A stretch of 64,000 bases of DNA from Bacillota bacterium. Its GTDB lineage: Bacteria; Bacillota; Clostridia; Caldicoprobacterales; Xylanivirgaceae. Shown one piece after another: positions 1 to 64,000 of this stretch; the first letter of the stretch is position 1, and each line of letters opens with the position of its first letter. Below the pieces are notes generated by a model, which was not told where the DNA came from, ran no database searches, and saw only the letters and a list, made by a program, of their open reading frames with translations. The stretch covers positions 1-64,000 of the forward strand of contig JAMOAB010000157.1 in NCBI GenBank assembly GCA_023621995.1, written 5' to 3'. The position numbers and the translations under genes are program-made.

Positions 1-255
1 CTGGGGACCTACTATACCATCTGCACCCAAGCCCCTTGATCTTTGGAAGGCGACTACTGCATTACGGGTACCATTCCCAAATATACCGTCTGCCCTTCCA
101 CAATTAAAACCAAGTTCATTTAGACGATTCTGCACATTCCTGACATCATCACCCCGACTACCTACTCTAAGTAGTGAAGCAGCACTAGCCGGAGGAGCAA
201 ACCATATCAAAAATAGTGCCACAATTAATACAATACTAATTTTTTTATGACTCAA
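1..255 (-). CDS. exported peptidoglycan-binding protein, 3'-truncated by window edge
   Basis: An 85-codon open frame runs off the left edge of the window. The start is a TTG at 255-253, preceded by a strong GGGGGTGA Shine-Dalgarno; the nearby GTG is followed by a stop after two codons. The first ~27 residues are a signal peptide: lysines, a hydrophobic core, then an A-S-A-type cleavage region. Residues ~30-80 match a PG_binding_1 repeat (LLRVGSRGDDV, then NRLNELGF, DGIFGNGT and AFQRSRGL). This combination is typical of SleB-type spore cortex-lytic enzymes and other exported cell-wall hydrolases, but the catalytic domain lies outside the window. It is downstream of ligA on the same strand, 87 bp away, so co-transcription is possible. 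Confidence 0.7.
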   Translation of the reverse strand, partial: MSHKKISIVLIVALFLIWFAPPASAASLLRVGSRGDDVRNVQNRLNELGFNCGRADGIFGNGTRNAVVAFQRSRGLGADGIVGPQ

Positions 256-342
256 CTGTTCACCCCCTTTAGTAATATATATATATTAAAACATTTATTG
301 ACACAAAAATCAACACGTTTCATATAGTTAGGGACTTATTGA

Positions 343-2340
<1,998 letters not shown>

Positions 2341-2363
2341 TCATACCCTCCATCTAAAATACT

Positions 2364-4694
2364 TTATATCTTCTTTAAGGGTGCGAGGGAAGCTAGGAAT
2401 TTTTTTATGCCCCCCTGCTCAAAAGCTATTGTCAGTTTACTGTCATCACCTTCACCGTCAATCGCGATTACAGTTCCCATACCGAATCTGCCATGCATTA
2501 CTTTATCTCCCGGAGCAAATCTTTTCCCTTTCGTTTTATTTCCCGTAGTCTTATTCGATGTCCTTTTATTAATCTTATTATTTGGACTGCAGTTTAAATT
2601 TTCAATATACCTTGCATCTATTTCATCTAAAAATCTTGATGGCATATTAAACATAGTCGATCCATATATATTGCGCATCTGGGCATGGGTGATAAATAAC
2701 TGCTTCTCGGCCCGAGTTATACCCACATAGCAAAGACGACGTTCCTCCTCAAGCTTACCATCTTCTTCCACCGACCTTGCACTTGGAAAAATTCCTTCTT
2801 CCATACCTGCCATAAATACAACTGGAAATTCTAAGCCCTTGGCACTGTGTAGGGTCATAAGAGTTAAAACATTTTGTCCTTCCTCTAGATTATCTATATC
2901 AGATATCAAGGATATATTCTCCAAAAATTCCACAAGACCTGCTTCAGGATTGAATTGCTGAAATTCAGAGGCCGCCTTCAAAAACTCTTCTATATTATCT
3001 AGTCTCTCCCTGTCTTGAATATCATCAGGATTGAGAGCAGCCCTATATCCAGACATATCTATAAGTGCTTCTATGAAATCTGCAAGGGGCATTATCTCTT
3101 TTATCGCAATTAAGCGGGATATAAGTTCTGCAAATTCCCGTACATTATTTTGACTCCTACCTATATTATATCCTTCATCTTCCATATCAATAAGTATACC
3201 AAAAACACTCTCACCTTTTGAAGCTGCTAACTTCTCTAAATTTGCAAGTGTAACAGCACCTATGCCTCTTCGTGGAACATTTATTATACGTTTTAAGCTT
3301 ATATCGTCTGCAGGATTAGCTATAACCCTCAGATATGCTACTATATCTTTTATTTCCTTTCTATCATAGAAACGATATCCCCCATATATTCTATATGGAA
3401 TAGAATATTTTATGAGTGTCTCTTCTATAACCCTAGATTGATTATTTAGACGATAGAGAATAGCAAAGTCACCTGGATTTAAATCATCTTCCATCATCAT
3501 ACTCTGAATTTGGCTACATATAAAATTTGCCTCTTCCCATTCATCATATGCCCTATATACATAAATCTTTTCTCCTTCCTCTTTTCTAGTCCAAAGTTTT
3601 TTAGTCTTCCTATATGAGTTATTGTCTATTACATGGTTAGCAGCCTCTAATATAATCTTAGTAGAACGGTAATTTTCTTCTAACTTTATCACCTTGGCAT
3701 CAGGAAAATCCTTTTCAAAATCCAATATATTTCTAATGTCTGCACCACGCCAACCATAGATTGACTGATCGTCATCGCCTACAACACATAGATTATTATA
3801 ATATCCAGATAAAAGCTTTATGAACATATACTGGGCATGATTAGTATCTTGATATTCATCTACTAATATATACTTGAAGCGCTTTCTATAATAGTCAAGT
3901 GTGTGGGGCTGAAGGTAAAACAACTCTATGGTTTTATTTATCAGGTCGTCAAAGTCGAATGCATTGTTCCTTTTTAGCTTCTTTTGGTACAAAGCATATA
4001 CCTTAGCTATCTGTTCTTCTCTGTATTGACCTTTTACCTCTTTTAGATAATCGTCAGGAGTTTTTAACTCATCCTTTAGACGGCTTATATAGTTTTTTAC
4101 ATCCTTTGCCGGAAAATATTTTTCATTTAAATCGATCTCTTTTATGCATTCCTTTATGAGTTCTTGCTGATCTGCACTATCGTATATTACAAAATTCCTA
4201 GTATATCCAAGCTTCTCAGCATTTTGTCTAAGGATTTTAACACAGGCCCCATGAAAGGTATTTATCCACATGTCATTTGCCATATGACCAATCATTTTAG
4301 ATACCCTGTCCTTCATCTCATTGGCTGCTTTATTAGTAAAAGTTATAGCTAGTATATTGCCAGGGTGTACTCCCTTTGTCCCAAATAAATTATCAGGAAG
4401 TTCTAAAGAAATTTTTTCATCCTTTGCATATAAACTTGCTATCTTGTCTAACGTATTCATCTTTTCATCGGTTAAATCATCAGGTATATACGATGATCTA
4501 TATATATCCCCAAATTTTATTAAATAAGCAATTTTATTGACCATAACTGTTGTTTTTCCTGAGCCAGCGCCGGCAAGTATGAGAAGAGGGCCACCTGTAT
4601 AAAGTACCGCCTCCCTCTGTTGACGGTTTAAATGACTATACTGTTTCTCTATTATATAATCCCTCAATTCTATAAATCGTTTATCATATCCCAT
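2364..4694 (-). CDS. pcrA: UvrD/Rep-family DNA helicase PcrA
   Basis: 3'-5' superfamily 1 DNA helicase acting in repair, plasmid rolling-circle replication and removal of RecA or stalled complexes. At 776 residues it has the Q motif (LNRQQREAV, ~22-30), Walker A (AGAGSGKTT, ~41-49), motif II (DEYQDTN, ~residue 275), motif III (GDDDQSIYGWRGAD), motif IV (LEENYRS), motif V (TLMTLHSAKGLEF) and motif VI (EERRLCYVGITRA). The C-terminal ~50 residues carry the PcrA Tudor-like RNA-polymerase-binding module (APGDKVMHGRFGMGTV). It starts 11 bp after the yerC-like gene and is followed by ligA; pcrB is not present between them. Confidence 0.97.
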   Translation of the reverse strand: MGYDKRFIELRDYIIEKQYSHLNRQQREAVLYTGGPLLILAGAGSGKTTVMVNKIAYLIKFGDIYRSSYIPDDLTDEKMNTLDKIASLYAKDEKISLELPDNLFGTKGVHPGNILAITFTNKAANEMKDRVSKMIGHMANDMWINTFHGACVKILRQNAEKLGYTRNFVIYDSADQQELIKECIKEIDLNEKYFPAKDVKNYISRLKDELKTPDDYLKEVKGQYREEQIAKVYALYQKKLKRNNAFDFDDLINKTIELFYLQPHTLDYYRKRFKYILVDEYQDTNHAQYMFIKLLSGYYNNLCVVGDDDQSIYGWRGADIRNILDFEKDFPDAKVIKLEENYRSTKIILEAANHVIDNNSYRKTKKLWTRKEEGEKIYVYRAYDEWEEANFICSQIQSMMMEDDLNPGDFAILYRLNNQSRVIEETLIKYSIPYRIYGGYRFYDRKEIKDIVAYLRVIANPADDISLKRIINVPRRGIGAVTLANLEKLAASKGESVFGILIDMEDEGYNIGRSQNNVREFAELISRLIAIKEIMPLADFIEALIDMSGYRAALNPDDIQDRERLDNIEEFLKAASEFQQFNPEAGLVEFLENISLISDIDNLEEGQNVLTLMTLHSAKGLEFPVVFMAGMEEGIFPSARSVEEDGKLEEERRLCYVGITRAEKQLFITHAQMRNIYGSTMFNMPSRFLDEIDARYIENLNCSPNNKINKRTSNKTTGNKTKGKRFAPGDKVMHGRFGMGTVIAIDGEGDDSKLTIAFEQGGIKKFLASLAPLKKI

Positions 4695-4705
4695 ATTTAT
4701 CTACC

Positions 4706-5029
4706 TTATTCCTCCTTTGAATATAGCCTGTCCAATATAAGTTTGTAGCCATCAGCTCCATAGTGTAAAGATCTATTTACCCTGCTTATAGTTGCAGTAC
4801 TGGCATGGGTCTTATCTGCTATTTCGTTGTACGTCTTGTCTGCCTTTAACATCCGCGCAACCTCTAAGCGTTGTGCAAGAGATTTTATTTCATTTACTGT
4901 GCAAATATCTTCAAAAAACCTATAACATTCCCCTAAGTCATTTAAACACAGTATTGCTTCAAAAAGTTGATCAGTGAGTTCGTCATGAAATTTGGATCTA
5001 TAAACATTATCATTTTTATTGTCTTTCAT
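4706..5029 (-). CDS. YerC/YecD-family TrpR-like DNA-binding protein
   Basis: Small predicted transcription regulator of the TrpR superfamily. The helix-turn-helix is visible as TYNEIADKTHASTATISRV, followed by NRSLHYG, the hallmark of YerC/YecD proteins. Known effector binding differs from TrpR and is largely unassigned. I place the start at ATG 5029 because AGAGGTGAG lies six bases upstream; a GTG nine bases further upstream sits inside that same Shine-Dalgarno and is unlikely to be used. The stop overlaps the ribosome-binding region of pcrA, so translational coupling in a yerC-pcrA-ligA operon is likely. In Bacilli yerC is also near pcrA-ligA. Confidence 0.88.
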   Translation of the reverse strand: MKDNKNDNVYRSKFHDELTDQLFEAILCLNDLGECYRFFEDICTVNEIKSLAQRLEVARMLKADKTYNEIADKTHASTATISRVNRSLHYGADGYKLILDRLYSKEE

Positions 5030-5112
5030 AATTCTCACCTCTTTAAAATAATTTTTATGTAACCTATAAGTTATTTAATGCATATTATAGAGTAATAGAA
5101 AGGAGCGTTTAT

Positions 5113-5469
5113 ATGACTACACAAAATCAATCTGGTTTCTATTATATCGTGCTTCCAGGTGATTCTCTATATAAAATATCCCAAAAATTCAATGTCCCTC
5201 TAAAAGAACTCATAGCCGCCAATAATATATCTGCACCATATATAATATACCCAGGTCAAAAAATATTTGTACCTAGAACTACACCGCCTCAGCCTCCACC
5301 TGGTGGTAAGGTATATATAGTCAAAAAAGGAGATACACTATCTAGTATAGCTAAGTCATTCAATGTCTCTGTCGATAGTATAGTAAAGCTCAATAATTTA
5401 TCTAATCCTGATCTTATTTATCCTGGACAAAGGCTCTTAATTCCATCCCCTTCATCTTCTAAGCAATGA
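5113..5469 (+). CDS. double LysM-domain protein
   Basis: 118 residues made of two LysM repeats (YYIVLPGDSLYKISQKF at ~10-27 and VYIVKKGDTLSSIAKSF at ~67-83), joined by a proline-rich linker (TTPPQPPPGG). LysM binds N-acetylglucosamine chains of peptidoglycan or spore cortex. There is no signal peptide or membrane segment. Such signal-less LysM proteins in spore formers are often spore-coat or mother-cell proteins reaching the cortex from inside, as with SafA, but that role is inference here. A clear AAAGGAG Shine-Dalgarno precedes the ATG. It is divergent from the yerC-pcrA-ligA operon and monocistronic, ending in a hairpin at 5503-5538. Confidence 0.88.
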   Translation: MTTQNQSGFYYIVLPGDSLYKISQKFNVPLKELIAANNISAPYIIYPGQKIFVPRTTPPQPPPGGKVYIVKKGDTLSSIAKSFNVSVDSIVKLNNLSNPDLIYPGQRLLIPSPSSSKQ

Positions 5470-5502
5470 AAGAAAATTGGGCCAAATATAATCGACGAAC
5501 CC

Positions 5503-5538
5503 ATTAAGAAATCCATCTTGAAAGATGGATTTCTTAAT
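5503..5538 (+). terminator. hairpin terminator after LysM gene
   Basis: Arms 5503-5519 and 5522-5538 are perfect reverse complements (17 nt), followed on the plus strand by an AT-rich tail with a TTTT stretch. It lies between convergent genes (LysM gene on plus, SSB-like gene on minus), so it may stop transcription from both sides. Confidence 0.7.
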
Positions 5539-5580
5539 TATATGTATATATTTTAACACATCACCTTGTTAAAAGAAACA

Positions 5581-6210
5581 TCATTTATCTTTCTGTAAAA
5601 CCTCCATTTTAGTTATGGATACTTCATATGCTGTCCTTTCTTCTATTTTATCTTCACTCAACTTCTTTTGATATCTTCTACTCTGTATTCGACCCCATAT
5701 CATCAATTGCTCCCCTACATTTAAGGTTTCACAAAACCTAGCATTTCTACCCCATGCGATAGCGGGAATATAGTCAGATTTATTATATGCTCGATTTACT
5801 GCCATGAGTATATCCGATATCTCCCTTTTAAAGGGCGTTACCCTATATATGGGAGGTTTACACAAAAAACCGTTTAAAAATATAGTGTTTGGATTTTTTA
5901 TCTCAACTGTCTTCTCGTACACATCCCTTGCAAATATAGTTAGCACTAATCTATTCTTGCCATCAATATATCTATTATATGACCTCAATTGGCCTTCAAC
6001 CACTACTTCATTGCCTACCCCCATATCTAAATCACATATGAGCCTTTCTGAGATTGTAACCGGCAATACATCTACATACTTGCTTAGCCTTGGTACTCCT
6101 ATATAGAATTTGTAGAAGGTTTCACCATATAGTTGATGGTCATACTCTAGGGGTGTACCTATACTTCCTGCTACAAGTACCTTGTTATTCTCCATAGTCC
6201 TGTCCGCCAT
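5581..6210 (-). CDS. SSB-like protein with two tandem OB folds
   Basis: About 209 residues that look like two single-strand-DNA-binding (SSB/PriB-type) OB folds in series: residues ~5-90 (NNKVLVAGSIG ... LPVTISERL ... VVVEGQLRS) and ~100-205 (NTIFLNGFLC ... IPAIAWGRNARF ... LMIWGRIQSRRY). It lacks the acidic C-terminal tail (DDDIPF-like) of replicative SSB, so it is probably not the housekeeping protein. The Shine-Dalgarno AAGGGAG abuts an ATG at 6222; I prefer the ATG at 6210, twelve bases downstream, but the choice is uncertain. No partner gene gives a function; the deacetylase upstream is separate. Confidence 0.75.
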   Translation of the reverse strand: MADRTMENNKVLVAGSIGTPLEYDHQLYGETFYKFYIGVPRLSKYVDVLPVTISERLICDLDMGVGNEVVVEGQLRSYNRYIDGKNRLVLTIFARDVYEKTVEIKNPNTIFLNGFLCKPPIYRVTPFKREISDILMAVNRAYNKSDYIPAIAWGRNARFCETLNVGEQLMIWGRIQSRRYQKKLSEDKIEERTAYEVSITKMEVLQKDK

Positions 6211-6295
6211 CGATGTCCCCATCTCCCTTCTCTTTATTCATTAGTTACAAAATCAATTCTAAAATTATACATATTCATTACCAGGGCAATTTATT

Positions 6296-7075
6296 CTATT
6301 CTTTTGATATCTTTATTTGCCTACCAGTATGGTCAATATGATAATCGTTTTTATATATTAATTCTGAAATTGGCACAATTTCATACCCATCATCTATGAG
6401 TTTATCTAAAATTACTGGTAGAGCAGTTGGCGTATACTTTGCATCGTTGTGGAATAAAATTATAGATCCCTCTTTTACCTTCTCTAAAACCTGGTTTACT
6501 ATGTGATCGGCTCCATAATCTTTCCAATCAAGAGAATCTACATCCCACTGTATGGGATAATATCCAAGGTTCCTACATGTCAGTATAAGTGTATCATTGT
6601 AATCACCAAATGGCGGACGAAATAGTTTAACTGCCCTATCTCCTGCTAACTCCTCTATTTTACGCTGAGTTGTCTCTAACTCATTCTTTATCTGTTCTGA
6701 CGATAGCTTAGACATATGGGGATGGGTAGTTGAATGATTCCCTATTTCATGTCCTGCTCTAGCAATTTCCTGTACTTTCTCTGGATACTTATCCACCCAT
6801 ATACCTACTAAGAAAAAAGTTGTCTTTATATTCCGCTCCCTGAGTATGCTTAAAAGTTCATCTGTTCGCTCTGCCCCCCATGCAGCATCGAAGGAAATTG
6901 CTATCTTTTTTTCATTGGTGTCCACAGAGTATATTGGGAGTTCCTTCTTGTTCGCCAAAAAGACCATTATACCAGGATACTCCACACTCTGCACATATAA
7001 TATGGATATGAAGGCAATCAAAAAAACTGTTGCCAATCTAAGTATTTTATTCTTTGAAAAATATATAATTTTCAT
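6296..7075 (-). CDS. PdaB-type polysaccharide deacetylase (sporulation family)
   Basis: Membrane-anchored NodB-fold protein of 259 residues, likely acting on peptidoglycan of the spore cortex. An N-terminal signal anchor (residues ~12-28) is followed by a NodB domain at ~55-245. The first motif reads SFDAAWG: the usual second Asp of TFDDGP is Ala, as in PdaB-type sporulation deacetylases. Metal-binding HSTTHPH and the RPPFGDYND motif are intact, as is the C-terminal LFHN segment. AGGTG lies seven bases before the ATG. The family placement is firm; the exact substrate is not visible, and some PdaB-like proteins have weak or no measured deacetylase activity. Confidence 0.85.
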   Translation of the reverse strand: MKIIYFSKNKILRLATVFLIAFISILYVQSVEYPGIMVFLANKKELPIYSVDTNEKKIAISFDAAWGAERTDELLSILRERNIKTTFFLVGIWVDKYPEKVQEIARAGHEIGNHSTTHPHMSKLSSEQIKNELETTQRKIEELAGDRAVKLFRPPFGDYNDTLILTCRNLGYYPIQWDVDSLDWKDYGADHIVNQVLEKVKEGSIILFHNDAKYTPTALPVILDKLIDDGYEIVPISELIYKNDYHIDHTGRQIKISKE

Positions 7076-7139
7076 CTATCAACACCTCACTATTAATGTA
7101 TTTTATTTTAGTGAGGGTTATTACTTTAATTTAAGATTT

Positions 7140-9599
7140 TTAGTCTTCAAATCGAGATAATATGTCCATATATATTGTCTCGATTTCCATATCATCTGGA
7201 ATACAATGTCTACCACCTTTAGTTATAACAGTAGAATCAATTCTATATTCCTGTCCATCCTTAGTTTGTATAATAAAATCAATAGGTTCAATCATGTAAA
7301 GGGCATTCATCAAGCAACTACCCCTAGAGCCATTTTTGGTAAAGCGAAAAGTCTTAAAACCTATACCTCCCCTACCTTGTTTCACATATTCTTCAATCGG
7401 CACCCGACTCGTATAGCCCCTGTCACCTATAAGAAGCATATAACCATTATCTTCTTGTATTTCGTATCCTTTAACTACATAATCGCCTTCTTTTAGAGAA
7501 ATTGCTTTAACGCCTATAGTAGCTCTTCCTGTAGGGTTTACTTCTGTACCGTTAAATCGTATTCCCATACCGTTTTTGGTTATCAATATTACATCTCTAT
7601 CTCCATATACAAGCTCTGCACTTATTATAGTATCTCCATCCTTTAACTTACATGCCTGAATTTTAGTGTTCTTACTATTATACTCCGACAATTTAGTTTT
7701 CTTTATAATACCTTCTTGAGTATAGAATTGTACAAACCTATTCTCACTAAAATCCTTTATGGGCATCGCTCCTACTATACTCTCTCCAATTTGGAAGCTA
7801 TCTATAACTGACGATATATGTTGGCCTCTATCACGCCATCTTCCTTCAGGTATGTCGTGACAGTTGATACCATAACAATTACCTTGATCAGTAAAGAGTA
7901 ATAATCGGCAATCTGTAGAGGTCTCAAACATAAACTCTATATAGTCCTTATCTAATAGGTCTACTGTGTCTAAATCTACGTTAGATCTATTATAGGATTT
8001 CTTGGGTATACTCTTTATATACTGATGGTTACTAAGGGTAATTACTATTTCTTCGACTATAATCAGATCTTCTTGGCTTATCTCTGCCTTACTACTGTCT
8101 TTTATTATCGTGGTTCTTCGCTTATCAGAGTGTTGTTGCCGAACAGATAGGAGTTCTGTCTCTATTACAGATAATAGACGAGATTCAGAGTGCAATATTT
8201 GAGTGAGTTTTTTTATGGTTTTCTTAAGCTCTCTATACTCTTTTTCTAGCTGACTTGCCTCAAGGTTTGTAAGTTTTTGAAGTCTCATATCTAATACTGC
8301 CTGGGCCTGTATTTCAGTAAAATCTAATTCCTTTACCAGGCGCATCCTTGCTTCTTTGGGGTTCTTGGATGTACGTATTAGAGTAATAATCTCATCTATC
8401 TTATCTATTGCCATCATGAGTCCCTCTACTATATGGGCTCTGCTTTTTGCCTTCTCAAGATCATGCTTTGTTCGTCTTGTAACTACATCTTTTTGATGCT
8501 TTATGTAATGGTCTATCACCTCTATAAGTCCCATCTGTTTAGGTTTCCCATCTGCTATGGCCACCATATTTACATTATATGACTGCTGTAGATCGCTATA
8601 TTTATATAGATAATTTAGTATTTTTTCCTCGTCTGCATCTTTCTTAAGCTCTATTACAGCCCTTATACCATTCCTATCTGATTCATCTCTAATATCTGCA
8701 ATCCCAGTCAATACCCCTTTTTTTTCTTCTCTTAGCCTCAATATTTTCTCCAACATATTTGCCTTATTGACCTGATAGGGAAGCTCCTTTATTACTATTG
8801 CCTTTTTGCCACCCTTTAAATTTTCAATATCTATCTTTGCCCTCATCATTATACGTCCCTTACCTGTCCTATAGGCACGTTTTATTTCTTCTTTGCCTAT
8901 TATAAGGGCTCCTGTAGGAAAATCAGGACCAGGTATTATATCCAAGAGCTCATCTAACTGTATCTCAGGGTTCTTCATCCTGGCAATTACCGCATCTATA
9001 ACCTCACCTAGATTATGGGGTGGAATATTAGTTGCCAAACCCACTGCAATGCCTGAGCTACCATTTACCAATAGATTGGGGAACCTAGCAGGTAATACCT
9101 GTGGCTCCTTCATAGTATCATCAAAGTTTAGTCCATATTCTACCGTATCCTTGTCTATATCTCTCAATAGTTCTATTGCAAGAGGAGTAAGCCTGGCCTC
9201 TGTATACCTCATAGCTGCAGCAGAGTCCCCATCAATTGAACCAAAATTCCCGTGTCCATCTACAAGCATGGAACGCATATTGAAATCCTGTGCCATTCTA
9301 ACCATGGCATCATATATCGAGGTATCCCCATGGGGGTGATATTTACCCATAGTATCTCCAACTATTCTCGCCGACTTCCTATATGGTTTATCTGGCATTG
9401 TACCCAGTTCGTACATAGTATATAAAATTCTTCGCTGCACTGGTTTTAGACCGTCTTCTACTCTAGGAAGAGCCCTCTCCATTATTACAAATTCTGCATA
9501 TGGCATTATAGAATTGTGCATCACTTCCTCTAATGGACTTTGAATAACATTTTCTTCTTTCTGTATAAAGTTATCGTCTCTTTTCTTCCTCTTTGCCAC
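7140..9599 (-). CDS. type IIA DNA topoisomerase subunit A (ParC/GyrA family)
   Basis: Breakage-rejoining subunit of a type IIA topoisomerase; 819 residues. The catalytic tyrosine is in [10 protein letters not shown] (about Y132), and the quinolone-region motif [10 protein letters not shown] has the usual Thr/Asp pair. The N-terminal winged-helix/tower domain is followed by a C-terminal six-blade beta-pinwheel (from ~residue 515). The pinwheel has QGRGGIG where gyrase has the GyrA box QRRGGKG, a degenerate form, so gyrase and topoisomerase IV cannot be separated by eye. It starts at a GTG with GGGGG eight bases upstream and follows the B subunit by 3 bp. The lack of dnaA, dnaN or recF beside it suggests this is the second topoisomerase set rather than the oriC-linked gyrase. 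Confidence 0.9.
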
Positions 9600-9602
9600 T
9601 GT

Positions 9603-11555
9603 TTATACCCCCATCTCTTGAAATGTATCGCTCTTATTGAAGTTTGCATGAAGACTTATATATTGCCGTCTTGGCTCTACTTTATCACCCATCAATGTAG
9701 TTATGAGTTTATCAGCACTTGCCGCGTCATCTATTGTAACTTGTATTATATTTCTCTTGCTAGGATCCATAGTAGTTTCCCATAGCTGTTCTGGATTCAT
9801 CTCCCCTAGGCCCTTATATCTCTGTACAGTATAACCCTTGCCCATCCTATCAGCTATTCTCCGTAGCTCTTCATCACTATATGCATAGTGGATATTTTTA
9901 CCCTTAGCTATCTTATACAGCGGAGGCATACCGATATATATATGACCATTTGTTACCAGATCCTTCATGTATCTAAAAAAGAAAGTTAAAAGTATTGCTC
10001 TTATGTGAGCACCATCTTGATCAGCATCGGAGAGAATTATCACTCTGTTGTAGTTAAGTTTAGATATATTAAAATCCTCCCCTATGCCTGTACCTAATGC
10101 AGCAATTATAGTTCTTATCTCTTCATTGGCTAGTACCTGATCTATCCGCTTTTTCTCCGCATTTAAAGGCTTGCCCCTAAGAGGAAGTATTGCTTGAAAA
10201 CGCCTATCTCGCCCCTGCTTTGCAGAACCTCCAGCAGAATCTCCCTCTACTATAAAGAGCTCATTTCGTTTCGCATTACGGCCAGTACAGCTAGATAGCT
10301 TGCCTACTAAAGAAGCACCCTCCAAACTATTCTTTTTTCGAGTAACCTCCTTTGCACGCTTTGCTGCTTCCCGTACCTTAGAGGCTTTTATTGATTTTTC
10401 AATTATCACCTTTATATCATGATCATACTTATTTGTCTCAATTGCATATGATAGCTCTTTCATCACAATAGTCTCAATTGCCGATCTAGCCTCTACATTG
10501 CCTAGTTTAGTCTTAGTCTGACCCTCAAACTGTATATCCTGCATATTTATGGATATTACAGCTGTGATTCCCTCTCGTATATCCTCTCCCATAAGATTAT
10601 CATCTCTTTCTTTGAGGAAGTTGAGTCTTCTTGCATATTCATTGAACACCTTTGTCAGTCCACTTTTAAACCCTGTCTCGTGGGCCCCGCCTTCAGTAGT
10701 TGGAATATTATTGACATACGAAAATATACTTTCAGTATACGAATCTGTGTACTGTATCGCTATCTTTGCATATATCTCATCATGTTCTCCTTCTATGTAT
10801 AAGATATTATCATGGATACACGTCTTGTCCTCATTTAAGAATTCTACAAAATCTACTATTCCTCCATCATAACAATATGTTCTTTCATTGTCTTCTTCTT
10901 TCCTTTCGTCCACTAAATGGATTACAAGCCCACTATTTAAAAAAGCTAGCTCCCTCAGCCGCTTTGAAATAGTCTCCATATTGAAATTCACATCATCAAA
11001 TATTCTATCATCTGGTAAAAATCTTACTGAGGTTCCAGTCTTTTTAGTAGATCCGACAATTTCCAGACCAGTAACTGGCACCCCCGCCAATACCTTACCC
11101 TTTTTTTCATCGTATCTGCTCTCGTATCTTTGACGATATATCCGTCCATCCCTCTTAACTTCTATTTCTAACCAACGAGACAGAGCATTTACTACTGCCG
11201 CACCTACTCCGTGGAGTCCCCCAGAATAGCTATAATTATCACTATTAAACTTACCACCTGCGTGGAGTTGAGTGAATACCACCTGTACTCCCGGTACCTT
11301 CATAGTATCATGGATATCAACAGGAATACCCCTTCCATCATCTTCTACCCTTATGCTGCCATCTTTTAAAATGGTAACCTCAACCCTAGAAGCAAATCCA
11401 TTAGAGGCTTCATCTATTGCATTATCAACGATCTCCCATAATAAATGGTGTAGCCCCCTAGGACCAGTAGAGCCAATATACATACCTGGACGCATGCGTA
11501 CAGCTTCTAATCCTTCCAATACATGAATATCTTTTGCATCATAAGCTCTGTCCAT
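9603..11555 (-). CDS. type IIA DNA topoisomerase subunit B (ParE/GyrB family)
   Basis: ATPase subunit of the topoisomerase pair, 650 residues. The GHKL ATPase motifs are plain: EIVDNAIDEA, DDGRGIP and GGLHGVGAAVVNALS. They are followed by the transducer domain (QFEGQTKTKLGN), the TOPRIM domain (EGDSAGGSAKQGRDR and DADQDGAHI) and the C-terminal YKGLGEMNPEQLW. It uses ATP binding and hydrolysis to drive strand passage with the neighbouring A subunit. Start ATG 11555 is preceded by AGGGGG. Length and motif pattern fit both ParE and Gram-positive GyrB. It forms a two-gene operon with the A subunit. Confidence 0.92.
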   Translation of the reverse strand: MDRAYDAKDIHVLEGLEAVRMRPGMYIGSTGPRGLHHLLWEIVDNAIDEASNGFASRVEVTILKDGSIRVEDDGRGIPVDIHDTMKVPGVQVVFTQLHAGGKFNSDNYSYSGGLHGVGAAVVNALSRWLEIEVKRDGRIYRQRYESRYDEKKGKVLAGVPVTGLEIVGSTKKTGTSVRFLPDDRIFDDVNFNMETISKRLRELAFLNSGLVIHLVDERKEEDNERTYCYDGGIVDFVEFLNEDKTCIHDNILYIEGEHDEIYAKIAIQYTDSYTESIFSYVNNIPTTEGGAHETGFKSGLTKVFNEYARRLNFLKERDDNLMGEDIREGITAVISINMQDIQFEGQTKTKLGNVEARSAIETIVMKELSYAIETNKYDHDIKVIIEKSIKASKVREAAKRAKEVTRKKNSLEGASLVGKLSSCTGRNAKRNELFIVEGDSAGGSAKQGRDRRFQAILPLRGKPLNAEKKRIDQVLANEEIRTIIAALGTGIGEDFNISKLNYNRVIILSDADQDGAHIRAILLTFFFRYMKDLVTNGHIYIGMPPLYKIAKGKNIHYAYSDEELRRIADRMGKGYTVQRYKGLGEMNPEQLWETTMDPSKRNIIQVTIDDAASADKLITTLMGDKVEPRRQYISLHANFNKSDTFQEMGV

Positions 11556-11649
11556 ATAAATCCCCCTAACTATAGAACGTATGTTCCTAATATTCTTTCT
11601 TTTCTCATTATATGATTATCTCCTATTTTAGTCAACTATGGAAATATTG

Positions 11650-11681
11650 AAGGGACCTGTACTATTTGATACAAGTCCCTT
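11650..11681 (-). terminator. hairpin downstream of NERD gene
   Basis: Arms 11650-11661 and 11670-11681 pair over 11 of 12 positions (AAGGGAC...GTCCCTT with one internal mismatch). It lies between the NERD gene stop and the topoisomerase start, so it can separate the two transcription units. The following U-tract is weak, so efficiency is uncertain. Confidence 0.5.
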
Positions 11682-11691
11682 TCATGCCATA

Positions 11692-12450
11692 TTATTTGAG
11701 GTATTTCATCTCAAGTTTTTGTCTATGCTTTTTAGCAGCATTCCTACCCGTAATTATATAATCTTTAAGTATATTGTATATCTCATCTGGATCTATAGCT
11801 TGCCTATCGAACATATCTTCTTTGAAAAAATCTTTAAGATGTTTATATTTTATCATATAGGATGTCCCATAATTATAGTTGTAGTCTGGCACATTTACTT
11901 TTGTATCTGAATCCTTGAACACTACTACGTTAAAGTAAGGAATATCTCTATGCAGTCTTTCTTTAATAAGGGTATCTACAGCTCTTATGTGATTTTTATT
12001 CTGTAGTAGAGGGTTATATAAAAAATGCTCATTCTTTCCAATCTTGTATTTCCAGTTTTTGTCCTCCAGATTTCCCCATATCTCACCCGGCATATTCTTT
12101 GTCTCTACAATTATAACTCCGCTAGGTGATATTACTAGATGGTCAATTTGAGTAGTATCCTCCATACCATTTGGCATCTTTACAGGCAGAAGTAAATCGT
12201 TTAAAACTATAGAACCATCTCTTTTGCTTCTGAATATCTTCTTCAACCTCTTGCCAACCTTTTTCTCTGCCCAAGCTCCTTTTTTCATATTTGATCGTCT
12301 TTTTCCCCATTTAGTCTTGCTAAGAATCGCCGTGGGTATAAGCGAAAACATAAATAATACCCAAACTAACTTATACATCTCATAGTCTTCTGCCAGTAAA
12401 GTTAAAATCGTCATAAAAAATAATATTAATGTTATTATTTCTGCTATCAT
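11692..12450 (-). CDS. membrane-anchored NERD-domain protein
   Basis: 252 residues with two N-terminal hydrophobic segments (~3-20 and ~27-44) and then a nuclease-related domain (NERD, PF08378) at ~58-170. The PD-(D/E)XK-like core is visible as QIDHLVISPSGVIIVETKN, with the Asp and the E-x-K of the predicted active site, followed by a PLLQNKNH segment typical of NERD proteins. NERD is a predicted nuclease or nucleic-acid-processing domain; cellular roles are mostly unknown. It is a single gene bracketed by two hairpins. No defence genes lie next to it, so a phage-defence role is not supported by context. Confidence 0.82.
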   Translation of the reverse strand: MIAEIITLILFFMTILTLLAEDYEMYKLVWVLFMFSLIPTAILSKTKWGKRRSNMKKGAWAEKKVGKRLKKIFRSKRDGSIVLNDLLLPVKMPNGMEDTTQIDHLVISPSGVIIVETKNMPGEIWGNLEDKNWKYKIGKNEHFLYNPLLQNKNHIRAVDTLIKERLHRDIPYFNVVVFKDSDTKVNVPDYNYNYGTSYMIKYKHLKDFFKEDMFDRQAIDPDEIYNILKDYIITGRNAAKKHRQKLEMKYLK

Positions 12451-12950
12451 ATATATGTATCCTTCCTAGTTTTAATATAGTTGATCTATTACCATTCTAC
12501 ACTTTATCTATATTGTAAAGCTAATTATTTGATTAGTAACATAATCCATTATATCATATTCTTTCATACCTTTTACATCTAAATTGCAATATTAAATGCA
12601 ACACTCCTTGAGAAAATCATATTTACCTTTTACACTGGTTTATACTAAATTTTTCTTTTGCTCGTTCAATACACTTTGGCAATATGTAAAGCCATTCCAT
12701 GGCTCTATACCATTTTCGTTTTTACACATTACAGTGTCCTATCTTGTGTTTTCATAAAATAAAGAGTATGATCTCTCTAAAATAATGCAGATCATACTCC
12801 CCATTAATTTTCCCATTATAATCAATCAAGTTTAATTCTTAAAGATACAAGTCTATTGAACTTAAATATTATACAGATAACTTCTTTAATTTTATTTATT
12901 TTTAGCATTGATAGTAGTTATTTAAATACTATCTGATAAATTCTTTTTAG
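12451..12950. other. 500-bp AT-rich intergenic region
   Basis: No convincing coding frame in either direction. It contains the hairpin at 12764-12799 that should end the pspA-ydjGHI transcript, and must contain the promoter of the NERD gene nearer 12451, which I cannot place with confidence. I see nothing else in it. Confidence 0.6.
12764..12799 (-). terminator. Rho-independent terminator of the pspA-ydjGHI operon
   Basis: Perfect 11-bp stem GAGTATGATCT/AGATCATACTC (12764-12774 and 12789-12799) with a 14-nt loop. On the minus strand it is followed by TTTATTTTATG, a U-rich tail. It lies about 150 nt beyond the stop of the last gene of the operon. Confidence 0.75.
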
Positions 12951-13919
12951 TTAGATTAGCTTTTGACCACAATTTGGACAAAAATTTGCTCCTGTGGTTT
13001 CCTCTCCACAATTTGGACAAAAATTCGGTTTTTTATCGCCCTTAGTGTAGATTCCATCCGATGACTTCTTTATGTTATTATCCATATTCTTAACTATTTC
13101 ATTGGCTACTTTCATTCCCATCATCATTCCAGCCATATCAGAAGTGGTGCCTCCACCCTTAACTTTGCCCGATGATATGCCGTCAGTCATTGATACTTGT
13201 TGATATCTACTGAGATCGCCCACCATACTATGGGAAGCATTCTTATTTATCATATCCTGAATTTCTTCTGGATAGCTGAAACTCATTATATTAAAGCCTG
13301 TAATTGTCATTCCACTATCTATGACCTCCATATCAAGATCTTCCCTTATACCTTTTGCAATCTCAAAGGCATTAGCCTGGAGATTAAATATATCCCGTCC
13401 CTCTCTGGTAATCCACCTCATCAAAAGCTGATCTAAAATGGAAGTTATTCTAAGCCTGACATCCTCCACAAGATAACTATCTCTTACCCCTGCAATTTTA
13501 TCAATCAATGATATATAATCATCTACTTTAAAGTTAAATGTACCATTGGCACGAATAGGAATGCCGCCTGGAAGTTGCGGAGTAGGAATATTAATGGCAT
13601 TTTTTGTACCCCATTTTACTGTAAACTCCTTTGTATTGACAAATAGCACCTCAATCCTTATGCCTGTATTAAATCCAAATTTAAATCCCTTTAAAGTGGA
13701 TAAAAACGGTATAATCTGGGACTCAATATCGTAGTCACCTTCATCTCGAAAAATTCCCTCTATTTTGCCGTTATTTAAGAATATTGCATCCTGTCCAGGA
13801 CGAATTATAAGTCTACTTCCCTTTTTGATCTCTCGATTACTCCACTTCCAGAAGATCATATCATCCCTAAATTCTTCCCACTCAACTACATTTGCAAATT
13901 GGTTTTTAAAAAAGGCCAT
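12951..13919 (-). CDS. ydjI: YdjI-like SPFH-domain protein with C-terminal zinc ribbon
   Basis: 322-residue SPFH/band-7 family protein. The SPFH fold occupies ~25-215 (GSRLIIRPGQDAIFLNNGKI near the start; MEVIDSGMTITGFNIMSF near the end). A low-complexity linker follows, then a double CxxC zinc ribbon in the last 22 residues (CPNCGEET, then CPNCGQKLI). There is no membrane helix. In B. subtilis YdjI belongs to the pspA-ydjGHI operon, and YdjGHI has been linked to membrane recruitment of PspA. The same gene order here supports orthology. It is the last gene, 60 bp after ydjH, with the terminator at 12764-12799. Older annotation as 'virion core protein' is only a name carried over. Confidence 0.88.
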   Translation of the reverse strand: MAFFKNQFANVVEWEEFRDDMIFWKWSNREIKKGSRLIIRPGQDAIFLNNGKIEGIFRDEGDYDIESQIIPFLSTLKGFKFGFNTGIRIEVLFVNTKEFTVKWGTKNAINIPTPQLPGGIPIRANGTFNFKVDDYISLIDKIAGVRDSYLVEDVRLRITSILDQLLMRWITREGRDIFNLQANAFEIAKGIREDLDMEVIDSGMTITGFNIMSFSYPEEIQDMINKNASHSMVGDLSRYQQVSMTDGISSGKVKGGGTTSDMAGMMMGMKVANEIVKNMDNNIKKSSDGIYTKGDKKPNFCPNCGEETTGANFCPNCGQKLI

Positions 13920-13979
13920 ATTTCATCATTCCTCTCAGTTCATTATAGTAGTATCTATATAAAATCTGTCAAAATACTT

Positions 13980-14780
13980 CTAAAAGCTACCTCTACTACC
14001 ACTATGTGAATGTCCACCCGTTGTAACTCCTCCACCTCCACTAATTCTGCCTCCACTATTATTGTCGGTAGAGGGTTTTTTATGTCTTATAGTAGACGTC
14101 CTTATATAGGTGTCTCGTCTTTGAATGATCCTTGAATTGTCAATATCTCGATAATTCCCTTCACCCACTGTCACCTTACCACCTGAGTTATATGCCATAA
14201 TACCGACTACAATACCAGCTGTCACAAGAGATACAATGATTTGAAACCATAGGCTAAATAATATATTGTCTGGATTTATCCCTGGTCTAATCCCCATATA
14301 TTTGTATGAAAGTCTGATAAAATTTTTAAAAGCTTTATAATAATCTTCCCTCGATAGGTCAGGCGTAATTTTATTACGTATCAAATCGAGTCTATTATCA
14401 TCTAGATATTTTTCTCCACGATAGAATCCTGCTAAATATACCTCCGTATGTTGCATATCAACTGTTAGAATAACACAATTGCCATGTGGTCTATCATAGC
14501 CGAGAGCCTCTCTGTCATAAAAATCTTCCGTAAACTGTACTACATCTTTCCCCGCAGTATCACGAGTGGTCAATATGACAATATCGGTCTTACGTTTGGC
14601 ACTATATTGGGCAGATATAGCCTCAAGTTCCCCTATCTCGTCCACAGTTAAGAGATCTGCGAAATCATATACTCTCTGCCCTGCGTAGGGAGCAGCTATT
14701 GTAACGTTCACTAAAATAATCATACAAAAAAATAAGATTGTAAAAAATAAAGCTATACTTATTGATATGTGTCTCTTCAC
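13980..14780 (-). CDS. ydjH: YdjH-like TPM-domain membrane protein
   Basis: 266 residues: signal peptide/anchor (~8-30), an exported TPM domain (~37-160, PYAGQRVYDFADLL at its start), a second membrane helix (~182-203) and a Gly/Ser-rich tail ending SGSRGSF, a common ending of TPM proteins. TPM domains occur in envelope maintenance and photosystem repair proteins; a phosphatase-like role is reported for some members. It starts at a GTG whose G is the last base of the upstream ydjG stop codon (TAGTG), so translation is coupled. It is the third gene of the pspA-ydjG-ydjH-ydjI operon. Confidence 0.85.
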   Translation of the reverse strand: MKRHISISIALFFTILFFCMIILVNVTIAAPYAGQRVYDFADLLTVDEIGELEAISAQYSAKRKTDIVILTTRDTAGKDVVQFTEDFYDREALGYDRPHGNCVILTVDMQHTEVYLAGFYRGEKYLDDNRLDLIRNKITPDLSREDYYKAFKNFIRLSYKYMGIRPGINPDNILFSLWFQIIVSLVTAGIVVGIMAYNSGGKVTVGEGNYRDIDNSRIIQRRDTYIRTSTIRHKKPSTDNNSGGRISGGGGVTTGGHSHSGSRGSF

Positions 14781-15805
14781 TACAATCCACCCCCTATGAT
14801 AAGGGAGAGTATCCTAAGTGCTATAAACATAATACCAGCAATTCCACTAAACCACATGCCAACCTTAGCAGCACTGATAGGAGGCGTACCAACTACTTTA
14901 CCCGTCTGACCATTCATGGCAAAAGTGTATTCAGATTTGTCATAGTCATAGTAGACCATCCAAACAGGAAGTAGAACATAATAAGCATGCCTTTTTCTTA
15001 TATCAACTCTTTTACTATTATACTTGACTGTGGTATAACCAGTAATAGTAGATCTGATATAAGAATCTATATAACTTTCTATTTTAGACTTAGCCCGGGG
15101 AAGAAGTTCTACATCATTATAGGTATATTTCTCTGCAATATAACCTGCAAGATAGGGCATTTTAAAATCTTTTAAGGCACCATAGTGATATGGTTCCAGC
15201 CTATCCATAAGTTCATCGTTCATCTTTTCCGAAGCATCAACAGGAACCTTTATATAATCAAGGTTTATCTCTCTATATACATCAAAATATTTGGTTTCTG
15301 TATATATATAATCTCCCCTCGTGTATGTTCTAACTTTGGTACAAAGGGCATTTACTTTAATTTTGCTATTTAAATCATATAGCCAAAATGGAACATATAT
15401 TCCTATTATACCCTTCATCCTATCAGCCGTCATAAATCCTTTTGGAGTAAGTCGGCCATTTCTACACCAATTACGGAAGGCACTCATAGCTTCTTCTTTG
15501 CTGATGGTAAAAGGTATAACCTTTGATGGGGCTAGTGTGCCAGATAGTCTGTCTGCTAAAACAACTCCTGCCCCACAAAAGCTACATGTAGTTGCCATAG
15601 TCTCGGCTTCTGTTAGTAATATTGCTCCACAGTTTTTACAATGGTATTCCTTTGCTTCATCTTCTGCAAAAGTAGTGGTGATAAATTCGTTAGGTATATT
15701 CTCTATATTGTCTTTTTTACCACAACTATGGCATGATAGCATGCCTGATTGGCTATCAAAACCCATGTCATCACCACAATTTGGACATTTATAATGTACT
15801 ACCAT
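14780..15805 (-). CDS. ydjG: YdjG-like zinc-ribbon membrane protein
   Basis: 341 residues with two N-terminal zinc ribbons (CPNCG...CHSCG at ~7-30 and CKNCG...CSFCG at ~55-78). A soluble central domain (IGIYVPFWLYD; HAYYVLLPVWMVYYDYD) follows, with a single C-terminal membrane helix (~315-338). In B. subtilis YdjG and YdjH form a membrane complex needed to localise PspA. The start is set at ATG 15805: AGAGGTGA lies seven bases upstream, and a TTG immediately before the ATG is less likely. It follows pspA after an 88-bp gap that holds a perfect palindrome (15846-15887). Confidence 0.85.
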   Translation of the reverse strand: MVVHYKCPNCGDDMGFDSQSGMLSCHSCGKKDNIENIPNEFITTTFAEDEAKEYHCKNCGAILLTEAETMATTCSFCGAGVVLADRLSGTLAPSKVIPFTISKEEAMSAFRNWCRNGRLTPKGFMTADRMKGIIGIYVPFWLYDLNSKIKVNALCTKVRTYTRGDYIYTETKYFDVYREINLDYIKVPVDASEKMNDELMDRLEPYHYGALKDFKMPYLAGYIAEKYTYNDVELLPRAKSKIESYIDSYIRSTITGYTTVKYNSKRVDIRKRHAYYVLLPVWMVYYDYDKSEYTFAMNGQTGKVVGTPPISAAKVGMWFSGIAGIMFIALRILSLIIGGGL

Positions 15806-15845
15806 CAATTATTCACCTCTCACCATGTAATGAGATAGCACTTTG

Positions 15846-15887
15846 GTATTATGGGAGCTGTAGCCTAGGCTACAGCTCCCATAATAC
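15846..15887 (-). promoter_or_regulatory. 42-nt perfect palindrome between pspA and ydjG
   Basis: Every base from 15846 to 15887 pairs with its mirror partner (GTATTATGGGAGCTGTAGCC and its complement around a central CCTAGG). The RNA from either strand folds into a very stable hairpin. No U-tract follows on either strand, so it is a poor Rho-independent terminator. As an intercistronic hairpin after the first gene it could protect the pspA 3' end or attenuate entry into ydjGHI; that role is inference. Confidence 0.7.
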
Positions 15888-15893
15888 AGGTAG

Positions 15894-16574
15894 TTATTCT
15901 CTGTTTTTCAATTGCTCCTTGAGTGTAGCTAGCTCATCTTCAATATCTATATTGCTATCATCATATTTAGCAGTTAATTCTTTTATGTCGTCTTCAGGGC
16001 CTCTATTTAATTCTGCCATTGCATTCGCCTCATCTAACGCTCTATTTACCTTGTCTTCCATTCTGTCAAAGGCCGAAATAGATTTGTTAACATCTACCAC
16101 AGATGAGCCAATTCTGTTGATACGCTCTTTAGTCTTGGCCACAGACATCTTACCTTTTAACATAGCCCTACGAGATTCTAGTTGATTTATGTCAGACACA
16201 AGCTTATCGTGCATTTGTCTCATGTTAATGGCATTTGAAGATGCCAAATCATGTGCCTCTTTAAGTCCAGCTTCTTTCTCAGTTAAACTAGCCTTTCGTT
16301 CTAAAAATTTTCTAGCATCATCTTCATTACCTGCTTCTAAAGCCTTTATTGCATAATTTTGCATTTTTTCTATATCGGCTCTACATTCCTCAAGAGTTCT
16401 CTTTGCCCTCTGTTCTTCCACTATAATCGAAGCAGTTTCAGCCTTTACTTTCCTCAAATCACTATTTAAATTTCTAAGCAATTGGTCTATCATCTTCTCA
16501 GGATCTTCCGCCTTATCCAAAAGCGCATTTATATTACTTGACATAATATCCTTAAACCTTGTTAAAATACCCAT
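15894..16574 (-). CDS. pspA: PspA/IM30-family membrane stress protein
   Basis: 226-residue, almost wholly helical ESCRT-III-like coiled-coil protein that assembles on stressed membranes. The amphipathic N-terminus (MGILTRFKDIMSSNINALLDKAEDP) and the EKMIDQLLRNL segment are diagnostic. The C-terminal acidic helix (IEDELATLKEQLKNRE) is also typical. The start is ATG 16574, eight bases after AAGGAG; a GTG two codons earlier is too close to the Shine-Dalgarno. First gene of the pspA-ydjG-ydjH-ydjI operon. In B. subtilis this operon responds to cell-envelope stress through SigW; I do not see a clear SigW-type promoter upstream here, so regulation may differ. Confidence 0.93.
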   Translation of the reverse strand: MGILTRFKDIMSSNINALLDKAEDPEKMIDQLLRNLNSDLRKVKAETASIIVEEQRAKRTLEECRADIEKMQNYAIKALEAGNEDDARKFLERKASLTEKEAGLKEAHDLASSNAINMRQMHDKLVSDINQLESRRAMLKGKMSVAKTKERINRIGSSVVDVNKSISAFDRMEDKVNRALDEANAMAELNRGPEDDIKELTAKYDDSNIDIEDELATLKEQLKNRE

Positions 16575-16842
16575 AACCACATCTCCTTTATATTTTTTCT
16601 AGTAGCAAGCCCACTGTCCTACTAGCCAATTGGAATATGAACTGATCTACCACAAACATTTGACTATATATTAAGATTAGACGAATGGTCTAAGAAAGTT
16701 CATCACGTCGCACAATACTTAGCGATATGCATTAAGCTAACTCCCATTGATTATCAATAACAAATTAACACATACAATAGTGTAAGTCAATATATTTGCA
16801 CGCTTATTATTTCTTATTCTTCCAATAGCATTTTTATATCTA
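16575..16842 (-). promoter_or_regulatory. pspA upstream region with two inverted repeats
   Basis: The 268-bp leader region of pspA contains TTAGAC-N5-GTCTAA (16677-16693) and CTAGTAG-N13-CTACTAG (16599-16625), plus a short ATTGA-TTA-TCAAT palindrome near 16747-16759. They lie upstream of or within the probable 5' UTR and could be regulator sites or RNA structure. No promoter matches strongly enough to assign. Confidence 0.4.
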
Positions 16843-18219
16843 TTATACATATATATTCCACCTCAAACCCTTGGGATAATGGTTTTTTAGTAAATTATTA
16901 CTGAGCTTTCCCCAGCCAATAGAGTATCCATCCACCTCTACTAAATACCATCCCTTAGGTCCCATTGCCTCTATAGCTTCCCCCCTTAAGTAAGCCATCA
17001 CCTCGTGGGAGTTCCTATCTAAACTCCAGGTATATTTTGCATCCTTTCCCTTTAAAGACAGTGCCAAAGCATGGGAAGGTTCAAAACGATTTTTCTTAAA
17101 AGTCCCTAAATGCCACCCTGGGCGAAGCACCTTAAGTCCATTTAATGGGAGCATTTCCAAAGGTATAATATATAGCTGGTCGCCAAATAATATATATTTT
17201 CCCCTTGGGGTATCTAAAAGGAATTCTTCTGCAAATTTCAAATATTCCTCAACTTTTCCCTTATTGACCATTCCTTCTGCATATCTGACCTTAACCGCTT
17301 CTTTTCCTTCTAGCTTATGTAATATAGCTATATAGTGTCCTTCTCCTCGAACTTTGTGGGGCCAAATCCGAATTGTATTTTCTATATCCTTTAGTCCTTC
17401 AAATGCCCAATCTGCCCTTCCCCTGTCAAAACCATTATAAATTTTAACATCTTCTATCCCAAAGTCAGGATTGAATTTTACAAATTCACTTATGACTCCC
17501 TCATTCTCTTCTGGCGAAAATGTACAGGTGGAATACACAAGTCTACCACCTGGCTTTAACATATCTTTAGCATACTCTAAAATGTCTAGCTGTCTGTCGC
17601 GACATAGAGATACTTTGTCTAAACTCCACTCTGCGCAAGCTTTAGGGTTTTTGCGAAACATACCTTCACCCGAGCATGGAGCATCTACCAAAATCCGATC
17701 AAAATAATTTGGGAATCTCCGTGCTAAGCGATTGGGCGTTTCATTCGTCACCACTGCATTTTTTATACCCATCCGCTCAATGTTTTGGGAAAGAACCCTG
17801 GCCCTTTGGGGATGAATCTCATTGGCAAGCAAAACCCCTTTACCTTTTAACTTAGTAGCAATATGAGTCGCCTTCCCACCTGGTGCTGCACATAGATCTA
17901 AAATCTTCTCCCCCGGTTTAGGATCCATTAACTCTCCAACAGCCATAGCACTAGGCTCTTGTATATAATATAGCCCTGCCTCATGATATGGGTGCTTACC
18001 AGGCTCATCTTTTGAACTATAATAGAACCCTTCCCTAATCCATGGAATATCTTGTAGATTAAAAGGACTCACTCCTGCAAAGTCTTCAACACATATCTTA
18101 AGAGTGTTAACTCGAAGTCCCTGTGTCCTATCTTCTTGATAGCTCTTTAAAAAATCTTCATATTCTTCTTTTAAAAGTACCTCCATCTTTGCTAGAAAAT
18201 CTTTGGGCAAAGAGTCCAT
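16843..18219 (-). CDS. RsmF/YebU-like rRNA (cytosine-5) methyltransferase, NOL1/NOP2/Sun family
   Basis: S-adenosylmethionine-dependent m5C methyltransferase of rRNA; ~458 residues. Visible: motif I DLCAAPGGKATHIA, motif IV DAPCSGEGMFRK with one conserved Cys, and motif VI STCTFSPEENE with the catalytic Cys. The C-terminal ~150 residues match the RsmF-type RNA-binding extension (HYIAILHKLE; the LRGEAIEAMGPKGWYLVEVDG PUA-like end). The start is ATG 18219 with GAGGTG six bases upstream; an upstream in-frame M-I-E-L-K extension lacks a Shine-Dalgarno and is AT-rich. It stands alone between the pspA leader and the ABC exporter. Confidence 0.9.
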   Translation of the reverse strand: MDSLPKDFLAKMEVLLKEEYEDFLKSYQEDRTQGLRVNTLKICVEDFAGVSPFNLQDIPWIREGFYYSSKDEPGKHPYHEAGLYYIQEPSAMAVGELMDPKPGEKILDLCAAPGGKATHIATKLKGKGVLLANEIHPQRARVLSQNIERMGIKNAVVTNETPNRLARRFPNYFDRILVDAPCSGEGMFRKNPKACAEWSLDKVSLCRDRQLDILEYAKDMLKPGGRLVYSTCTFSPEENEGVISEFVKFNPDFGIEDVKIYNGFDRGRADWAFEGLKDIENTIRIWPHKVRGEGHYIAILHKLEGKEAVKVRYAEGMVNKGKVEEYLKFAEEFLLDTPRGKYILFGDQLYIIPLEMLPLNGLKVLRPGWHLGTFKKNRFEPSHALALSLKGKDAKYTWSLDRNSHEVMAYLRGEAIEAMGPKGWYLVEVDGYSIGWGKLSNNLLKNHYPKGLRWNIYV

Positions 18220-18329
18220 ATAGATCACCTCAAATATTAGTGTATATTCTCTTTTGATCATAGCTACAATATATAACTCTAGTTTTAGCTCTATCACCTA
18301 ACATAAAAGCATTTACTATTTATCTGCAT

Positions 18330-21300
18330 CTATTCTATAGATTTTAGGGATTCTACCATGTCTATTTTTTTCAGTTTAAAATACATCACACAATTTACAA
18401 AGGCTGAAAATAGTATGGTGAGAAGAGCTGAATATAGAAAACTTATAGCTCTTATCTCCCTTCCAAACATTATAAAGTCTGTCTCTGCCGTTAAGATTAT
18501 GAATTTATGGAGAAATATTCCCAATACAAGTCCTAAAGTAGTGCCTATTAATGTCAATATGGAATTTTCCCTATATACATATTTTGAGACTTCCTCATCG
18601 TAAAACCCTAAAACTTTGATAGTAGCAATCTCTCTAATCCTCTCACTTATATTTATATTGGTTAGATTATATAATACCACAAAGGCTAGTGCCCCAGCAG
18701 ACAATATGAGAACTAAAATTACGTAGTTAAGACTGGCTATCACATCCTTGAAACTCTTACTTATTCCTGTTATAAACTCCACAGAGGCTATCGCGTCATA
18801 ATCTAATATATCCATTGAGAGCTTATCTTCAAACAACTCATCAGTCTCTGTTGTCTTAACTAGCAATTTTCGGAATTCTATGCTACCATCTTCAAACACT
18901 CTTTTATATAGATTAGGTGATATATAGATATAGTGAAAAGCATAATTCTCTGTAATACCCGTAATTGGCACATCTACGCTCTTATCGTCGTCAACTTCTA
19001 TATATATTTGATCACCAACCTCCACCTTAAGAAGTTTGGCCATCTTTTCTGTCAACACCACTCCTTCATCAGATATCTTTAGCCCTTCTCCTGTAATGCG
19101 ATTATTTAAAGTAATAAAGCTGTCAAATTTATCTAGTGCTTCAGGGACTATCAAGTTTACAGTCTCTTTTCTATCCTTTCTACCTATATTTACTACCTGT
19201 TCTTTAATTGAAATATAATCTTTGAATCTTGAATCATCTCTTATATATTCTAAAACTCCTGTTGATTCTCCTTCGATTATACCTTCATTTAACTCTATCT
19301 CCATTTGATATTTATATATTTCATCAAATTGTTTGATAGCAATTGACATTATAGAATCTTTGAGCCCAAAACCCGCCATAAGTAGTGCCGTACAACCACT
19401 TATTCCAAATATAGTCATGATAAGACGCTTTTTATATCTAAATAAATTTCTCGCCGTGACCTTCTGTGTAAACTTTAGTCTGGACCATATAAATGTCACT
19501 CGTTCAAGTAAAATTCTCTTTCCTACCTTAGGTGCCTTGGGTCTTAAGAGGAGGGCTGGAGTTTCTGTAAGCTCGCTATAACATGCTAACCACGCTGCCA
19601 CTGTAGTGGCAAACACCGCCACAACAGTAGATATAAGAGCATAAAAGGTATTAAACTCAATTACAACCGGAGGCATAATATACATTATCCTGTAGGCATT
19701 GAATATTACAGTTGGAAAGACCTTAAAACCTATAAGCAAGCCTACTATGCTACCACAAATACTAGCCAAAGCTGCGTAGATCAAATATTTGGAAGCTATT
19801 GCAAGGTTCTTATATCCCATTGCCTTTAGGCTACCTATATAGATTCTTTGCTCATCTACCATACGTGTCATGGTCGTCAAACATACTAGTACTGCAATTA
19901 TAAAGAAGAATACTGGAAAGACTTTGGCAATTGCATCTATCCTATCGGCTGCCAGCTCATAATCTATAAAATCTTTAGTCTCATTTCGCTTTATCACATA
20001 CCATTTAGGTTTTTCAATGGCCTCTAGATCTGATCCTCCCTGGATTATTTTATCCCTCGCTTCGTCTAATTCCCTATCAGATTCATATTTAGCCTCTATA
20101 TACTCTTTATAGCCCTTTTCATATTCTTTTATAGATGAATCAAGTTTTCTTCGTGCTGAGGAGAATTCACCCAATGCCCTTTTCTTTGAATTCTCCAGTT
20201 TTTCCCTTCCCATTTCAAGTCTAATTCTGCCCTCTCCTAAAGTTCTTTGAGTTGCTTCTAGTTCTTGTTCGGCATAAGCAAGATCTTTCCTGCTCTTTTC
20301 CAGTATAGCTTTAGATGAAAGAATTTCTTCTTTCCCCTTTGCAATTTCCTCCTCTCCAGCCTTTATAATAGCCAAGGTCTTAGCCTTTTCTTCTTCATTA
20401 TCTATGCTGTCTAAGCTCAACCTCAGTTGATTTAATTCCACTTCCTTTTCTTCTAGATCTCTTTCAGCATTTTTTATCTTCCGCTCTCCCTCTTCTAATT
20501 CATTAGTCGTCCTATTTTTTAGTTCATTAAAAGATATAAAAGCCTTTCGATATTCTTCCTCGCCTGCTTTGAGTTTACCTTCTTCCTCGGTCAGCCGCTT
20601 TTCTGCATCTTTTATAGTCTCATAAAATTTATCCTTCCTACTACGTAATTCCTCTTCTCCTCTATCTATCTGTTTTTTTGCATCATAAAGTTTTTCTTCT
20701 GCTTCTCTAAGCTCCCTTTGCTGCCTTTCCTCTCCCTCTTTAAGTTCTTGCCTTGCTTCATCCAATTTTCTATTAGCTTCGGCCATTATATCTTGATATC
20801 GGGCTTCTACCCTCACCTCTCCTACATCTTCTAAGATGCTTTTTATGGGATCTAGTACCCTATCATATTCATCATCATAGGTTAAAACCTCCCTGGCACC
20901 CCTCACCGTCACATATACATCAGTATAAACCGGCAAATCAAAATCATCTTCAGGAACCATTATATAACTATCTATCTTGCCATTACCGATGCTGCTAGTT
21001 CCCCTTTCAAAGGAAATATAAAGCGGACTTTCCACCAAACCAACTACTGTATACTCATTTCTACTTAAACTATCTGAAATATCATCGTCTGTACCTGAAT
21101 AAAACTTGATTTTTGAGCCTATTTCTAAACCTTTTGTGGTCATACTCCCACTTTCTGCAAGACATTCCCCTGGTTCCTCTGGATATCGTCCCTCTACAAG
21201 GTTTATACGATTTATATGGGAGCTATGATCCCATGTTTTGGGTATTGATAATAACTTTATTACCCGGACTTTTTCTCCATCATCCATTAATACATCCATA

Positions 21301-21569
21301 GAATAGCTAGGAGCAATTCCATCAATACCTGATATTTTTTCTATCTCCCCTATATCTTCTTCATCAAAACCCATTGTAGATAGAAGCCATATATCCATAA
21401 GGCGATAATCGTCAAAATATTTATCGGCAGTTAATTTCATGTCTGGGGCTGTAGCTTTTATCCCTGCAAAAAAACCCACTCCTAAAACAACTATAGCAAA
21501 AATAGCCAAAAATCTACCTAAACTATTTCTTATCTCTCTGAAGGTATCCTTAAGTAAGGTGTTTTTCAT
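18330..21569 (-). CDS. FtsX/MacB-type ABC transporter permease with long coiled coil
   Basis: 1079-residue permease. An N-terminal TM helix (~20-40) leads to an extracellular MacB_PCD-like domain (~45-250). Residues ~256-520 are a highly charged heptad-rich coiled coil dominated by Glu, Lys, Arg and Leu (DEARQELKEGEERQQRELRE and similar). Two FtsX permease cores follow (~536-665 and ~950-1070), separated by a second extracellular domain (~750-940). The family includes mechanotransmitting and lipid- or peptide-exporting systems. It forms an operon with the ATPase gene, whose stop codon ends 1 bp before this ATG. Substrate is unknown; the coiled coil suggests reaching across the thick wall or contacting a partner rather than simple drug efflux. 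Confidence 0.88.
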   Translation of the reverse strand: MKNTLLKDTFREIRNSLGRFLAIFAIVVLGVGFFAGIKATAPDMKLTADKYFDDYRLMDIWLLSTMGFDEEDIGEIEKISGIDGIAPSYSMDVLMDDGEKVRVIKLLSIPKTWDHSSHINRINLVEGRYPEEPGECLAESGSMTTKGLEIGSKIKFYSGTDDDISDSLSRNEYTVVGLVESPLYISFERGTSSIGNGKIDSYIMVPEDDFDLPVYTDVYVTVRGAREVLTYDDEYDRVLDPIKSILEDVGEVRVEARYQDIMAEANRKLDEARQELKEGEERQQRELREAEEKLYDAKKQIDRGEEELRSRKDKFYETIKDAEKRLTEEEGKLKAGEEEYRKAFISFNELKNRTTNELEEGERKIKNAERDLEEKEVELNQLRLSLDSIDNEEEKAKTLAIIKAGEEEIAKGKEEILSSKAILEKSRKDLAYAEQELEATQRTLGEGRIRLEMGREKLENSKKRALGEFSSARRKLDSSIKEYEKGYKEYIEAKYESDRELDEARDKIIQGGSDLEAIEKPKWYVIKRNETKDFIDYELAADRIDAIAKVFPVFFFIIAVLVCLTTMTRMVDEQRIYIGSLKAMGYKNLAIASKYLIYAALASICGSIVGLLIGFKVFPTVIFNAYRIMYIMPPVVIEFNTFYALISTVVAVFATTVAAWLACYSELTETPALLLRPKAPKVGKRILLERVTFIWSRLKFTQKVTARNLFRYKKRLIMTIFGISGCTALLMAGFGLKDSIMSIAIKQFDEIYKYQMEIELNEGIIEGESTGVLEYIRDDSRFKDYISIKEQVVNIGRKDRKETVNLIVPEALDKFDSFITLNNRITGEGLKISDEGVVLTEKMAKLLKVEVGDQIYIEVDDDKSVDVPITGITENYAFHYIYISPNLYKRVFEDGSIEFRKLLVKTTETDELFEDKLSMDILDYDAIASVEFITGISKSFKDVIASLNYVILVLILSAGALAFVVLYNLTNINISERIREIATIKVLGFYDEEVSKYVYRENSILTLIGTTLGLVLGIFLHKFIILTAETDFIMFGREIRAISFLYSALLTILFSAFVNCVMYFKLKKIDMVESLKSIE

Positions 21570-21570
21570 A

Positions 21571-22278
21571 TTACCATTCTATCCTTTCAACAGGAAGGGG
21601 ATCTTTATTTATCTCTTCTGCTTCTACTTTTCCATTCTTTATCTTTATCACCTTATCTGCCATGGGAGCAATGGCTAAATTGTGGGTAACCACTATTACC
21701 GTCATATCGTTTTCTCTACTAGTATCCTGTAATAATTTTAGTATGGATTTCCCCGTATTATAGTCTAGTGCACCTGTCGGTTCATCACACAATAAAAGCT
21801 TAGGATTTTTAGCAATGGCTCTGGCTATAGCCACTCTTTGCTGTTCACCGCCAGATAATTGGCTTGGAAAGTTGTCCTGTCTAGCTCTAAGTCCCACTTG
21901 TTCTAATACCATCTCTGGCTCAAGTGGATCGTTGCATATCTCAGTTGCTAATTCTATATTCTCTAGAGCAGTCAAATTCTGCACCAGATTGTAAAATTGA
22001 AACACAAACCCTATATCATGTCTTCTAAATGTGGTCAGTTCCCTTGATGAATACTCACTTATTTCATTATTGTCTACTATCAATTCTCCACTAGTTGGGG
22101 TATCCATCCCTCCTAACAAGTTGAGTACGGTACTCTTACCAGCACCACTAGGACCTACTATTACCACAAACTCTCCTCTATCTATGGAGAAGGATATCTT
22201 GTCTAAGGCTTTTATTTCGATTTCACCCATATTATAGATTTTTTCGACATCGTTTACTTCAATAAAACTTTTTCCCAT
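21571..22278 (-). CDS. ABC transporter ATP-binding protein (MacB/LolD type)
   Basis: 235-residue nucleotide-binding subunit for the FtsX-type permease downstream. Walker A is GPSGAGKST (~43-51), the signature is [14 protein letters not shown], Walker B is [12 protein letters not shown], and the H-loop is VVTHN. The EPTGALD form and the [14 protein letters not shown]-loop region are typical of the MacB/LolD/FtsE branch, which powers mechanotransmission rather than classical transport. Stop to next start spacing is 1 bp, so translation with the permease is coupled. Confidence 0.93.
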
Positions 22279-22557
22279 TTAAATCCTTCCTTATGCTGAT
22301 AATTTTGTTTAAAGCTATCTTAAAGTTTATAACATCTTATAAGTTTTTACCATACTAAAAAAATATTCTCTTGAACTATTTGCTATACTAGATCATTCCA
22401 AGTGGTATTAATATACAACGAGGTATATACAATCACATCATCTTAATCTTTGTTTATCAAAATAGAATACGAATGAAGGTAGCTTTTAGACAACTTCACT
22501 ATCATATCTAGCTATAGTTTTTGCCAGAAATATGATCTTTTAACCCTTATCTCTTGG

Positions 22558-22794
22558 TCATTTATTCTTTTTTATCTTAAAGTCACATATAAAAGATAGT
22601 ATTAGTGATATAATAAGTAGTCCTATAGCTATAAACATTATTGGACGATTATCTTCTATTGGACATGCACCTGGTGCTAAATCCTTGCGGCTTATAAATA
22701 TCCTATACAAGCCATAAATTGTGGCCAAGAGCCCTCCATAAAACGTATAATTACTTACCTTTTCCAAGTTTTTCATGGCCTTGCCATCCACCAT
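22558..22794 (-). CDS. small two-helix membrane protein, unrecognised
   Basis: 78 residues with two hydrophobic segments (~16-35 and ~50-70), separated by a short loop containing Cys and Pro, and ending in a Lys-rich tail (FKIKKNK). I do not recognise a family. AGGAAGG directly abuts the first ATG; an in-frame ATG six codons later is an alternative start. It lies 26 bp downstream of the yutG-like gene on the same strand and is probably co-transcribed. Confidence 0.55.
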   Translation of the reverse strand: MVDGKAMKNLEKVSNYTFYGGLLATIYGLYRIFISRKDLAPGACPIEDNRPIMFIAIGLLIISLILSFICDFKIKKNK

Positions 22795-22820
22795 CCTTCC
22801 TGTTTCAACTATGTCCCATA

Positions 22821-23312
22821 CTATTCCTTTGCAGAATGTGCTATACGACTAGCCGCTGCAGCTGCAATTGCAGCCACCAAATCATCTAAAAATGTATTTA
22901 CCCTTTCTCCTTTGGCTTCATCTAACTCCTTTATTATACCTATTTTCTCTTTATCTAAATAACCATAGTTTGTGAGCCCTATAGTTCCGTAGACATTTAC
23001 TATAGATAGGGGAATGATCTCATCTATACCATATAGGGCCTCGTCTGATTCTACTATGCTCTGTAGTGGCTCAGGTAAAAGTTTCTCTTCAGCTAGTTCA
23101 TCTAGTGCTATTCCTGTTAAAATTGCATGTATTATCTCCCTCTTCCTAAGTACCGCCTCTACATTCTCTATACAGATCTCTAGTGTTAGGTCATCATAGT
23201 ATCTCTTCTGTAGATTCATCACTAGCCTACCTATATCTTCTACGGTGACTCCCCTTCGTTCCAGCATCTCAATTGTCATCTTATTTAGTTCTTCCATATT
23301 ATATCTTTTCAT
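22821..23312 (-). CDS. YutG-like phosphatidylglycerophosphatase A-related protein
   Basis: 163 residues matching the PgpA superfamily in its Bacillus YutG form. Conserved blocks are RRGVTVEDIGRLV near the N-terminus, ALYGIDEIIPLSIVNVYGTIG in the middle, and NTFLDDLVAAIAAAAASRIAH at the end, where the DD pair and terminal His are characteristic. True PgpA is a membrane phosphatase making phosphatidylglycerol; this short YutG type lacks obvious membrane helices and its reaction is not settled. Upstream gene of a probable two-gene unit with the small membrane protein. Confidence 0.82.
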   Translation of the reverse strand: MKRYNMEELNKMTIEMLERRGVTVEDIGRLVMNLQKRYYDDLTLEICIENVEAVLRKREIIHAILTGIALDELAEEKLLPEPLQSIVESDEALYGIDEIIPLSIVNVYGTIGLTNYGYLDKEKIGIIKELDEAKGERVNTFLDDLVAAIAAAAASRIAHSAKE

Positions 23313-23432
23313 AATATCTCTTGCCTCTTTCTCTTATTATAATAATATACACCTTAATATATATGCTTTATATATACCCAATATTTCAGCCTTTAAGCCT
23401 ATTTTCAATATATCTGTCTATGCCTAAAAGCT

Positions 23433-23480
23433 CAATAAGAAAAGGCACTCAGCCTTTAAGCTGAGTGCCTTTTCTTATTG
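23433..23480 (-). terminator. strong hairpin terminator of tpx
   Basis: Perfect 21-bp stem (23433-23453 and 23460-23480) with a 6-nt loop. The arms contain A- and T-runs flanking the GGCACTCAGC core, so the RNA ends in a CUUUUC run on either strand. It lies directly downstream of the tpx stop on the minus strand. Confidence 0.85.
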
Positions 23481-23502
23481 GACGCACCAATTTCCCCAGT
23501 GC

Positions 23503-24015
23503 CTATACTAGTTTTTTTACCTCTGCTATAGCACTATCATAGTCTGGATGTTCTCCAACTTCCCTTACGTACTCCACATACTTTACTTCATTGTCCCTAT
23601 CTAGTATAACTATCCCTCGACTAAGAAGCCTTGACTCCTCCATGACAAATCCATAGTTGAGTCCAAAAGATAGATCCTTGTGATCTGATAGAGTTATCAC
23701 CTTATCAATTCCCTTGGCCCCACAAAATCGTTTCTGCGCAAAGGGCAAATCTACACTTATAGTCAATATTACTACGTCTCCTAGATCTGCTGCTACTTTA
23801 TTGAATTTAACAGTTTGAAACTCGCATACTCCAGTGTCTAGTGAGGGTACTACGCTAATTATCTTTACCTTATCTCCTGCATCTTTTAGAGAATATGACT
23901 TTAGATCCGTTGTGAGAGCCGTAAAATCTGGTCCTATATCTCCTACCTCTATCTCTTTTCCGACCAAGGTTACTGGGTTTCCTCCCATTGTTACAACGCC
24001 TGTCCTCTTATCCAT
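23503..24015 (-). CDS. tpx: thiol peroxidase Tpx (atypical 2-Cys peroxiredoxin)
   Basis: Reduces hydrogen peroxide and alkyl hydroperoxides with thioredoxin-type donors, a key oxygen-defence enzyme for an anaerobe. 170 residues. The peroxidatic Cys is in PSLDTGVCEFQT (about C64) and the resolving Cys in KRFCGAKG (about C98), the spacing of Tpx. The N-terminal GNPVTLVG block and the DFTAL segment are also typical. The assigned ATG is directly preceded by AAAGAGG, closer than ideal; an alternative start is not better. Single-gene unit with a strong terminator. Confidence 0.95.
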   Translation of the reverse strand: MDKRTGVVTMGGNPVTLVGKEIEVGDIGPDFTALTTDLKSYSLKDAGDKVKIISVVPSLDTGVCEFQTVKFNKVAADLGDVVILTISVDLPFAQKRFCGAKGIDKVITLSDHKDLSFGLNYGFVMEESRLLSRGIVILDRDNEVKYVEYVREVGEHPDYDSAIAEVKKLV

Positions 24016-24339
24016 CCTCTTTCTCGCTCCTCTCTTTATTAAATATAGCTTGTGGTTATATAGAAATCAACTTTAAATGAACTTACTTTCTTATATGACT
24101 TATATATACCCTATATATGGTGCATGAATCTTGTTTTCTGCAATGTACCTAATCCTTTTCTATATATTTAGTCTTTTATTCCTTCACATCTTAAGCTTTC
24201 AATGCCAATTACAATATGATATAATTGACATATAAAACCAAGTAATTTTCATATACATCTAAGCCATATTGATACAAAACTTCACTTTAAAGACTATCCC
24301 ACTATAGGATTTTAAACACATTATATAGGAGGCTTTATC
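24016..24339. other. divergent promoter region between tpx and the hydrolase gene
   Basis: 324 bp without a coding frame. It separates two divergently transcribed genes and must hold both promoters. A perfect TTGACA near 24226 on the plus strand has only poor -10 matches at suitable spacing, so I leave it unassigned. AT-rich; no repeats noticed. Confidence 0.5.
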
Positions 24340-25143
24340 ATGGGAAAGTTAATTTCTTCATTTGACAACACAAAATTGTATCTTAACAAAGAAGTGCCGG
24401 ACAATTGTAAGGCTGTGGCAGTAGTTGTACACGGATTATGTGAACACCAAGGTCGATATGATTATTTTGCAAACCTCTTCCATGAAGCTGACATTGGAAC
24501 CTATCGTTTTGACCATCGCGGCCATGGCCGATCTGAAGGAGAACATACCTATTATAGTGATTTTAATGAATTACTAGACGATACAAATGTCATTGTGGAT
24601 ATGGCAATTGCAGAAAATCCAGATATCCCAGTGTTTCTTATTGGACACAGTATGGGTGGCTTCACTGTAGCCCTCTATGGTTCTAAATATCCCGATAAAG
24701 ATATACGCGGTATTGTAACCAGCGGCGCCCTTACAAAGGATAACAAACGCCTAATTCTAGATGTCCCAAAGGGAATGGATCCTCACGACAAACTTCCTAA
24801 TGAGCTAGGCTCCGGCGTGTGTTCTGTGCCAGAAGTAGTGGACTGGTATGGGAAAGATCCATATAATAGAAAGACCTTTACCGCCGGGCTTTGCTACGCA
24901 ATATCTGACGGCCTTAAATGGTTTACAGACAAAGTCAAGGAGTTTAAATACCCAGTCTTAATGCTTCATGGGGAGAAAGATGGGATTGTCAGTGTTCAAG
25001 ACACCTATGATTTCTTTGAAGAGGCAGCTTCCACAGATAAACAAATGAAAATCTATGGCGGTCTGTTCCATGAGATTTTTAATGAATATTCTAAAGATGA
25101 AGTAATTGGAGATGCCATACACTGGATATTAAATCGTATCTAA
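24340..25143 (+). CDS. alpha/beta hydrolase (monoacylglycerol lipase/lysophospholipase-like)
   Basis: 267-residue serine hydrolase of the Hydrolase_4 group. The nucleophile elbow is GHSMGG (Ser about 104), the oxyanion region is VVVHGLCEHQGRY, and FDHRGHGRSEG is the usual block before it. The catalytic Asp is in HGEKDGIVS and His in GGLFHEIFNE. No signal peptide, so cytoplasmic. AGGAGG precedes the ATG. Closest to bacterial monoglyceride lipases and lysophospholipases; the natural ester is unknown. Single gene ending at the hairpin 25222-25259. Confidence 0.9.
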   Translation: MGKLISSFDNTKLYLNKEVPDNCKAVAVVVHGLCEHQGRYDYFANLFHEADIGTYRFDHRGHGRSEGEHTYYSDFNELLDDTNVIVDMAIAENPDIPVFLIGHSMGGFTVALYGSKYPDKDIRGIVTSGALTKDNKRLILDVPKGMDPHDKLPNELGSGVCSVPEVVDWYGKDPYNRKTFTAGLCYAISDGLKWFTDKVKEFKYPVLMLHGEKDGIVSVQDTYDFFEEAASTDKQMKIYGGLFHEIFNEYSKDEVIGDAIHWILNRI

Positions 25144-25221
25144 AGAAAGAGAAAAAAGGTGTGGTATTGAAAACATTAGTTCAGCATAATAGATTTAAGC
25201 CAAGAAAATTCAATAAAGATC

Positions 25222-25259
25222 AAAACACATCATATCTCAGTCGAGATATGATGTGTTTT
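25222..25259 (+). terminator. bidirectional terminator between convergent genes
   Basis: Perfect 17-bp stem (25222-25238 and 25243-25259) with a 4-nt AGTC loop. The plus-strand RNA ends in UUUUU and the minus-strand RNA in GUUUU. It sits directly against the stop codon of the minus-strand gene that follows. Confidence 0.85.
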
Positions 25260-25260
25260 T

Positions 25261-25824
25261 CTATGGTCTCATAAAAAAACTAAAGGCTTCTTTAGCCGCG
25301 CCATCTATCTCATCTGGACTCTTTATGTTTCTTATATGACAGATCTTGCCCTCATAGTCCTTTGCCTGATTATCACATATATAGGCATAGTCATAACTAC
25401 CCTCCTCAACCCATTCCATAAATATATAGGCATGTGTGGGAGTGCCATTTTTATTACCTATTGCATCTGTAGTAAATACTATATCCCCCGGTTTTAGTTT
25501 TTTATAGTCCTTATCTTTCTTCCATCGTCTTTCCTCGAGTACTGATATTAGCTGAGAGGTATTACAAGTACCTTCTGAGACCGTAACATCATTTCTTCTT
25601 AAGGCCTCTGATACAAAATACACACATGTATTCGCCGTTTTACCTCCATTTAATGCTACTGCTGTATTGAATACTTGGCTTTGGTTTTCTTCTTCTAACA
25701 TATATTGGTAGAGCTGTTCCCTCAGCCGAGCTCCTCGTTGTGGTTTTATAAATTGTCTATCCAGTACTAAAAAAACTATGAATAATAAAATTATATATCT
25801 TAGTACTTTTCTTATTCTTTTCAT
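25261..25824 (-). CDS. membrane-anchored NlpC/P60-like putative cell-wall hydrolase
   Basis: 187 residues with an N-terminal hydrophobic anchor (~9-21) and an extracellular domain with a Cys-His pair spaced as in papain-like NlpC/P60 or CHAP amidases: ANTCVYFVSEAL (about C67) and GTPTHAYIFMEW (about H131). KPGDIVFTTD between them is the usual Gly-Asp turn of this fold. It may cleave peptidoglycan peptides; I cannot assign a precise family. ATG 25824 is chosen because AAGGAGG lies nine bases upstream. Single gene, sharing its terminator with the convergent hydrolase gene. Confidence 0.65.
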   Translation of the reverse strand: MKRIRKVLRYIILLFIVFLVLDRQFIKPQRGARLREQLYQYMLEEENQSQVFNTAVALNGGKTANTCVYFVSEALRRNDVTVSEGTCNTSQLISVLEERRWKKDKDYKKLKPGDIVFTTDAIGNKNGTPTHAYIFMEWVEEGSYDYAYICDNQAKDYEGKICHIRNIKSPDEIDGAAKEAFSFFMRP

Positions 25825-26080
25825 GAGGTGTCTCCTCCTTGCGATTGTGTTACAAAACAATTATATAGAATATTTCTAACAACTAATAGTCCTAATCCTT
25901 ACAAATTTCTTAACTTTCTAACCCCAATCCACTTTCTTTTTTTCTATCAATAGATCCTTGGTATATCTACTCTCATTTTTTCAACAAAGTTTCCCGCTAG
26001 TTGATTTTTGTAGCAAATATTAACTATACCTCCATTGTATTTTGGCTTTTTGATTAGTAAAATAATATTGAGGTGATAAT

Positions 26081-27199
26081 ATGTCTGAACTCAAGATTGG
26101 AAGTGTGATTTCCACTCAGCGAAGAAATAGAGGTATTACCCAAGAAGAATTAGCTCGATATATGGGCGTTTCAAAGTCATCTGTCTCTAAATGGGAGACA
26201 GGACAAAGCTACCCAGATGTCGTGTTCTTGCCCCAATTGGCAACATATTTTAACATTAGTATTGATGAGCTATTAGGCTATTCTCCACAGATGACAAGTG
26301 AAGATATTAGAAGGTTATATCAGCAGTTAGCCATTGCCTTTAGCATAAAGTCCTTCAATGAAGTATATATGGAATGCGAATCTATAATCAAAAAATATTA
26401 TTCCTGCTTCCCTCTTTTGCTTCAAATGTCTGTATTGTTGTTAAATCACTATACTCTTGCAGAAAATCTAGAGATGCAAAGAGACGTTCTCCAAACAGTT
26501 ATAAGACTAAGCCAAAAGATCAAATCAGAAAGTGAAGATGTGTGGATTTCTAAGCAGGCCAACTCCATAGAGGCCGTCTGTAGACTTTTGTTGGATAATC
26601 CAGAAGAGGTGTTAGAACTATTGGAAGGAACCATACGACCTTATCTAGGAGACGAAATTCTATTGGCCAATGCATATCAGATGACAGGTCAATTGGAAAA
26701 ATCAAAAGAAGTCCTACAGATAAGTCTATATCAGCATTTAATAGCCATGATTGGTATAGCTCCATCCTACTTAACACTATATATTAATGAGCCAGAACGA
26801 TTTGAAGTCTTTGCTCACAGAATCATAACTGTCGTAGAAACTTTCAGCATAGAAAAGTTACATCCTAATACTACACTAGCTTTATACTTGACATTGGCAC
26901 AGGGATATGAACTTCAGGGCAATAGACAAAAAGCCCTTGATGCATTGGAAAAATATACAGATATTTGTATGGAGCTTGTATTCCCCATCGCATTACACGG
27001 TGACAGTTTTTTTGACAAGATTGACGATTGGTTTGAGACAAAACTTGATCTAGGCACCCATTTCCCACGGGATGAAAAAACAATCAAGGCAAGCCTATTA
27101 AATGCCATATTAGGCAATCCTACTTTTGTAGAGATGGAGAATGAACCTAGGTTTATAAATATTATAGATAGATTAAAGAGAAAGTTAGGAGTTGATTAA
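26081..27199 (+). CDS. XRE-family regulator with TPR-like C-terminal domain
   Basis: 372 residues. The N-terminal helix-turn-helix (residues ~5-60) reads as a typical XRE/Cro domain (GITQEELARYMGVSKSSVSKW, then FNISIDELLGY). The rest is an all-helical domain with repeat-like hairpins (LANAYQMTGQLEKSKEVL; LAQGYELQGNRQKALDAL), as in regulators that sense peptides or small molecules through TPR scaffolds. GAGGTGATA precedes the ATG. It is the first gene of a four-gene plus-strand operon with a PLDc_N microprotein and an ABC exporter, whose expression it probably controls. Confidence 0.88.
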   Translation: MSELKIGSVISTQRRNRGITQEELARYMGVSKSSVSKWETGQSYPDVVFLPQLATYFNISIDELLGYSPQMTSEDIRRLYQQLAIAFSIKSFNEVYMECESIIKKYYSCFPLLLQMSVLLLNHYTLAENLEMQRDVLQTVIRLSQKIKSESEDVWISKQANSIEAVCRLLLDNPEEVLELLEGTIRPYLGDEILLANAYQMTGQLEKSKEVLQISLYQHLIAMIGIAPSYLTLYINEPERFEVFAHRIITVVETFSIEKLHPNTTLALYLTLAQGYELQGNRQKALDALEKYTDICMELVFPIALHGDSFFDKIDDWFETKLDLGTHFPRDEKTIKASLLNAILGNPTFVEMENEPRFINIIDRLKRKLGVD

Positions 27200-27200
27200 G

Positions 27201-27401
27201 TTGGATCAATATATAGAATATCTCCCAGTTATTATCCCATTGTTCATTATTCAGATAATTCTATCAATTACTGCTGTCATTCACGTCATAAGGCATCCCA
27301 ATTATCGCTTTGGGAAAAAACAAGTTTGGATTCCGGTAGTGTTATTCATTGGATTTATTGGACCTTTTATCTATTTTATATTTGGGCGAGGTGATGACTG
27401 A
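27201..27401 (+). CDS. PLDc_N-type two-helix membrane microprotein (YxlE-like)
   Basis: 66 residues: two hydrophobic segments (~8-27 and ~42-60) around a basic loop (HPNYRFGKKQVW), ending GPFIYFIFGRGDD. This is the PLDc_N (PF13396) pattern, seen in B. subtilis YxlE. I use the TTG at 27201, nine bases after TTAGGAG; another in-frame TTG at 27192 abuts that site. It follows the regulator by 1 bp, and its stop overlaps the ATG of the ABC ATPase (TGATG), so the set is translationally coupled. Confidence 0.75.
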   Translation: MDQYIEYLPVIIPLFIIQIILSITAVIHVIRHPNYRFGKKQVWIPVVLFIGFIGPFIYFIFGRGDD

Positions 27402-28318
27402 TGAATATACTGACTATAGAGAATCTCAGCAAGAGTTTTGGAGATAATCTTGTAATAGATCAAATGTCTTTTTCTGTACCAAAGGGATCCATATTCGGCT
27501 TTATTGGAAAAAACGGTAGTGGAAAGACTACTACCATGAAGATGATCTTAGGATTATTAAAGCCATCTAGGGGTACAATCGAAGTCTGTGGTGAAAGAGT
27601 AAAATATGGTCAGACAGACACCAATCGTTTCATTGGATATCTTCCAGATGTTCCTGAGTTTTATAACTATATGACTGCATACGAATATTTAAAATTATGC
27701 GGGGAAATTACAGGGCTTTCTAAGAAGACAATTAAAGACCGAAGAATAGAACTACTTGGCTTGGTGGGCCTAGATCACAACAATAAGCGGATTGGCACCT
27801 TTTCGCGGGGAATGAAGCAGCGTCTTGGTATCGCTCAAGCTCTTCTTCATGAGCCTAAGCTTCTCATATGTGATGAACCTACCTCAGCTCTGGATCCAAT
27901 TGGCAGAAAAGAAATTTTAGATATATTGGCCACAGTAAGGGGTAAGACCACCGTTATATTTTCTACCCATATTCTCTCTGATGTAGAACGAATCTGTGAT
28001 CATATTGGTATTTTGCACCACGGTAAAATCATATTGTCGGGCACAATGCAAGAGATAAAAAAATACTATCATCAAGATTCATGTCTCATTGAATTTTCTA
28101 ATATCCATGACAGAGATAGGTTTCTTCAAGCCACGACTATAGAAAACTTGGAAAGTAGTACAACTACTGACAGGATATGTGTCATTTTGAAGTCACAAGC
28201 TCTTAAGAGGATGATGCAAGAGATAATGTCTGAAATGATAAGACTAGATATAGTTCCCGTGAAAATAGAAATACTAGATCCTACATTAGAAAATTTATTT
28301 TTGGAGGTGGTGAAATGA
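27401..28318 (+). CDS. ABC transporter ATP-binding protein (YxlF/BcrA-like)
   Basis: 305 residues. Walker A GKNGSGKTT (~36-44), signature FSRGMKQRLGIAQAL, Walker B LLICDEPTSALDP and switch His in STHIL are intact, so it should be an active ATPase. The C-terminal ~85-residue extension is typical of the BcrA/CcmA drug- and peptide-resistance branch. It is coupled to the permease by a four-base ATGA overlap. With the permease it probably removes an antimicrobial peptide or other membrane-active compound. Confidence 0.9.
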   Translation: MNILTIENLSKSFGDNLVIDQMSFSVPKGSIFGFIGKNGSGKTTTMKMILGLLKPSRGTIEVCGERVKYGQTDTNRFIGYLPDVPEFYNYMTAYEYLKLCGEITGLSKKTIKDRRIELLGLVGLDHNNKRIGTFSRGMKQRLGIAQALLHEPKLLICDEPTSALDPIGRKEILDILATVRGKTTVIFSTHILSDVERICDHIGILHHGKIILSGTMQEIKKYYHQDSCLIEFSNIHDRDRFLQATTIENLESSTTTDRICVILKSQALKRMMQEIMSEMIRLDIVPVKIEILDPTLENLFLEVVK

Positions 28319-29079
28319 GACCCTATATTGTATTTACTAAAAAAGAATTGATTGAATATGGCAGGACTTATAAGTTTTTTATTCTATTTACTATATTCAT
28401 AGCCCTAGGGTTTATGAATCCACTTACAGCAAAGTTCATGCCTAAGATATTAGAGTCATTTATGCCGGAAGGAATAGAAATCCAGTTGCCACCCCCAAGT
28501 AGCTTAGACTCATGGGCTCAGTTTTTTAAAAATGTCACTCAAACAGGGCTTTTTGTAGCCATTATCATATTCAGTGGGATGATGTCCAGAGAATACGAAA
28601 AGGGCACACTGGTAAATATGATCACTAAAGGACTACCACGCCAGACAGTGATTCTCTCTAAGTTTACAGCTTCTACTCTATTGTGGACATTGAGCTATTG
28701 GACTTGTTTTCTTATCACCCATATCTATACAATGTATTTCTGGAAAGGAGAAACTGTATTAGAGTTAGCTACATCCACACTTTTTCTATATTTGTTTGGG
28801 ATCATGCTTATATCTGTATTATTGATAGGCAGTACATTGTTCAAAAATAGCTATGGAGGACTCCTCTTTACAGAAGGTTTTATTGCCATATTGTTTTTAT
28901 TGAAACTATCACATAAAATAGATAACTACAATCCATTACAATTGGCTAACCAAAACATAAACTTATTAAGTGGAAACCTACACCCTTCAAAGCTTAAATC
29001 TCCCTTATTTGTCTGCTGCACCGTTATTATCTTATCTATCATATCTTCAATACTGATATTTGACAAAAAACAAATTTAA
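28315..29079 (+). CDS. ABC-2 type transporter permease (YxlG-like)
   Basis: 254 residues with about six membrane segments: ~16-34, ~82-99, ~118-140, ~150-172, ~180-197 and ~230-248. SREYEKGTLVNMITKGLPR after the second helix is the characteristic coupling region of ABC-2 permeases. It starts inside the stop of the ATPase gene. Last gene of the XRE-PLDc_N-ABC operon, closed by a hairpin shared with the convergent hydrogenase operon. Confidence 0.88.
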   Translation: MRPYIVFTKKELIEYGRTYKFFILFTIFIALGFMNPLTAKFMPKILESFMPEGIEIQLPPPSSLDSWAQFFKNVTQTGLFVAIIIFSGMMSREYEKGTLVNMITKGLPRQTVILSKFTASTLLWTLSYWTCFLITHIYTMYFWKGETVLELATSTLFLYLFGIMLISVLLIGSTLFKNSYGGLLFTEGFIAILFLLKLSHKIDNYNPLQLANQNINLLSGNLHPSKLKSPLFVCCTVIILSIISSILIFDKKQI

Positions 29080-29114
29080 AAGGAAGCAGCCCTTATTCTC
29101 GGGCTACTCCCTTT
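29079..29114 (+). terminator. imperfect hairpin between ABC operon and hydA
   Basis: Arms 29079-29092 and 29101-29114 pair at 12 of 14 positions around an 8-nt loop; the AGCCC/GGGCT core is perfect. It ends in CTTT on the plus strand and lies between two convergent operons, so it may serve both. Confidence 0.6.
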
Positions 29115-29127
29115 ACTTTAATCTATA

Positions 29128-30870
29128 CTACACATATTTCTTTCGTTCTACATAGTGAGTATGGAGTATCTCATGTGCCTTTTTACTATTTGGTTCACCG
29201 AAATACTCGTCATATACCTTCTTGACTGATGGATTCTCATGGGACTTTCTAATTGGAAGATTTCTATCCTCTTCATATATTGCCTGTGCCCTAAGTGCCC
29301 ATACATCGTGGTCAAGTTTCGTCTTAGCATCCACTATAGGTTGGCCTCCACCTGTTATACAACCACCTGGACAGCCCATAACTTCTATAAAGTGATACTC
29401 CTTCTCACCAGACTTGACCTGTTCAATAAGTGCCTTGGCATTGGCAGTTCCGTGGGCTACTGCCGCTTTTATAATCATATCGCCAAGTGTAATGTTGGTC
29501 TCTTTCACACCATCCAAGCCTCTAACAGCAGTGACCTCTATGTCCTTCATAGGCTCTCCGGTTACAAGCTCTGCCACTGTTCTAAGGGCAGCTTCCATAA
29601 CCCCTCCGGTTGTGCCAAATATGACACCTGCACCTGTAGAATCACCAAGCGTTGGATCAAACTCTTCATCAGCCAAATTTACAAAGTCTATACCAGCTTC
29701 CTTGATCATTCTACCCAATTCACGGGTTGTAAGCACCACATCTACATCCGGATATCCAGATGTGCTAAGCTCCGGCCTTGCCGCCTCAAACTTTTTGGCA
29801 GTACATGGCATTATGGAGACTACAAATACTTTAGATGGATCTATCCCCTCTTTTTCGGCATAGTATGTCTTAAGTACTGCGCCCATCATTTCATGAGGTG
29901 ATTTGCATGTAGATAGGTTATCTAAAAATTCTGGATAGTTATGTTCACAGTACTTTATCCAACCTGGACTACAGGATGTTATAAGAGGTAGCTTACCTCC
30001 ATTATTAAGCCTATTTAAAAGCTCTGTTCCCTCTTCCATTATAGTAAGGTCAGCTGCAAAGTCGGTATCGAACACTTTATCAAAACCGAGCCGTCTTAAG
30101 GCTGCCACCATCTTACCTTTTACATTTGTACCTATTGGCATCCCAAACTCTTCTCCAAGGGCTACACGCACTGCTGGCGCGGTCTGTACAACCACATGTA
30201 AATCCTCATCATAAAGAGCGTCCCATACCTTTTCAGTATCATCCTTCTCCCTCAATGCACCTACTGGACAGGCCTCTATGCACTGACCACAATTAATACA
30301 TGGAACTTCTCCTATACTAAGATTAAATACCGGCTCTACCGATGTCTCAAAACCTCTCTCTGTTGCGCCAATTACACCTATCCCTTGGATATTTCTACAT
30401 ACAGAAATACATCGTCTGCAAAGAATACATTTATTCGGATCCCTAACTATTGAAGGCGATAAACTGTCTATCGTCTTCTTTGACATCTCTCCTTCAAACC
30501 GTATATCGTGAACGCCAAGCCTATCAGCAAGATCCTGAAGTTCACAATTTTGATTGCGTACACAGGTTAGACACTTTCTATCATGATTGGACAGTATGAG
30601 CTCTAGGTTTACACGCCTAGCTTCCCTCACCGCTGGAGTAGTTGTCATGACTTCCATACCATCGGTGACAGGAAGTACACAAGAAGCCTGTAGTGTTCTG
30701 GCTCCTTTGACCTCAACAAGACACATACGGCATGCTCCAACTTCATTTATACCCTTCAAATAGCATAGGGTAGGAATATCTATATTAGCTGCCCTAGCAG
30801 CTTCCAAAACAGTGCTGCCCTGTGGTACTTCTACCTTAACTCCGTCTATTGTTAGCTTAACCATTTCCAT
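29128..30870 (-). CDS. hydA: electron-bifurcating [FeFe]-hydrogenase catalytic subunit HydA
   Basis: 580 residues. An N-terminal [2Fe-2S] ferredoxin domain (GACRMC region, ~1-75) is followed by a His/Cys3 [4Fe-4S] segment (HDRKCLTCVRNQNCELQ) and two [4Fe-4S] sets (CILCRRCISVCR and CINCGQCIEACP). The H-cluster domain carries TSCSPGW, IMPCTAKKFEA and MGCPGGCITGGGQP. It produces H2 using electrons from ferredoxin and NADH with HydB and HydC. GGGGGAG sits eight bases before ATG 30870. Last gene of the hydC-HATPase-[2Fe-2S]-hydB-hydA operon; the short length compared with Thermotoga HydA is normal for clostridial enzymes. Confidence 0.95.
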   Translation of the reverse strand: MEMVKLTIDGVKVEVPQGSTVLEAARAANIDIPTLCYLKGINEVGACRMCLVEVKGARTLQASCVLPVTDGMEVMTTTPAVREARRVNLELILSNHDRKCLTCVRNQNCELQDLADRLGVHDIRFEGEMSKKTIDSLSPSIVRDPNKCILCRRCISVCRNIQGIGVIGATERGFETSVEPVFNLSIGEVPCINCGQCIEACPVGALREKDDTEKVWDALYDEDLHVVVQTAPAVRVALGEEFGMPIGTNVKGKMVAALRRLGFDKVFDTDFAADLTIMEEGTELLNRLNNGGKLPLITSCSPGWIKYCEHNYPEFLDNLSTCKSPHEMMGAVLKTYYAEKEGIDPSKVFVVSIMPCTAKKFEAARPELSTSGYPDVDVVLTTRELGRMIKEAGIDFVNLADEEFDPTLGDSTGAGVIFGTTGGVMEAALRTVAELVTGEPMKDIEVTAVRGLDGVKETNITLGDMIIKAAVAHGTANAKALIEQVKSGEKEYHFIEVMGCPGGCITGGGQPIVDAKTKLDHDVWALRAQAIYEEDRNLPIRKSHENPSVKKVYDEYFGEPNSKKAHEILHTHYVERKKYV

Positions 30871-30889
30871 GCCTATATCTCCCCCTCAA

Positions 30890-32686
30890 TTATTTCTTCT
30901 CAATAGCGCGGAATGGACATTTACTCATACAAGCGCCACATTTTATACAAATATTTTCATCTATCTTAAATGGAGTCTTTCTCTCACCATTTATTGCATT
31001 AACTGGACAACTCTTGGCACATAGACCACACCCCTTACATTTCTCTTCTACTATTACATATTTAAGTAGTGCCTGACACACACCTGCAGGACATTTCTTG
31101 TCCCTTATATGTGCTTCATATTCATCTCTAAAGTACCTAAGGGTACTCAACACTGGATTGGGTGCCGTCTGTCCTAAACCACAAAGGGCGGAAGCACTTA
31201 TATTTTTAGCTAAAGTCTCTAGCTTCTCTATGTCACCTTCCTCACCTTTGCCACTGGTTATCTTATTGAGTATCTCCAACATACGCTTGGTTCCTATCCT
31301 ACATGGAGGGCATTTACCACATGACTCCTCCACTGTAAATTCAAGAAAGAATCTAGCAATATCTACCATGCAATTGTCCTCGTCCATTACTATGAGACCA
31401 CCTGATCCCATCATAGAACCAATCTCTATGAGAGAATCATAATCAATGGGGGTATCTAAGTGCTCAGCTGGAATACAACCTCCAGAAGGACCTCCTGTCT
31501 GAGCCGCTTTAAACTTCTTACCGCCAGGTATTCCTCCACCAATCTCATATACTATCTCCCTTAGCGTTGTACCCATGGGAATCTCTACAAGGCCTGTATT
31601 GTTTATATTGCCTCCCAAGGCAAAGACCTTAGTACCTTTACTTTTTTCAGTACCTATTTCCCTAAACTTTTCCGGTCCGTCTAGTATTATCTTAGTAATA
31701 TTTGCATATGTCTCAACGTTATTTAAGAGAGTAGGCTTTCCAAATACACCTTTTTGAGCAGGGAATGGTGGCCTTGGCCTTGGCTCTCCCCTATACCCTT
31801 CTATGGAAGCCATTAGGGCAGTCTCTTCGCCGCATACAAATGCGCCGGCGCCTAGTCTTATACCAATGTCAAAGCTAAAATCTGTTCCAAATATGTTCTC
31901 ACCTAACAGTCCGTATTCCTTTGCCTGATCTATAGCTATGGATAGTCTTTTGACAGCAATTGGATATTCAGCCCTTACATATATATAGCCCTGGTCTGCC
32001 CCCACTGCATAACCGGCTATTGTCATAGCCTCTAATACCGAATGGGGATCACCTTCTAATATACTTCTATCCATGAAGGCACCCGGGTCACCTTCGTCGG
32101 CATTACAGCATACATATTTTTTGTCGCCTTCTGCCTTGGCAGTAAATTCCCATTTAAGCCCTGCTGGGAAACCGGCTCCTCCACGTCCTCTAAGCCCTGA
32201 TGCCTTTATGGTATCTATTACCTCCTCAGGCTTCATTTCAGTGAGTACTTTTCCTAGAGCTTTATAGCCACCAAATGCTATATACTCATCTATATTTTCT
32301 GGATCTATGACTCCACAATGTCTCAAGGCAACACGTTTCTGTTTTTTATAAAAATCCATTTCATTTAGAGATTTAGCAGTTTCATCTTCATGCACTGCAT
32401 CATGATATAACAGCCTGGTCACAAGGCGACCCTTTAAGAGATGTTCAGATACTATCTCGGGTACATCCTCAGCTCTTATTCGACTATAAAATGCTCCTTC
32501 AGGATATACGATTACAATAGGTCCTACTTCACATAATCCAAAGCAACCTGTCCTTATGACTTTTACCTCATTTTGAAGATTGTTTTTTTCTAATTCCCTA
32601 TTAAAAACCTCTATTACATCATCTGACCCGGAAGAATGACATCCCGTCCCTCCACAGACCAGCACATGTGAACGATATAATTGCAT
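30890..32686 (-). CDS. hydB: bifurcating hydrogenase NADH/FMN subunit HydB (NuoF-like)
   Basis: 598 residues. The N-terminal thioredoxin-like [2Fe-2S] domain has [10 protein letters not shown] and [11 protein letters not shown]. The NuoF core holds the NADH/FMN site ([29 protein letters not shown]) and the [4Fe-4S] motif [10 protein letters not shown]. Two C-terminal [4Fe-4S] ferredoxin motifs follow ([24 protein letters not shown]). This is the flavin subunit where electrons from NADH and ferredoxin meet. It lies 28 bp after the small [2Fe-2S] gene and 20 bp before hydA. Confidence 0.95.
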
Positions 32687-32713
32687 ACTAATATCCCCCC
32701 TAGAATAATTGAT

Positions 32714-33091
32714 CTATCTCTCTTCCTCTTCATATGCTCCGATTGTGTATTCACTTACTATTTGGCCATTGACTATATGGTTTGAGACAATTTTACTTAC
32801 TTTATCTGGTGTCACTTTCACATAGGTAACCTTTTCCTCTCCTGGCGTATATATCTCTACCATAGGTTCTAGTCTACAAACGCCTATACACCCAGTCTGT
32901 GTTACAATAACATTATTTAGATTTCTCTTGCTCACCTCGTCCAAAAAAGCAAGTAGTACAGGTCTTGCCCCTGCGGCTATTCCACAAGTGCCCATTCCTA
33001 CAACAACTCGGGTACCCTGCCTCTCCGTCCTTATATTCACAGATTCTAAGGTTTTCTTTCTTATCTCTTCTAACTCCTCTAAACTCTTCAT
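32714..33091 (-). CDS. small thioredoxin-like [2Fe-2S] ferredoxin protein
   Basis: 125 residues with the NuoE/HydB-N-type [2Fe-2S] fold: MGTCGIAAGARPV holds one cysteine and TQTGCIGVCRLEP two more. Only three of the usual four ligand cysteines are obvious in these motifs, so cluster binding is likely but not certain. Standalone copies of this domain are common within clostridial hydABC operons and may act as an additional electron carrier or assembly subunit. Its start codon overlaps the stop of the HATPase gene by one base. Confidence 0.82.
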   Translation of the reverse strand: MKSLEELEEIRKKTLESVNIRTERQGTRVVVGMGTCGIAAGARPVLLAFLDEVSKRNLNNVIVTQTGCIGVCRLEPMVEIYTPGEEKVTYVKVTPDKVSKIVSNHIVNGQIVSEYTIGAYEEEER

Positions 33092-33642
33092 TAAGTAGCA
33101 CCTCCACCTATTTTTTTTAGCCCACTTTCTATATATTCACCTATAAACTTAAGTATCTCAGGCTGGGCTATAGAAATTCCCGCTATCTTATTTTTGATAT
33201 CCCTTGTGTCGAAAAAAAATTTACCTCGATTTGTAATATGTGTATATATAAAATCTATATCTGGATTACATGCTATTAATGTAACTATGGTCTCATCGAT
33301 CTTGCCTAATGGTGGTCTGTCAATGTGGCTTATTTTAAATGCTGCCTTTATCTGTGTTCCCTCTCCTTGTTTCGATTCTATGTGAACATATCCATCGCTA
33401 CCCTCTGCCGATGCCTTTAAAAGTGGCAACCCAAGTCCTACTTTTCTTGTTGTTCTTGTAGTACAAAAAGGATTAAATATATGATCTACCATTTGCCCAT
33501 CCATGCCAACTCCGTTGTCGGAAATGGTAAAGGTTAAAAGATCTTTTTCTGCATCTTCATCTATCTCTATATATATGGTTGTACCTTGGGCGGCAATTGA
33601 GTTTTGTACAATATCTAATATGTGGAGCGATATATCCCTCAT
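33091..33642 (-). CDS. GHKL ATPase-domain protein inside the hydrogenase operon
   Basis: 183 residues with a histidine-kinase-type ATPase domain: N-box HILDIVQNSIAA, G1 box DNGVGMDG and G2 box GLGLPLLKA, over ~1-110. No phosphoacceptor histidine domain precedes it, so it is not a classical sensor kinase. The last ~70 residues are unassigned. It sits 2 bp downstream of hydC and overlaps the [2Fe-2S] gene, so it is translated with the hydrogenase. A regulatory or maturation function is inferred; comparable genes occur in the same place in other Clostridia. Confidence 0.8.
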   Translation of the reverse strand: MRDISLHILDIVQNSIAAQGTTIYIEIDEDAEKDLLTFTISDNGVGMDGQMVDHIFNPFCTTRTTRKVGLGLPLLKASAEGSDGYVHIESKQGEGTQIKAAFKISHIDRPPLGKIDETIVTLIACNPDIDFIYTHITNRGKFFFDTRDIKNKIAGISIAQPEILKFIGEYIESGLKKIGGGAT

Positions 33643-33644
33643 GA

Positions 33645-34127
33645 TTATTTATATTTTGCTATTATCTCTGGTATATCGTCTGGTTCTAATCTACCGTATA
33701 CATCGTCATTAATCATTATAACAGGTGCTAAACCGCATGCACCTAAACAACGGGTTGCCTCTAATGTAAATGTACCATCCTCTGTGGTTGCACCCACATC
33801 TATATTGAGTACTTTAGATAGCTCATCTAGCACTTTCTGTGCACCTTTAACATAGCAGGCAGTTCCTAAACATACACCTATACGGTATTTACCTTTAGGT
33901 TTTAAAGAAAATTGGGAATAAAACGTAGCAACACCGTAAACGTCAGTAATTGGGATATCTAACTCTTCTGCTATAAAGTCTTGTACCTCTATAGGTAGAT
34001 ATCCAAATATCTCCTGTGCTTCCTGCAATACAGGCATAAGTGGCCCTGGTTCTGATTTGTTTTTATCGATTACCTTTTGAAGTGCTTCAAACTTTTCTTT
34101 GTTTCTCTCAATAAAAGAAACTGACAT
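33645..34127 (-). CDS. hydC: bifurcating hydrogenase [2Fe-2S] subunit HydC (NuoE-like)
   Basis: 160 residues, full length for NuoE/HydC. The helical N-terminus (LMPVLQEAQEIFGYLP) and the thioredoxin-like domain with ligands in GVCLGTACYVKGA and TRCLGACGLAP are intact. It passes electrons between the flavin of HydB and the rest of the complex. I start at ATG 34127, five bases after a GGAGG core; an upstream in-frame start would add an unrelated hydrophobic stretch. First gene of the hydrogenase operon with a predicted promoter at 34217-34245. Confidence 0.95.
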   Translation of the reverse strand: MSVSFIERNKEKFEALQKVIDKNKSEPGPLMPVLQEAQEIFGYLPIEVQDFIAEELDIPITDVYGVATFYSQFSLKPKGKYRIGVCLGTACYVKGAQKVLDELSKVLNIDVGATTEDGTFTLEATRCLGACGLAPVIMINDDVYGRLEPDDIPEIIAKYK

Positions 34128-34216
34128 TGTTGTTCCCTCCCTCAACAAATATATGTCATTAGACTTGTATATGACAATCGTTTTGATAAAAAAATCACAA
34201 ACAATTGCCACACAAT

Positions 34217-34245
34217 ATTGTACCACAATCGAAGTATTTTGTCAT
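34217..34245 (-). promoter_or_regulatory. probable promoter of the hyd operon with overlapping palindrome
   Basis: On the minus strand ATGACA (34245-34240) and TACAAT (34222-34217) are 17 bp apart, each five of six to consensus, about 85 nt before the hydC start. The -10 overlaps a perfect 10-bp palindrome ACAATATTGT (34212-34221), flanked by TTGTGG and GTGTGGCAA, a possible operator for a redox regulator. It does not match the usual Rex site well. Confidence 0.5.
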
Positions 34246-34372
34246 TTGTTTGTCTAACATTATTCTGTATAAAAATCCACAAATTTTTACACAAAAAATA
34301 TGTTTATCTAATAGATATACCCTTAATATGCAAGAATCAGAACAAAAACTTTTATAAGCATAAAAACCTTTG

Positions 34373-35065
34373 TTATTTTCTAAACAATGATAGAAGGGCA
34401 TGTATTGTTGGTTCATCAAGGTCAACAAGCATTTTTCTCTCGAGAATTTCACCTAGATGGTGGGCATCAGATGACATTATGTAATTGAATTCCTTCAAAT
34501 TGAGCTTATCTACAGAAGACAGCTTGCTAATCTCTAATGTAGGTAGTTTGAGATCTGGAGGTACAAAACCTAATTGGGATAATATACTATAGCTCGTCCT
34601 ATCTACATGTGCAGGTATAACTACCCCATCCAGTTCTTCTACTGCTGCTATAATCTCTTCCACTGTCATATCTACAGATACCAATAAGAGTTCATCTCGT
34701 ATATCTATTATATTATCTAAATGATCTATTATATACTGGTTTCCAAAGATATGAGGATCGTTGGGGATTAAAGGTAATCTTTGTCTAATAATCCTATCAA
34801 ATTTGAATATGCTGGCTAAACAGCTGAAATAACACAAAAGATGGACTTCTTCCCGCGATTGTACTTCCATGCCTGGTATGACCAGAATATCATCTCCAGC
34901 CACTTCTATAACCGCTTCTATATTATCACAGCTATTATGATCAGTTATGGATATAATATCTAACCCCTTCAATATAGACATATTCACTATGTTGTTAGGA
35001 GTCATATCATCATCTGCGCATGGCGATAAGGCAGAATGAATATGAAGATCTATAGCATATTTCAT
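34373..35065 (-). CDS. PHP-domain phosphoesterase
   Basis: 230 residues with metal-binding PHP motifs: DLHIHSALSPCADDDMTP near the N-terminus (His about 8 and 10), SITDHNSC (Asp-His pair), IPGMEVQSREEVHLL, IPAHVDR, and SSDAHHLGEI at the end. These are the four PHP motifs in order, so a metal-dependent phosphoesterase activity is likely; substrate unknown. It is downstream of DRTGG-2 by 13 bp and closes the upstream sensory cluster. Homologues are regularly found beside sensory [FeFe]-hydrogenase genes in Clostridia. Confidence 0.88.
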   Translation of the reverse strand: MKYAIDLHIHSALSPCADDDMTPNNIVNMSILKGLDIISITDHNSCDNIEAVIEVAGDDILVIPGMEVQSREEVHLLCYFSCLASIFKFDRIIRQRLPLIPNDPHIFGNQYIIDHLDNIIDIRDELLLVSVDMTVEEIIAAVEELDGVVIPAHVDRTSYSILSQLGFVPPDLKLPTLEISKLSSVDKLNLKEFNYIMSSDAHHLGEILERKMLVDLDEPTIHALLSLFRK

Positions 35066-35078
35066 ATTGTAAACCCTC

Positions 35079-35423
35079 TTATTTGCAAGGTTTTACACCC
35101 ATATCATATAACCTGCCACAGATCTCAAATGCAGTCAATTTAGAAGCGATGATTGAAATTTTCTCTTCCTCTGCTTTTTGTAATGTTGTCTCTTCAACTT
35201 CAATTGACTCTGGCACCACTATGCAAGATATATCTAAGAGAGAAGCAACTGCAACAATATTTAAATGTGTTTGAACTGTTACCCACACACAGTTACTTCT
35301 GGCATTTGCCATAACATGACTTAAAAGGTCACATGAATATCCATATAAAATCTCTCTATCTGTATTTTGAGTAGAGGTTAATAAATTACCTTCAACACAT
35401 TCTACTACGTCCAATATGTTCAT
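35079..35423 (-). CDS. DRTGG-domain protein 2
   Basis: 114 residues of one DRTGG-like domain (PF07085 type). The pattern is an N-terminal ECVEGNLLTS, a central SDLLSHVMAN-like block (CDLLSHVMANARSN), and the end LTAFEICGRLYDMGV. It is clearly paralogous to the gene at 37193-37537, which aligns end to end (SDLMSDVLAFVEEG; YTLFEACGILYQAG). DRTGG domains occur beside CBS domains and in phosphotransacetylases, where they are thought to bind ligands or regulate. Its ATG overlaps the stop of the sensory hydrogenase gene by four bases. Confidence 0.78.
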   Translation of the reverse strand: MNILDVVECVEGNLLTSTQNTDREILYGYSCDLLSHVMANARSNCVWVTVQTHLNIVAVASLLDISCIVVPESIEVEETTLQKAEEEKISIIASKLTAFEICGRLYDMGVKPCK

Positions 35424-36745
35424 TTGCTATCATCCTCCCCATGCCTACCCGTAGGAATCTTTTCTGCTAGTTCAATCATCTCCTCAGCTAGCTCTTTGAC
35501 CCTTTCTCTTAATTTAAATACACAATCTAGTTCCGATGCTTCCCCCTGTACAATATCTTCCGCTAAAGTACGACAATTAGGTGAACCACAAGAACCACAA
35601 TCAAGCCCTGGTAGTGAATTAAATATCCTTTCCATCTTCTCCATCTTTTGAACAGCAAGGGTTAAATCGTCATCAAGTTTCATAACAGGCTTCGGTTGAA
35701 TATCTTCAGTGAACTCCCATCTTATAGAGTTCTTAGCAGCGTTAAACTCATTTTGGGTCAGAGAATATTTATCCATCTCATCCGTAAGTGTCTTTATTCG
35801 ATTTTTAGCTACGAACCCATTTTCAAAGGTTAAGGGGCCCCCTACACACCCCCCTACGCATGCAAGACCTTCAAAGAAATCCAAATCAGGGAATTTATTG
35901 TTTTCTATCTCTTCTAATACATGTATTACATTTTGGATGCCATCTACTGCAAGATAGCGTTCAACTGAAAGTGCGGCACACTCACCCGAGGAATTTGCCC
36001 ACCCTACACCATATGCAGAAGCCCGTTGCAGCCCTTCAATCTCCTGTAAGTCTCCTATTTTGCTGTTAAGTGCTCCATATATATCTAATATGGAAATAGC
36101 TCCATCCACCGTAGATTTTTCTTTTCCTATGGGCTTTTTTATACTAGTCATTTTTGCAGCACATGGAGTTATAAAAAATACACCTATATCCTCTTCTCTA
36201 GCACCAAACTTTTGATAAAACTCCTGTCTCGCTAGCTGGGCAGCTATCTCCATAGGTGATTCAATTGGAACAATATTTTCTATGAGTTCAGGAAATCTAA
36301 CTTGAATAAGCCTTACAATTGCAGGACATGCAGATGAGATTTGTGGTTTTTTTATACCTTTATTTTTTAACCATTCCTTTACAAAAGCCGTATTGTAATC
36401 GGCACCCTTAGCCACTTCATAAACATGATTAAATCCTAAGCTCTTAAGCGCACTGAGTATATAGTCTATATCAGATACATCTTTAAATTGTCCATACAAC
36501 GCAGGTGCAGGTAGCGCTATTCTATATGTAAATTTATATATTGATGACAGGGGATCAGTGACAGCAATTTTGGCATGATATGGACACACCCGTATACATT
36601 CTCCACAATCGATACATCTCTCAGCGATTATTCGTGCTTTACCTTCACGTACCCTTATTGCTTCTGTAGGACAGCGTTTTATACAATTTGTACATCCTTT
36701 ACACTTGTCCTTATCAAGGGTAACAGAATGATAATATCCACCCAT
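35420..36745 (-). CDS. sensory-type [FeFe]-hydrogenase (HydS-like)
   Basis: About 441 residues: two [4Fe-4S] ferredoxin motifs (CKGCTNCIKRCP; CIDCGECIRVCP), the H-cluster domain, then a C-terminal four-Cys [4Fe-4S] domain (CGSCGSPNCRTLAED plus a later Cys). The H-cluster motifs are degenerate: SSACPAIV replaces TSCCPxW, so the cysteine serving proton transfer in catalytic enzymes is Ala. TPCAAK and ACVGGCVGG keep the other ligands. Such changes mark the putative sensory group, which usually adds a PAS or kinase domain; here none follows. ATG 36745 is preferred, with AAGGTGG upstream. It is embedded between an RsbW-like ATPase and a DRTGG gene. Confidence 0.85.
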   Translation of the reverse strand: MGGYYHSVTLDKDKCKGCTNCIKRCPTEAIRVREGKARIIAERCIDCGECIRVCPYHAKIAVTDPLSSIYKFTYRIALPAPALYGQFKDVSDIDYILSALKSLGFNHVYEVAKGADYNTAFVKEWLKNKGIKKPQISSACPAIVRLIQVRFPELIENIVPIESPMEIAAQLARQEFYQKFGAREEDIGVFFITPCAAKMTSIKKPIGKEKSTVDGAISILDIYGALNSKIGDLQEIEGLQRASAYGVGWANSSGECAALSVERYLAVDGIQNVIHVLEEIENNKFPDLDFFEGLACVGGCVGGPLTFENGFVAKNRIKTLTDEMDKYSLTQNEFNAAKNSIRWEFTEDIQPKPVMKLDDDLTLAVQKMEKMERIFNSLPGLDCGSCGSPNCRTLAEDIVQGEASELDCVFKLRERVKELAEEMIELAEKIPTGRHGEDDSK

Positions 36746-36760
36746 ATATACCACCTTAAA

Positions 36761-37189
36761 TCATTTTAAATATATTTTTATTTGAAGTTTAGTACCTATT
36801 CCCGCATCTGAATGAATATTAAATTCATCAGCACATCGTTTCATATTTGAAAGCCCCATACCTGCACCAAATCCCATTTCCCTCGCTTCTTCTGGTGCAG
36901 TAGAGTAGCCTTCTTCCATTGCAAGGTCTATATCAGCTATTCCTGGACCTCCATCCTCAGATATTAGTAAGAGCTCATCGGGGGCAATCTTAATAGTAAG
37001 ACTCCCTCCCACAGAATGTATAACTAGGTTCATCTCTGCCTCATAGGCAGCAATTGCCATTCGACGAACAATGCCTCCATCAATGCCTAACTTCTTTAAA
37101 AGCCCCTTTATAGAACTAGATGCCTCTCCAGCCACTGCATAGTTGCCTGCCTCTATCGAATATGTATGTTCCATTATATATCTCTTCAT
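36761..37189 (-). CDS. RsbW/SpoIIAB-like serine kinase ATPase
   Basis: 142 residues of the GHKL anti-sigma/serine-kinase type: N-box AAYEAEMNLVIHS, G1 EDGGPGIAD and G2 MGFGAGMGLSNMKRCADEF. RsbW-like proteins bind ATP and phosphorylate an anti-anti-sigma partner or hold a sigma factor; no such partner gene is visible nearby. The start lies 3 bp after the DRTGG-1 stop. Within this cluster it may relay the state of the hydrogenase-like sensor; that is inference. Confidence 0.85.
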   Translation of the reverse strand: MKRYIMEHTYSIEAGNYAVAGEASSSIKGLLKKLGIDGGIVRRMAIAAYEAEMNLVIHSVGGSLTIKIAPDELLLISEDGGPGIADIDLAMEEGYSTAPEEAREMGFGAGMGLSNMKRCADEFNIHSDAGIGTKLQIKIYLK

Positions 37190-37192
37190 TGT

Positions 37193-37537
37193 TTAAGACT
37201 TCCCTTTTAAACCTGCTTGATAAAGTATACCACAGGCTTCAAATAATGTATAATCTGTTGACATGAGTGTAATATTTCTATCGTTGGCCATATCAATTAC
37301 ATCATTGGCAGGTACCTTTCCCCTGACAAATACAATCACAAACACATCTATCATTTCTGCAGTACGTATTACCTGGAGATTTGTAATTCCTGTAAGGAGA
37401 AGTGTCCCCTCCTCTACAAATGCCAACACATCACTCATTAGGTCAGAGCCACAAGCAAACTTTACTTCTCTATCAAGATTTACACTACCTGCCAGTATAT
37501 CAGCCTTCAATAATCTAGCTACCTCCCGTATTTGCAA
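37193..37537 (-). CDS. DRTGG-domain protein 1
   Basis: 114 residues, one DRTGG-like domain (VNLDREVKFACGSDLMSDVLAF). The same length and end-to-end resemblance to 35079-35423 show a duplicated gene flanking the RsbW-like and sensory hydrogenase genes. Probably a ligand-binding regulatory module. It starts the tightly spaced group 37537 to 35079 and follows the SPOR-domain gene by 13 bp, so it may be co-transcribed with it. Confidence 0.78.
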   Translation of the reverse strand: MQIREVARLLKADILAGSVNLDREVKFACGSDLMSDVLAFVEEGTLLLTGITNLQVIRTAEMIDVFVIVFVRGKVPANDVIDMANDRNITLMSTDYTLFEACGILYQAGLKGKS

Positions 37538-37550
37538 ATGACAATCCTCC

Positions 37551-38468
37551 TCACGTTTTTACTATACTGTCCATGTAGCTTTTATATATATATGCCACGT
37601 CAATATAAGTATACTTTATTTTTGCCGAAAAAACTACCTTATTTAGATAGTTTTCATCTAGGAGTCTGTCAAAAGATTGTATCCCTTGTTCCAATATTTC
37701 CTCTAATCCTGCAAGTATAGAACTGCTCTCCTCCACTGCCCTATAATCTTTTAATTTATTTAATTCCTTTTCCATGTCACTCCTTATACTCTTAATTCTA
37801 TCATATGCTACTTCGCCTTCTATATCTTGGTTATCCAATCTCTTTATTATGTCTTCTAATTCCCTAAGTTTTGCCTCCCAAAGTGAATAGGCATCCTTTA
37901 TACCTTGAATCTTCTCTGCCGACGCTGTAACTTGCATATTTGCACCTGGACAGCTTATCCTATATATTTCACACTCTATATTATCATCCTTAAGCTGTTC
38001 CCTTACTTTATTTGTATCATTCTCATCTAAATAGCCTACAGCGATGACTCTAAAAAATTTATCATTTACAATGTAACCACCTGCACCCCGCTCTTGTATC
38101 TCCCTCACAAACTCCTTCGCATTTTCCTCTGCAGAAAATGCCGCCATCTGTATAGTATATATTGTCAAAGGAGCTACCCTTATAGTTTCACTTATCTTTT
38201 TAACATTCCCACTTTCTTTTTTATCACTGATCTTAGCTGTATCTGGTCCGTTAGCCATGCTATCCTGCATTTTATCTTCCTCAGATTGGACATCTTCTTC
38301 CTGAGCTTCACCCATCCCCTTCAATTTAGGTGCTATTTTATTACTTAAAAACTTACCTATTGCCCCTGCCGAAACTACATATATAATTGCAAACAATATC
38401 AAACCAATCATAAACAATCTGGCGTAGCCTCTCTGCCTCTTTTTCTTTCTTATCCGTGAGTATCGCAT
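37551..38468 (-). CDS. membrane-anchored SPOR-domain protein
   Basis: About 305 residues. A basic N-terminus (RIRKKKRQRGY) and one membrane helix (~18-38) are followed by an acidic linker and a SPOR domain at ~100-170 (YTIQMAAFSAEENAKEF ... FFRVIAVGYLDEND), then a helical C-terminal region of ~130 residues. SPOR binds denuded septal peptidoglycan glycan strands, so a division- or sporulation-septum location is likely. ATG 38468 is used with GGAGG six bases upstream; the GTG two codons earlier abuts it. Head of the minus-strand series leading to the sensory hydrogenase genes, divergent from the DUF6062-type gene. Confidence 0.82.
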   Translation of the reverse strand: MRYSRIRKKKRQRGYARLFMIGLILFAIIYVVSAGAIGKFLSNKIAPKLKGMGEAQEEDVQSEEDKMQDSMANGPDTAKISDKKESGNVKKISETIRVAPLTIYTIQMAAFSAEENAKEFVREIQERGAGGYIVNDKFFRVIAVGYLDENDTNKVREQLKDDNIECEIYRISCPGANMQVTASAEKIQGIKDAYSLWEAKLRELEDIIKRLDNQDIEGEVAYDRIKSIRSDMEKELNKLKDYRAVEESSSILAGLEEILEQGIQSFDRLLDENYLNKVVFSAKIKYTYIDVAYIYKSYMDSIVKT

Positions 38469-38625
38469 GTCCACCCTCCCCTTTTATTTATAACTTATCA
38501 AGTCTATGTTTATAACGAGAAGAGAATACAACCCTATATACATATATCTATGGATATTTAAATAGATTTATGTTAGAATTTTATAAGATATAGCTGTTCA
38601 AAAATGCGTAAAATTGGAGGCAGAT

Positions 38626-39402
38626 ATGAAATACCATATAGATACCATTCCCATATGGGATGCATACCATGAGGAGACCGAATGTCCCTTATGTTTTCTA
38701 AAGACCAAAAGTGAAGCTGATTATGTGGAATCGTTTTTAGGTGGATCTGTTATGGAGCCCGATACTCGGATTGAAGTCAACAAAAAAGGCTTTTGTCCCC
38801 ATCATTTTCAAATGCTCTATGATGCTCAAAACAGATTAGGACTTGCCCTTATGACCCACACATATCTAAAGGAAACATTAGATGAAATGGATGGTCATAT
38901 TAAAAATTTAAGAAAATATCACCAAAGTGGGGGGCAGGGCTTATTTTCCCAGCTAGCTGCTAAAGTTAAGGGAGCCCACACTATATCGTCAAACGATCCT
39001 ATGGATCAGTTTGTCGATTGGCTCGAAGAAAAAGTTGAAAATTGTATAATATGCGAAAGACTAGATTATACACTGGGAAGATATGCCTATACCATAGTAT
39101 ATCTCTGGGAGAAAGATGCTAACTTTAAAGATACCTTTAAGGCATCTAAAGGGTTTTGTATAGCTCACCTTCCCCTCATACTTTCTATGTCTAGCAAGTA
39201 TCTAAATCAAAAAAAGCAAGGTGACTTTATAGCCGATCTAATACCTATACAAATTGACAATCTAGAGAGAATAGAAAAAGAACTTCTATGGTTTACACAA
39301 AAATTTGACTATCGAAATCAGGACAAACCCTGGGGAACATCCAAAGATGCTCTGCCAAGGGCAGTGCAAAAATTATCTGGGTCTATAGTTGAATTAGAAT
39401 AA
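38626..39402 (+). CDS. duplicated Cys/His-motif protein, DUF6062 type
   Basis: 258 residues, cytoplasmic, probably the DUF6062 family; function unknown. Two halves repeat the same metal-site pattern: ECPLCFLK followed ~30 residues later by GFCPHHF, and NCIICERL followed ~38 residues later by GFCIAHL. Each half therefore offers CxxC plus C-x-x-H, a likely zinc or Fe-S site, and each is followed by a helical segment (MLYDAQNRLGLALM; LILSMSSKYLNQKK). ATG 38626 has GGAGG five bases upstream; the in-frame TTG at 38614 overlaps that site. It precedes the dCMP deaminase by 25 bp, so the two are probably an operon. Confidence 0.72.
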   Translation: MKYHIDTIPIWDAYHEETECPLCFLKTKSEADYVESFLGGSVMEPDTRIEVNKKGFCPHHFQMLYDAQNRLGLALMTHTYLKETLDEMDGHIKNLRKYHQSGGQGLFSQLAAKVKGAHTISSNDPMDQFVDWLEEKVENCIICERLDYTLGRYAYTIVYLWEKDANFKDTFKASKGFCIAHLPLILSMSSKYLNQKKQGDFIADLIPIQIDNLERIEKELLWFTQKFDYRNQDKPWGTSKDALPRAVQKLSGSIVELE

Positions 39403-39427
39403 ACAGATAAGCAAAGGAGGATACTAT

Positions 39428-39853
39428 ATGCGAAAAGATTGGGATAATTATTTTATGGATATAGCCTTTCAAGTATGCGAGAGAAGCACCTGTCCTAGAC
39501 TCCATGTAGGTGCTGTATTAGTAAAGGATAAAAGAATAAAGGGAACAGGATACAACGGAAGCCCTACTTCTCTTCCCCACTGTGATGATGAAGGAATAGG
39601 CTGTTTCATGAGGGACAATCATTGTGTAAGAACTATACACGCTGAAGTCAACTGCCTGCTTGAAGTAGCCCCAGACGATAGAAAAAAGGCCACTCTATAT
39701 GTAACACATTTTCCTTGTCCTGAATGTCAGAAACTTATAATAACCACTGGAATAGAGAGGGTAGTATATGCCCACGATTACAGTCCTGAATGCAACTGGT
39801 TTAAGTTAGCACCATGGATTGAAGTTGTAAAATTGGATACAACGTCCAAATAG
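39428..39853 (+). CDS. dCMP deaminase (ComEB type)
   Basis: Zinc enzyme deaminating dCMP to dUMP for thymidylate synthesis. 141 residues, with the zinc site HAEVN (His about 71, proton-shuttle Glu 73) and PCPEC (Cys 97 and 100). The extra Cys/His residues in HCDDEGIGC and NHC are typical of the dCMP deaminase/ComEB branch. CAAAGGAGG precedes the ATG. It follows the DUF6062-type gene and is followed by the groESL control region. Confidence 0.93.
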   Translation: MRKDWDNYFMDIAFQVCERSTCPRLHVGAVLVKDKRIKGTGYNGSPTSLPHCDDEGIGCFMRDNHCVRTIHAEVNCLLEVAPDDRKKATLYVTHFPCPECQKLIITTGIERVVYAHDYSPECNWFKLAPWIEVVKLDTTSK

Positions 39854-39937
39854 CGAGATTAGGGCAGAAAAAAGTATTTATATCATTATATTTTGCTATA
39901 AAGGATTGTTTTGGCACTTATAGGTATTTTATAGAAT

Positions 39938-39966
39938 TTGATATGGAAGGCTATTTTATATAAACT
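39938..39966 (+). promoter_or_regulatory. probable SigA-type promoter of groESL
   Basis: TTGATA (39938-39943) and TAAACT (39961-39966) separated by 17 bp, about 15 bp before the CIRCE element. The -35 is five of six to consensus, the -10 four of six. Position next to CIRCE makes this the most plausible groESL promoter. Confidence 0.55.
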
Positions 39967-39980
39967 ATAGTTGAATGTTA

Positions 39981-40007
39981 TTAGCACTCATCTTGATTGA
40001 GTGCTAA
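39981..40007 (+). promoter_or_regulatory. CIRCE operator (HrcA binding site)
   Basis: Perfect TTAGCACTC-N9-GAGTGCTAA, the exact CIRCE consensus. It lies between promoter and groES start, so groESL should be repressed by HrcA and induced by heat or misfolded protein. hrcA itself is not in the window. Confidence 0.97.
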
Positions 40008-40016
40008 TAAGTTTAG

Positions 40017-40337
<321 letters not shown>

Positions 40338-40354
40338 ATTCATTAAATTTTTAA

Positions 40355-41992
<1,638 letters not shown>

Positions 41993-42007
41993 TATAATTG
42001 GACATTA

Positions 42008-42048
42008 TAGAGAAGACAGATACCAGTATTTGGTATCTGTCTTCTCTA
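42008..42048 (+). terminator. terminator of groESL
   Basis: Perfect 18-bp stem (42008-42025 and 42031-42048) with a 5-nt loop, GAGAAGACAGATACC core. Directly after groEL and before the convergent DivIVA-like gene, so it probably acts on both sides although the U-tract is short. Confidence 0.8.
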
Positions 42049-42070
42049 TATATCAAGGTATACCATGTTT

Positions 42071-42574
42071 CTATGATACACTTCTTATGTTTTTATCATT
42101 CTCTTCATACAACAGTATATCTTCATCACACAGCAATGCCTCGCTTATCTCCTTTGATGTTAAATAGTTTACTTCGGCCCTAAACTCTTCAAGTGTTTCA
42201 CATACAGTTCTTTCAAAGTCGAGCATCTGTCTACGTATTTCCCTTACTCGTTCTTTCCATTTAGCCTTTTCTAGCTCCAGTTTATACCTCTCTTCTCTTG
42301 CTTTTTTCTGACTATTTTCAATTATATCTTGAGCTTTCTTTTCTGCCATAACCAAAGCCCTGGATATATATCCTTCTTGTTCTTCATAATTTAATAACTT
42401 GTCTTCTAATTCTTTTAATTGTCCTTTTAACATTCTATTTTCTTCAAGAAGTTCTGTCATACGATCTTGTTTTTTGGTGAGCTCACCCTCATAATCGTCT
42501 CTTAATCTCTCAATACATGCCATGACTTGTTTTGTGTTATATCCAAATATAACTCTTTTTATTTTATCATTCAT
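42071..42574 (-). CDS. DivIVA-like coiled-coil protein
   Basis: 167 residues. The N-terminus FGYNTKQVMACIERLRDDYE resembles the DivIVA lipid-binding domain (GYN-x-x-x-V). The remainder is coiled coil (~25-145; KKQDRMTELLEENRMLKGQ, EEQEGYISRALVMAEKKAQD). DivIVA-type proteins mark curved membranes at poles and septa. It is shorter than DivIVA proper, so a GpsB/SepIVA-like or specialised relative is possible. AGGGGGAA precedes ATG 42574. Separate from the patatin gene by 74 bp. Confidence 0.7.
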   Translation of the reverse strand: MNDKIKRVIFGYNTKQVMACIERLRDDYEGELTKKQDRMTELLEENRMLKGQLKELEDKLLNYEEQEGYISRALVMAEKKAQDIIENSQKKAREERYKLELEKAKWKERVREIRRQMLDFERTVCETLEEFRAEVNYLTSKEISEALLCDEDILLYEENDKNIRSVS

Positions 42575-42648
42575 ATTACATTCCCCCTTAGGAACAAGTA
42601 TAGCATGTCCACCCTAGGATTTTTGTAGAATGGTGAAGTCGAAGCCTC

Positions 42649-43506
42649 TTATTTAAAGGCTTTTTTTATCATATCTATGTGTATATCTACAGTATCATGT
42701 CCCCTCTCTATATACTCACCTATCTTGTCAGGATTAAGAGGCATAGAATCTATATCATGCACATTAGGTCTTAATATACAATCTGCCCCGGTGCTCTTTA
42801 ATCTAGTTATATGGTATGCCATTATATCTAAACTTTGGGAAGCTATTTCAAAAAGATTGTCTACTTCACAACGCATCTCACCACTATATCCTAGATATAC
42901 ACCCAGTACTTTAGTAGCTCCCATCTGCCTTAATATGTCAACGGGAAGATTATCGGTAAGTCCCCCGTCTACAAGCCGCATTCCATCTATAAATTTAGGC
43001 TTAAAAATAACTGGTATTGATATACTAGCCCTTATGGCCTCTGCTAGTGGTACATCGTCTCTATATTCCACACCTTTCTTGCCCTCTATTCTATTTTTAT
43101 TATTTATGAATATTATAGTCCTTCCGTTGTTTACATCTACTGATGTCATTGCCAAGGGCATATCCACTTGATTTATATACATACCCCTTGTCAGATCATC
43201 AAAAAGCTTCTCTATCCTGTCACCTTTTATTATACCGTCTAGTGTTATCTCCCTGCCCATTATAAATTGACTAATGCCTTTAACTATTCCGTAGTAGTTA
43301 GGATCAATCAACTGTCTATATGATGAATAAGCCAAACATTCTAATGCTTCTGGAGAATAACCTATGGAATATAACGCTGCCACGACAGCACCAGCACTTG
43401 CCCCAGATATCCATGTAGGTCTTAATCTATGTTTATGAAGTGCTTGTAATATTCCTATATGGGTAAACCCCTTTATACCTCCACCTGATAGCGCAAGTCC
43501 AAACAT
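42649..43506 (-). CDS. patatin-like phospholipase (RssA/YchK type)
   Basis: 285-residue acyl hydrolase. The oxyanion motif SGGGIKGFTHIG (~7-18), the nucleophile GASAGA (Ser about 37) and the dyad Asp in VDGGLTDNLP are intact. No signal peptide, so it likely acts on the inner face of the membrane. The Shine-Dalgarno AGGAGG lies inside the 3' arm of a hairpin (43511-43545) just upstream. pncB ends only 50 bp away, leaving no room for a separate promoter, so translation or readthrough may be controlled by this structure. Confidence 0.88.
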   Translation of the reverse strand: MFGLALSGGGIKGFTHIGILQALHKHRLRPTWISGASAGAVVAALYSIGYSPEALECLAYSSYRQLIDPNYYGIVKGISQFIMGREITLDGIIKGDRIEKLFDDLTRGMYINQVDMPLAMTSVDVNNGRTIIFINNKNRIEGKKGVEYRDDVPLAEAIRASISIPVIFKPKFIDGMRLVDGGLTDNLPVDILRQMGATKVLGVYLGYSGEMRCEVDNLFEIASQSLDIMAYHITRLKSTGADCILRPNVHDIDSMPLNPDKIGEYIERGHDTVDIHIDMIKKAFK

Positions 43507-43510
43507 AAAA

Positions 43511-43545
43511 AACCTCCTCTCAATATCATTCTATGAGAGAAGGTT
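43511..43545 (-). promoter_or_regulatory. hairpin with U-tract covering the patatin ribosome-binding site
   Basis: Arms 43511-43522 and 43534-43545 pair at 11 of 12 positions; the exception is a G-U wobble in the minus-strand RNA. The minus-strand RNA ends the hairpin with UGAGAGGAGGUU followed by UUUU and the AUG. The 3' arm contains the AGGAGG of the patatin gene. It is both a plausible terminator of pncB and a possible RBS-sequestering switch. Confidence 0.65.
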
Positions 43546-43555
43546 ATAAAATGCT

Positions 43556-45010
43556 CTATTCATCTATTAAATTATCTTCTTTAAAAGAATGGGCCTTTAA
43601 TAAATCCTGTTTAAGATTATAAAGTTTGTGAGAAAGATCTACTTTGTATACATGGGGATTTTTAAGCCGCTTATACTCTCCCCATAGAGTGTTTAGTTCA
43701 TCTTTAGAATATTCTTGAATTTCCTGTACACTTGGCGAATCATATATTAGTTCTCCATCTTTATATATGGGTATCAATAGATATCTAGCATAGTAGTTTC
43801 TAAGTGTCATCTTCTTCCATGTCTCTACAGGATCAAATATTGTTAGGGGCTTATTCTCATCTATTACCTCATCATCTAACATTATAAGGTCAGCTATGGC
43901 CTTGTCATTAGATTTATTGTATAATCTAGCTACTTTCTTATAGCCAGGATTCGTTATCTTCCAAGGATTATCGGATACTTTCATCTCTGGTACAAGTTCC
44001 CCTGCTTCTTCTTTAGCACATAGCTTATAGACACCACCTAAGGCAGGATTATCTTTGCTAGTAATTAGGGCCGTGCCCACACCCCAAGCATCTACTTCAG
44101 CACCTTGTGCCTTTAGATCCCAAATAATCTCTTCATCTAAATCGCCTGATGCAACTATAATTGCATCTTGAAATCCTGCGTCATCTAACATCTTTCGCGA
44201 CTTCTTACTGAGATACGCTATATCGCCCGAGTCTATACGTATACCAAGGGGCTTGTGACCCTTCTCTTCCAGTTCTTGAAATACCTGTATCGCATTAGGT
44301 ACACCACTTTCTAACGTATTGTACGTATCAACTAACAAGAGACAACTATCGGGAAAATGTTCAGCATACGCCCTAAAGGCAGAAATCTCGTCAGGAAAAC
44401 TCATTATCCAACTATGGGCATGTGTACCGCTAACCGGTACATCAAATAACTTACCTGCTAGAACATTGGAAGTAGATGCACAACCGCCTATTATTGCCGC
44501 TCTAGCACCATATATACCAGCATCAGGGCCTTGTGCCCTTCTAAGTCCAAATTCCATTATTTGATCACCCTGTGCAGCATGTACCACCCTGCTGGCTTTA
44601 GTGGCAATGAGTGTTTGATGGTTTACAATATTCAACATAGCAGTCTCAATAAATTGTGCCTCAAATATAGGCGCCTTTACCCTTATAAGAGGTTCATAAG
44701 GAAATACTACTGTTCCCTCTGGCATGGCATAGAGGTCACCTGTGAATTTAAAATTTCCCAAATAACGTAAAAAATCATCATCAAATAGATCAAGGCTTTT
44801 TAAGTAACTTATATCATCTTCAGTAAATCTTACGTTTTCTATATACTGTATTACCTGTTCTAAGCCTGCCGCTATAGCATAGCCATTATTAGCAGCTGTC
44901 TTCCTGAAGAATAGATCAAATGCTACCACCTGATCTGCTTTACCAGTTTTATAGTAACCATACATCATCGTAAGCTGGTACAGATCAGTCATCATAGTTA
45001 GATTTCTCAT
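43556..45010 (-). CDS. pncB: nicotinate phosphoribosyltransferase
   Basis: Converts nicotinate and PRPP to nicotinate mononucleotide in NAD salvage; 484 residues, the long form. Recognisable blocks: MMTDLYQLTMMYGYYKTGK at the N-terminus, FDLFFRKTAANNGYAIAAGLE, LRRAQGPDAGIYGARAA, GTHAHSWIMSFPDE, LLVDTYNT, and GIRIDSGDIAYLS. Supports the high NAD demand of the hydrogenase and Rnf genes elsewhere in the window, though not physically linked to them. Ends just before the hairpin 43511-43545. Confidence 0.95.
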   Translation of the reverse strand: MRNLTMMTDLYQLTMMYGYYKTGKADQVVAFDLFFRKTAANNGYAIAAGLEQVIQYIENVRFTEDDISYLKSLDLFDDDFLRYLGNFKFTGDLYAMPEGTVVFPYEPLIRVKAPIFEAQFIETAMLNIVNHQTLIATKASRVVHAAQGDQIMEFGLRRAQGPDAGIYGARAAIIGGCASTSNVLAGKLFDVPVSGTHAHSWIMSFPDEISAFRAYAEHFPDSCLLLVDTYNTLESGVPNAIQVFQELEEKGHKPLGIRIDSGDIAYLSKKSRKMLDDAGFQDAIIVASGDLDEEIIWDLKAQGAEVDAWGVGTALITSKDNPALGGVYKLCAKEEAGELVPEMKVSDNPWKITNPGYKKVARLYNKSNDKAIADLIMLDDEVIDENKPLTIFDPVETWKKMTLRNYYARYLLIPIYKDGELIYDSPSVQEIQEYSKDELNTLWGEYKRLKNPHVYKVDLSHKLYNLKQDLLKAHSFKEDNLIDE

Positions 45011-45132
45011 CTTAAACGTCTCCTTAAATTAATGTTTTCATTCATTATATATTATACTCTTATTATAAGTTTTTTCTATAATATATTAGTTTTTATTATA
45101 ATCCAATTATTAAACTATTTATACTATGTAGA

Positions 45133-45753
45133 CTACTCCCCCTCAGATAAATATCTATCTATTAAATATTCGGCAGTCTTTTTATATATATCTGCTTGCA
45201 TGACTAATAAGAATATTATTAGGAGTATGTCCATATTTTCTGTCCAATCTCGCATAAATCCTTCCTTGCCCAGACTATCATATAGTTCATCATGGACATC
45301 TTTTATATTTTTCATGAAATTTTCTATATTTTCATCTATGAATTTTTCCCTTATCTGGGTATAATCTGTATATATAAGTTCTATCTTTCCACAATCCTGT
45401 TCATCTGATTTTGCAATGTCTATTATGGGGAAAAGTAGCTTTTTTATATCCTTTATAGCAAGTATAGATTTTAGATTATATATAAATATGAGCAATATAA
45501 TATGATTCTTGTTATAGCTCTTACCCTCAGGGGGCATAACAAGACCGTCCTTAATATAGTTTTGTATCATGGTCTTTGACAAAACTTTTTTATCATCATC
45601 TATATTATCTATATTCCCCAGTTTCATTTCGAAAAGTTCTTCTACTTGAGATATATATAATTTATACTCGGGAATATCCTCAATCTTTATATGACTGTTC
45701 TTGTTAATTTCATGCATTATATTCTTTATATACGAATAATCTATATCTGACAT
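45133..45753 (-). CDS. DUF1836-family protein
   Basis: About 206 residues. The block KTMIQNYIKDGLVMPPEGKS followed by KNHIILLIFIYNLKSILAI is the DUF1836 signature, which resembles a MerR/HTH-like DNA-binding fold followed by helices. Function unknown; often assumed to be a regulator. ATG 45753 has GAGGTG four bases upstream; the longer in-frame start at 45804 has none. Single gene with a 13-nt tandem repeat upstream. Confidence 0.8.
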   Translation of the reverse strand: MSDIDYSYIKNIMHEINKNSHIKIEDIPEYKLYISQVEELFEMKLGNIDNIDDDKKVLSKTMIQNYIKDGLVMPPEGKSYNKNHIILLIFIYNLKSILAIKDIKKLLFPIIDIAKSDEQDCGKIELIYTDYTQIREKFIDENIENFMKNIKDVHDELYDSLGKEGFMRDWTENMDILLIIFLLVMQADIYKKTAEYLIDRYLSEGE

Positions 45754-45784
45754 AATACACCTCATTAGATCTATATAATATTTT

Positions 45785-45816
45785 ATAGCAATATTATATA
45801 GCAATATTATATAGCA
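45785..45816. repeat. 13-nt tandem repeat upstream of DUF1836 gene
   Basis: Unit ATAGCAATATTAT occurs twice in a row (45785-45797, 45798-45810) followed by ATAGCA (45811-45816). It lies in the probable promoter region of the DUF1836 gene, so copy number or binding to the repeats could influence expression. Too short to call a variable locus. Confidence 0.6.
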
Positions 45817-45956
45817 TTAACTATAGCTTTTCAAACTCAAATAAAAACTCTTTGATCTGTAACATAGTATATAACCGTATAATGACTCATTCACTGAATA
45901 TAATTTGTAAAGGAAAAATTACGAATAAATAGATATAATTATATATTAGCATCATT

Positions 45957-45992
45957 TAAAATAGACTGCAAAAGGTTTTGCAGTCTATTTTA
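45957..45992 (-). terminator. terminator after YvlD-like gene
   Basis: 17-bp perfect stem (45957-45973 and 45976-45992) with a minimal loop, TAAAATAGACTGCAAAA core. The arms end in A/T runs so the minus-strand RNA continues with UAUUUUA. Lies ~85 nt past the stop of the YvlD-like gene. Confidence 0.75.
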
Positions 45993-46076
45993 TTTAATCT
46001 TGTTATATTTGTTCAATTTCAATACTAAAAATATTAATTTGATTTATTTGTAAAATTAGGAGTAATTATATATACA

Positions 46077-46463
46077 TTACACTACATGCACAGGAAGAAT
46101 GGCATCTACTATGCCTATTATCAGAGCAGCTATTATGGCTCCAAGTGCATTAACTTCCATACCTGGAACTATAAATTGGGATAGATAGATTATAATCACA
46201 GATACTATAAAACCTGATAAACCTCTTCCAAATGGTGCTGCGTCAAATTTAAATATCTTCTGTACAAGATAATCAACAGCTGCTATCACAAGTGCTGCAA
46301 TAAGGGCTGTTCCAAATGTCATATTTTTAAAACCTGGAGATATAAACGAAGTAATCATCAGGACAATTGCAGCTACAATAAAACGTATGACAATGCCTAA
46401 CCAACTTATCTCTCCACTCTTATCTTCATTATCTCGATGTGTGCCTTGCGTATTATCAGCCAT
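46077..46463 (-). CDS. YvlD-like four-helix membrane protein ('phage holin family' PF04020)
   Basis: 128 residues. A hydrophilic ~20-residue N-terminus is followed by four membrane helices (~25-44, ~51-66, ~84-101, ~106-124). AALVIAAVDYLVQKIFKF and a Gly-rich SGFIVSVIIIYL helix are typical of PF04020. The 'phage holin' name is historical; chromosomal YvlD proteins belong to envelope-stress regulons. There are no phage genes nearby. Single gene between lgt and the DUF1836 gene. Confidence 0.82.
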   Translation of the reverse strand: MADNTQGTHRDNEDKSGEISWLGIVIRFIVAAIVLMITSFISPGFKNMTFGTALIAALVIAAVDYLVQKIFKFDAAPFGRGLSGFIVSVIIIYLSQFIVPGMEVNALGAIIAALIIGIVDAILPVHVV

Positions 46464-46492
46464 AAATACACCCCTTTCTACGGTTGAAAATT

Positions 46493-46512
46493 AATGAGGA
46501 TAAATCCCCATT
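46493..46512 (-). terminator. weak hairpin after lgt
   Basis: AATGAGGAT/ATCCCCATT-type inverted repeat (8 bp with one G-U, 4-nt loop) followed on the minus strand by AATTTTC. Lies in the 86-bp gap between lgt and the YvlD-like gene; low stability makes it a tentative call. Confidence 0.4.
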
Positions 46513-46549
46513 ATCCAATTCTCTGTTATTTTTCCCGAGAAAGAGATTT

Positions 46550-47350
46550 TTAATGCTGGTTTTTATATTTAATCTCACCATTATCTGGTTTAGAATGTTT
46601 CTTTGTCTGTATTCTTAGCCATATAATCCCAAATATTATCAGAATACCACTTAGTATTTGGGAAACTCTAAAAGGGCCCCAATAGAGACTGTCCATTCTA
46701 AGTCCTTCAATTATTACTCTTCCACATGAATATAATATTAAATATAGTACAAAAATCTCTCCTGAAAATTTTCGTCTACGTTTCATATACAATAATATGA
46801 AAAACACTATAAAATTCCACATAGACTCATAAAAAAATGTTGCCATATGCCACTGCTGATTAGCTTCAATGTAGACAGCAGCAGGAAACCATTGCCACTT
46901 AGGATCAGTTATAGGATATCCATATGCCTCTTGGTTGAAAAAATTACCCCATCTACCTAGGGCCTGTCCAAGAATGAGACTTGGTGTACATATATCCACG
47001 ATATCCCAAAATTTTACTCCTCGTCGCTTTGAGAAGATTATAGCTGCTATCACACCTCCTATGACAGCACCATATATAGCTATGCCACCTTCCCAAATCT
47101 TAATTATATCAATGGGATTATCCTTATATAAATCCCATTGAAAAACTACATAGTAAATTCTTGCTCCAACTATAGCTATGGGAATCGCAAGTAGACAAAA
47201 ATCAACTATCATCTCCGGATCATATTCAAGTTCCTCTGCGTATCTTGTTGCTAAATAGATGCCTATTAGTACAGAGGTAGCGATTATTATACCGTACCAG
47301 TATATAGGCTTTCCAAACACATAAAAAGCAATTGGGCTCAAATCCTTCAT
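46550..47350 (-). CDS. lgt: prolipoprotein diacylglyceryl transferase Lgt
   Basis: Transfers diacylglycerol from phosphatidylglycerol to the lipobox Cys of prolipoproteins. 266 residues, seven predicted membrane helices. The signature GRWGNFFNQEAYG, the conserved GARIYYVVF region, and the late GRVIIEGLRMDSL segment are clear. Its substrates in this window include three lipoproteins (near 50.1, 53.0 and 62.8 kb). It starts 30 bp after the M16 peptidase gene, so it may be in the same transcript. Confidence 0.96.
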   Translation of the reverse strand: MKDLSPIAFYVFGKPIYWYGIIIATSVLIGIYLATRYAEELEYDPEMIVDFCLLAIPIAIVGARIYYVVFQWDLYKDNPIDIIKIWEGGIAIYGAVIGGVIAAIIFSKRRGVKFWDIVDICTPSLILGQALGRWGNFFNQEAYGYPITDPKWQWFPAAVYIEANQQWHMATFFYESMWNFIVFFILLYMKRRRKFSGEIFVLYLILYSCGRVIIEGLRMDSLYWGPFRVSQILSGILIIFGIIWLRIQTKKHSKPDNGEIKYKNQH

Positions 47351-47379
47351 CTCCTCTAGATAATGTCGCCTTTTATTTT

Positions 47380-48663
47380 TTAAATCGGTTCTATTATAGA
47401 TATTGTCCTTGAATTTTCGTGAAATATATTAGGAAGCTGATTATGTATATCATTATATGATATACTCTCTAAAACTTCCATATAGTCAAAAATTTCAACA
47501 TCCTTTACAAATAAGGACACAAACATATATCCCATACCTTCAATATAATTAAAATTCCTTATAAATTGTCCCATCTTCTTTTTCTTTATCTGGAAGAACA
47601 GCTCTTCTTCAAAAGCTGTATTTTTTATATTGTCTATCGCCCTCCCGACTTCATCTAATAATCTGTCTATATCTGAAGTTTCACCGGACATCATTATATG
47701 ACCATAGTCTTTCTCTCCTATATATCCACAATCAAAGCTATCATCTATTAATCCCTGTTCATAGAGTTTATTATATAGATCAGAGCTAGGTCCTATTAAC
47801 ATATCAGTTATTATATCGTTTATCATAATATGCTTTAAAAGTGATTTACCACCTGTGCCTACAGGAGTATCTTTAAATCCTATTGCAAATAATGGTCTGG
47901 ATACCGACATCTTTTCCCTTACTTCTTCCTTTATTGCAACATCAGGTTCTTCAGGATAAATACGTCTAATCTCCTGTTGTTTTTTTATTCCTTTCTCAAA
48001 ATGGGCCTCCACTTGGTCAAATATCCTATTCGGATCTACATCTCCTGCTACAAATAAGGCCATATTGGAAGGATGATAAAAAGTCTCATAACATCTATAG
48101 AGTAACTCCTTATTTATCTGACCAATAGACTCAATCGTGCCTGCAATATCATTTCTTACAGGGTGTTTCTCATATAGTGCACGAAGCATATTGAAAAATA
48201 CCTTCCAATCAGGATTGTCTTCATACATAAGTATCTCCTGTGCTATAATGCCCTTTTCTTTTTCAACACTTTCATCAGTAAAATATGGTCTACCAACAAA
48301 GCCTACGAGAATATCTAGACATTCATAAAAATTATCTGTAGATGTAAAATGGTAGGCAGTGGTGTTAAAATTGGTAAAAGCATTGGGGTGGGCACCTAGT
48401 CTAGAGTATTCATCAAATACATTTATATCTTCATCTTCAAATAACTTATGTTCCAAAAAGTGAGCAATACCATAAGGTACTGTAGTTGGATTTTTTTCTC
48501 CTGGCACTATGAAAGAAATATCATTTGATCCATATTTAGTTGCATATATGGCAAATTGTTTATTATATCCACCTTTGGGAATTACATATATATTAAGTCC
48601 ATTTTTTAATTGTCTAAAATGCATAGTTTCGCATAATATATCGTTCTTTATAACACTATTCAT
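47380..48663 (-). CDS. M16-family zinc peptidase (YmfH-like, active-site intact)
   Basis: 427 residues. The inverted zinc motif HFLEH (about H68, E71, H72) and the downstream Glu in EKEKGIIAQEILM are present, so it should be catalytic. The second M16 half is at ~180-400. Paired with the zinc-less homologue upstream (48680-49948), as in YmfF/YmfH and mitochondrial-processing-peptidase-like heterodimers. I use ATG 48663, ten bases after AAGGGA; a GTG three codons earlier is too near. Substrates unknown. Confidence 0.88.
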   Translation of the reverse strand: MNSVIKNDILCETMHFRQLKNGLNIYVIPKGGYNKQFAIYATKYGSNDISFIVPGEKNPTTVPYGIAHFLEHKLFEDEDINVFDEYSRLGAHPNAFTNFNTTAYHFTSTDNFYECLDILVGFVGRPYFTDESVEKEKGIIAQEILMYEDNPDWKVFFNMLRALYEKHPVRNDIAGTIESIGQINKELLYRCYETFYHPSNMALFVAGDVDPNRIFDQVEAHFEKGIKKQQEIRRIYPEEPDVAIKEEVREKMSVSRPLFAIGFKDTPVGTGGKSLLKHIMINDIITDMLIGPSSDLYNKLYEQGLIDDSFDCGYIGEKDYGHIMMSGETSDIDRLLDEVGRAIDNIKNTAFEEELFFQIKKKKMGQFIRNFNYIEGMGYMFVSLFVKDVEIFDYMEVLESISYNDIHNQLPNIFHENSRTISIIEPI

Positions 48664-48679
48664 TAACCACACATCCCTT

Positions 48680-49948
48680 CTACTGATTCCTTAAAAAGTA
48701 TATCGTATCGAGTTTTATCTTATGTGAAACCCTAGTAACCTCGTCCCTATCTACTTTCTCTATGGAGTCTATAAAATCATCTATAGATTGATCAGTATTA
48801 GCTACAACGTTACCTAGATAGTAATCTATTATCTGACCCGGTTGGTCTTTTATACCCTTAAGAGCTGTTATAATACTTCTCTTTGAAGCATCAAGTTCCT
48901 TATCTGAGATAATACCATTTCTAATATCTTCAAGCTGTGCATTTATTATCTCAAAAGTTCTGTCATAATTATCAAAATCTATTCCAGCACCTATAAACAT
49001 GAGACCTTTAAACTTTTCTAACTGGGAAAAGGCATAATATGCAAGGCTAGCTTTTTCCCTGACATTCATAAAGAGCTTAGAATGTGGACCTCCCCCTAGT
49101 ACACTAGAACATACAACTAAGGGATAATAGTCTTCTTCGGTAAAGCTTGTATTAGTTCTAAATCCAATATTTAATTTGCCTTGTGTAATATCCATCTGTT
49201 CAATATATTCCTTAGGTTCTATTCCCATCTTTTTTATAGCCGTTTCAGGTATTTTCTTTATAATGCCCCTATCTAGTTTGAGAGTGCCTTCCAGTAAATT
49301 TTGTACTTTTGTACTATCTATATCACCTACAACAAATATATCTAGGGGACTAGTCGTTAGTATATCATTATATACATCATATAGATTTATATTATCTATT
49401 TTATCAATATCCTCTACGCTACCATATACATAACGACTATATTTTTCCTTTTGGCACATGAACTGAATACATCGCTCCATACTATAGGACATCTTATCAT
49501 TTATAAGAGATTCTATTCTGTTTCTTAAGTTTATTTTCTCCTGGTCTACGTATTCACTCTTAAATACCCCTTCTTCTAATATCGGCTTAGTTATAACCCT
49601 ATTTAAAAAGTGAAAAGCTTGGGCTACCACAGCCGTGCCACCATGGGGTATATAGTTATCATTTACAACATCCATAGAGAATCTGAGTATATGTCGTTCA
49701 CCTTTCTTCTGTATGCCTACATCAAAAATCGCTCCATATTGGCTTTCCAGATATCTTTCCATATCACGTATTGTCTCATATCCTTGACAGCCCCTCTTCA
49801 TAACAGCTGGTATAAGAGCATTATATGTATAATTCTCATCTAAATCTCTATGAAAACAATAACTTATAGATACTGTTTTAAATTTATCAGTAGGTAAGAC
49901 ATATAGGTTTATACCTTGCCCTATGTTTAATTTCTCAAATTTGCCCAA
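48680..49948 (-). CDS. M16-family peptidase-like protein lacking the zinc motif (YmfF-like)
   Basis: 422 residues with the M16 fold but no HxxEH: the equivalent region reads YNALIPAVMKRG. The C-terminal R/Y pair region GGGPHSKLFMNVREKASLAYYA-like is kept (GGPHSKLFMNVREK then SLAYYAFSQ), as in non-catalytic partner subunits that shape the chamber. It starts the pair and ends 16 bp before the catalytic partner, so a heterodimer is expected. Confidence 0.85.
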   Translation of the reverse strand: MGKFEKLNIGQGINLYVLPTDKFKTVSISYCFHRDLDENYTYNALIPAVMKRGCQGYETIRDMERYLESQYGAIFDVGIQKKGERHILRFSMDVVNDNYIPHGGTAVVAQAFHFLNRVITKPILEEGVFKSEYVDQEKINLRNRIESLINDKMSYSMERCIQFMCQKEKYSRYVYGSVEDIDKIDNINLYDVYNDILTTSPLDIFVVGDIDSTKVQNLLEGTLKLDRGIIKKIPETAIKKMGIEPKEYIEQMDITQGKLNIGFRTNTSFTEEDYYPLVVCSSVLGGGPHSKLFMNVREKASLAYYAFSQLEKFKGLMFIGAGIDFDNYDRTFEIINAQLEDIRNGIISDKELDASKRSIITALKGIKDQPGQIIDYYLGNVVANTDQSIDDFIDSIEKVDRDEVTRVSHKIKLDTIYFLRNQ

Positions 49949-50054
49949 TTTTTTAACCTCCTAGTACAATATGTTTTTAAGTGACACTTATTATAATATT
50001 CGTTATCACATGACAAATCCCTCTATATCAATAGAAATATATAAAATTAATCTA

Positions 50055-50090
50055 AAATAACTTAGAGGGGATATCCCCTCTAAGTTATTT
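50055..50090 (-). terminator. terminator of YhcN-type lipoprotein gene
   Basis: Perfect 16-bp stem (50055-50070 and 50075-50090) with a 4-nt ATAT loop; the GAGGGG/CCCCTC core is strong. The minus-strand RNA continues with a U-rich stretch (TTTTAGATTAATTTT). The 5' arm overlaps the last codons and stop of the lipoprotein gene. Confidence 0.85.
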
Positions 50091-50666
50091 AGGCTGTATC
50101 CTGTTTAAAATCTCATCTATTTCGTCTCTAAATCCTGTAAGAGGCTTACCTTTGCCTATATCAGTCACTATATCCTCGAGACGTTTATAGAGATCTGGAT
50201 CAGCAGTCACAACTACCTTTGTAATCTTCTCTTCAGACTTCTCTGCTACATCTTCAATCTTTTTTTTTATTTCATCAGTCAACTCACCTTTATATTGTTC
50301 ACTAAATTGTACACCAACCATAGCTGTATCTCCTGTTATGACACAGGTTGCAGATTCTATTTCTTCAAGATCGGCCACCTTATCAGCTATTTTTTTTGCC
50401 TCTTCAGAACGGGTATCTTCATCAGTCATATCACCTGGTGTCTCCTTTGTTGTTGTGTCCTTAGGTGTAGTGTCATTAGGCGTAGTGTCATTAGGCGTAG
50501 TATCATTGGGTGTAGTATCGTTGGGTGTAGTGTCATTAGGTTTGGTATCCTTTGTTGGTGTCTGTGGAGTTTCATCTTGTCTTCTCGCCGGAGCACATCC
50601 AACAATGAAAGCAATAACCAAAGCTACGCTTACTAAAAATAAGATTACCCTATTATTTTTTTTCAT
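50085..50666 (-). CDS. YhcN/YlaJ-type sporulation lipoprotein with PNDTT repeats
   Basis: 193 residues. A lipoprotein signal peptide ends at IVGCAP (Cys about 24). A low-complexity linker of five PNDTT pentapeptides plus PKDTT follows, then a YhcN/YlaJ domain (~85-185): AKKIADKVADLEEIESATCVI, DTAMVGVQF and VVVTADPDLYKRLEDI. Members are spore-envelope lipoproteins affecting germination. ATG 50666 has AGGAGGTGA upstream; the longer frame crosses a terminator. Single gene bounded by terminators. Confidence 0.88.
   Translation of the reverse strand: MKKNNRVILFLVSVALVIAFIVGCAPARRQDETPQTPTKDTKPNDTTPNDTTPNDTTPNDTTPNDTTPKDTTTKETPGDMTDEDTRSEEAKKIADKVADLEEIESATCVITGDTAMVGVQFSEQYKGELTDEIKKKIEDVAEKSEEKITKVVVTADPDLYKRLEDIVTDIGKGKPLTGFRDEIDEILNRIQPK
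50461..50537. repeat. five 15-bp tandem repeats encoding PNDTT
   Basis: In-frame 15-bp units with small third-position differences inside the YhcN-type lipoprotein gene, encoding the flexible linker. Gain or loss of a unit would keep the frame, so linker length may vary between strains. Confidence 0.85.
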
Positions 50667-50725
50667 AGTTGATTCACCTCCTATAATAGTTTGCCAAGGA
50701 GAGCAAATTTTATAAGTAAAAAAAT

Positions 50726-50795
50726 AACGCTTCTTCAAAAAGCGTTCTAAAATAAAGCTAAATTCATACAAAATTTTAAATTTTGTATGAATTTA
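50726..50795 (-). terminator. double hairpin terminator of mtnP-mtnA
   Basis: Two hairpins follow mtnA. The first is an 18-bp perfect stem at 50759-50776/50778-50795, AT-rich. The second is AACGCTT/AAGCGTT at 50726-50732/50740-50746, with a 7-nt loop followed on the minus strand by ATTTTTTT, a textbook terminator. Confidence 0.85.
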
Positions 50796-50821
50796 TTTAT
50801 GAATAAAGATTTTTAACACAA

Positions 50822-51859
50822 TTATTTATTAGATAATAAAGCTCTAAAGTTTTCATTATATGGTGGATACGCTACACCCTGTTCAGTTATTATGGCTGTT
50901 ATATACTTATTAGGTGTCACATCAAAAGATGGATTTTTAACTTTGATACCATAGGGAGCAATACGCTTACCCTGTATATGGGTTACTTCTTGCTGATCGC
51001 GCTCTTCTATAGGTATTTGGTCTCCAGATTCCAAACTTAAATCAAAAGTAGAAGTTGGCGCTGCAACATAAAATGGTATATTATGTTCTTTAGCCAGAAC
51101 TGCAACACTGTATGTACCAATCTTATTTGCTACATCACCGTTTGCTGCAATCCTATCTGCTCCTACAATGACACCGGTAATCTCGCCCTTTTGCATAAAG
51201 TAGCCTGCCATATTATCGGTTATAAGTGTAACCGGAATACCATCTTCCATGAGTTCCCATGCAGTCAATCTTGCACCTTGAAGATAGGGCCTTGTCTCAT
51301 CAGCATATACTTCTATATGCTTGCCAGTAGCAACTGCTGCCCTTATAACACCTAGAGCAGTACCATAACCTGCAGTAGCAAGGGCTCCTGCATTACAGTG
51401 GGTAAGTATGACATCCCCATCATTCAATAGTTCTTGGCCGAATTGTCCCATTCTCTTATTAGATTCCATATCTTCATCCATAATTTTATTAGCTTCTCTC
51501 AATAAAGCTTTCTGTATCTCTTCTAAAGGTCTACCTAAGTTACCTTTCACCACAGAGGTCATTCTCTCAATTGCCCAAAAAAGGTTTACTGCTGTAGGTC
51601 TAGTAATTTCTAACGTGTGAGCTACCTCTTCCATATGGGTTAAAAAAGGTTCACCAGTTTCACCTGTATACTCCATTGCACCAAGCACAATGCCATATGC
51701 AGCCGCCACGCCAATAGCCGGAGCACCCCTTACCTTCATATGTCTTATTGCATCTGCTACTTCTTTATAGTTGCTACATTCTATATCTACGTGTTCTACA
51801 GGCAACTTTGTCTGATCTATTAAATAGAGTTTATCATTTTGCCATTTTAGAGTATACAT
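50822..51859 (-). CDS. mtnA: S-methyl-5-thioribose-1-phosphate isomerase MtnA
   Basis: Isomerises methylthioribose-1-phosphate to methylthioribulose-1-phosphate in methionine salvage. 345 residues. The [15 protein letters not shown] block, the catalytic Cys in [15 protein letters not shown] and the Asp in [18 protein letters not shown] are intact. GGAGGG precedes the ATG. It is downstream of mtnP by 36 bp, which makes its substrate. Later salvage genes (mtnB, mtnW/X, mtnD) are absent from the window, and in anaerobes the oxygen-requiring route cannot operate. Confidence 0.93.
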
Positions 51860-51895
51860 TTAATTCCCTCCATATTTCAATACTTACTTTTATAC

Positions 51896-52669
51896 TTAGC
51901 AAGAACAGTCTACACAGACATCCATACGTTTTATCATTTCTATTATAAGTGATTTTACCTTATCATTATTTTCTTCAAAGACTCTTAAAACTTCTTCCTC
52001 CGTAACTGGCGGTATGTCATCTCTGCCTTCTAATCCAGCATCATAATCAGTTATAAGGGCAATATTGACATAGCATATACCAAGCTCCTTAGCCAGTATA
52101 ACCTCAGGATATTGGGTCATATTTATTACATCCCACCCCATACCGCTAAACCATCGACTCTCTGATTTGCTAGAAAATCGTGGACCTTGTATTACAACCA
52201 CTGTTCCACCATCATGAATTGTAACACCTTGTTCCTGTCCCACTTCTAGTGCCAATTCTCTCAATCTGTCACAGTAGGGATGGGCAGAACTTATATGCCT
52301 AACATTAGGGCCATCGTAATATGTATCTTTCCGCCCCCATGTCCTGTCTACAAATTGATCTGTCACTACAAAATCACCGGGCTTTATCTCTGGTTTTAAG
52401 CTACCTGAAGCAGTAGGAGCTATTATCTGTCTTACTCCTAATTCCTTCATCGCATAGAGATTTGCCCTATATGGTATCTTATGTGGTGGATATTGATGGT
52501 CTTTACCATGCCTTGGTAAAAAGGCCACTTTCTTACCTTTTATATCGGCAATTGCTATTTTATCACTAGGTGCTCCATAAGGTGTGGGAACAATAACTTC
52601 TTCCACATCTTCCATAAGTGAATAGAATCCAGAACCTCCAAATACACCAATATCTGCTCTTTTTGTCAT
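51896..52669 (-). CDS. mtnP: S-methyl-5'-thioadenosine phosphorylase
   Basis: Phosphorolyses methylthioadenosine to adenine and methylthioribose-1-phosphate, the substrate of MtnA next door. 257 residues with GVFGGSGFYSL at the N-terminus, FLPRHGKDHQYPPHKIPYRAN, QGPRFSSKSESRWF, and NMTQYPEVILAKELGICY typical of the MTAP family. It ends in VCVDCSC, a Cys-rich tail. First gene of a two-gene operon; GGAGGTAA precedes ATG 52669. No SAM riboswitch upstream. Confidence 0.93.
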   Translation of the reverse strand: MTKRADIGVFGGSGFYSLMEDVEEVIVPTPYGAPSDKIAIADIKGKKVAFLPRHGKDHQYPPHKIPYRANLYAMKELGVRQIIAPTASGSLKPEIKPGDFVVTDQFVDRTWGRKDTYYDGPNVRHISSAHPYCDRLRELALEVGQEQGVTIHDGGTVVVIQGPRFSSKSESRWFSGMGWDVINMTQYPEVILAKELGICYVNIALITDYDAGLEGRDDIPPVTEEEVLRVFEENNDKVKSLIIEMIKRMDVCVDCSC

Positions 52670-53006
52670 AGGATTACCTCCACTTCATGATTTTATTTAT
52701 CCTACTATAGACTATTGTTACACATTTTTCATAAAAATTCAATGTGTACATAGATATTATGTTAAGACTAAATAGTTATAAGACTATTTATCTAAAGCTA
52801 CAGTTCACAATTAATAAAATACAAAGCCTGCCTCACAAAAAGCATTGCCTTTATGCCATAATGTTATCATAATGGGTCAAAGAACTAGAAACATTAACTT
52901 GGAAATATTTAATTTAAATGTTATAATGCAGTAAAACTTGTGTAAAATTATTAGTATATAATCTATCATGTAAAGCACAGACTTAATTTTTAAGGAGGTA
53001 TGACAT
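52670..53006. other. divergent control region of mtnP and the GerMN lipoprotein
   Basis: 337 bp with no coding frame. It contains the promoter at 52899-52927 and an inverted repeat ACACATT...AATGTGT (52720-52747) enclosing a TTTTT/AAAAA pair, near the probable mtnP promoter. I looked for SAM-riboswitch features and found none. Confidence 0.6.
52899..52927 (+). promoter_or_regulatory. SigA-type promoter of GerMN lipoprotein gene
   Basis: TTGGAA (52899-52904) and a perfect TATAAT (52922-52927) with 17-bp spacing, ~80 bp upstream of the TTG start. A vegetative promoter is unexpected for a spore-germination-family protein. Confidence 0.7.
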
Positions 53007-53660
53007 TTGAAAAAAATAATCACTTATCTTTTGGTAGCCACTATGGTCTTTGTTATGATAGGATGTGCTAGCAACAATGATAAAAACGATAAAAATGCCC
53101 CATCCAGTCAAAATGATGTTACCGAAGATCAAACAAATAAAGACGACAAAATCATTGATGAAACACCTGACAAAGGGGACAATGAAAATAAACTTGACAA
53201 AGATGAAGATAAACCTTCTAATAACCAAGATGTAACAGATGAAAAAAAGGTCGAGGCAATCTTATATTTTAGCGATGAAAACGCTGAATATTTAAATGGC
53301 GAAGAGAGGGAATTAGGCAAGTTAACTGCTGAAGCTCTTTTAAATGGGTTGATAGAAGGGCCCAAAAACGATGCTAACAGAAGGACTATTCCTGATGGAA
53401 CTAAATTGATAGATGTAAAGATTGAAGATGGTGTTGCCTATGTCAATTTTAGTAAAGAGTTAACAGAGAAACACTGGGGCGGAAGTACTGGCGAAACACA
53501 TACAATCTTTTCAATAGTAAATACCCTTGCTCTAAATCCTGAACTCAATATAGATTCAGTACAGATTTTAGTTGAAGGCGAGACTATCGAAACCCTAGCT
53601 GGACATATGGATATCTCAGAGCCAATTGAACCAAACCTAGAAATAAGCAAGCTAAAATAA
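53007..53660 (+). CDS. GerMN-domain lipoprotein
   Basis: 217 residues. A lipoprotein signal peptide ends MIGCAS (Cys about 20), followed by a long Asp/Lys/Asn-rich linker (~21-75). A GerMN domain follows (~78-190): LTAEALLNGLIEGPKNDANR, DVKIEDGVAYVNFSKEL and THTIFSIVNTLALNPELN. GerMN is found in the germination/sporulation protein GerM and in other lipoproteins binding cell wall. The start is TTG 53007, seven bases after AAGGAGGT; the ATG between them is out of frame. Single gene with terminator at 53682-53736. Confidence 0.88.
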   Translation: MKKIITYLLVATMVFVMIGCASNNDKNDKNAPSSQNDVTEDQTNKDDKIIDETPDKGDNENKLDKDEDKPSNNQDVTDEKKVEAILYFSDENAEYLNGEERELGKLTAEALLNGLIEGPKNDANRRTIPDGTKLIDVKIEDGVAYVNFSKELTEKHWGGSTGETHTIFSIVNTLALNPELNIDSVQILVEGETIETLAGHMDISEPIEPNLEISKLK

Positions 53661-53681
53661 GTAAAGTTTGACTGGCATAAT

Positions 53682-53736
53682 AAAAACCTCTGCTGCACAC
53701 AATATTATACAAGTAATATGTGCAGGGAGGTTTTTT
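53682..53736 (+). terminator. terminator of GerMN gene, covering the next RBS
   Basis: Long stem with small bulges: AACCTC/GAGGTT outer, TGCACA/TGTGCA middle and ATATTA/TAATAT inner pairings across 53682-53736, then TTTTTT. The 3' arm contains GGGAGG, which is also the Shine-Dalgarno of the small gene starting at 53739, the same arrangement as at 43511-43545. Confidence 0.75.
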
Positions 53737-53738
53737 AT

Positions 53739-53918
53739 TTGAAGGGGCGAAGAATAGATAAAGACGATCTGAGCTTTGATATATTGGGAGATAAGAGTGC
53801 TTATGATGAATTCATATCGACCTTCCACTATTGGACAGGTTTAGAAGGCAATTCTAAGAGAGCACAAGAAATTGGAAAGATAGCAATAGAAAACAATATT
53901 AAATTAAAGGAGGAATAG
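53739..53918 (+). CDS. 59-residue hypothetical protein
   Basis: Small acidic/basic protein with no membrane segment (LKGRRIDKDDLSFDILG ... FHYWTGLEGNSKRAQEIGK). I do not recognise it. Composition, lack of low complexity and a GGGAGG eight bases before the TTG at 53739 favour a real gene. An upstream in-frame ATG at 53718 lies inside the hairpin and has no Shine-Dalgarno. It follows a terminator, so expression would depend on readthrough, and it ends one base before the convergent methyltransferase stop. Confidence 0.55.
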   Translation: MKGRRIDKDDLSFDILGDKSAYDEFISTFHYWTGLEGNSKRAQEIGKIAIENNIKLKEE

Positions 53919-53937
53919 CTACTCCTCCTTTAATTTA
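53900..53937. terminator. bidirectional terminator inside two convergent gene ends
   Basis: Perfect 15-bp stem (53900-53914 and 53923-53937): TAAATTAAAGGAGGA and its complement with an 8-nt loop. It covers the final codons of both the 59-residue gene and the methyltransferase; the Shine-Dalgarno-like AGGAGG here is structural, encoding Lys-Glu-Glu on both strands. Confidence 0.75.
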
Positions 53938-55193
53938 TAAAAAGCTTGATTACCGTATACATCTACCGTATGGATACATATATCTCCATCTTTATCTATA
54001 GCATTCCTATTTAAAGTAAGAGTCATGGCTATTTCAGGAGAAGTCACTGTCCTCATACTATACGAGATCCCATTATATATTCCTTCCAATTCATAGCCTA
54101 CACTCCAATAGTCGATCGTATCTATGTCTTCAATGAGTTTGGTTATAGATAGTCTATAAAATTTTCCATCTGACTCAATTAAAGAATGATTTTTTACAAA
54201 TATTGTATCATATTCCATATATTCATTATGATATAAGAATTCTATATTATTATAAATAGAATTCTTGAGTAGACGTTTTCGACAGGTGTGAAGAGAAAAT
54301 ATACTATTATCTACACCAATCCAATCTCTACCGTGCCTTTGGGCAACTGCTAAGGTTGTACCTGAACCAGCAAAAAAGTCAGCTATCAAATCACCAGGAC
54401 GGGATGATGCCAATATAATTCGTTCTAACAATTTCTCAGGTTTTTGAGTATCATAACCTGTCCGCTCTGGATTTTTCTGATGGAGATGTGGTATATCATC
54501 CCATACATCGCTGGGATATATCTTATCGTCTGCATAGTACTTGTATTCTTTGCCAGCAGATCTAATAGACCAGTATATTCTACCATTTCCATCTATATTC
54601 TTTTTCATATTGTTCCTCTTGTCTAACCCCCTAGGTACGCCTACCGCATCGATATTAAAATAATAATCTTTAGATTTTCTATAAAATAATATATTATCAT
54701 GTTTTCTACTGAAATGTCTCTTTGCTCTTCCACCACTCCTATAGTGCCATATTATTTCATTCAGAAAATTGTCCTCACCAAATATATCATCTAACATGAT
54801 TTTTAAATAGGCACTCGTCCTATAGTCAATATGGACATATAGACAACCTTCATTGCTAAGAAGCCTGTGTACATAGAAAAATACTTCTTTCATCATATTG
54901 AAGAAGACTTCTTTTTCATATCTATCAATATATGCAACGTGGGATATAACATGGTCTTTATCACCCATCCAACCTTTTATGCCTATAGGTTGCTGATATC
55001 TAAACGTCTGCCCAGTAAAAAAGGGAGGATCCATATATATGAGTTGTATCTTGCCATCATATCTAGGGACAAGCTCTTTAAAGACCTCTAGTATATCCCC
55101 AAAATAATAACTTCCTTGTATAGTATTTGTATCTATATGAAGGGGAGAGTACTTTTCTCCCCTTATTGATCCACTATATTTACATTTTGACAA
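53919..55193 (-). CDS. orphan beta-class DNA amino-methyltransferase
   Basis: 424 residues. Motif IV is DPPF (about 55-58) and comes before motif X (TGYDTQKPEKLL, ~245) and motif I (DFFAGSGTT, ~272-280). This order (IV ... X, I) with a central target-recognition region (~140-240) is beta class, as in Type III Mod and many m6A or m4C enzymes. No restriction nuclease or specificity subunit is adjacent. The start is a TTG inside rnfB, overlapping it by 14 bp, with AAGGAAAG upstream. It is therefore probably co-transcribed with the Rnf operon, an unusual association. Confidence 0.85.
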   Translation of the reverse strand: MSKCKYSGSIRGEKYSPLHIDTNTIQGSYYFGDILEVFKELVPRYDGKIQLIYMDPPFFTGQTFRYQQPIGIKGWMGDKDHVISHVAYIDRYEKEVFFNMMKEVFFYVHRLLSNEGCLYVHIDYRTSAYLKIMLDDIFGEDNFLNEIIWHYRSGGRAKRHFSRKHDNILFYRKSKDYYFNIDAVGVPRGLDKRNNMKKNIDGNGRIYWSIRSAGKEYKYYADDKIYPSDVWDDIPHLHQKNPERTGYDTQKPEKLLERIILASSRPGDLIADFFAGSGTTLAVAQRHGRDWIGVDNSIFSLHTCRKRLLKNSIYNNIEFLYHNEYMEYDTIFVKNHSLIESDGKFYRLSITKLIEDIDTIDYWSVGYELEGIYNGISYSMRTVTSPEIAMTLTLNRNAIDKDGDICIHTVDVYGNQAFYKLKEE

Positions 55194-56184
55194 CTCTTTC
55201 CTTAACCTCCATAGTTATAGCATCTGTAGGACATCTCTCAGCACAGATTCCGCAACCTGTACATTTATCATCTATTATATTATGCTTAACTTTTCTTTCA
55301 CCTTCTATAGCTTCGAAGGAACAATTTCGTTTGCAGATGGTACAACCAATACATTTTTCTTCGTCTATATGTGCAAGTTTTCGCATTTCAAAGTTTGCAT
55401 ATATGGCTTTTGTGGGACATTTCTCAGCACATACCATACAGTTTGTACATTTGTCATAGTCTATCTTTGCCACATTATCCTCTATCTTTATAGCATCAAA
55501 TTTACACGCTTTTACACATATCTGACATGCTATACAGCCTATACTACAATATCCCCTAACATCCTTACCTTTATCCATAGACATACATGTAACTTGAACT
55601 AGATTTCTTTTAGGTACCATCTCAATCAGATTCTTAGGGCATGCCTCTACACATTTGCCACAGGCAGTACATTTCTCTTCATCTACTACTGCTACACCTT
55701 TATCATTTATATGGATAGCATCGAACATACATACTTTTACACAACTACCAAGACCTAAACACCCATAATTACAGGCTTTCGGACCATTTGCAAGCATGGC
55801 AGCAGCGGCGCAATCCTCTATACCAATATATGTGTATTTATCCTTCGCCTTCTCTATATCGCCCTGGCAAAGTACCTTGGCAACCATTTCTTCTCCCAAC
55901 TCTGCCTCCACTCCAAGTATTTCACATATCCCTTCAGCTACTTTTGTTCCTCCAACAGGGCAACCAGAAGTGGATGCTTCCCCATCTACGACTGCAGCTG
56001 CAAAACCATCACAACCAGGATAACCACATGCACCGCAATTTGCCCCTGGTAATATCTCTCGTACAGCTTCTATTTTAGGATCGAGCTTTACCTCATATCT
56101 TTTATAGGCAAGGGCGAGGCCTACACCAAAGATTAGTCCCATACCACCTAAACTCAGTATAGGATATAATATTTTTTCTATCAT
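55180..56184 (-). CDS. rnfB: Rnf complex ferredoxin-binding subunit RnfB
   Basis: 334 residues. An N-terminal membrane anchor is followed by a four-Cys Fe-S domain (GANCGACGYPGCDG) and an unusually Cys-rich tail. The tail has five ferredoxin-type CxxCxxCxxxC motifs (CTACGKCVEACP, CIACQICVKACK, CTNCMVCAEKCP, CIGCTICKRNCS, CTGCGICAERCP) plus a related Cys cluster near CNYGC/CVKVC. It is the entry point for electrons from ferredoxin. Clostridial RnfB is long like this, compared with the two-cluster proteobacterial form. Last Rnf gene, overlapping the methyltransferase start. Confidence 0.96.
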   Translation of the reverse strand: MIEKILYPILSLGGMGLIFGVGLALAYKRYEVKLDPKIEAVREILPGANCGACGYPGCDGFAAAVVDGEASTSGCPVGGTKVAEGICEILGVEAELGEEMVAKVLCQGDIEKAKDKYTYIGIEDCAAAAMLANGPKACNYGCLGLGSCVKVCMFDAIHINDKGVAVVDEEKCTACGKCVEACPKNLIEMVPKRNLVQVTCMSMDKGKDVRGYCSIGCIACQICVKACKFDAIKIEDNVAKIDYDKCTNCMVCAEKCPTKAIYANFEMRKLAHIDEEKCIGCTICKRNCSFEAIEGERKVKHNIIDDKCTGCGICAERCPTDAITMEVKERVVKM

Positions 56185-56197
56185 TCTCCCTTCCCCC

Positions 56198-56785
56198 TCA
56201 CTTTATCAAACCTTGAAAACCCATAAACGCTACCGACATAAGTCCTGCTGTAATTAGTGCAATTGGAAACCCTTTTAAATGTTCTGGTATATCAGATAAC
56301 TCCAACCTCTCCCTGATCCCTGCAAATAATACTATGGCAAGTGTAAAACCAAGTGAAACTCCTATACCGTTTACAAGAGTCTGCATTAGATCATATTCTT
56401 CTTGAATATTCATTATGGCCACACCCAATACTGCACAGTTTGTGGTTATAAGTGGAAGATATACTCCAAGTGCACCATACAAAGTAGGACTTGTCTTTTG
56501 TATTATCATCTCAATCAATTGCACTAGAGTAGCTATCACTAGTATGAATGCAATAATCTGCATGTATTCTATTTCTAATGGAACTAGTATAGCATAGTGT
56601 ACTATATATGTTATAACTGATGATAGGGCAATTACAAATGTAACTGCCATTCCCATACCCAGTGCCGTATTTACACGCTTCGATACACCCAAAAACGGAC
56701 ATATAGCAAGGGAACGTGAAAGAACTATATTATTTATCAGCATAGAGCTTATAAACAGTAATATTAGTTTATTAAAATATTCCAT
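56198..56785 (-). CDS. rnfA: Rnf complex membrane subunit RnfA
   Basis: 195 residues, six membrane helices. The IVLSRSLAICPFLGVSKRV start and the LITTNCAVLGVAIMN segment are RnfA/NqrE signatures; the two Cys (ICPFLG, TNCAVLG) are those proposed to hold a [2Fe-2S] cluster shared with RnfE. Carries electrons across the membrane and couples to ion movement. 13 bp from rnfE. Confidence 0.95.
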   Translation of the reverse strand: MEYFNKLILLFISSMLINNIVLSRSLAICPFLGVSKRVNTALGMGMAVTFVIALSSVITYIVHYAILVPLEIEYMQIIAFILVIATLVQLIEMIIQKTSPTLYGALGVYLPLITTNCAVLGVAIMNIQEEYDLMQTLVNGIGVSLGFTLAIVLFAGIRERLELSDIPEHLKGFPIALITAGLMSVAFMGFQGLIK

Positions 56786-56797
56786 TGTATATCCCCC

Positions 56798-57391
56798 TTA
56801 ATCAACCTTCGTAGTAAATCTATTTATAAGAGCTAGTAGAATGCCCAATGTTATAAATGCCCCTGCCGGTAAGATCATTATAAGCGCCGGCTCATATGAA
56901 GCAGGCATTATCTTCATATTAAACCATGTTCCTGCTCCTAGTATCTCCCTTATAGATCCTAATATAGTAAGTGAAAGGGTAAAACCAAGTCCTATACCAA
57001 GCCCGTCTATTATAGATGGAATTGGAGGATTCTTAGATGCAAATGTCTCTGCCCTCGCTAAAATTATACAATTTACTACTATAAGAGGTATAAAGATACC
57101 TAGACTATCATATAACTCAGGAAGATAAGCTTCCATTATCATACCTACCATTGTAACAAATGTGGCAATTACTACAATATAAGAAGGAATTCGAATCTTT
57201 GATGGTATAAAGTCTTTTAGCAAAGATATAACTAAATTAGAACCTATAAGTACAAAAGTTGTAGCAAGCCCCATTCCTATTCCATTTATAGCCGCAGTAG
57301 TTACAGCAAGAGTAGGACACATTCCAAGGACTAACTTAAATACAGGGTTTTCCTTAAATATTCCATTTGTAAATATCTCCCGTAATTTCAA
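56798..57391 (-). CDS. rnfE: Rnf complex membrane subunit RnfE
   Basis: 197 residues, six membrane helices; paralogue of RnfA/NqrD. GIFKENPVFKLVLGMCPTLAVT and LIVVNCIILARAETFA are diagnostic and give the cysteines paired with those of RnfA. Overlaps the rnfG stop by four bases, so translation is coupled. Confidence 0.95.
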   Translation of the reverse strand: MKLREIFTNGIFKENPVFKLVLGMCPTLAVTTAAINGIGMGLATTFVLIGSNLVISLLKDFIPSKIRIPSYIVVIATFVTMVGMIMEAYLPELYDSLGIFIPLIVVNCIILARAETFASKNPPIPSIIDGLGIGLGFTLSLTILGSIREILGAGTWFNMKIMPASYEPALIMILPAGAFITLGILLALINRFTTKVD

Positions 57392-57975
57392 TTGTCTGCC
57401 CCCCTATCACTTAAAATTTGATTGTAATAATTCATAACTAGATTAACTGCATCACTTACTGCTTCTGAAGTTATAGTAGCTCCTGTCAATGCTTGAATCT
57501 CATTGTCATCTAAATTCTCTGTTTTCTTAACTTGTATTGGCTTATCTATTGATTTACCGCCAAATTGCTCCACAAATTCCTCATCTGCTGCCTTTGCACC
57601 TAATCCTGGAGTTTCAGCATGATTTCCAATTCTTACTCCATCTATACTTCCCTCGTTATCTATTCCTATAATGACTTCCATATCGCCACCAAATCCCTTT
57701 GCCAAGACCTTGAAAGTATAGCCGACCGTCTTATTCCCTTCATCAATGCCCCTATATAGCTCCATTATATAGTCTCCACCTGTAAAACTGTCGTCAATGC
57801 CTAGCTCTTCGAAATCTTTAGCATACGAGAGCACTGCCAACCTTGCTTCCATATTAGCTTGTATCCGCTGCTCCTCTATAGGACCTTCAGTTAAATAGTT
57901 AGTAAAGCTTAGAGCAAGGGCAGCTACAGCTGTGATAATCAATAATTTTAGCCCGAGATTCCATGTTTCAGACAT
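57388..57975 (-). CDS. rnfG: Rnf complex FMN-binding subunit RnfG
   Basis: 195 residues. One membrane helix (~10-27) and an extracytoplasmic FMN_bind domain; the covalently flavinylated Thr is the last of TGAT in ALTGATITSEAV (about T167). GNHAETPGLGAK is the other family mark. I place the start at ATG 57975, nine bases after GGAGG; the longest frame starts inside that site. Overlaps the end of rnfD by 8 bp. Confidence 0.95.
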   Translation of the reverse strand: MSETWNLGLKLLIITAVAALALSFTNYLTEGPIEEQRIQANMEARLAVLSYAKDFEELGIDDSFTGGDYIMELYRGIDEGNKTVGYTFKVLAKGFGGDMEVIIGIDNEGSIDGVRIGNHAETPGLGAKAADEEFVEQFGGKSIDKPIQVKKTENLDDNEIQALTGATITSEAVSDAVNLVMNYYNQILSDRGADN

Positions 57976-58915
57976 CCTCATCCACCTCCCCATATATTGA
58001 AGGTATTGTGTATTTATCTATGAGAGGTGTAGCCACATTCATCATGAGTATTGCATAGGTTACACCACCTGGATATCCACCATATATACGTATAATAGAT
58101 GTTATAATACCACAGCCAATTCCCATAATTATCTGTCCTTTAGGGGTAACAGGGGACGTGGCATAATCAGTTGCCATATAGAAAGCCCCTAGCATAAGAC
58201 CTCCGACAAATAGATTATATATACCAGCCCCAGTAAATAGACCATCACCACCAAATATCCAAGTAAATAGAGCCACAGTACCTAGATAGGTAAAAGGAAT
58301 CCTCCAATTTATAATACCTTTGTATAAAAGGTACACAGCTCCTATAATAAGAGCTAGACACGATGTCTCACCAATACATCCACCTTTATTACCTATAAAG
58401 GCATCCCATAGCGTAGGAAGTTCTGCTGTAACTCCATCCTTTAGCAACTCCAGCGGTGTTGCAGTACTAAGTGCATCGGCCCCTGGAGCTACCCATGTAG
58501 TCATATGAACAGGCCAACATGCAAGAAGTATTGCCCTCGCTCCGAGTGCTGGATTCATAAAGTTATGTCCCAGCCCTCCAAACACTTGCTTTATAAGTCC
58601 GATTGCAATTACAGAACCTAGTGCAGGTATCCAAAGTGGCACAGTTGGTGGCATATTATATGCAACAAGTATGCCTGTGACAACAGCACTCCAATCATCT
58701 ATAGTAATAGCCCTCTTATACAACTTCTGCATAGCCCATTCAGTAATAACTGCAAATATGACAGATACTGCAATTATTGATATGGCCCTTCCACCAAAAA
58801 AATAGACTCCAGCAATACCAGCAGGTATAAGAGCTATAACAACATCCCTCATAATCTTTTCTACAGTCTCCTCTGAATTTATATGAGGTGATGAAGATAC
58901 AATTAGTTGATTCAT
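57968..58915 (-). CDS. rnfD: Rnf complex FMN-binding membrane subunit RnfD
   Basis: 315 residues with about nine membrane helices. The FMN-accepting Thr is in ALSTATPLEL, and GHNFMNPALGARAILLACWP is an RnfD/NqrB signature. It forms part of the ion path. The start follows rnfC by 31 bp and its end overlaps rnfG. Confidence 0.95.
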   Translation of the reverse strand: MNQLIVSSSPHINSEETVEKIMRDVVIALIPAGIAGVYFFGGRAISIIAVSVIFAVITEWAMQKLYKRAITIDDWSAVVTGILVAYNMPPTVPLWIPALGSVIAIGLIKQVFGGLGHNFMNPALGARAILLACWPVHMTTWVAPGADALSTATPLELLKDGVTAELPTLWDAFIGNKGGCIGETSCLALIIGAVYLLYKGIINWRIPFTYLGTVALFTWIFGGDGLFTGAGIYNLFVGGLMLGAFYMATDYATSPVTPKGQIIMGIGCGIITSIIRIYGGYPGGVTYAILMMNVATPLIDKYTIPSIYGEVDEDV

Positions 58916-58946
58916 TTAAAATCCCCCTCCCGAATACTTCATAATA

Positions 58947-60287
58947 TCAATGCCTTTTAGTCTGCTTCTTCCTTCTACTAATTGCTTCCCTCTTTGCTAT
59001 ACGTATGTTTTGCATAAGGGGTTTCCTCGCCGGACATATATAAGAACAAGAACCACATTCTATACAATCAAGAACATTAAGTCGTTCACAGCTTTCATAA
59101 TCTTGATTCTTAGAATATGCACTGAGCATAAGTGGCATTAAATTTATAGGGCATACTTCCACACATTTTGCACAACGAATACAGTTTTGCTCTTTTGAAG
59201 TCTGGACCTCTTCAGAAGTGAGGAGTAAGATCCCAGATGTCCCCTTTACCACAGGAACATCTAAAGTATATTGTGCTAGTCCCATCATAGGTCCACCACT
59301 TATTACTTTCTTTAGAGTTCCTCTAGTTCCTCCACACTTATCTATTATATAGGAAAAAGGCGTGCCTATAGGCACGAGTAGATTCTTAGGTTCACTAACG
59401 CCTTTGCCTGTCACAGTAATCACCCGCTCTATAAGAGGCATACCATCTTTTATTGCATTAGATATTGCAGCCGCTGTAGCTACATTATTTACTACTACTC
59501 CAACATCCATTGGCAGTCCTGCAGATGGTACTTGTCTACCAATAATAGCTTCAATTAACTGTTTTTCAGCCCCTTGTGGATATTTGGTTTTCAATACCTT
59601 TACATGGATATTTTTATACCTTCTTGCTACCTTTTTTATTGCCTCTATTGCATCAGGCTTGTTATCCTCAATGCCTATATAAGCATTTTTGACTCCAAGC
59701 ACCTTCATAATCGTCCTGAGCCCATATATTATATGATCGGCATGTTCAACCATTAACCTATGATCAGTTGTCAAGTATGGTTCGCACTCTGCACCGTTTA
59801 ATATTATGGTGTCTATCTCCTTGTCAGATGGTGGCGAAAGTTTTACATGGGTTGGAAAAGCAGCGCCCCCCATACCCACAATGCCAGACTCCCTTATTAT
59901 ATCTACTATCTCTTTTGGTGGCAAAGAATCCAAATCATTCCCACGTATAGAGTCATCTAATTGGTCTAGCCCATCATTTTCAACTATAATTGCCATTCCC
60001 TGCCCCAAAGTAGGATGGGGAGACATAGTTATTGATTTAACAATTCCTGATACACTAGAATGTATAGGAGCACCTACAAAGCCCCTAGACTCACCTATCT
60101 TTTGCCCTTTTTTTATTACATCTCCTACCTTTACCACTGGGTCACATGAAGCACCAATATGTTGCTGCAGTGGAATTACTACAACACCAGGCGGTTCTAG
60201 TTTTTCTATGGGTTTAGCCTGCGTGTTTTCTTTGTGGTAGGGTGGATGTATACCTCCCAAAAAACTCAATACATCGAATCCCACCAT
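58947..60287 (-). CDS. rnfC: Rnf complex NADH-binding subunit RnfC
   Basis: 446 residues. NAD/FMN-binding SLBB-type region (GVVIPLQQHIGASCDPVVKV; GMGGAAFPTHVKL; LNGAECEPYLTTDHRLM) and two C-terminal [4Fe-4S] motifs (CIRCAKCVEVCP; CIECGSCSYICP). It exchanges electrons with NAD+/NADH on the cytoplasmic side. ATG 60287 has AGGAAGG about five bases upstream; a GTG two codons earlier abuts it. First gene of rnfCDGEAB. Confidence 0.96.
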   Translation of the reverse strand: MVGFDVLSFLGGIHPPYHKENTQAKPIEKLEPPGVVVIPLQQHIGASCDPVVKVGDVIKKGQKIGESRGFVGAPIHSSVSGIVKSITMSPHPTLGQGMAIIVENDGLDQLDDSIRGNDLDSLPPKEIVDIIRESGIVGMGGAAFPTHVKLSPPSDKEIDTIILNGAECEPYLTTDHRLMVEHADHIIYGLRTIMKVLGVKNAYIGIEDNKPDAIEAIKKVARRYKNIHVKVLKTKYPQGAEKQLIEAIIGRQVPSAGLPMDVGVVVNNVATAAAISNAIKDGMPLIERVITVTGKGVSEPKNLLVPIGTPFSYIIDKCGGTRGTLKKVISGGPMMGLAQYTLDVPVVKGTSGILLLTSEEVQTSKEQNCIRCAKCVEVCPINLMPLMLSAYSKNQDYESCERLNVLDCIECGSCSYICPARKPLMQNIRIAKREAISRRKKQTKRH

Positions 60288-60322
60288 ATACACCTTCCTT
60301 TTTAGTTTGTTTATTTTTATAT

Positions 60323-60350
60323 AGTATATTCACAGTGTCATTGTTGTGAA
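60323..60350 (-). promoter_or_regulatory. probable rnf promoter with inverted repeat between -35 and -10
   Basis: On the minus strand TTCACA (60350-60345) and TATACT (60328-60323) have a 16-bp spacer, each five of six to consensus, ~35 nt before rnfC. TTCACA-N10-TGTGAA (60329-60350) forms an inverted repeat spanning -35 and spacer, where a repressor would block RNA polymerase. Unidentified regulator. Confidence 0.5.
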
Positions 60351-60381
60351 AAAAATATCAAATTTCGCTATAAATGAAAAT

Positions 60382-60401
60382 AGCCTTTTTAAAAAAAGGC
60401 T
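60382..60401 (-). terminator. hairpin ahead of rnf promoter
   Basis: AGCCTTTTT/AAAAAGGCT perfect 9-bp stem, 2-nt centre, followed on the minus strand by ATTTTCATTT. It lies ~125 nt after the TauE-like gene pair and would end that transcript before the rnf promoter. Confidence 0.65.
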
Positions 60402-60526
60402 GGCCGATCTATGATTTTCTATACTATATATATTTCAATTATTGATTATATCATAAATTTCTAAAAAAAGCTTTTCTTTTTGTACAAACAATTTGATATT
60501 ATTAATTATATATATACTGAAATGTG

Positions 60527-60877
60527 TTAACTATCTCTTATTAAGAATTCGTATATACCCATTATTAAAAGGAATATCCCAAATAGTTTTCTTAGCCAAT
60601 AAACTGACACATGTATCGCCAGTCTAGATCCTATAAGTGCTCCAAATAGTGCAAAAATTATAATGAATAGGGCAATATTGTATTTTACCCTACTTTCTCT
60701 GGTATGTATAATAAGTGCTATTATTGCAACAGGTAAAAAGGTTATTAAATTTACACTCTGGGCAGTTTTCTGTGGTATATGAGTAAAAAGTACTAATGCT
60801 GGAATAAGTATAGTACCTCCTCCTATACCCATTCCACCAATTAGACCTGCAATTATACCAATCAATACAAATAACAT
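60527..60877 (-). CDS. half-length TauE/SafE (TSUP) transporter, C-terminal-half type
   Basis: 116 residues and about four membrane helices, equal to one half of the usual ~250-residue TSUP anion exporter. IGGMGIGGGTILIPALVL is the TSUP repeat motif. Its ATG immediately follows the stop codon of the next gene, which encodes the other half (IFGAGGGIIVVPTLI). Whether this is a split two-chain transporter or two homodimeric half-transporters cannot be told here. Substrate (sulfite, sulfonates or other anions) unknown. Confidence 0.82.
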   Translation of the reverse strand: MLFVLIGIIAGLIGGMGIGGGTILIPALVLFTHIPQKTAQSVNLITFLPVAIIALIIHTRESRVKYNIALFIIIFALFGALIGSRLAIHVSVYWLRKLFGIFLLIMGIYEFLIRDS

Positions 60878-61240
60878 TTATACAATCATCCTTAGAGCAG
60901 CCAATACCATGAATATGGAAAATATCTTACGAAGCCAATAGGGAGGTATGGCTCCTAAACATTTTGAACCTATTATACTGCCCAAAATACCACCAATAAT
61001 TACTTTATATATGACGTCCCAAGCATATATTCCATTTCTATAGTAAATTACAGCGCTTACTGCTGATATTGGGAGTATAACCGCCAGTGCTGTTGCATGA
61101 GCTTCATGCTCATTAAGCCCAATTATATGTATTAGTGTAGGAACAACGATTATTCCCCCACCAGCACCAAAAATACCATTACATATGCCTGTTAAAAAAC
61201 CCAAAATACCTGTTAAGATCTTTTTATTCCTTATATTCAT
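60878..61240 (-). CDS. half-length TauE/SafE (TSUP) transporter, N-terminal-half type
   Basis: 120 residues and about four membrane helices; TSUP motif GICNGIFGAGGGIIVVPTLI near the start. ATG 61240 has AAAGGTGAT upstream; the longer frame lacks a Shine-Dalgarno. Together with the abutting gene (no spacer between stop and start) it would make one full-length TSUP fold. A single stop between them could in principle be a sequencing or genuine frameshift, but both halves have complete ends and start codons, so separate proteins are likelier. Confidence 0.82.
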   Translation of the reverse strand: MNIRNKKILTGILGFLTGICNGIFGAGGGIIVVPTLIHIIGLNEHEAHATALAVILPISAVSAVIYYRNGIYAWDVIYKVIIGGILGSIIGSKCLGAIPPYWLRKIFSIFMVLAALRMIV

Positions 61241-61410
61241 ATCATCACCTTTACTATTTTGCCAGCTCTTTTCTAAATTTATTCCAAATAGACTTTTATT
61301 GAATATGTAATTTTGCAAGTGGAGAGAGTTGTAAAACATATATTTGACTTTTTATGATAAACCATTTAAAATTTGAACTAACTATCTAAACTTTTCAAAC
61401 GGAGGTACAC

Positions 61411-62781
61411 ATGGACAGATCAAAACATTTACAAGAAGAGAAGATACCCTATCTCTTATTTAAATTTGCACTACCGGCTATTATAGGTATGTTAGTAAAC
61501 GCACTATACAATGTAGTAGATAAAATTTTCGTTGGACAAGGAGTAAATCCTTTAGCTATTGCTGGTATAGCAGTAGGTCTACCCATAAATATTCTCATGA
61601 TGGCCTTTGGAATGCTCATAGGTGCAGGGGCAACCTCCTTAATATCCATTAGGCTAGGGGAAAAAAATGTAGAGGAAGCAGAGCTCATCCTTGCCAATGC
61701 TATGGTACTTTCTATAGCTACTTACTCCATAATTTCCCTATTGGGACTTATATTTCTTGAAAAACTTCTTGCCTTCTTTGGGGCAAGCAATAGTATAATG
61801 CCATATGCCAAAGAATATATGAGGATAATACTCTCCGGTGCAGTGTTTCAAGGTATTGCCTTTACCATGAATAATTTTATAAGAGCTGAAGGTAATCCTA
61901 AAATTGCTATGGCTACCATGCTCATTGGTGCTATACTTAATATAATATTAGATCCTATCTTTATATTTAAATTTAATATGGGTATAAGGGGGGCTGCAAT
62001 AGCTACTATAATATCCCAAATAATATCAGCCCTATGGGTCCTTCGATATTTTTTTGGTGGAAAAAGTATGCTAAAAATTCGCAGACATAACCTTAAAATA
62101 CAATTCACCATAGTTAAAGATATTGTCGCAATAGGATCTGCTCCGTTTGCAATGCAAGTTTCCTCTAGTATACTAAATGTGATAATGCTAAACAGTCTAG
62201 GTAATTACGGTGGTGATCTTGCCATCTCTGCCATAAGTGCCATAAATAGTATAGCTATGTTCATACTAATGCCTGTATTTGGTATAAACCAAGGTGCTCA
62301 ACCAATTATAGGTTATAACTATGGAGCAAGACAGTTTGATAGGGTAAAGGAAACACTAAAATATGCCATATTTGCAGCAACCTGTATTGTTACGACTGGT
62401 TTTATAATATCACGCATATTTGCCTCTGAACTCATAGGAGTTTTCGGAAAAGATAATCGTGAATTTATAGAAATAGGAACTGAAGGATTGCATATATTCC
62501 TTCTTATGTTTCCTATTGTAGGGTTTCAAATTGTGAGTTCCAATTATTTCCAAGCCACAGGAAAGCCAAAGCAAGCTATGCTTTTGAGCCTATCCAGACA
62601 AGTGCTCATTCTAATTCCTATGATTCTTATACTACCACACTTTTTTGGGCTTAAAGGTATCTGGATGGCTGCGCCCATATCTGATCTGGTATCTTCTATA
62701 TTAACTGGAATACTCTTAGTGCTGGACCTGAAAAAGTTAAATAAGATAGAACAAAACAAATGCTATTCTGTAGATGATTAA
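61411..62781 (+). CDS. MATE-family multidrug/cation antiporter
   Basis: 456 residues with twelve membrane helices. The N-terminal half begins LFKFALPAIIGMLVNALYNVVDKIF-like (FALPAIIGMLVNALYNVVDK), typical of the DinF/NorM group, and the second half has FGINQGAQPIIGYNYGARQ, the characteristic mid-protein motif. Probably Na+- or H+-driven export of cationic drugs or metabolites. GGAGGTAC precedes the ATG. Divergent from the TauE-like genes. Confidence 0.92.
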   Translation: MDRSKHLQEEKIPYLLFKFALPAIIGMLVNALYNVVDKIFVGQGVNPLAIAGIAVGLPINILMMAFGMLIGAGATSLISIRLGEKNVEEAELILANAMVLSIATYSIISLLGLIFLEKLLAFFGASNSIMPYAKEYMRIILSGAVFQGIAFTMNNFIRAEGNPKIAMATMLIGAILNIILDPIFIFKFNMGIRGAAIATIISQIISALWVLRYFFGGKSMLKIRRHNLKIQFTIVKDIVAIGSAPFAMQVSSSILNVIMLNSLGNYGGDLAISAISAINSIAMFILMPVFGINQGAQPIIGYNYGARQFDRVKETLKYAIFAATCIVTTGFIISRIFASELIGVFGKDNREFIEIGTEGLHIFLLMFPIVGFQIVSSNYFQATGKPKQAMLLSLSRQVLILIPMILILPHFFGLKGIWMAAPISDLVSSILTGILLVLDLKKLNKIEQNKCYSVDD

Positions 62782-62831
62782 GTTTATCATAAGCTCAATA
62801 ACTTGTATATTAGAGAATAGGGGTAAACGCA

Positions 62832-63611
62832 ATGAAAAATTCTTTAAAGGTATTCACACTCTCTTTATTGATTATAATGATGGCATTATTTCTGACTAGC
62901 TGCATTGATGTTAAACTGGATTATGAACTGAATGACAAATCTCTTGTAGTATTATATACCTTATCAATAGATAGTACAGACTGTAAATGGCAACAAGATG
63001 AAACCCAGCTAAAAAAACTTTTAAAATCTTTAGTAGATTATTGGGACGATCAAGGGTTTATTATTTCAATAGATTCTTCTAAGGAAAATACACCTGTAGT
63101 TGTACAGAGCAAAAAAATTCTACCCTCTAAAAATAGAAATGAATCACTTTCGTATCTTATGTATATTTTTACTGATAAAGACTTGTCTCCTTTTAAAGAA
63201 GTCAAATGTAGTAAAGATCATTTTTTTATATTCGATATAATCTATTTTACTGCTTCTCTTGACACGAGAACTTTACTTGACTACGACACTTTGAATAATC
63301 TACCAAGTGATTTAAGCAATCAATTAAGGGATATAATGGACCAAAGTCACCTTGCTATCTCTTTTACTACTAATTTAAAGGTTAAAAAATCTAATGCCAA
63401 TGAAGTTTTACAAATAGATAAAATCAACAAAAAATATGTTTGGTATATAGATATACCTAGTAATCAAATAATAAATTTCTCGTTTTACCTTATAGATAAT
63501 ACTGGCATAAGGCTAATTATATCTATAATTATTATATTTTTTGTTGTCTTTCTATTTGTAAAACTAAATATAAAGCTCAATCAAAATCAATATATAAAGG
63601 ATCAGAGCTAA
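62832..63611 (+). CDS. lipoprotein with C-terminal membrane helix, unrecognised
   Basis: 259 residues. The signal peptide ends in LTSCID (lipobox Cys about 24), an extracellular domain follows, and a hydrophobic helix (~229-250) is near the C-terminus with a basic tail, so it is anchored at both ends. LppM-like extracellular domains have this plan, but I see no motif to prove it. It begins 51 bp after the MATE gene on the same strand. Its 3' end overlaps a convergent gene by 35 bp. Confidence 0.68.
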   Translation: MKNSLKVFTLSLLIIMMALFLTSCIDVKLDYELNDKSLVVLYTLSIDSTDCKWQQDETQLKKLLKSLVDYWDDQGFIISIDSSKENTPVVVQSKKILPSKNRNESLSYLMYIFTDKDLSPFKEVKCSKDHFFIFDIIYFTASLDTRTLLDYDTLNNLPSDLSNQLRDIMDQSHLAISFTTNLKVKKSNANEVLQIDKINKKYVWYIDIPSNQIINFSFYLIDNTGIRLIISIIIIFFVVFLFVKLNIKLNQNQYIKDQS

Positions 63612-64000
63612 CCATATGGCCATCATTAAATATTACATATACCCTGAAACATTTTTTGCCCCTTCCAATATTGTCATCCCAATACCATGTCCCATCAGCT
63701 GTGTCTATAGCAACCTTTCCTATCTTAGCACTTTTAGACTCTTTCCCCGTAACAGTTTTTATAGGGTATAATATATTATCTCCATAATCCAATGCCACCA
63801 ACGTATATAATGCATCGTCATCAGCACTACACTCTGTCCATTCAAATTGATAATATGTATGATCTCTTTTTTGCACCTTTTTGTATGTCAGTTTAGGCTT
63901 TGATACGTTTATACTATCTGTGTCTTTATATCCATTATCTATAAAAGAACTGAAAAAACTATTTAATCCTTCTATTTCATATGCTAGGGGAATAATATAG
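63577..64000 (-). CDS. C-terminal part of a larger protein, 5'-truncated by window edge
   Basis: An open frame of 141 codons running in from the right edge; the GTG at 63876 has no Shine-Dalgarno and the frame stays open through at least 41 more codons upstream, so the true start is beyond 64000. Aromatic- and Asp/Gly-rich beta-type sequence (YYQFEWTECSADDD; GTWYWDDNIGRGKKCFRVYV) as in extracellular or binding-module domains. Not recognised. Its stop lies within the convergent lipoprotein gene. Confidence 0.6.
   Translation of the reverse strand, partial: YIIPLAYEIEGLNSFFSSFIDNGYKDTDSINVSKPKLTYKKVQKRDHTYYQFEWTECSADDDALYTLVALDYGDNILYPIKTVTGKESKSAKIGKVAIDTADGTWYWDDNIGRGKKCFRVYVIFNDGHMVSSDPLYIDFD

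What the first reader, a model, noticed from the sequence alone, without database searches (positions are those of the whole stretch)
35420..36745. Sensory-type [FeFe]-hydrogenase with an Ala at the proton-relay position and no PAS or kinase domain
Motif L1 reads SSACPAIV rather than TSCCPxW, so the Cys used for proton transfer in catalytic enzymes is Ala, while the other ligand motifs (TPCAAK, ACVGGC) are kept. Most sensory hydrogenases of similar length carry a PAS or kinase output domain; here the C-terminus ends in a four-Cys Fe-S domain. Output may be through separate proteins encoded next door.
Basis: partly seen in the sequence, partly recalled or inferred. Interest (0 to 1): 0.5.

Follow-up and report, generated by a model that had tools for sequence, protein, structure and literature searches.

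The report
Known-type hydrogen sensor with kinase partner
This is another copy of a known family of slow, probably hydrogen-sensing iron enzymes; what is useful is that its gene nearly always sits beside a gene for a predicted small protein kinase, a strong candidate for the unknown partner that passes on its signal.

Summary
Observation confirmed. The minus-strand gene (35420-36745) encodes an [FeFe]-hydrogenase with Ala at the proton-relay position, intact H-cluster cysteines and a C-terminal Cx2Cx4Cx16C domain. This is the group D (M2e) type, characterised in print as TamHydS. Lacking PAS is a defining trait of that group, and the residues proposed as its alternative proton path are present (S255, E258, D271, E295). 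So: a new member of a known kind. What I add is context. A gene for a SpoIIAB/RsbW-like ATPase (KIN1, 36761-37189) tracks group D HydS: among 291 genomes of the window's class 136 have both, 2 HydS only, 3 KIN1 only, 150 neither. KIN1 lies directly upstream in 132 of 139 loci. Two DRTGG proteins and a PHP-domain protein usually complete the module, which continues into bifurcating hydABC in about two thirds of assessable named loci. One genome adds a SpoIIE-type phosphatase gene; another organism joins DRTGG and KIN1 in one frame. The 2026 TamHydS paper calls identifying interaction partners critical; KIN1 is a testable candidate. H2 sensing by this copy, KIN1 activity and its substrate are inferred, not shown.

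The parts
35420..36745 (-). hydS: group D (M2e) [FeFe]-hydrogenase, 441 aa from ATG (444 aa from an upstream GTG at 36754)
36584..36703 (-). N-terminal pair of 4Fe-4S motifs (C18, C21, C24, C28; C47, C50, C53, C57)
   Evidence: Pfam Fer4; each Cys in 109 of 109 rows
36329..36331 (-). codon of A142, at the position of the proton-relay Cys (C299 of CpI, A137 of TamHydS)
35981..35983 (-). codon of E258, counterpart of TamHydS E252, first residue of the alternative proton path proposed for group D
35522..35599 (-). C-terminal Cx2Cx4Cx16C Fe-S motif (PF04060)
   Evidence: the four Cys in 107 to 108 of 109 rows
36761..37189 (-). KIN1: small HATPase protein of SpoIIAB/RsbW type, candidate signalling partner of HydS
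   Evidence: Pfam HATPase_c; NCBIfam spIIAB 48.7 bits, below its cut-off of 135; the 4 PDB sequences matched at E 0.01 are all SpoIIAB, E 0.002-0.004; linkage
37193..37537 (-). DRTGG1: stand-alone DRTGG-domain protein
   Evidence: Pfam; AlphaFold model pLDDT 92, best match 2ioj Z 17.7, rmsd 1.9 over 113
35079..35423 (-). DRTGG2: second DRTGG-like protein (Pfam score below the curated cut-off in this copy, above it in T. wiegelii)
34373..35065 (-). PHP-domain protein with conserved His/Asp/Glu positions (putative phosphoesterase)
33645..34130 (-). hydC (2Fe-2S thioredoxin-like subunit) of the bifurcating hydrogenase
33091..33642 (-). KIN2: second HATPase protein, within the hydABC part of the cluster
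32714..33091 (-). 2Fe-2S ferredoxin-like protein (FD2)
30890..32686 (-). hydB (NuoF-like)
29128..30870 (-). hydA, catalytic group A [FeFe]-hydrogenase with Cys at the relay position
   Evidence: NCBIfam FeFe_hydrog_A6, 944.6 bits against a cut-off of 765

Best explanation
hydS encodes a group D [FeFe]-hydrogenase that binds and slowly turns over H2 at an H-cluster served by the group D glutamate path rather than the Cys path. It most likely acts as a sensor of H2 or of ferredoxin redox state. Its output is carried by the neighbouring KIN1, a SpoIIAB/RsbW-type kinase: reduction of HydS, or its H2-induced shape change, alters KIN1, which phosphorylates a Ser/Thr of a partner (possibly the DRTGG proteins), with a phosphatase (the PHP protein, or the SpoIIE-type enzyme tied to group C sensors) opposing it. 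The result would set expression or activity of the downstream HydABC. Shown here: family membership, relay residues, KIN1 linkage. Shown in print for TamHydS: slow bidirectional turnover and a secondary-structure change with H2. Inferred: that this copy senses H2, that KIN1 is an active kinase, its substrate, and the target.
For: Group D membership: the sequence traits tested are met, and the D sequences form one clade with 99 support, 100 on the unrooted branch to the rest. HydF and HydG genes over their cut-offs are in the genome. KIN1 co-occurrence over the same 291 genomes: both 136, HydS only 2 (G049 and G084, both with the HydS frame at a contig end), KIN1 only 3, neither 150; KIN1 upstream on the same strand in 132 of 139 HydS loci, within 150 bp in 124, median distance between the matched stretches 37 bp. 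Of the 7 misses, five lie at contig ends or breaks and two are real. In 80 named loci, counting only loci with room: KIN1 72 of 72, DRTGG1 66 of 72, DRTGG2 64 of 73, PHP 54 of 62, HYDC 39 of 58, HYDB 36 of 54, HYDA 35 of 49 (a looser count is), so the KIN1 link is tighter than that to the catalytic operon. KIN1 keeps E50 and N54 in 79 of 79 rows with a residue there, and D79, G81 and three lid glycines in 80 of 80; E50/N54 align with the SpoIIAB N-box (that this Glu is the catalytic base there is recalled). In G211 and G269, where HydS lies elsewhere, DRTGG1-KIN1-DRTGG2-PHP-KIN2 are together. Tepidanaerobacter has one open frame carrying DRTGG and KIN1. In G096 a SpoIIE-type phosphatase frame ends 34 bp before the DRTGG1 frame in the same run of genes.
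Against: No experiment on this protein. KIN1 scores far below the NCBIfam cut-off for SpoIIAB, and its PDB matches are weak. No sigma factor or STAS protein was found in the window's module by Pfam. The four STAS hits of the genome lie elsewhere: one in a SpoIIAA-SpoIIAB-SigF-like cluster, one next to RsbW-like and sigma-like frames, one by a CheA-like frame, one beside an ECF-sigma-like frame without a kinase in its 1.5-kb flanks (these labels are my reading of the frames, no search). The phosphatase-in-operon case is 1 of 46 genomes that hold both genes (next nearest pair about 200 kb apart on one contig), and phosphatase/HydS-D co-occurrence is weak (46 both, 92 D only, 34 phosphatase only, 119 neither; Fisher p 0.036, not corrected for relatedness). 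L065, L091 and L112 have KIN1-HydS without DRTGG or PHP, so DRTGG cannot be the universal substrate. G226 has KIN1, DRTGG2, PHP, hydC and hydB without HydS there, and no HydS-D hit at E 1e-40. L125, L133 and L134 HydS lack the relay Glu and the PCxAK Lys yet keep the module. [quoted passage not shown]
Confidence: 0.6

Rival explanations
1. HydS is a slow catalytic enzyme (for example an H2-uptake or redox valve that draws electrons from H2 into its Fe-S chain) and the neighbours are merely operon companions.
For: TamHydS oxidises and makes H2, faster in oxidation under the assay conditions used (PMC10407848, passages); relay residues are kept almost without exception (E258 in 107 of 109, E295 and D271 in 109 of 109 rows), which selection for mere binding would not obviously need.
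Against: Published specific activity of TamHydS is about 0.1 umol per mg per min; one gene, for a kinase-like ATPase, follows HydS more tightly than hydABC does.
Confidence: 0.15
2. HydS is a sensor, but KIN1, the DRTGG proteins and PHP act mainly on the HydABC enzyme itself (allosteric or covalent control of the bifurcating hydrogenase) rather than on transcription.
For: The module is followed by hydC in 39 of 58 named loci with room; a second HATPase (KIN2) is usually inside the hydABC part (38 of 58) and lies with the module in G211 and G269.
Against: The module is complete in loci with no hydABC within the 8 to 10 kb held downstream (for example L042, L044, L046, L057).
Confidence: 0.2
3. 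HydS is a pseudo-hydrogenase that does not bind H2 and serves as a redox relay or scaffold for KIN1.
For: A divergent clade (L125, L133, L134) keeps the module while lacking the Lys of PCxAK and the relay Glu, and L142/L143 have Gln for E258 and Arg for the Lys.
Against: The window copy and nearly all of the 109 rows keep the ligands and the group D relay; TamHydS, with the same residues, is active in print.
Confidence: 0.05

Closest known systems
TamHydS, group D/M2e [FeFe]-hydrogenase of Thermoanaerobacter mathranii (PMC8163306, PMC10407848, PMC13104023)
   Same: Ala at the C299 position, Ser/Thr at the M353 position (Thr here), Leu at the M497 position, two N-terminal 4Fe-4S motifs, Cx2Cx4Cx16C C-terminal domain, no PAS, upstream of a bifurcating group A hydrogenase, relay residues S/E/D/E. 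Compared through the T. wiegelii protein (L069), whose numbering matches the published A137, S249, E252, D265 and E289.
   Different: Thr for Ser at the M353 position. Land 2020 reports an AraC-family gene as one flank; the direct neighbours here and in T. wiegelii are KIN1 and a DRTGG protein in which Pfam finds no AraC domain. The T. mathranii locus itself was not in hand.
TmHydS and other group C sensory hydrogenases, including the putative phosphatase-linked C3 type (HydDB, PMC5037454, table passage)
   Same: H-domain plus C-terminal Fe-S domain, putative sensor.
   Different: Group C carries PAS; the group C-like copy of this genome (L115) is a 581-aa frame with PAS, followed by a SpoIIE-type phosphatase gene, and has Cys at the relay position. 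TmHydS itself was not compared.
SpoIIAB / RsbW anti-sigma serine kinases (for KIN1)
   Same: HATPase family by Pfam, N-box Glu and Asn, SpoIIAB the only PDB sequences matched at E 0.01.
   Different: Well below the curated SpoIIAB cut-off; no STAS partner or sigma factor beside it; lies with HydS and DRTGG genes instead.
DRTGG domains of AF1212 and of the Clostridium perfringens CBS-DRTGG pyrophosphatase
   Same: Same fold for DRTGG1 (Z 17.7, rmsd 1.9 over 113; Z 14.5, rmsd 2.3 over 108).
   Different: Stand-alone proteins here, usually two per cluster; DRTGG1 carries a near-universal DLMSD motif, DRTGG2 a DLLS motif.

Membership tests
Group D (M2e) [FeFe]-hydrogenase | Cys299 (CpI) replaced, usually by Ala | tested here: met
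   A142; 105 of 109 rows Ala
Group D (M2e) [FeFe]-hydrogenase | Hydroxyl residue at the M353 position | tested here: met
   T196; 108 of 109 rows Thr or Ser
Group D (M2e) [FeFe]-hydrogenase | C-terminal Cx2Cx4Cx16C domain and no PAS | tested here: met
   FeS domain in 29 of 29 and PAS in 0 of 29 members
Group D (M2e) [FeFe]-hydrogenase | Group D proton path E252, E289, D265, S249 | tested here: met
   E258, E295, D271, S255
Group D (M2e) [FeFe]-hydrogenase | Clade separate from groups A and C | tested here: met
   37-sequence tree: 20 D sequences monophyletic, 99 support. D reference is T. wiegelii, not TamHydS; the 9 C frames had 59 support and the 8 A-labelled frames were not one clade in the midpoint-rooted tree
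Group D (M2e) [FeFe]-hydrogenase | Often in one operon with a group A hydrogenase | tested here: met
   hydA (A6) downstream; HYDA 35 of 49 named loci with room; transcription not tested
Group D (M2e) [FeFe]-hydrogenase | Low turnover, H2 affinity, H-cluster states of TamHydS | not testable with these tools
   needs purified, matured protein
Group C sensory [FeFe]-hydrogenase | C-terminal PAS domain | tested here: not met
   no PAS; outside the C frames in the tree
Group A catalytic [FeFe]-hydrogenase | Relay Cys and Met at the 299 and 353 positions | tested here: not met
   Ala and Thr; NCBIfam group A models far below cut-off
SpoIIAB/RsbW kinase (KIN1) | N-box Glu and Asn, DxGxG, glycine-rich lid | tested here: met
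   79 of 79 and 80 of 80 rows with a residue there
SpoIIAB/RsbW kinase (KIN1) | Curated equivalog score | tested here: not met
   48.7 bits against a cut-off of 135; 55.4 in T. wiegelii
SpoIIAB/RsbW kinase (KIN1) | Kinase activity on a STAS or other partner | not testable with these tools
   assay needed

The most novel reading that the evidence does not exclude
Group D HydS is the H2 input of a self-contained protein-phosphorylation switch unlike two-component systems: HydS controls an obligate RsbW-type kinase (KIN1), the stand-alone DRTGG proteins with their invariant serine (DLMS/DLLS) play the part that STAS proteins play elsewhere, and the PHP protein and/or the SpoIIE-type phosphatase of group C sensors undo it, so that two kinds of sensory hydrogenase drive opposite arms (kinase and phosphatase) of one H2 response.
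Probability: 0.25. Interest if true: 0.7.

Novelty: new member of a known kind. Interest (0 to 1): 0.42.

Why it matters
How group D sensory hydrogenases pass on a signal without PAS is stated as open in Land 2020 (conclusions), and Schumann 2026 calls identification of the interaction partners critical (conclusion passage). A gene found together with group D HydS in 136 of the 141 genomes holding either one is a concrete partner to test. If the kinase reading holds, H2 sensing in these bacteria would run through serine/threonine phosphorylation.

Tried and rejected
Rejected: that missing PAS or kinase domains make this copy unusual (PAS in 0 of 29 group D members). Rejected: that it is group A or C. 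Rejected: that HydABC is its tightest partner.

Led nowhere: an alignment of the DRTGG-KIN1 fusion with separate DRTGG and KIN1 rows (A2) seemed to place the DRTGG rows wrongly and was dropped, so no fusion model was made. No NCBIfam model passed its cut-off on HydS among the 25 of 66 matches shown. The VIA-align list for HydS barely tests the C-terminal domain. A first tree run failed for its thread number and was rerun.

Papers: searches for DRTGG with hydrogenase (one paper, not opened, one mention of each), HydS/RsbW/PHP terms (8 listed), anti-sigma/partner switching/hydrogen sensing (1 listed), HydABC/PHP/histidine kinase-like ATPase (12 of 93 listed), a mixed set (15 of 129 listed), and (20 of 44 listed) showed no title or start of abstract that describes the module. 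Not held, so not seen: Calusinska 2010 and the 2016 BBA paper on unification of [FeFe]-hydrogenases. Most subscription papers are not in the library.

Caveats on counts: the 109 rows pool 29 sequences of A1 with 80 named loci and hold some genomes twice (equal contig lengths). One search counted a found gene as assessable even where room was short and marked a few genes missing by its distance rules (L077 and L086 have DRTGG2, L098 has PHP further off, L103 has DRTGG1 fused to KIN1); one search counts only loci with room. In one search G283, whose only hit is a 578-aa group C-like frame, and the other hits under 160 bits were left out of the HydS-D list. Group labels in the tree are mine.

Full report
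The finding. The gene is real and as described: a minus-strand frame with two ferredoxin-type 4Fe-4S motifs, an [FeFe]-hydrogenase H-domain and a C-terminal four-Cys Fe-S domain. Ala (A142) stands where the window's own group A hydrogenase HydA has the relay Cys. The AlphaFold model (mean pLDDT 83.2) matches solved [FeFe]-hydrogenases (CbA5H Z 32.8, rmsd 3.0 over 345; CpI 4xdc Z 30.3, rmsd 3.3 over 350), mainly over residues 5-358.

What it is. The introduction of Land et al. 2020 (PMC8163306, read) describes the M2e subclass, or group D, by these traits: relay Cys not conserved, Ser/Thr for Met353, C-terminal Cx2Cx4Cx16C, no PAS, often on an operon with a group A enzyme. All are met here. With T. 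wiegelii HydS (L069) as a stand-in for TamHydS, the published numbers A137, S249, E252, D265 and E289 fall on the expected residues, and the window protein has A142, S255, E258, D271 and E295 at these places. In a tree of 37 sequences the 20 group D sequences form one clade. At E 1e-40 a match was found in 139 of 291 genomes of the window's class, 138 after leaving out G283, whose hit is group C-like. It is a common protein type.

How the enzyme part works. From print (sections and passages): TamHydS is slow (about 0.1 umol per mg per min), works in both directions, loses activity when E252 or E289 is changed, and changes secondary structure with H2, while its C-terminal cluster is not reduced by H2. 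The window protein shares the residues, so the same behaviour is the best guess. The genome holds HydG and HydF genes over their cut-offs, so an H-cluster can probably be made; HydE was not searched for.

The neighbours. Directly upstream lies KIN1, a 142-aa HATPase protein; the four PDB sequences it matches at E 0.01 are all SpoIIAB, weakly (E 0.002 to 0.004). I searched the same 291 genomes with HydS and KIN1 (E 1e-20): 136 have both, 2 HydS alone, 3 KIN1 alone, 150 neither; KIN1 is upstream on the same strand in 132 of 139 HydS loci, within 150 bp in 124. Of the 7 exceptions, three HydS frames start within about 100 bp of a contig start (G273, G011, G049), one lies at a contig end (G084) and one seems split between contigs (G128); in G211 and G269 HydS lies elsewhere while DRTGG1-KIN1-DRTGG2-PHP-KIN2 are together. 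As a control, the SpoIIE-type phosphatase linked to group C sensors gave 46 both, 92 D only, 34 phosphatase only, 119 neither.

Eighty named loci from another scan, counting only loci with room, give KIN1 72 of 72, DRTGG1 66 of 72, DRTGG2 64 of 73, PHP 54 of 62, HYDC 39 of 58, KIN2 38 of 58, FD2 39 of 58, HYDB 36 of 54, HYDA 35 of 49 (the looser count gave KIN1 79 of 79, HYDC 45 of 66, HYDA 39 of 56). KIN1 keeps its N-box Glu and Asn in 79 of 79 rows with a residue there and the tested Asp and glycines in 80 of 80. DRTGG1 (75 rows) keeps D32, S35 and D36, DRTGG2 (68 rows) D32 and S35, and the PHP rows (68) D6, H8, H10, D42, H43, E67, H75, H153, D200 and H202, each at 100% of rows with a residue there. 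That the last are metal ligands of the PHP fold is recalled, not computed. The two DRTGG hits of this genome are both in the module.

Two natural cases tie the parts together. Tepidanaerobacter sp. GT38 has a single 314-aa open frame (stop to stop) with a DRTGG domain followed by KIN1. In genome G096 a SpoIIE-type phosphatase frame of the group C-linked kind ends 34 bp before the frame of DRTGG1, followed by KIN1-HydS-DRTGG2-PHP-HydC, all on one strand; among the 46 genomes with both genes it is the only such case. The window's genome has its own group C-like sensor with PAS followed by such a phosphatase gene on another contig, the arrangement HydDB lists as C3, putatively phosphatase-linked (PMC5037454 table passage).

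Against my reading. No sigma factor or STAS protein was found in the module; KIN1 is well below the SpoIIAB cut-off; L065, L091 and L112 have KIN1-HydS without DRTGG or PHP; G226 has KIN1, DRTGG2 and PHP without HydS beside them; the phosphatase link rests on one genome; the divergent HydS of L125, L133 and L134 lack the relay Glu and the PCxAK Lys. So KIN1 as the partner is well supported by linkage, but what it phosphorylates, and whether H2 is the signal, remain inference.

Against the literature. [quoted passage not shown] The first is probably KIN1, which by sequence resembles SpoIIAB/RsbW. In T. wiegelii the other direct neighbour is a DRTGG protein with a PucR match below cut-off and no AraC domain in Pfam; I suspect, but cannot show, that the published AraC label refers to such a protein. 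In my searches and in word searches of three later TamHydS papers ('kinase' 0 times in each) I saw no description of the KIN1-DRTGG-PHP module; listings were partial, and papers outside the library may have it.

Verdict. Ordinary as a hydrogenase: a new member of group D. The linked kinase-like gene makes an open question testable.

Noticed in passing
L115:3088-7489 (own genome, contig C28): Second putative sensor: group C-like HydS with PAS (Cys at the relay position), then a SpoIIE-type phosphatase gene, then another [FeFe]-hydrogenase; resembles the hfsBCD arrangement described for Thermoanaerobacterium (passage).
   Followed up: partly
L125:2397-6674: SpoIIE-type phosphatase gene in the same run as DRTGG1-KIN1-HydS-DRTGG2-PHP, the only such case among 46 genomes with both genes.
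   Followed up: partly
L125, L133, L134 (HydS frames): Divergent HydS keep all H-cluster Cys but lack the relay Glu, the Ala and the Lys of PCxAK, and no KIN2 was found in their hydC-FD2-hydB stretch; possible loss of H2 turnover with the module kept.
   Followed up: partly
L065:9487-13311: KIN1-HydS(D) followed by a 638-aa frame with an [FeFe]-hydrogenase domain, FeS domain and methyl-accepting chemotaxis signalling domain.
   Followed up: no
L091:9062-11311: CheW gene directly upstream of KIN1-HydS, in a locus without DRTGG or PHP.
   Followed up: no
L103:9034-9975: Single open frame joining a DRTGG domain to KIN1 (Tepidanaerobacter sp. GT38).
   Followed up: partly
L136:6034-8216 and L137:5570-7528: In the two genomes with HydS elsewhere, KIN2 is followed by an RnfC-like protein (RnfC_N, Complex1_51K, SLBB) instead of hydABC.
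   Followed up: no
window 33091-33642: KIN2, a second HATPase protein inside the hydABC part of the cluster, of unknown role; present in 38 of 58 named loci with room.
   Followed up: no
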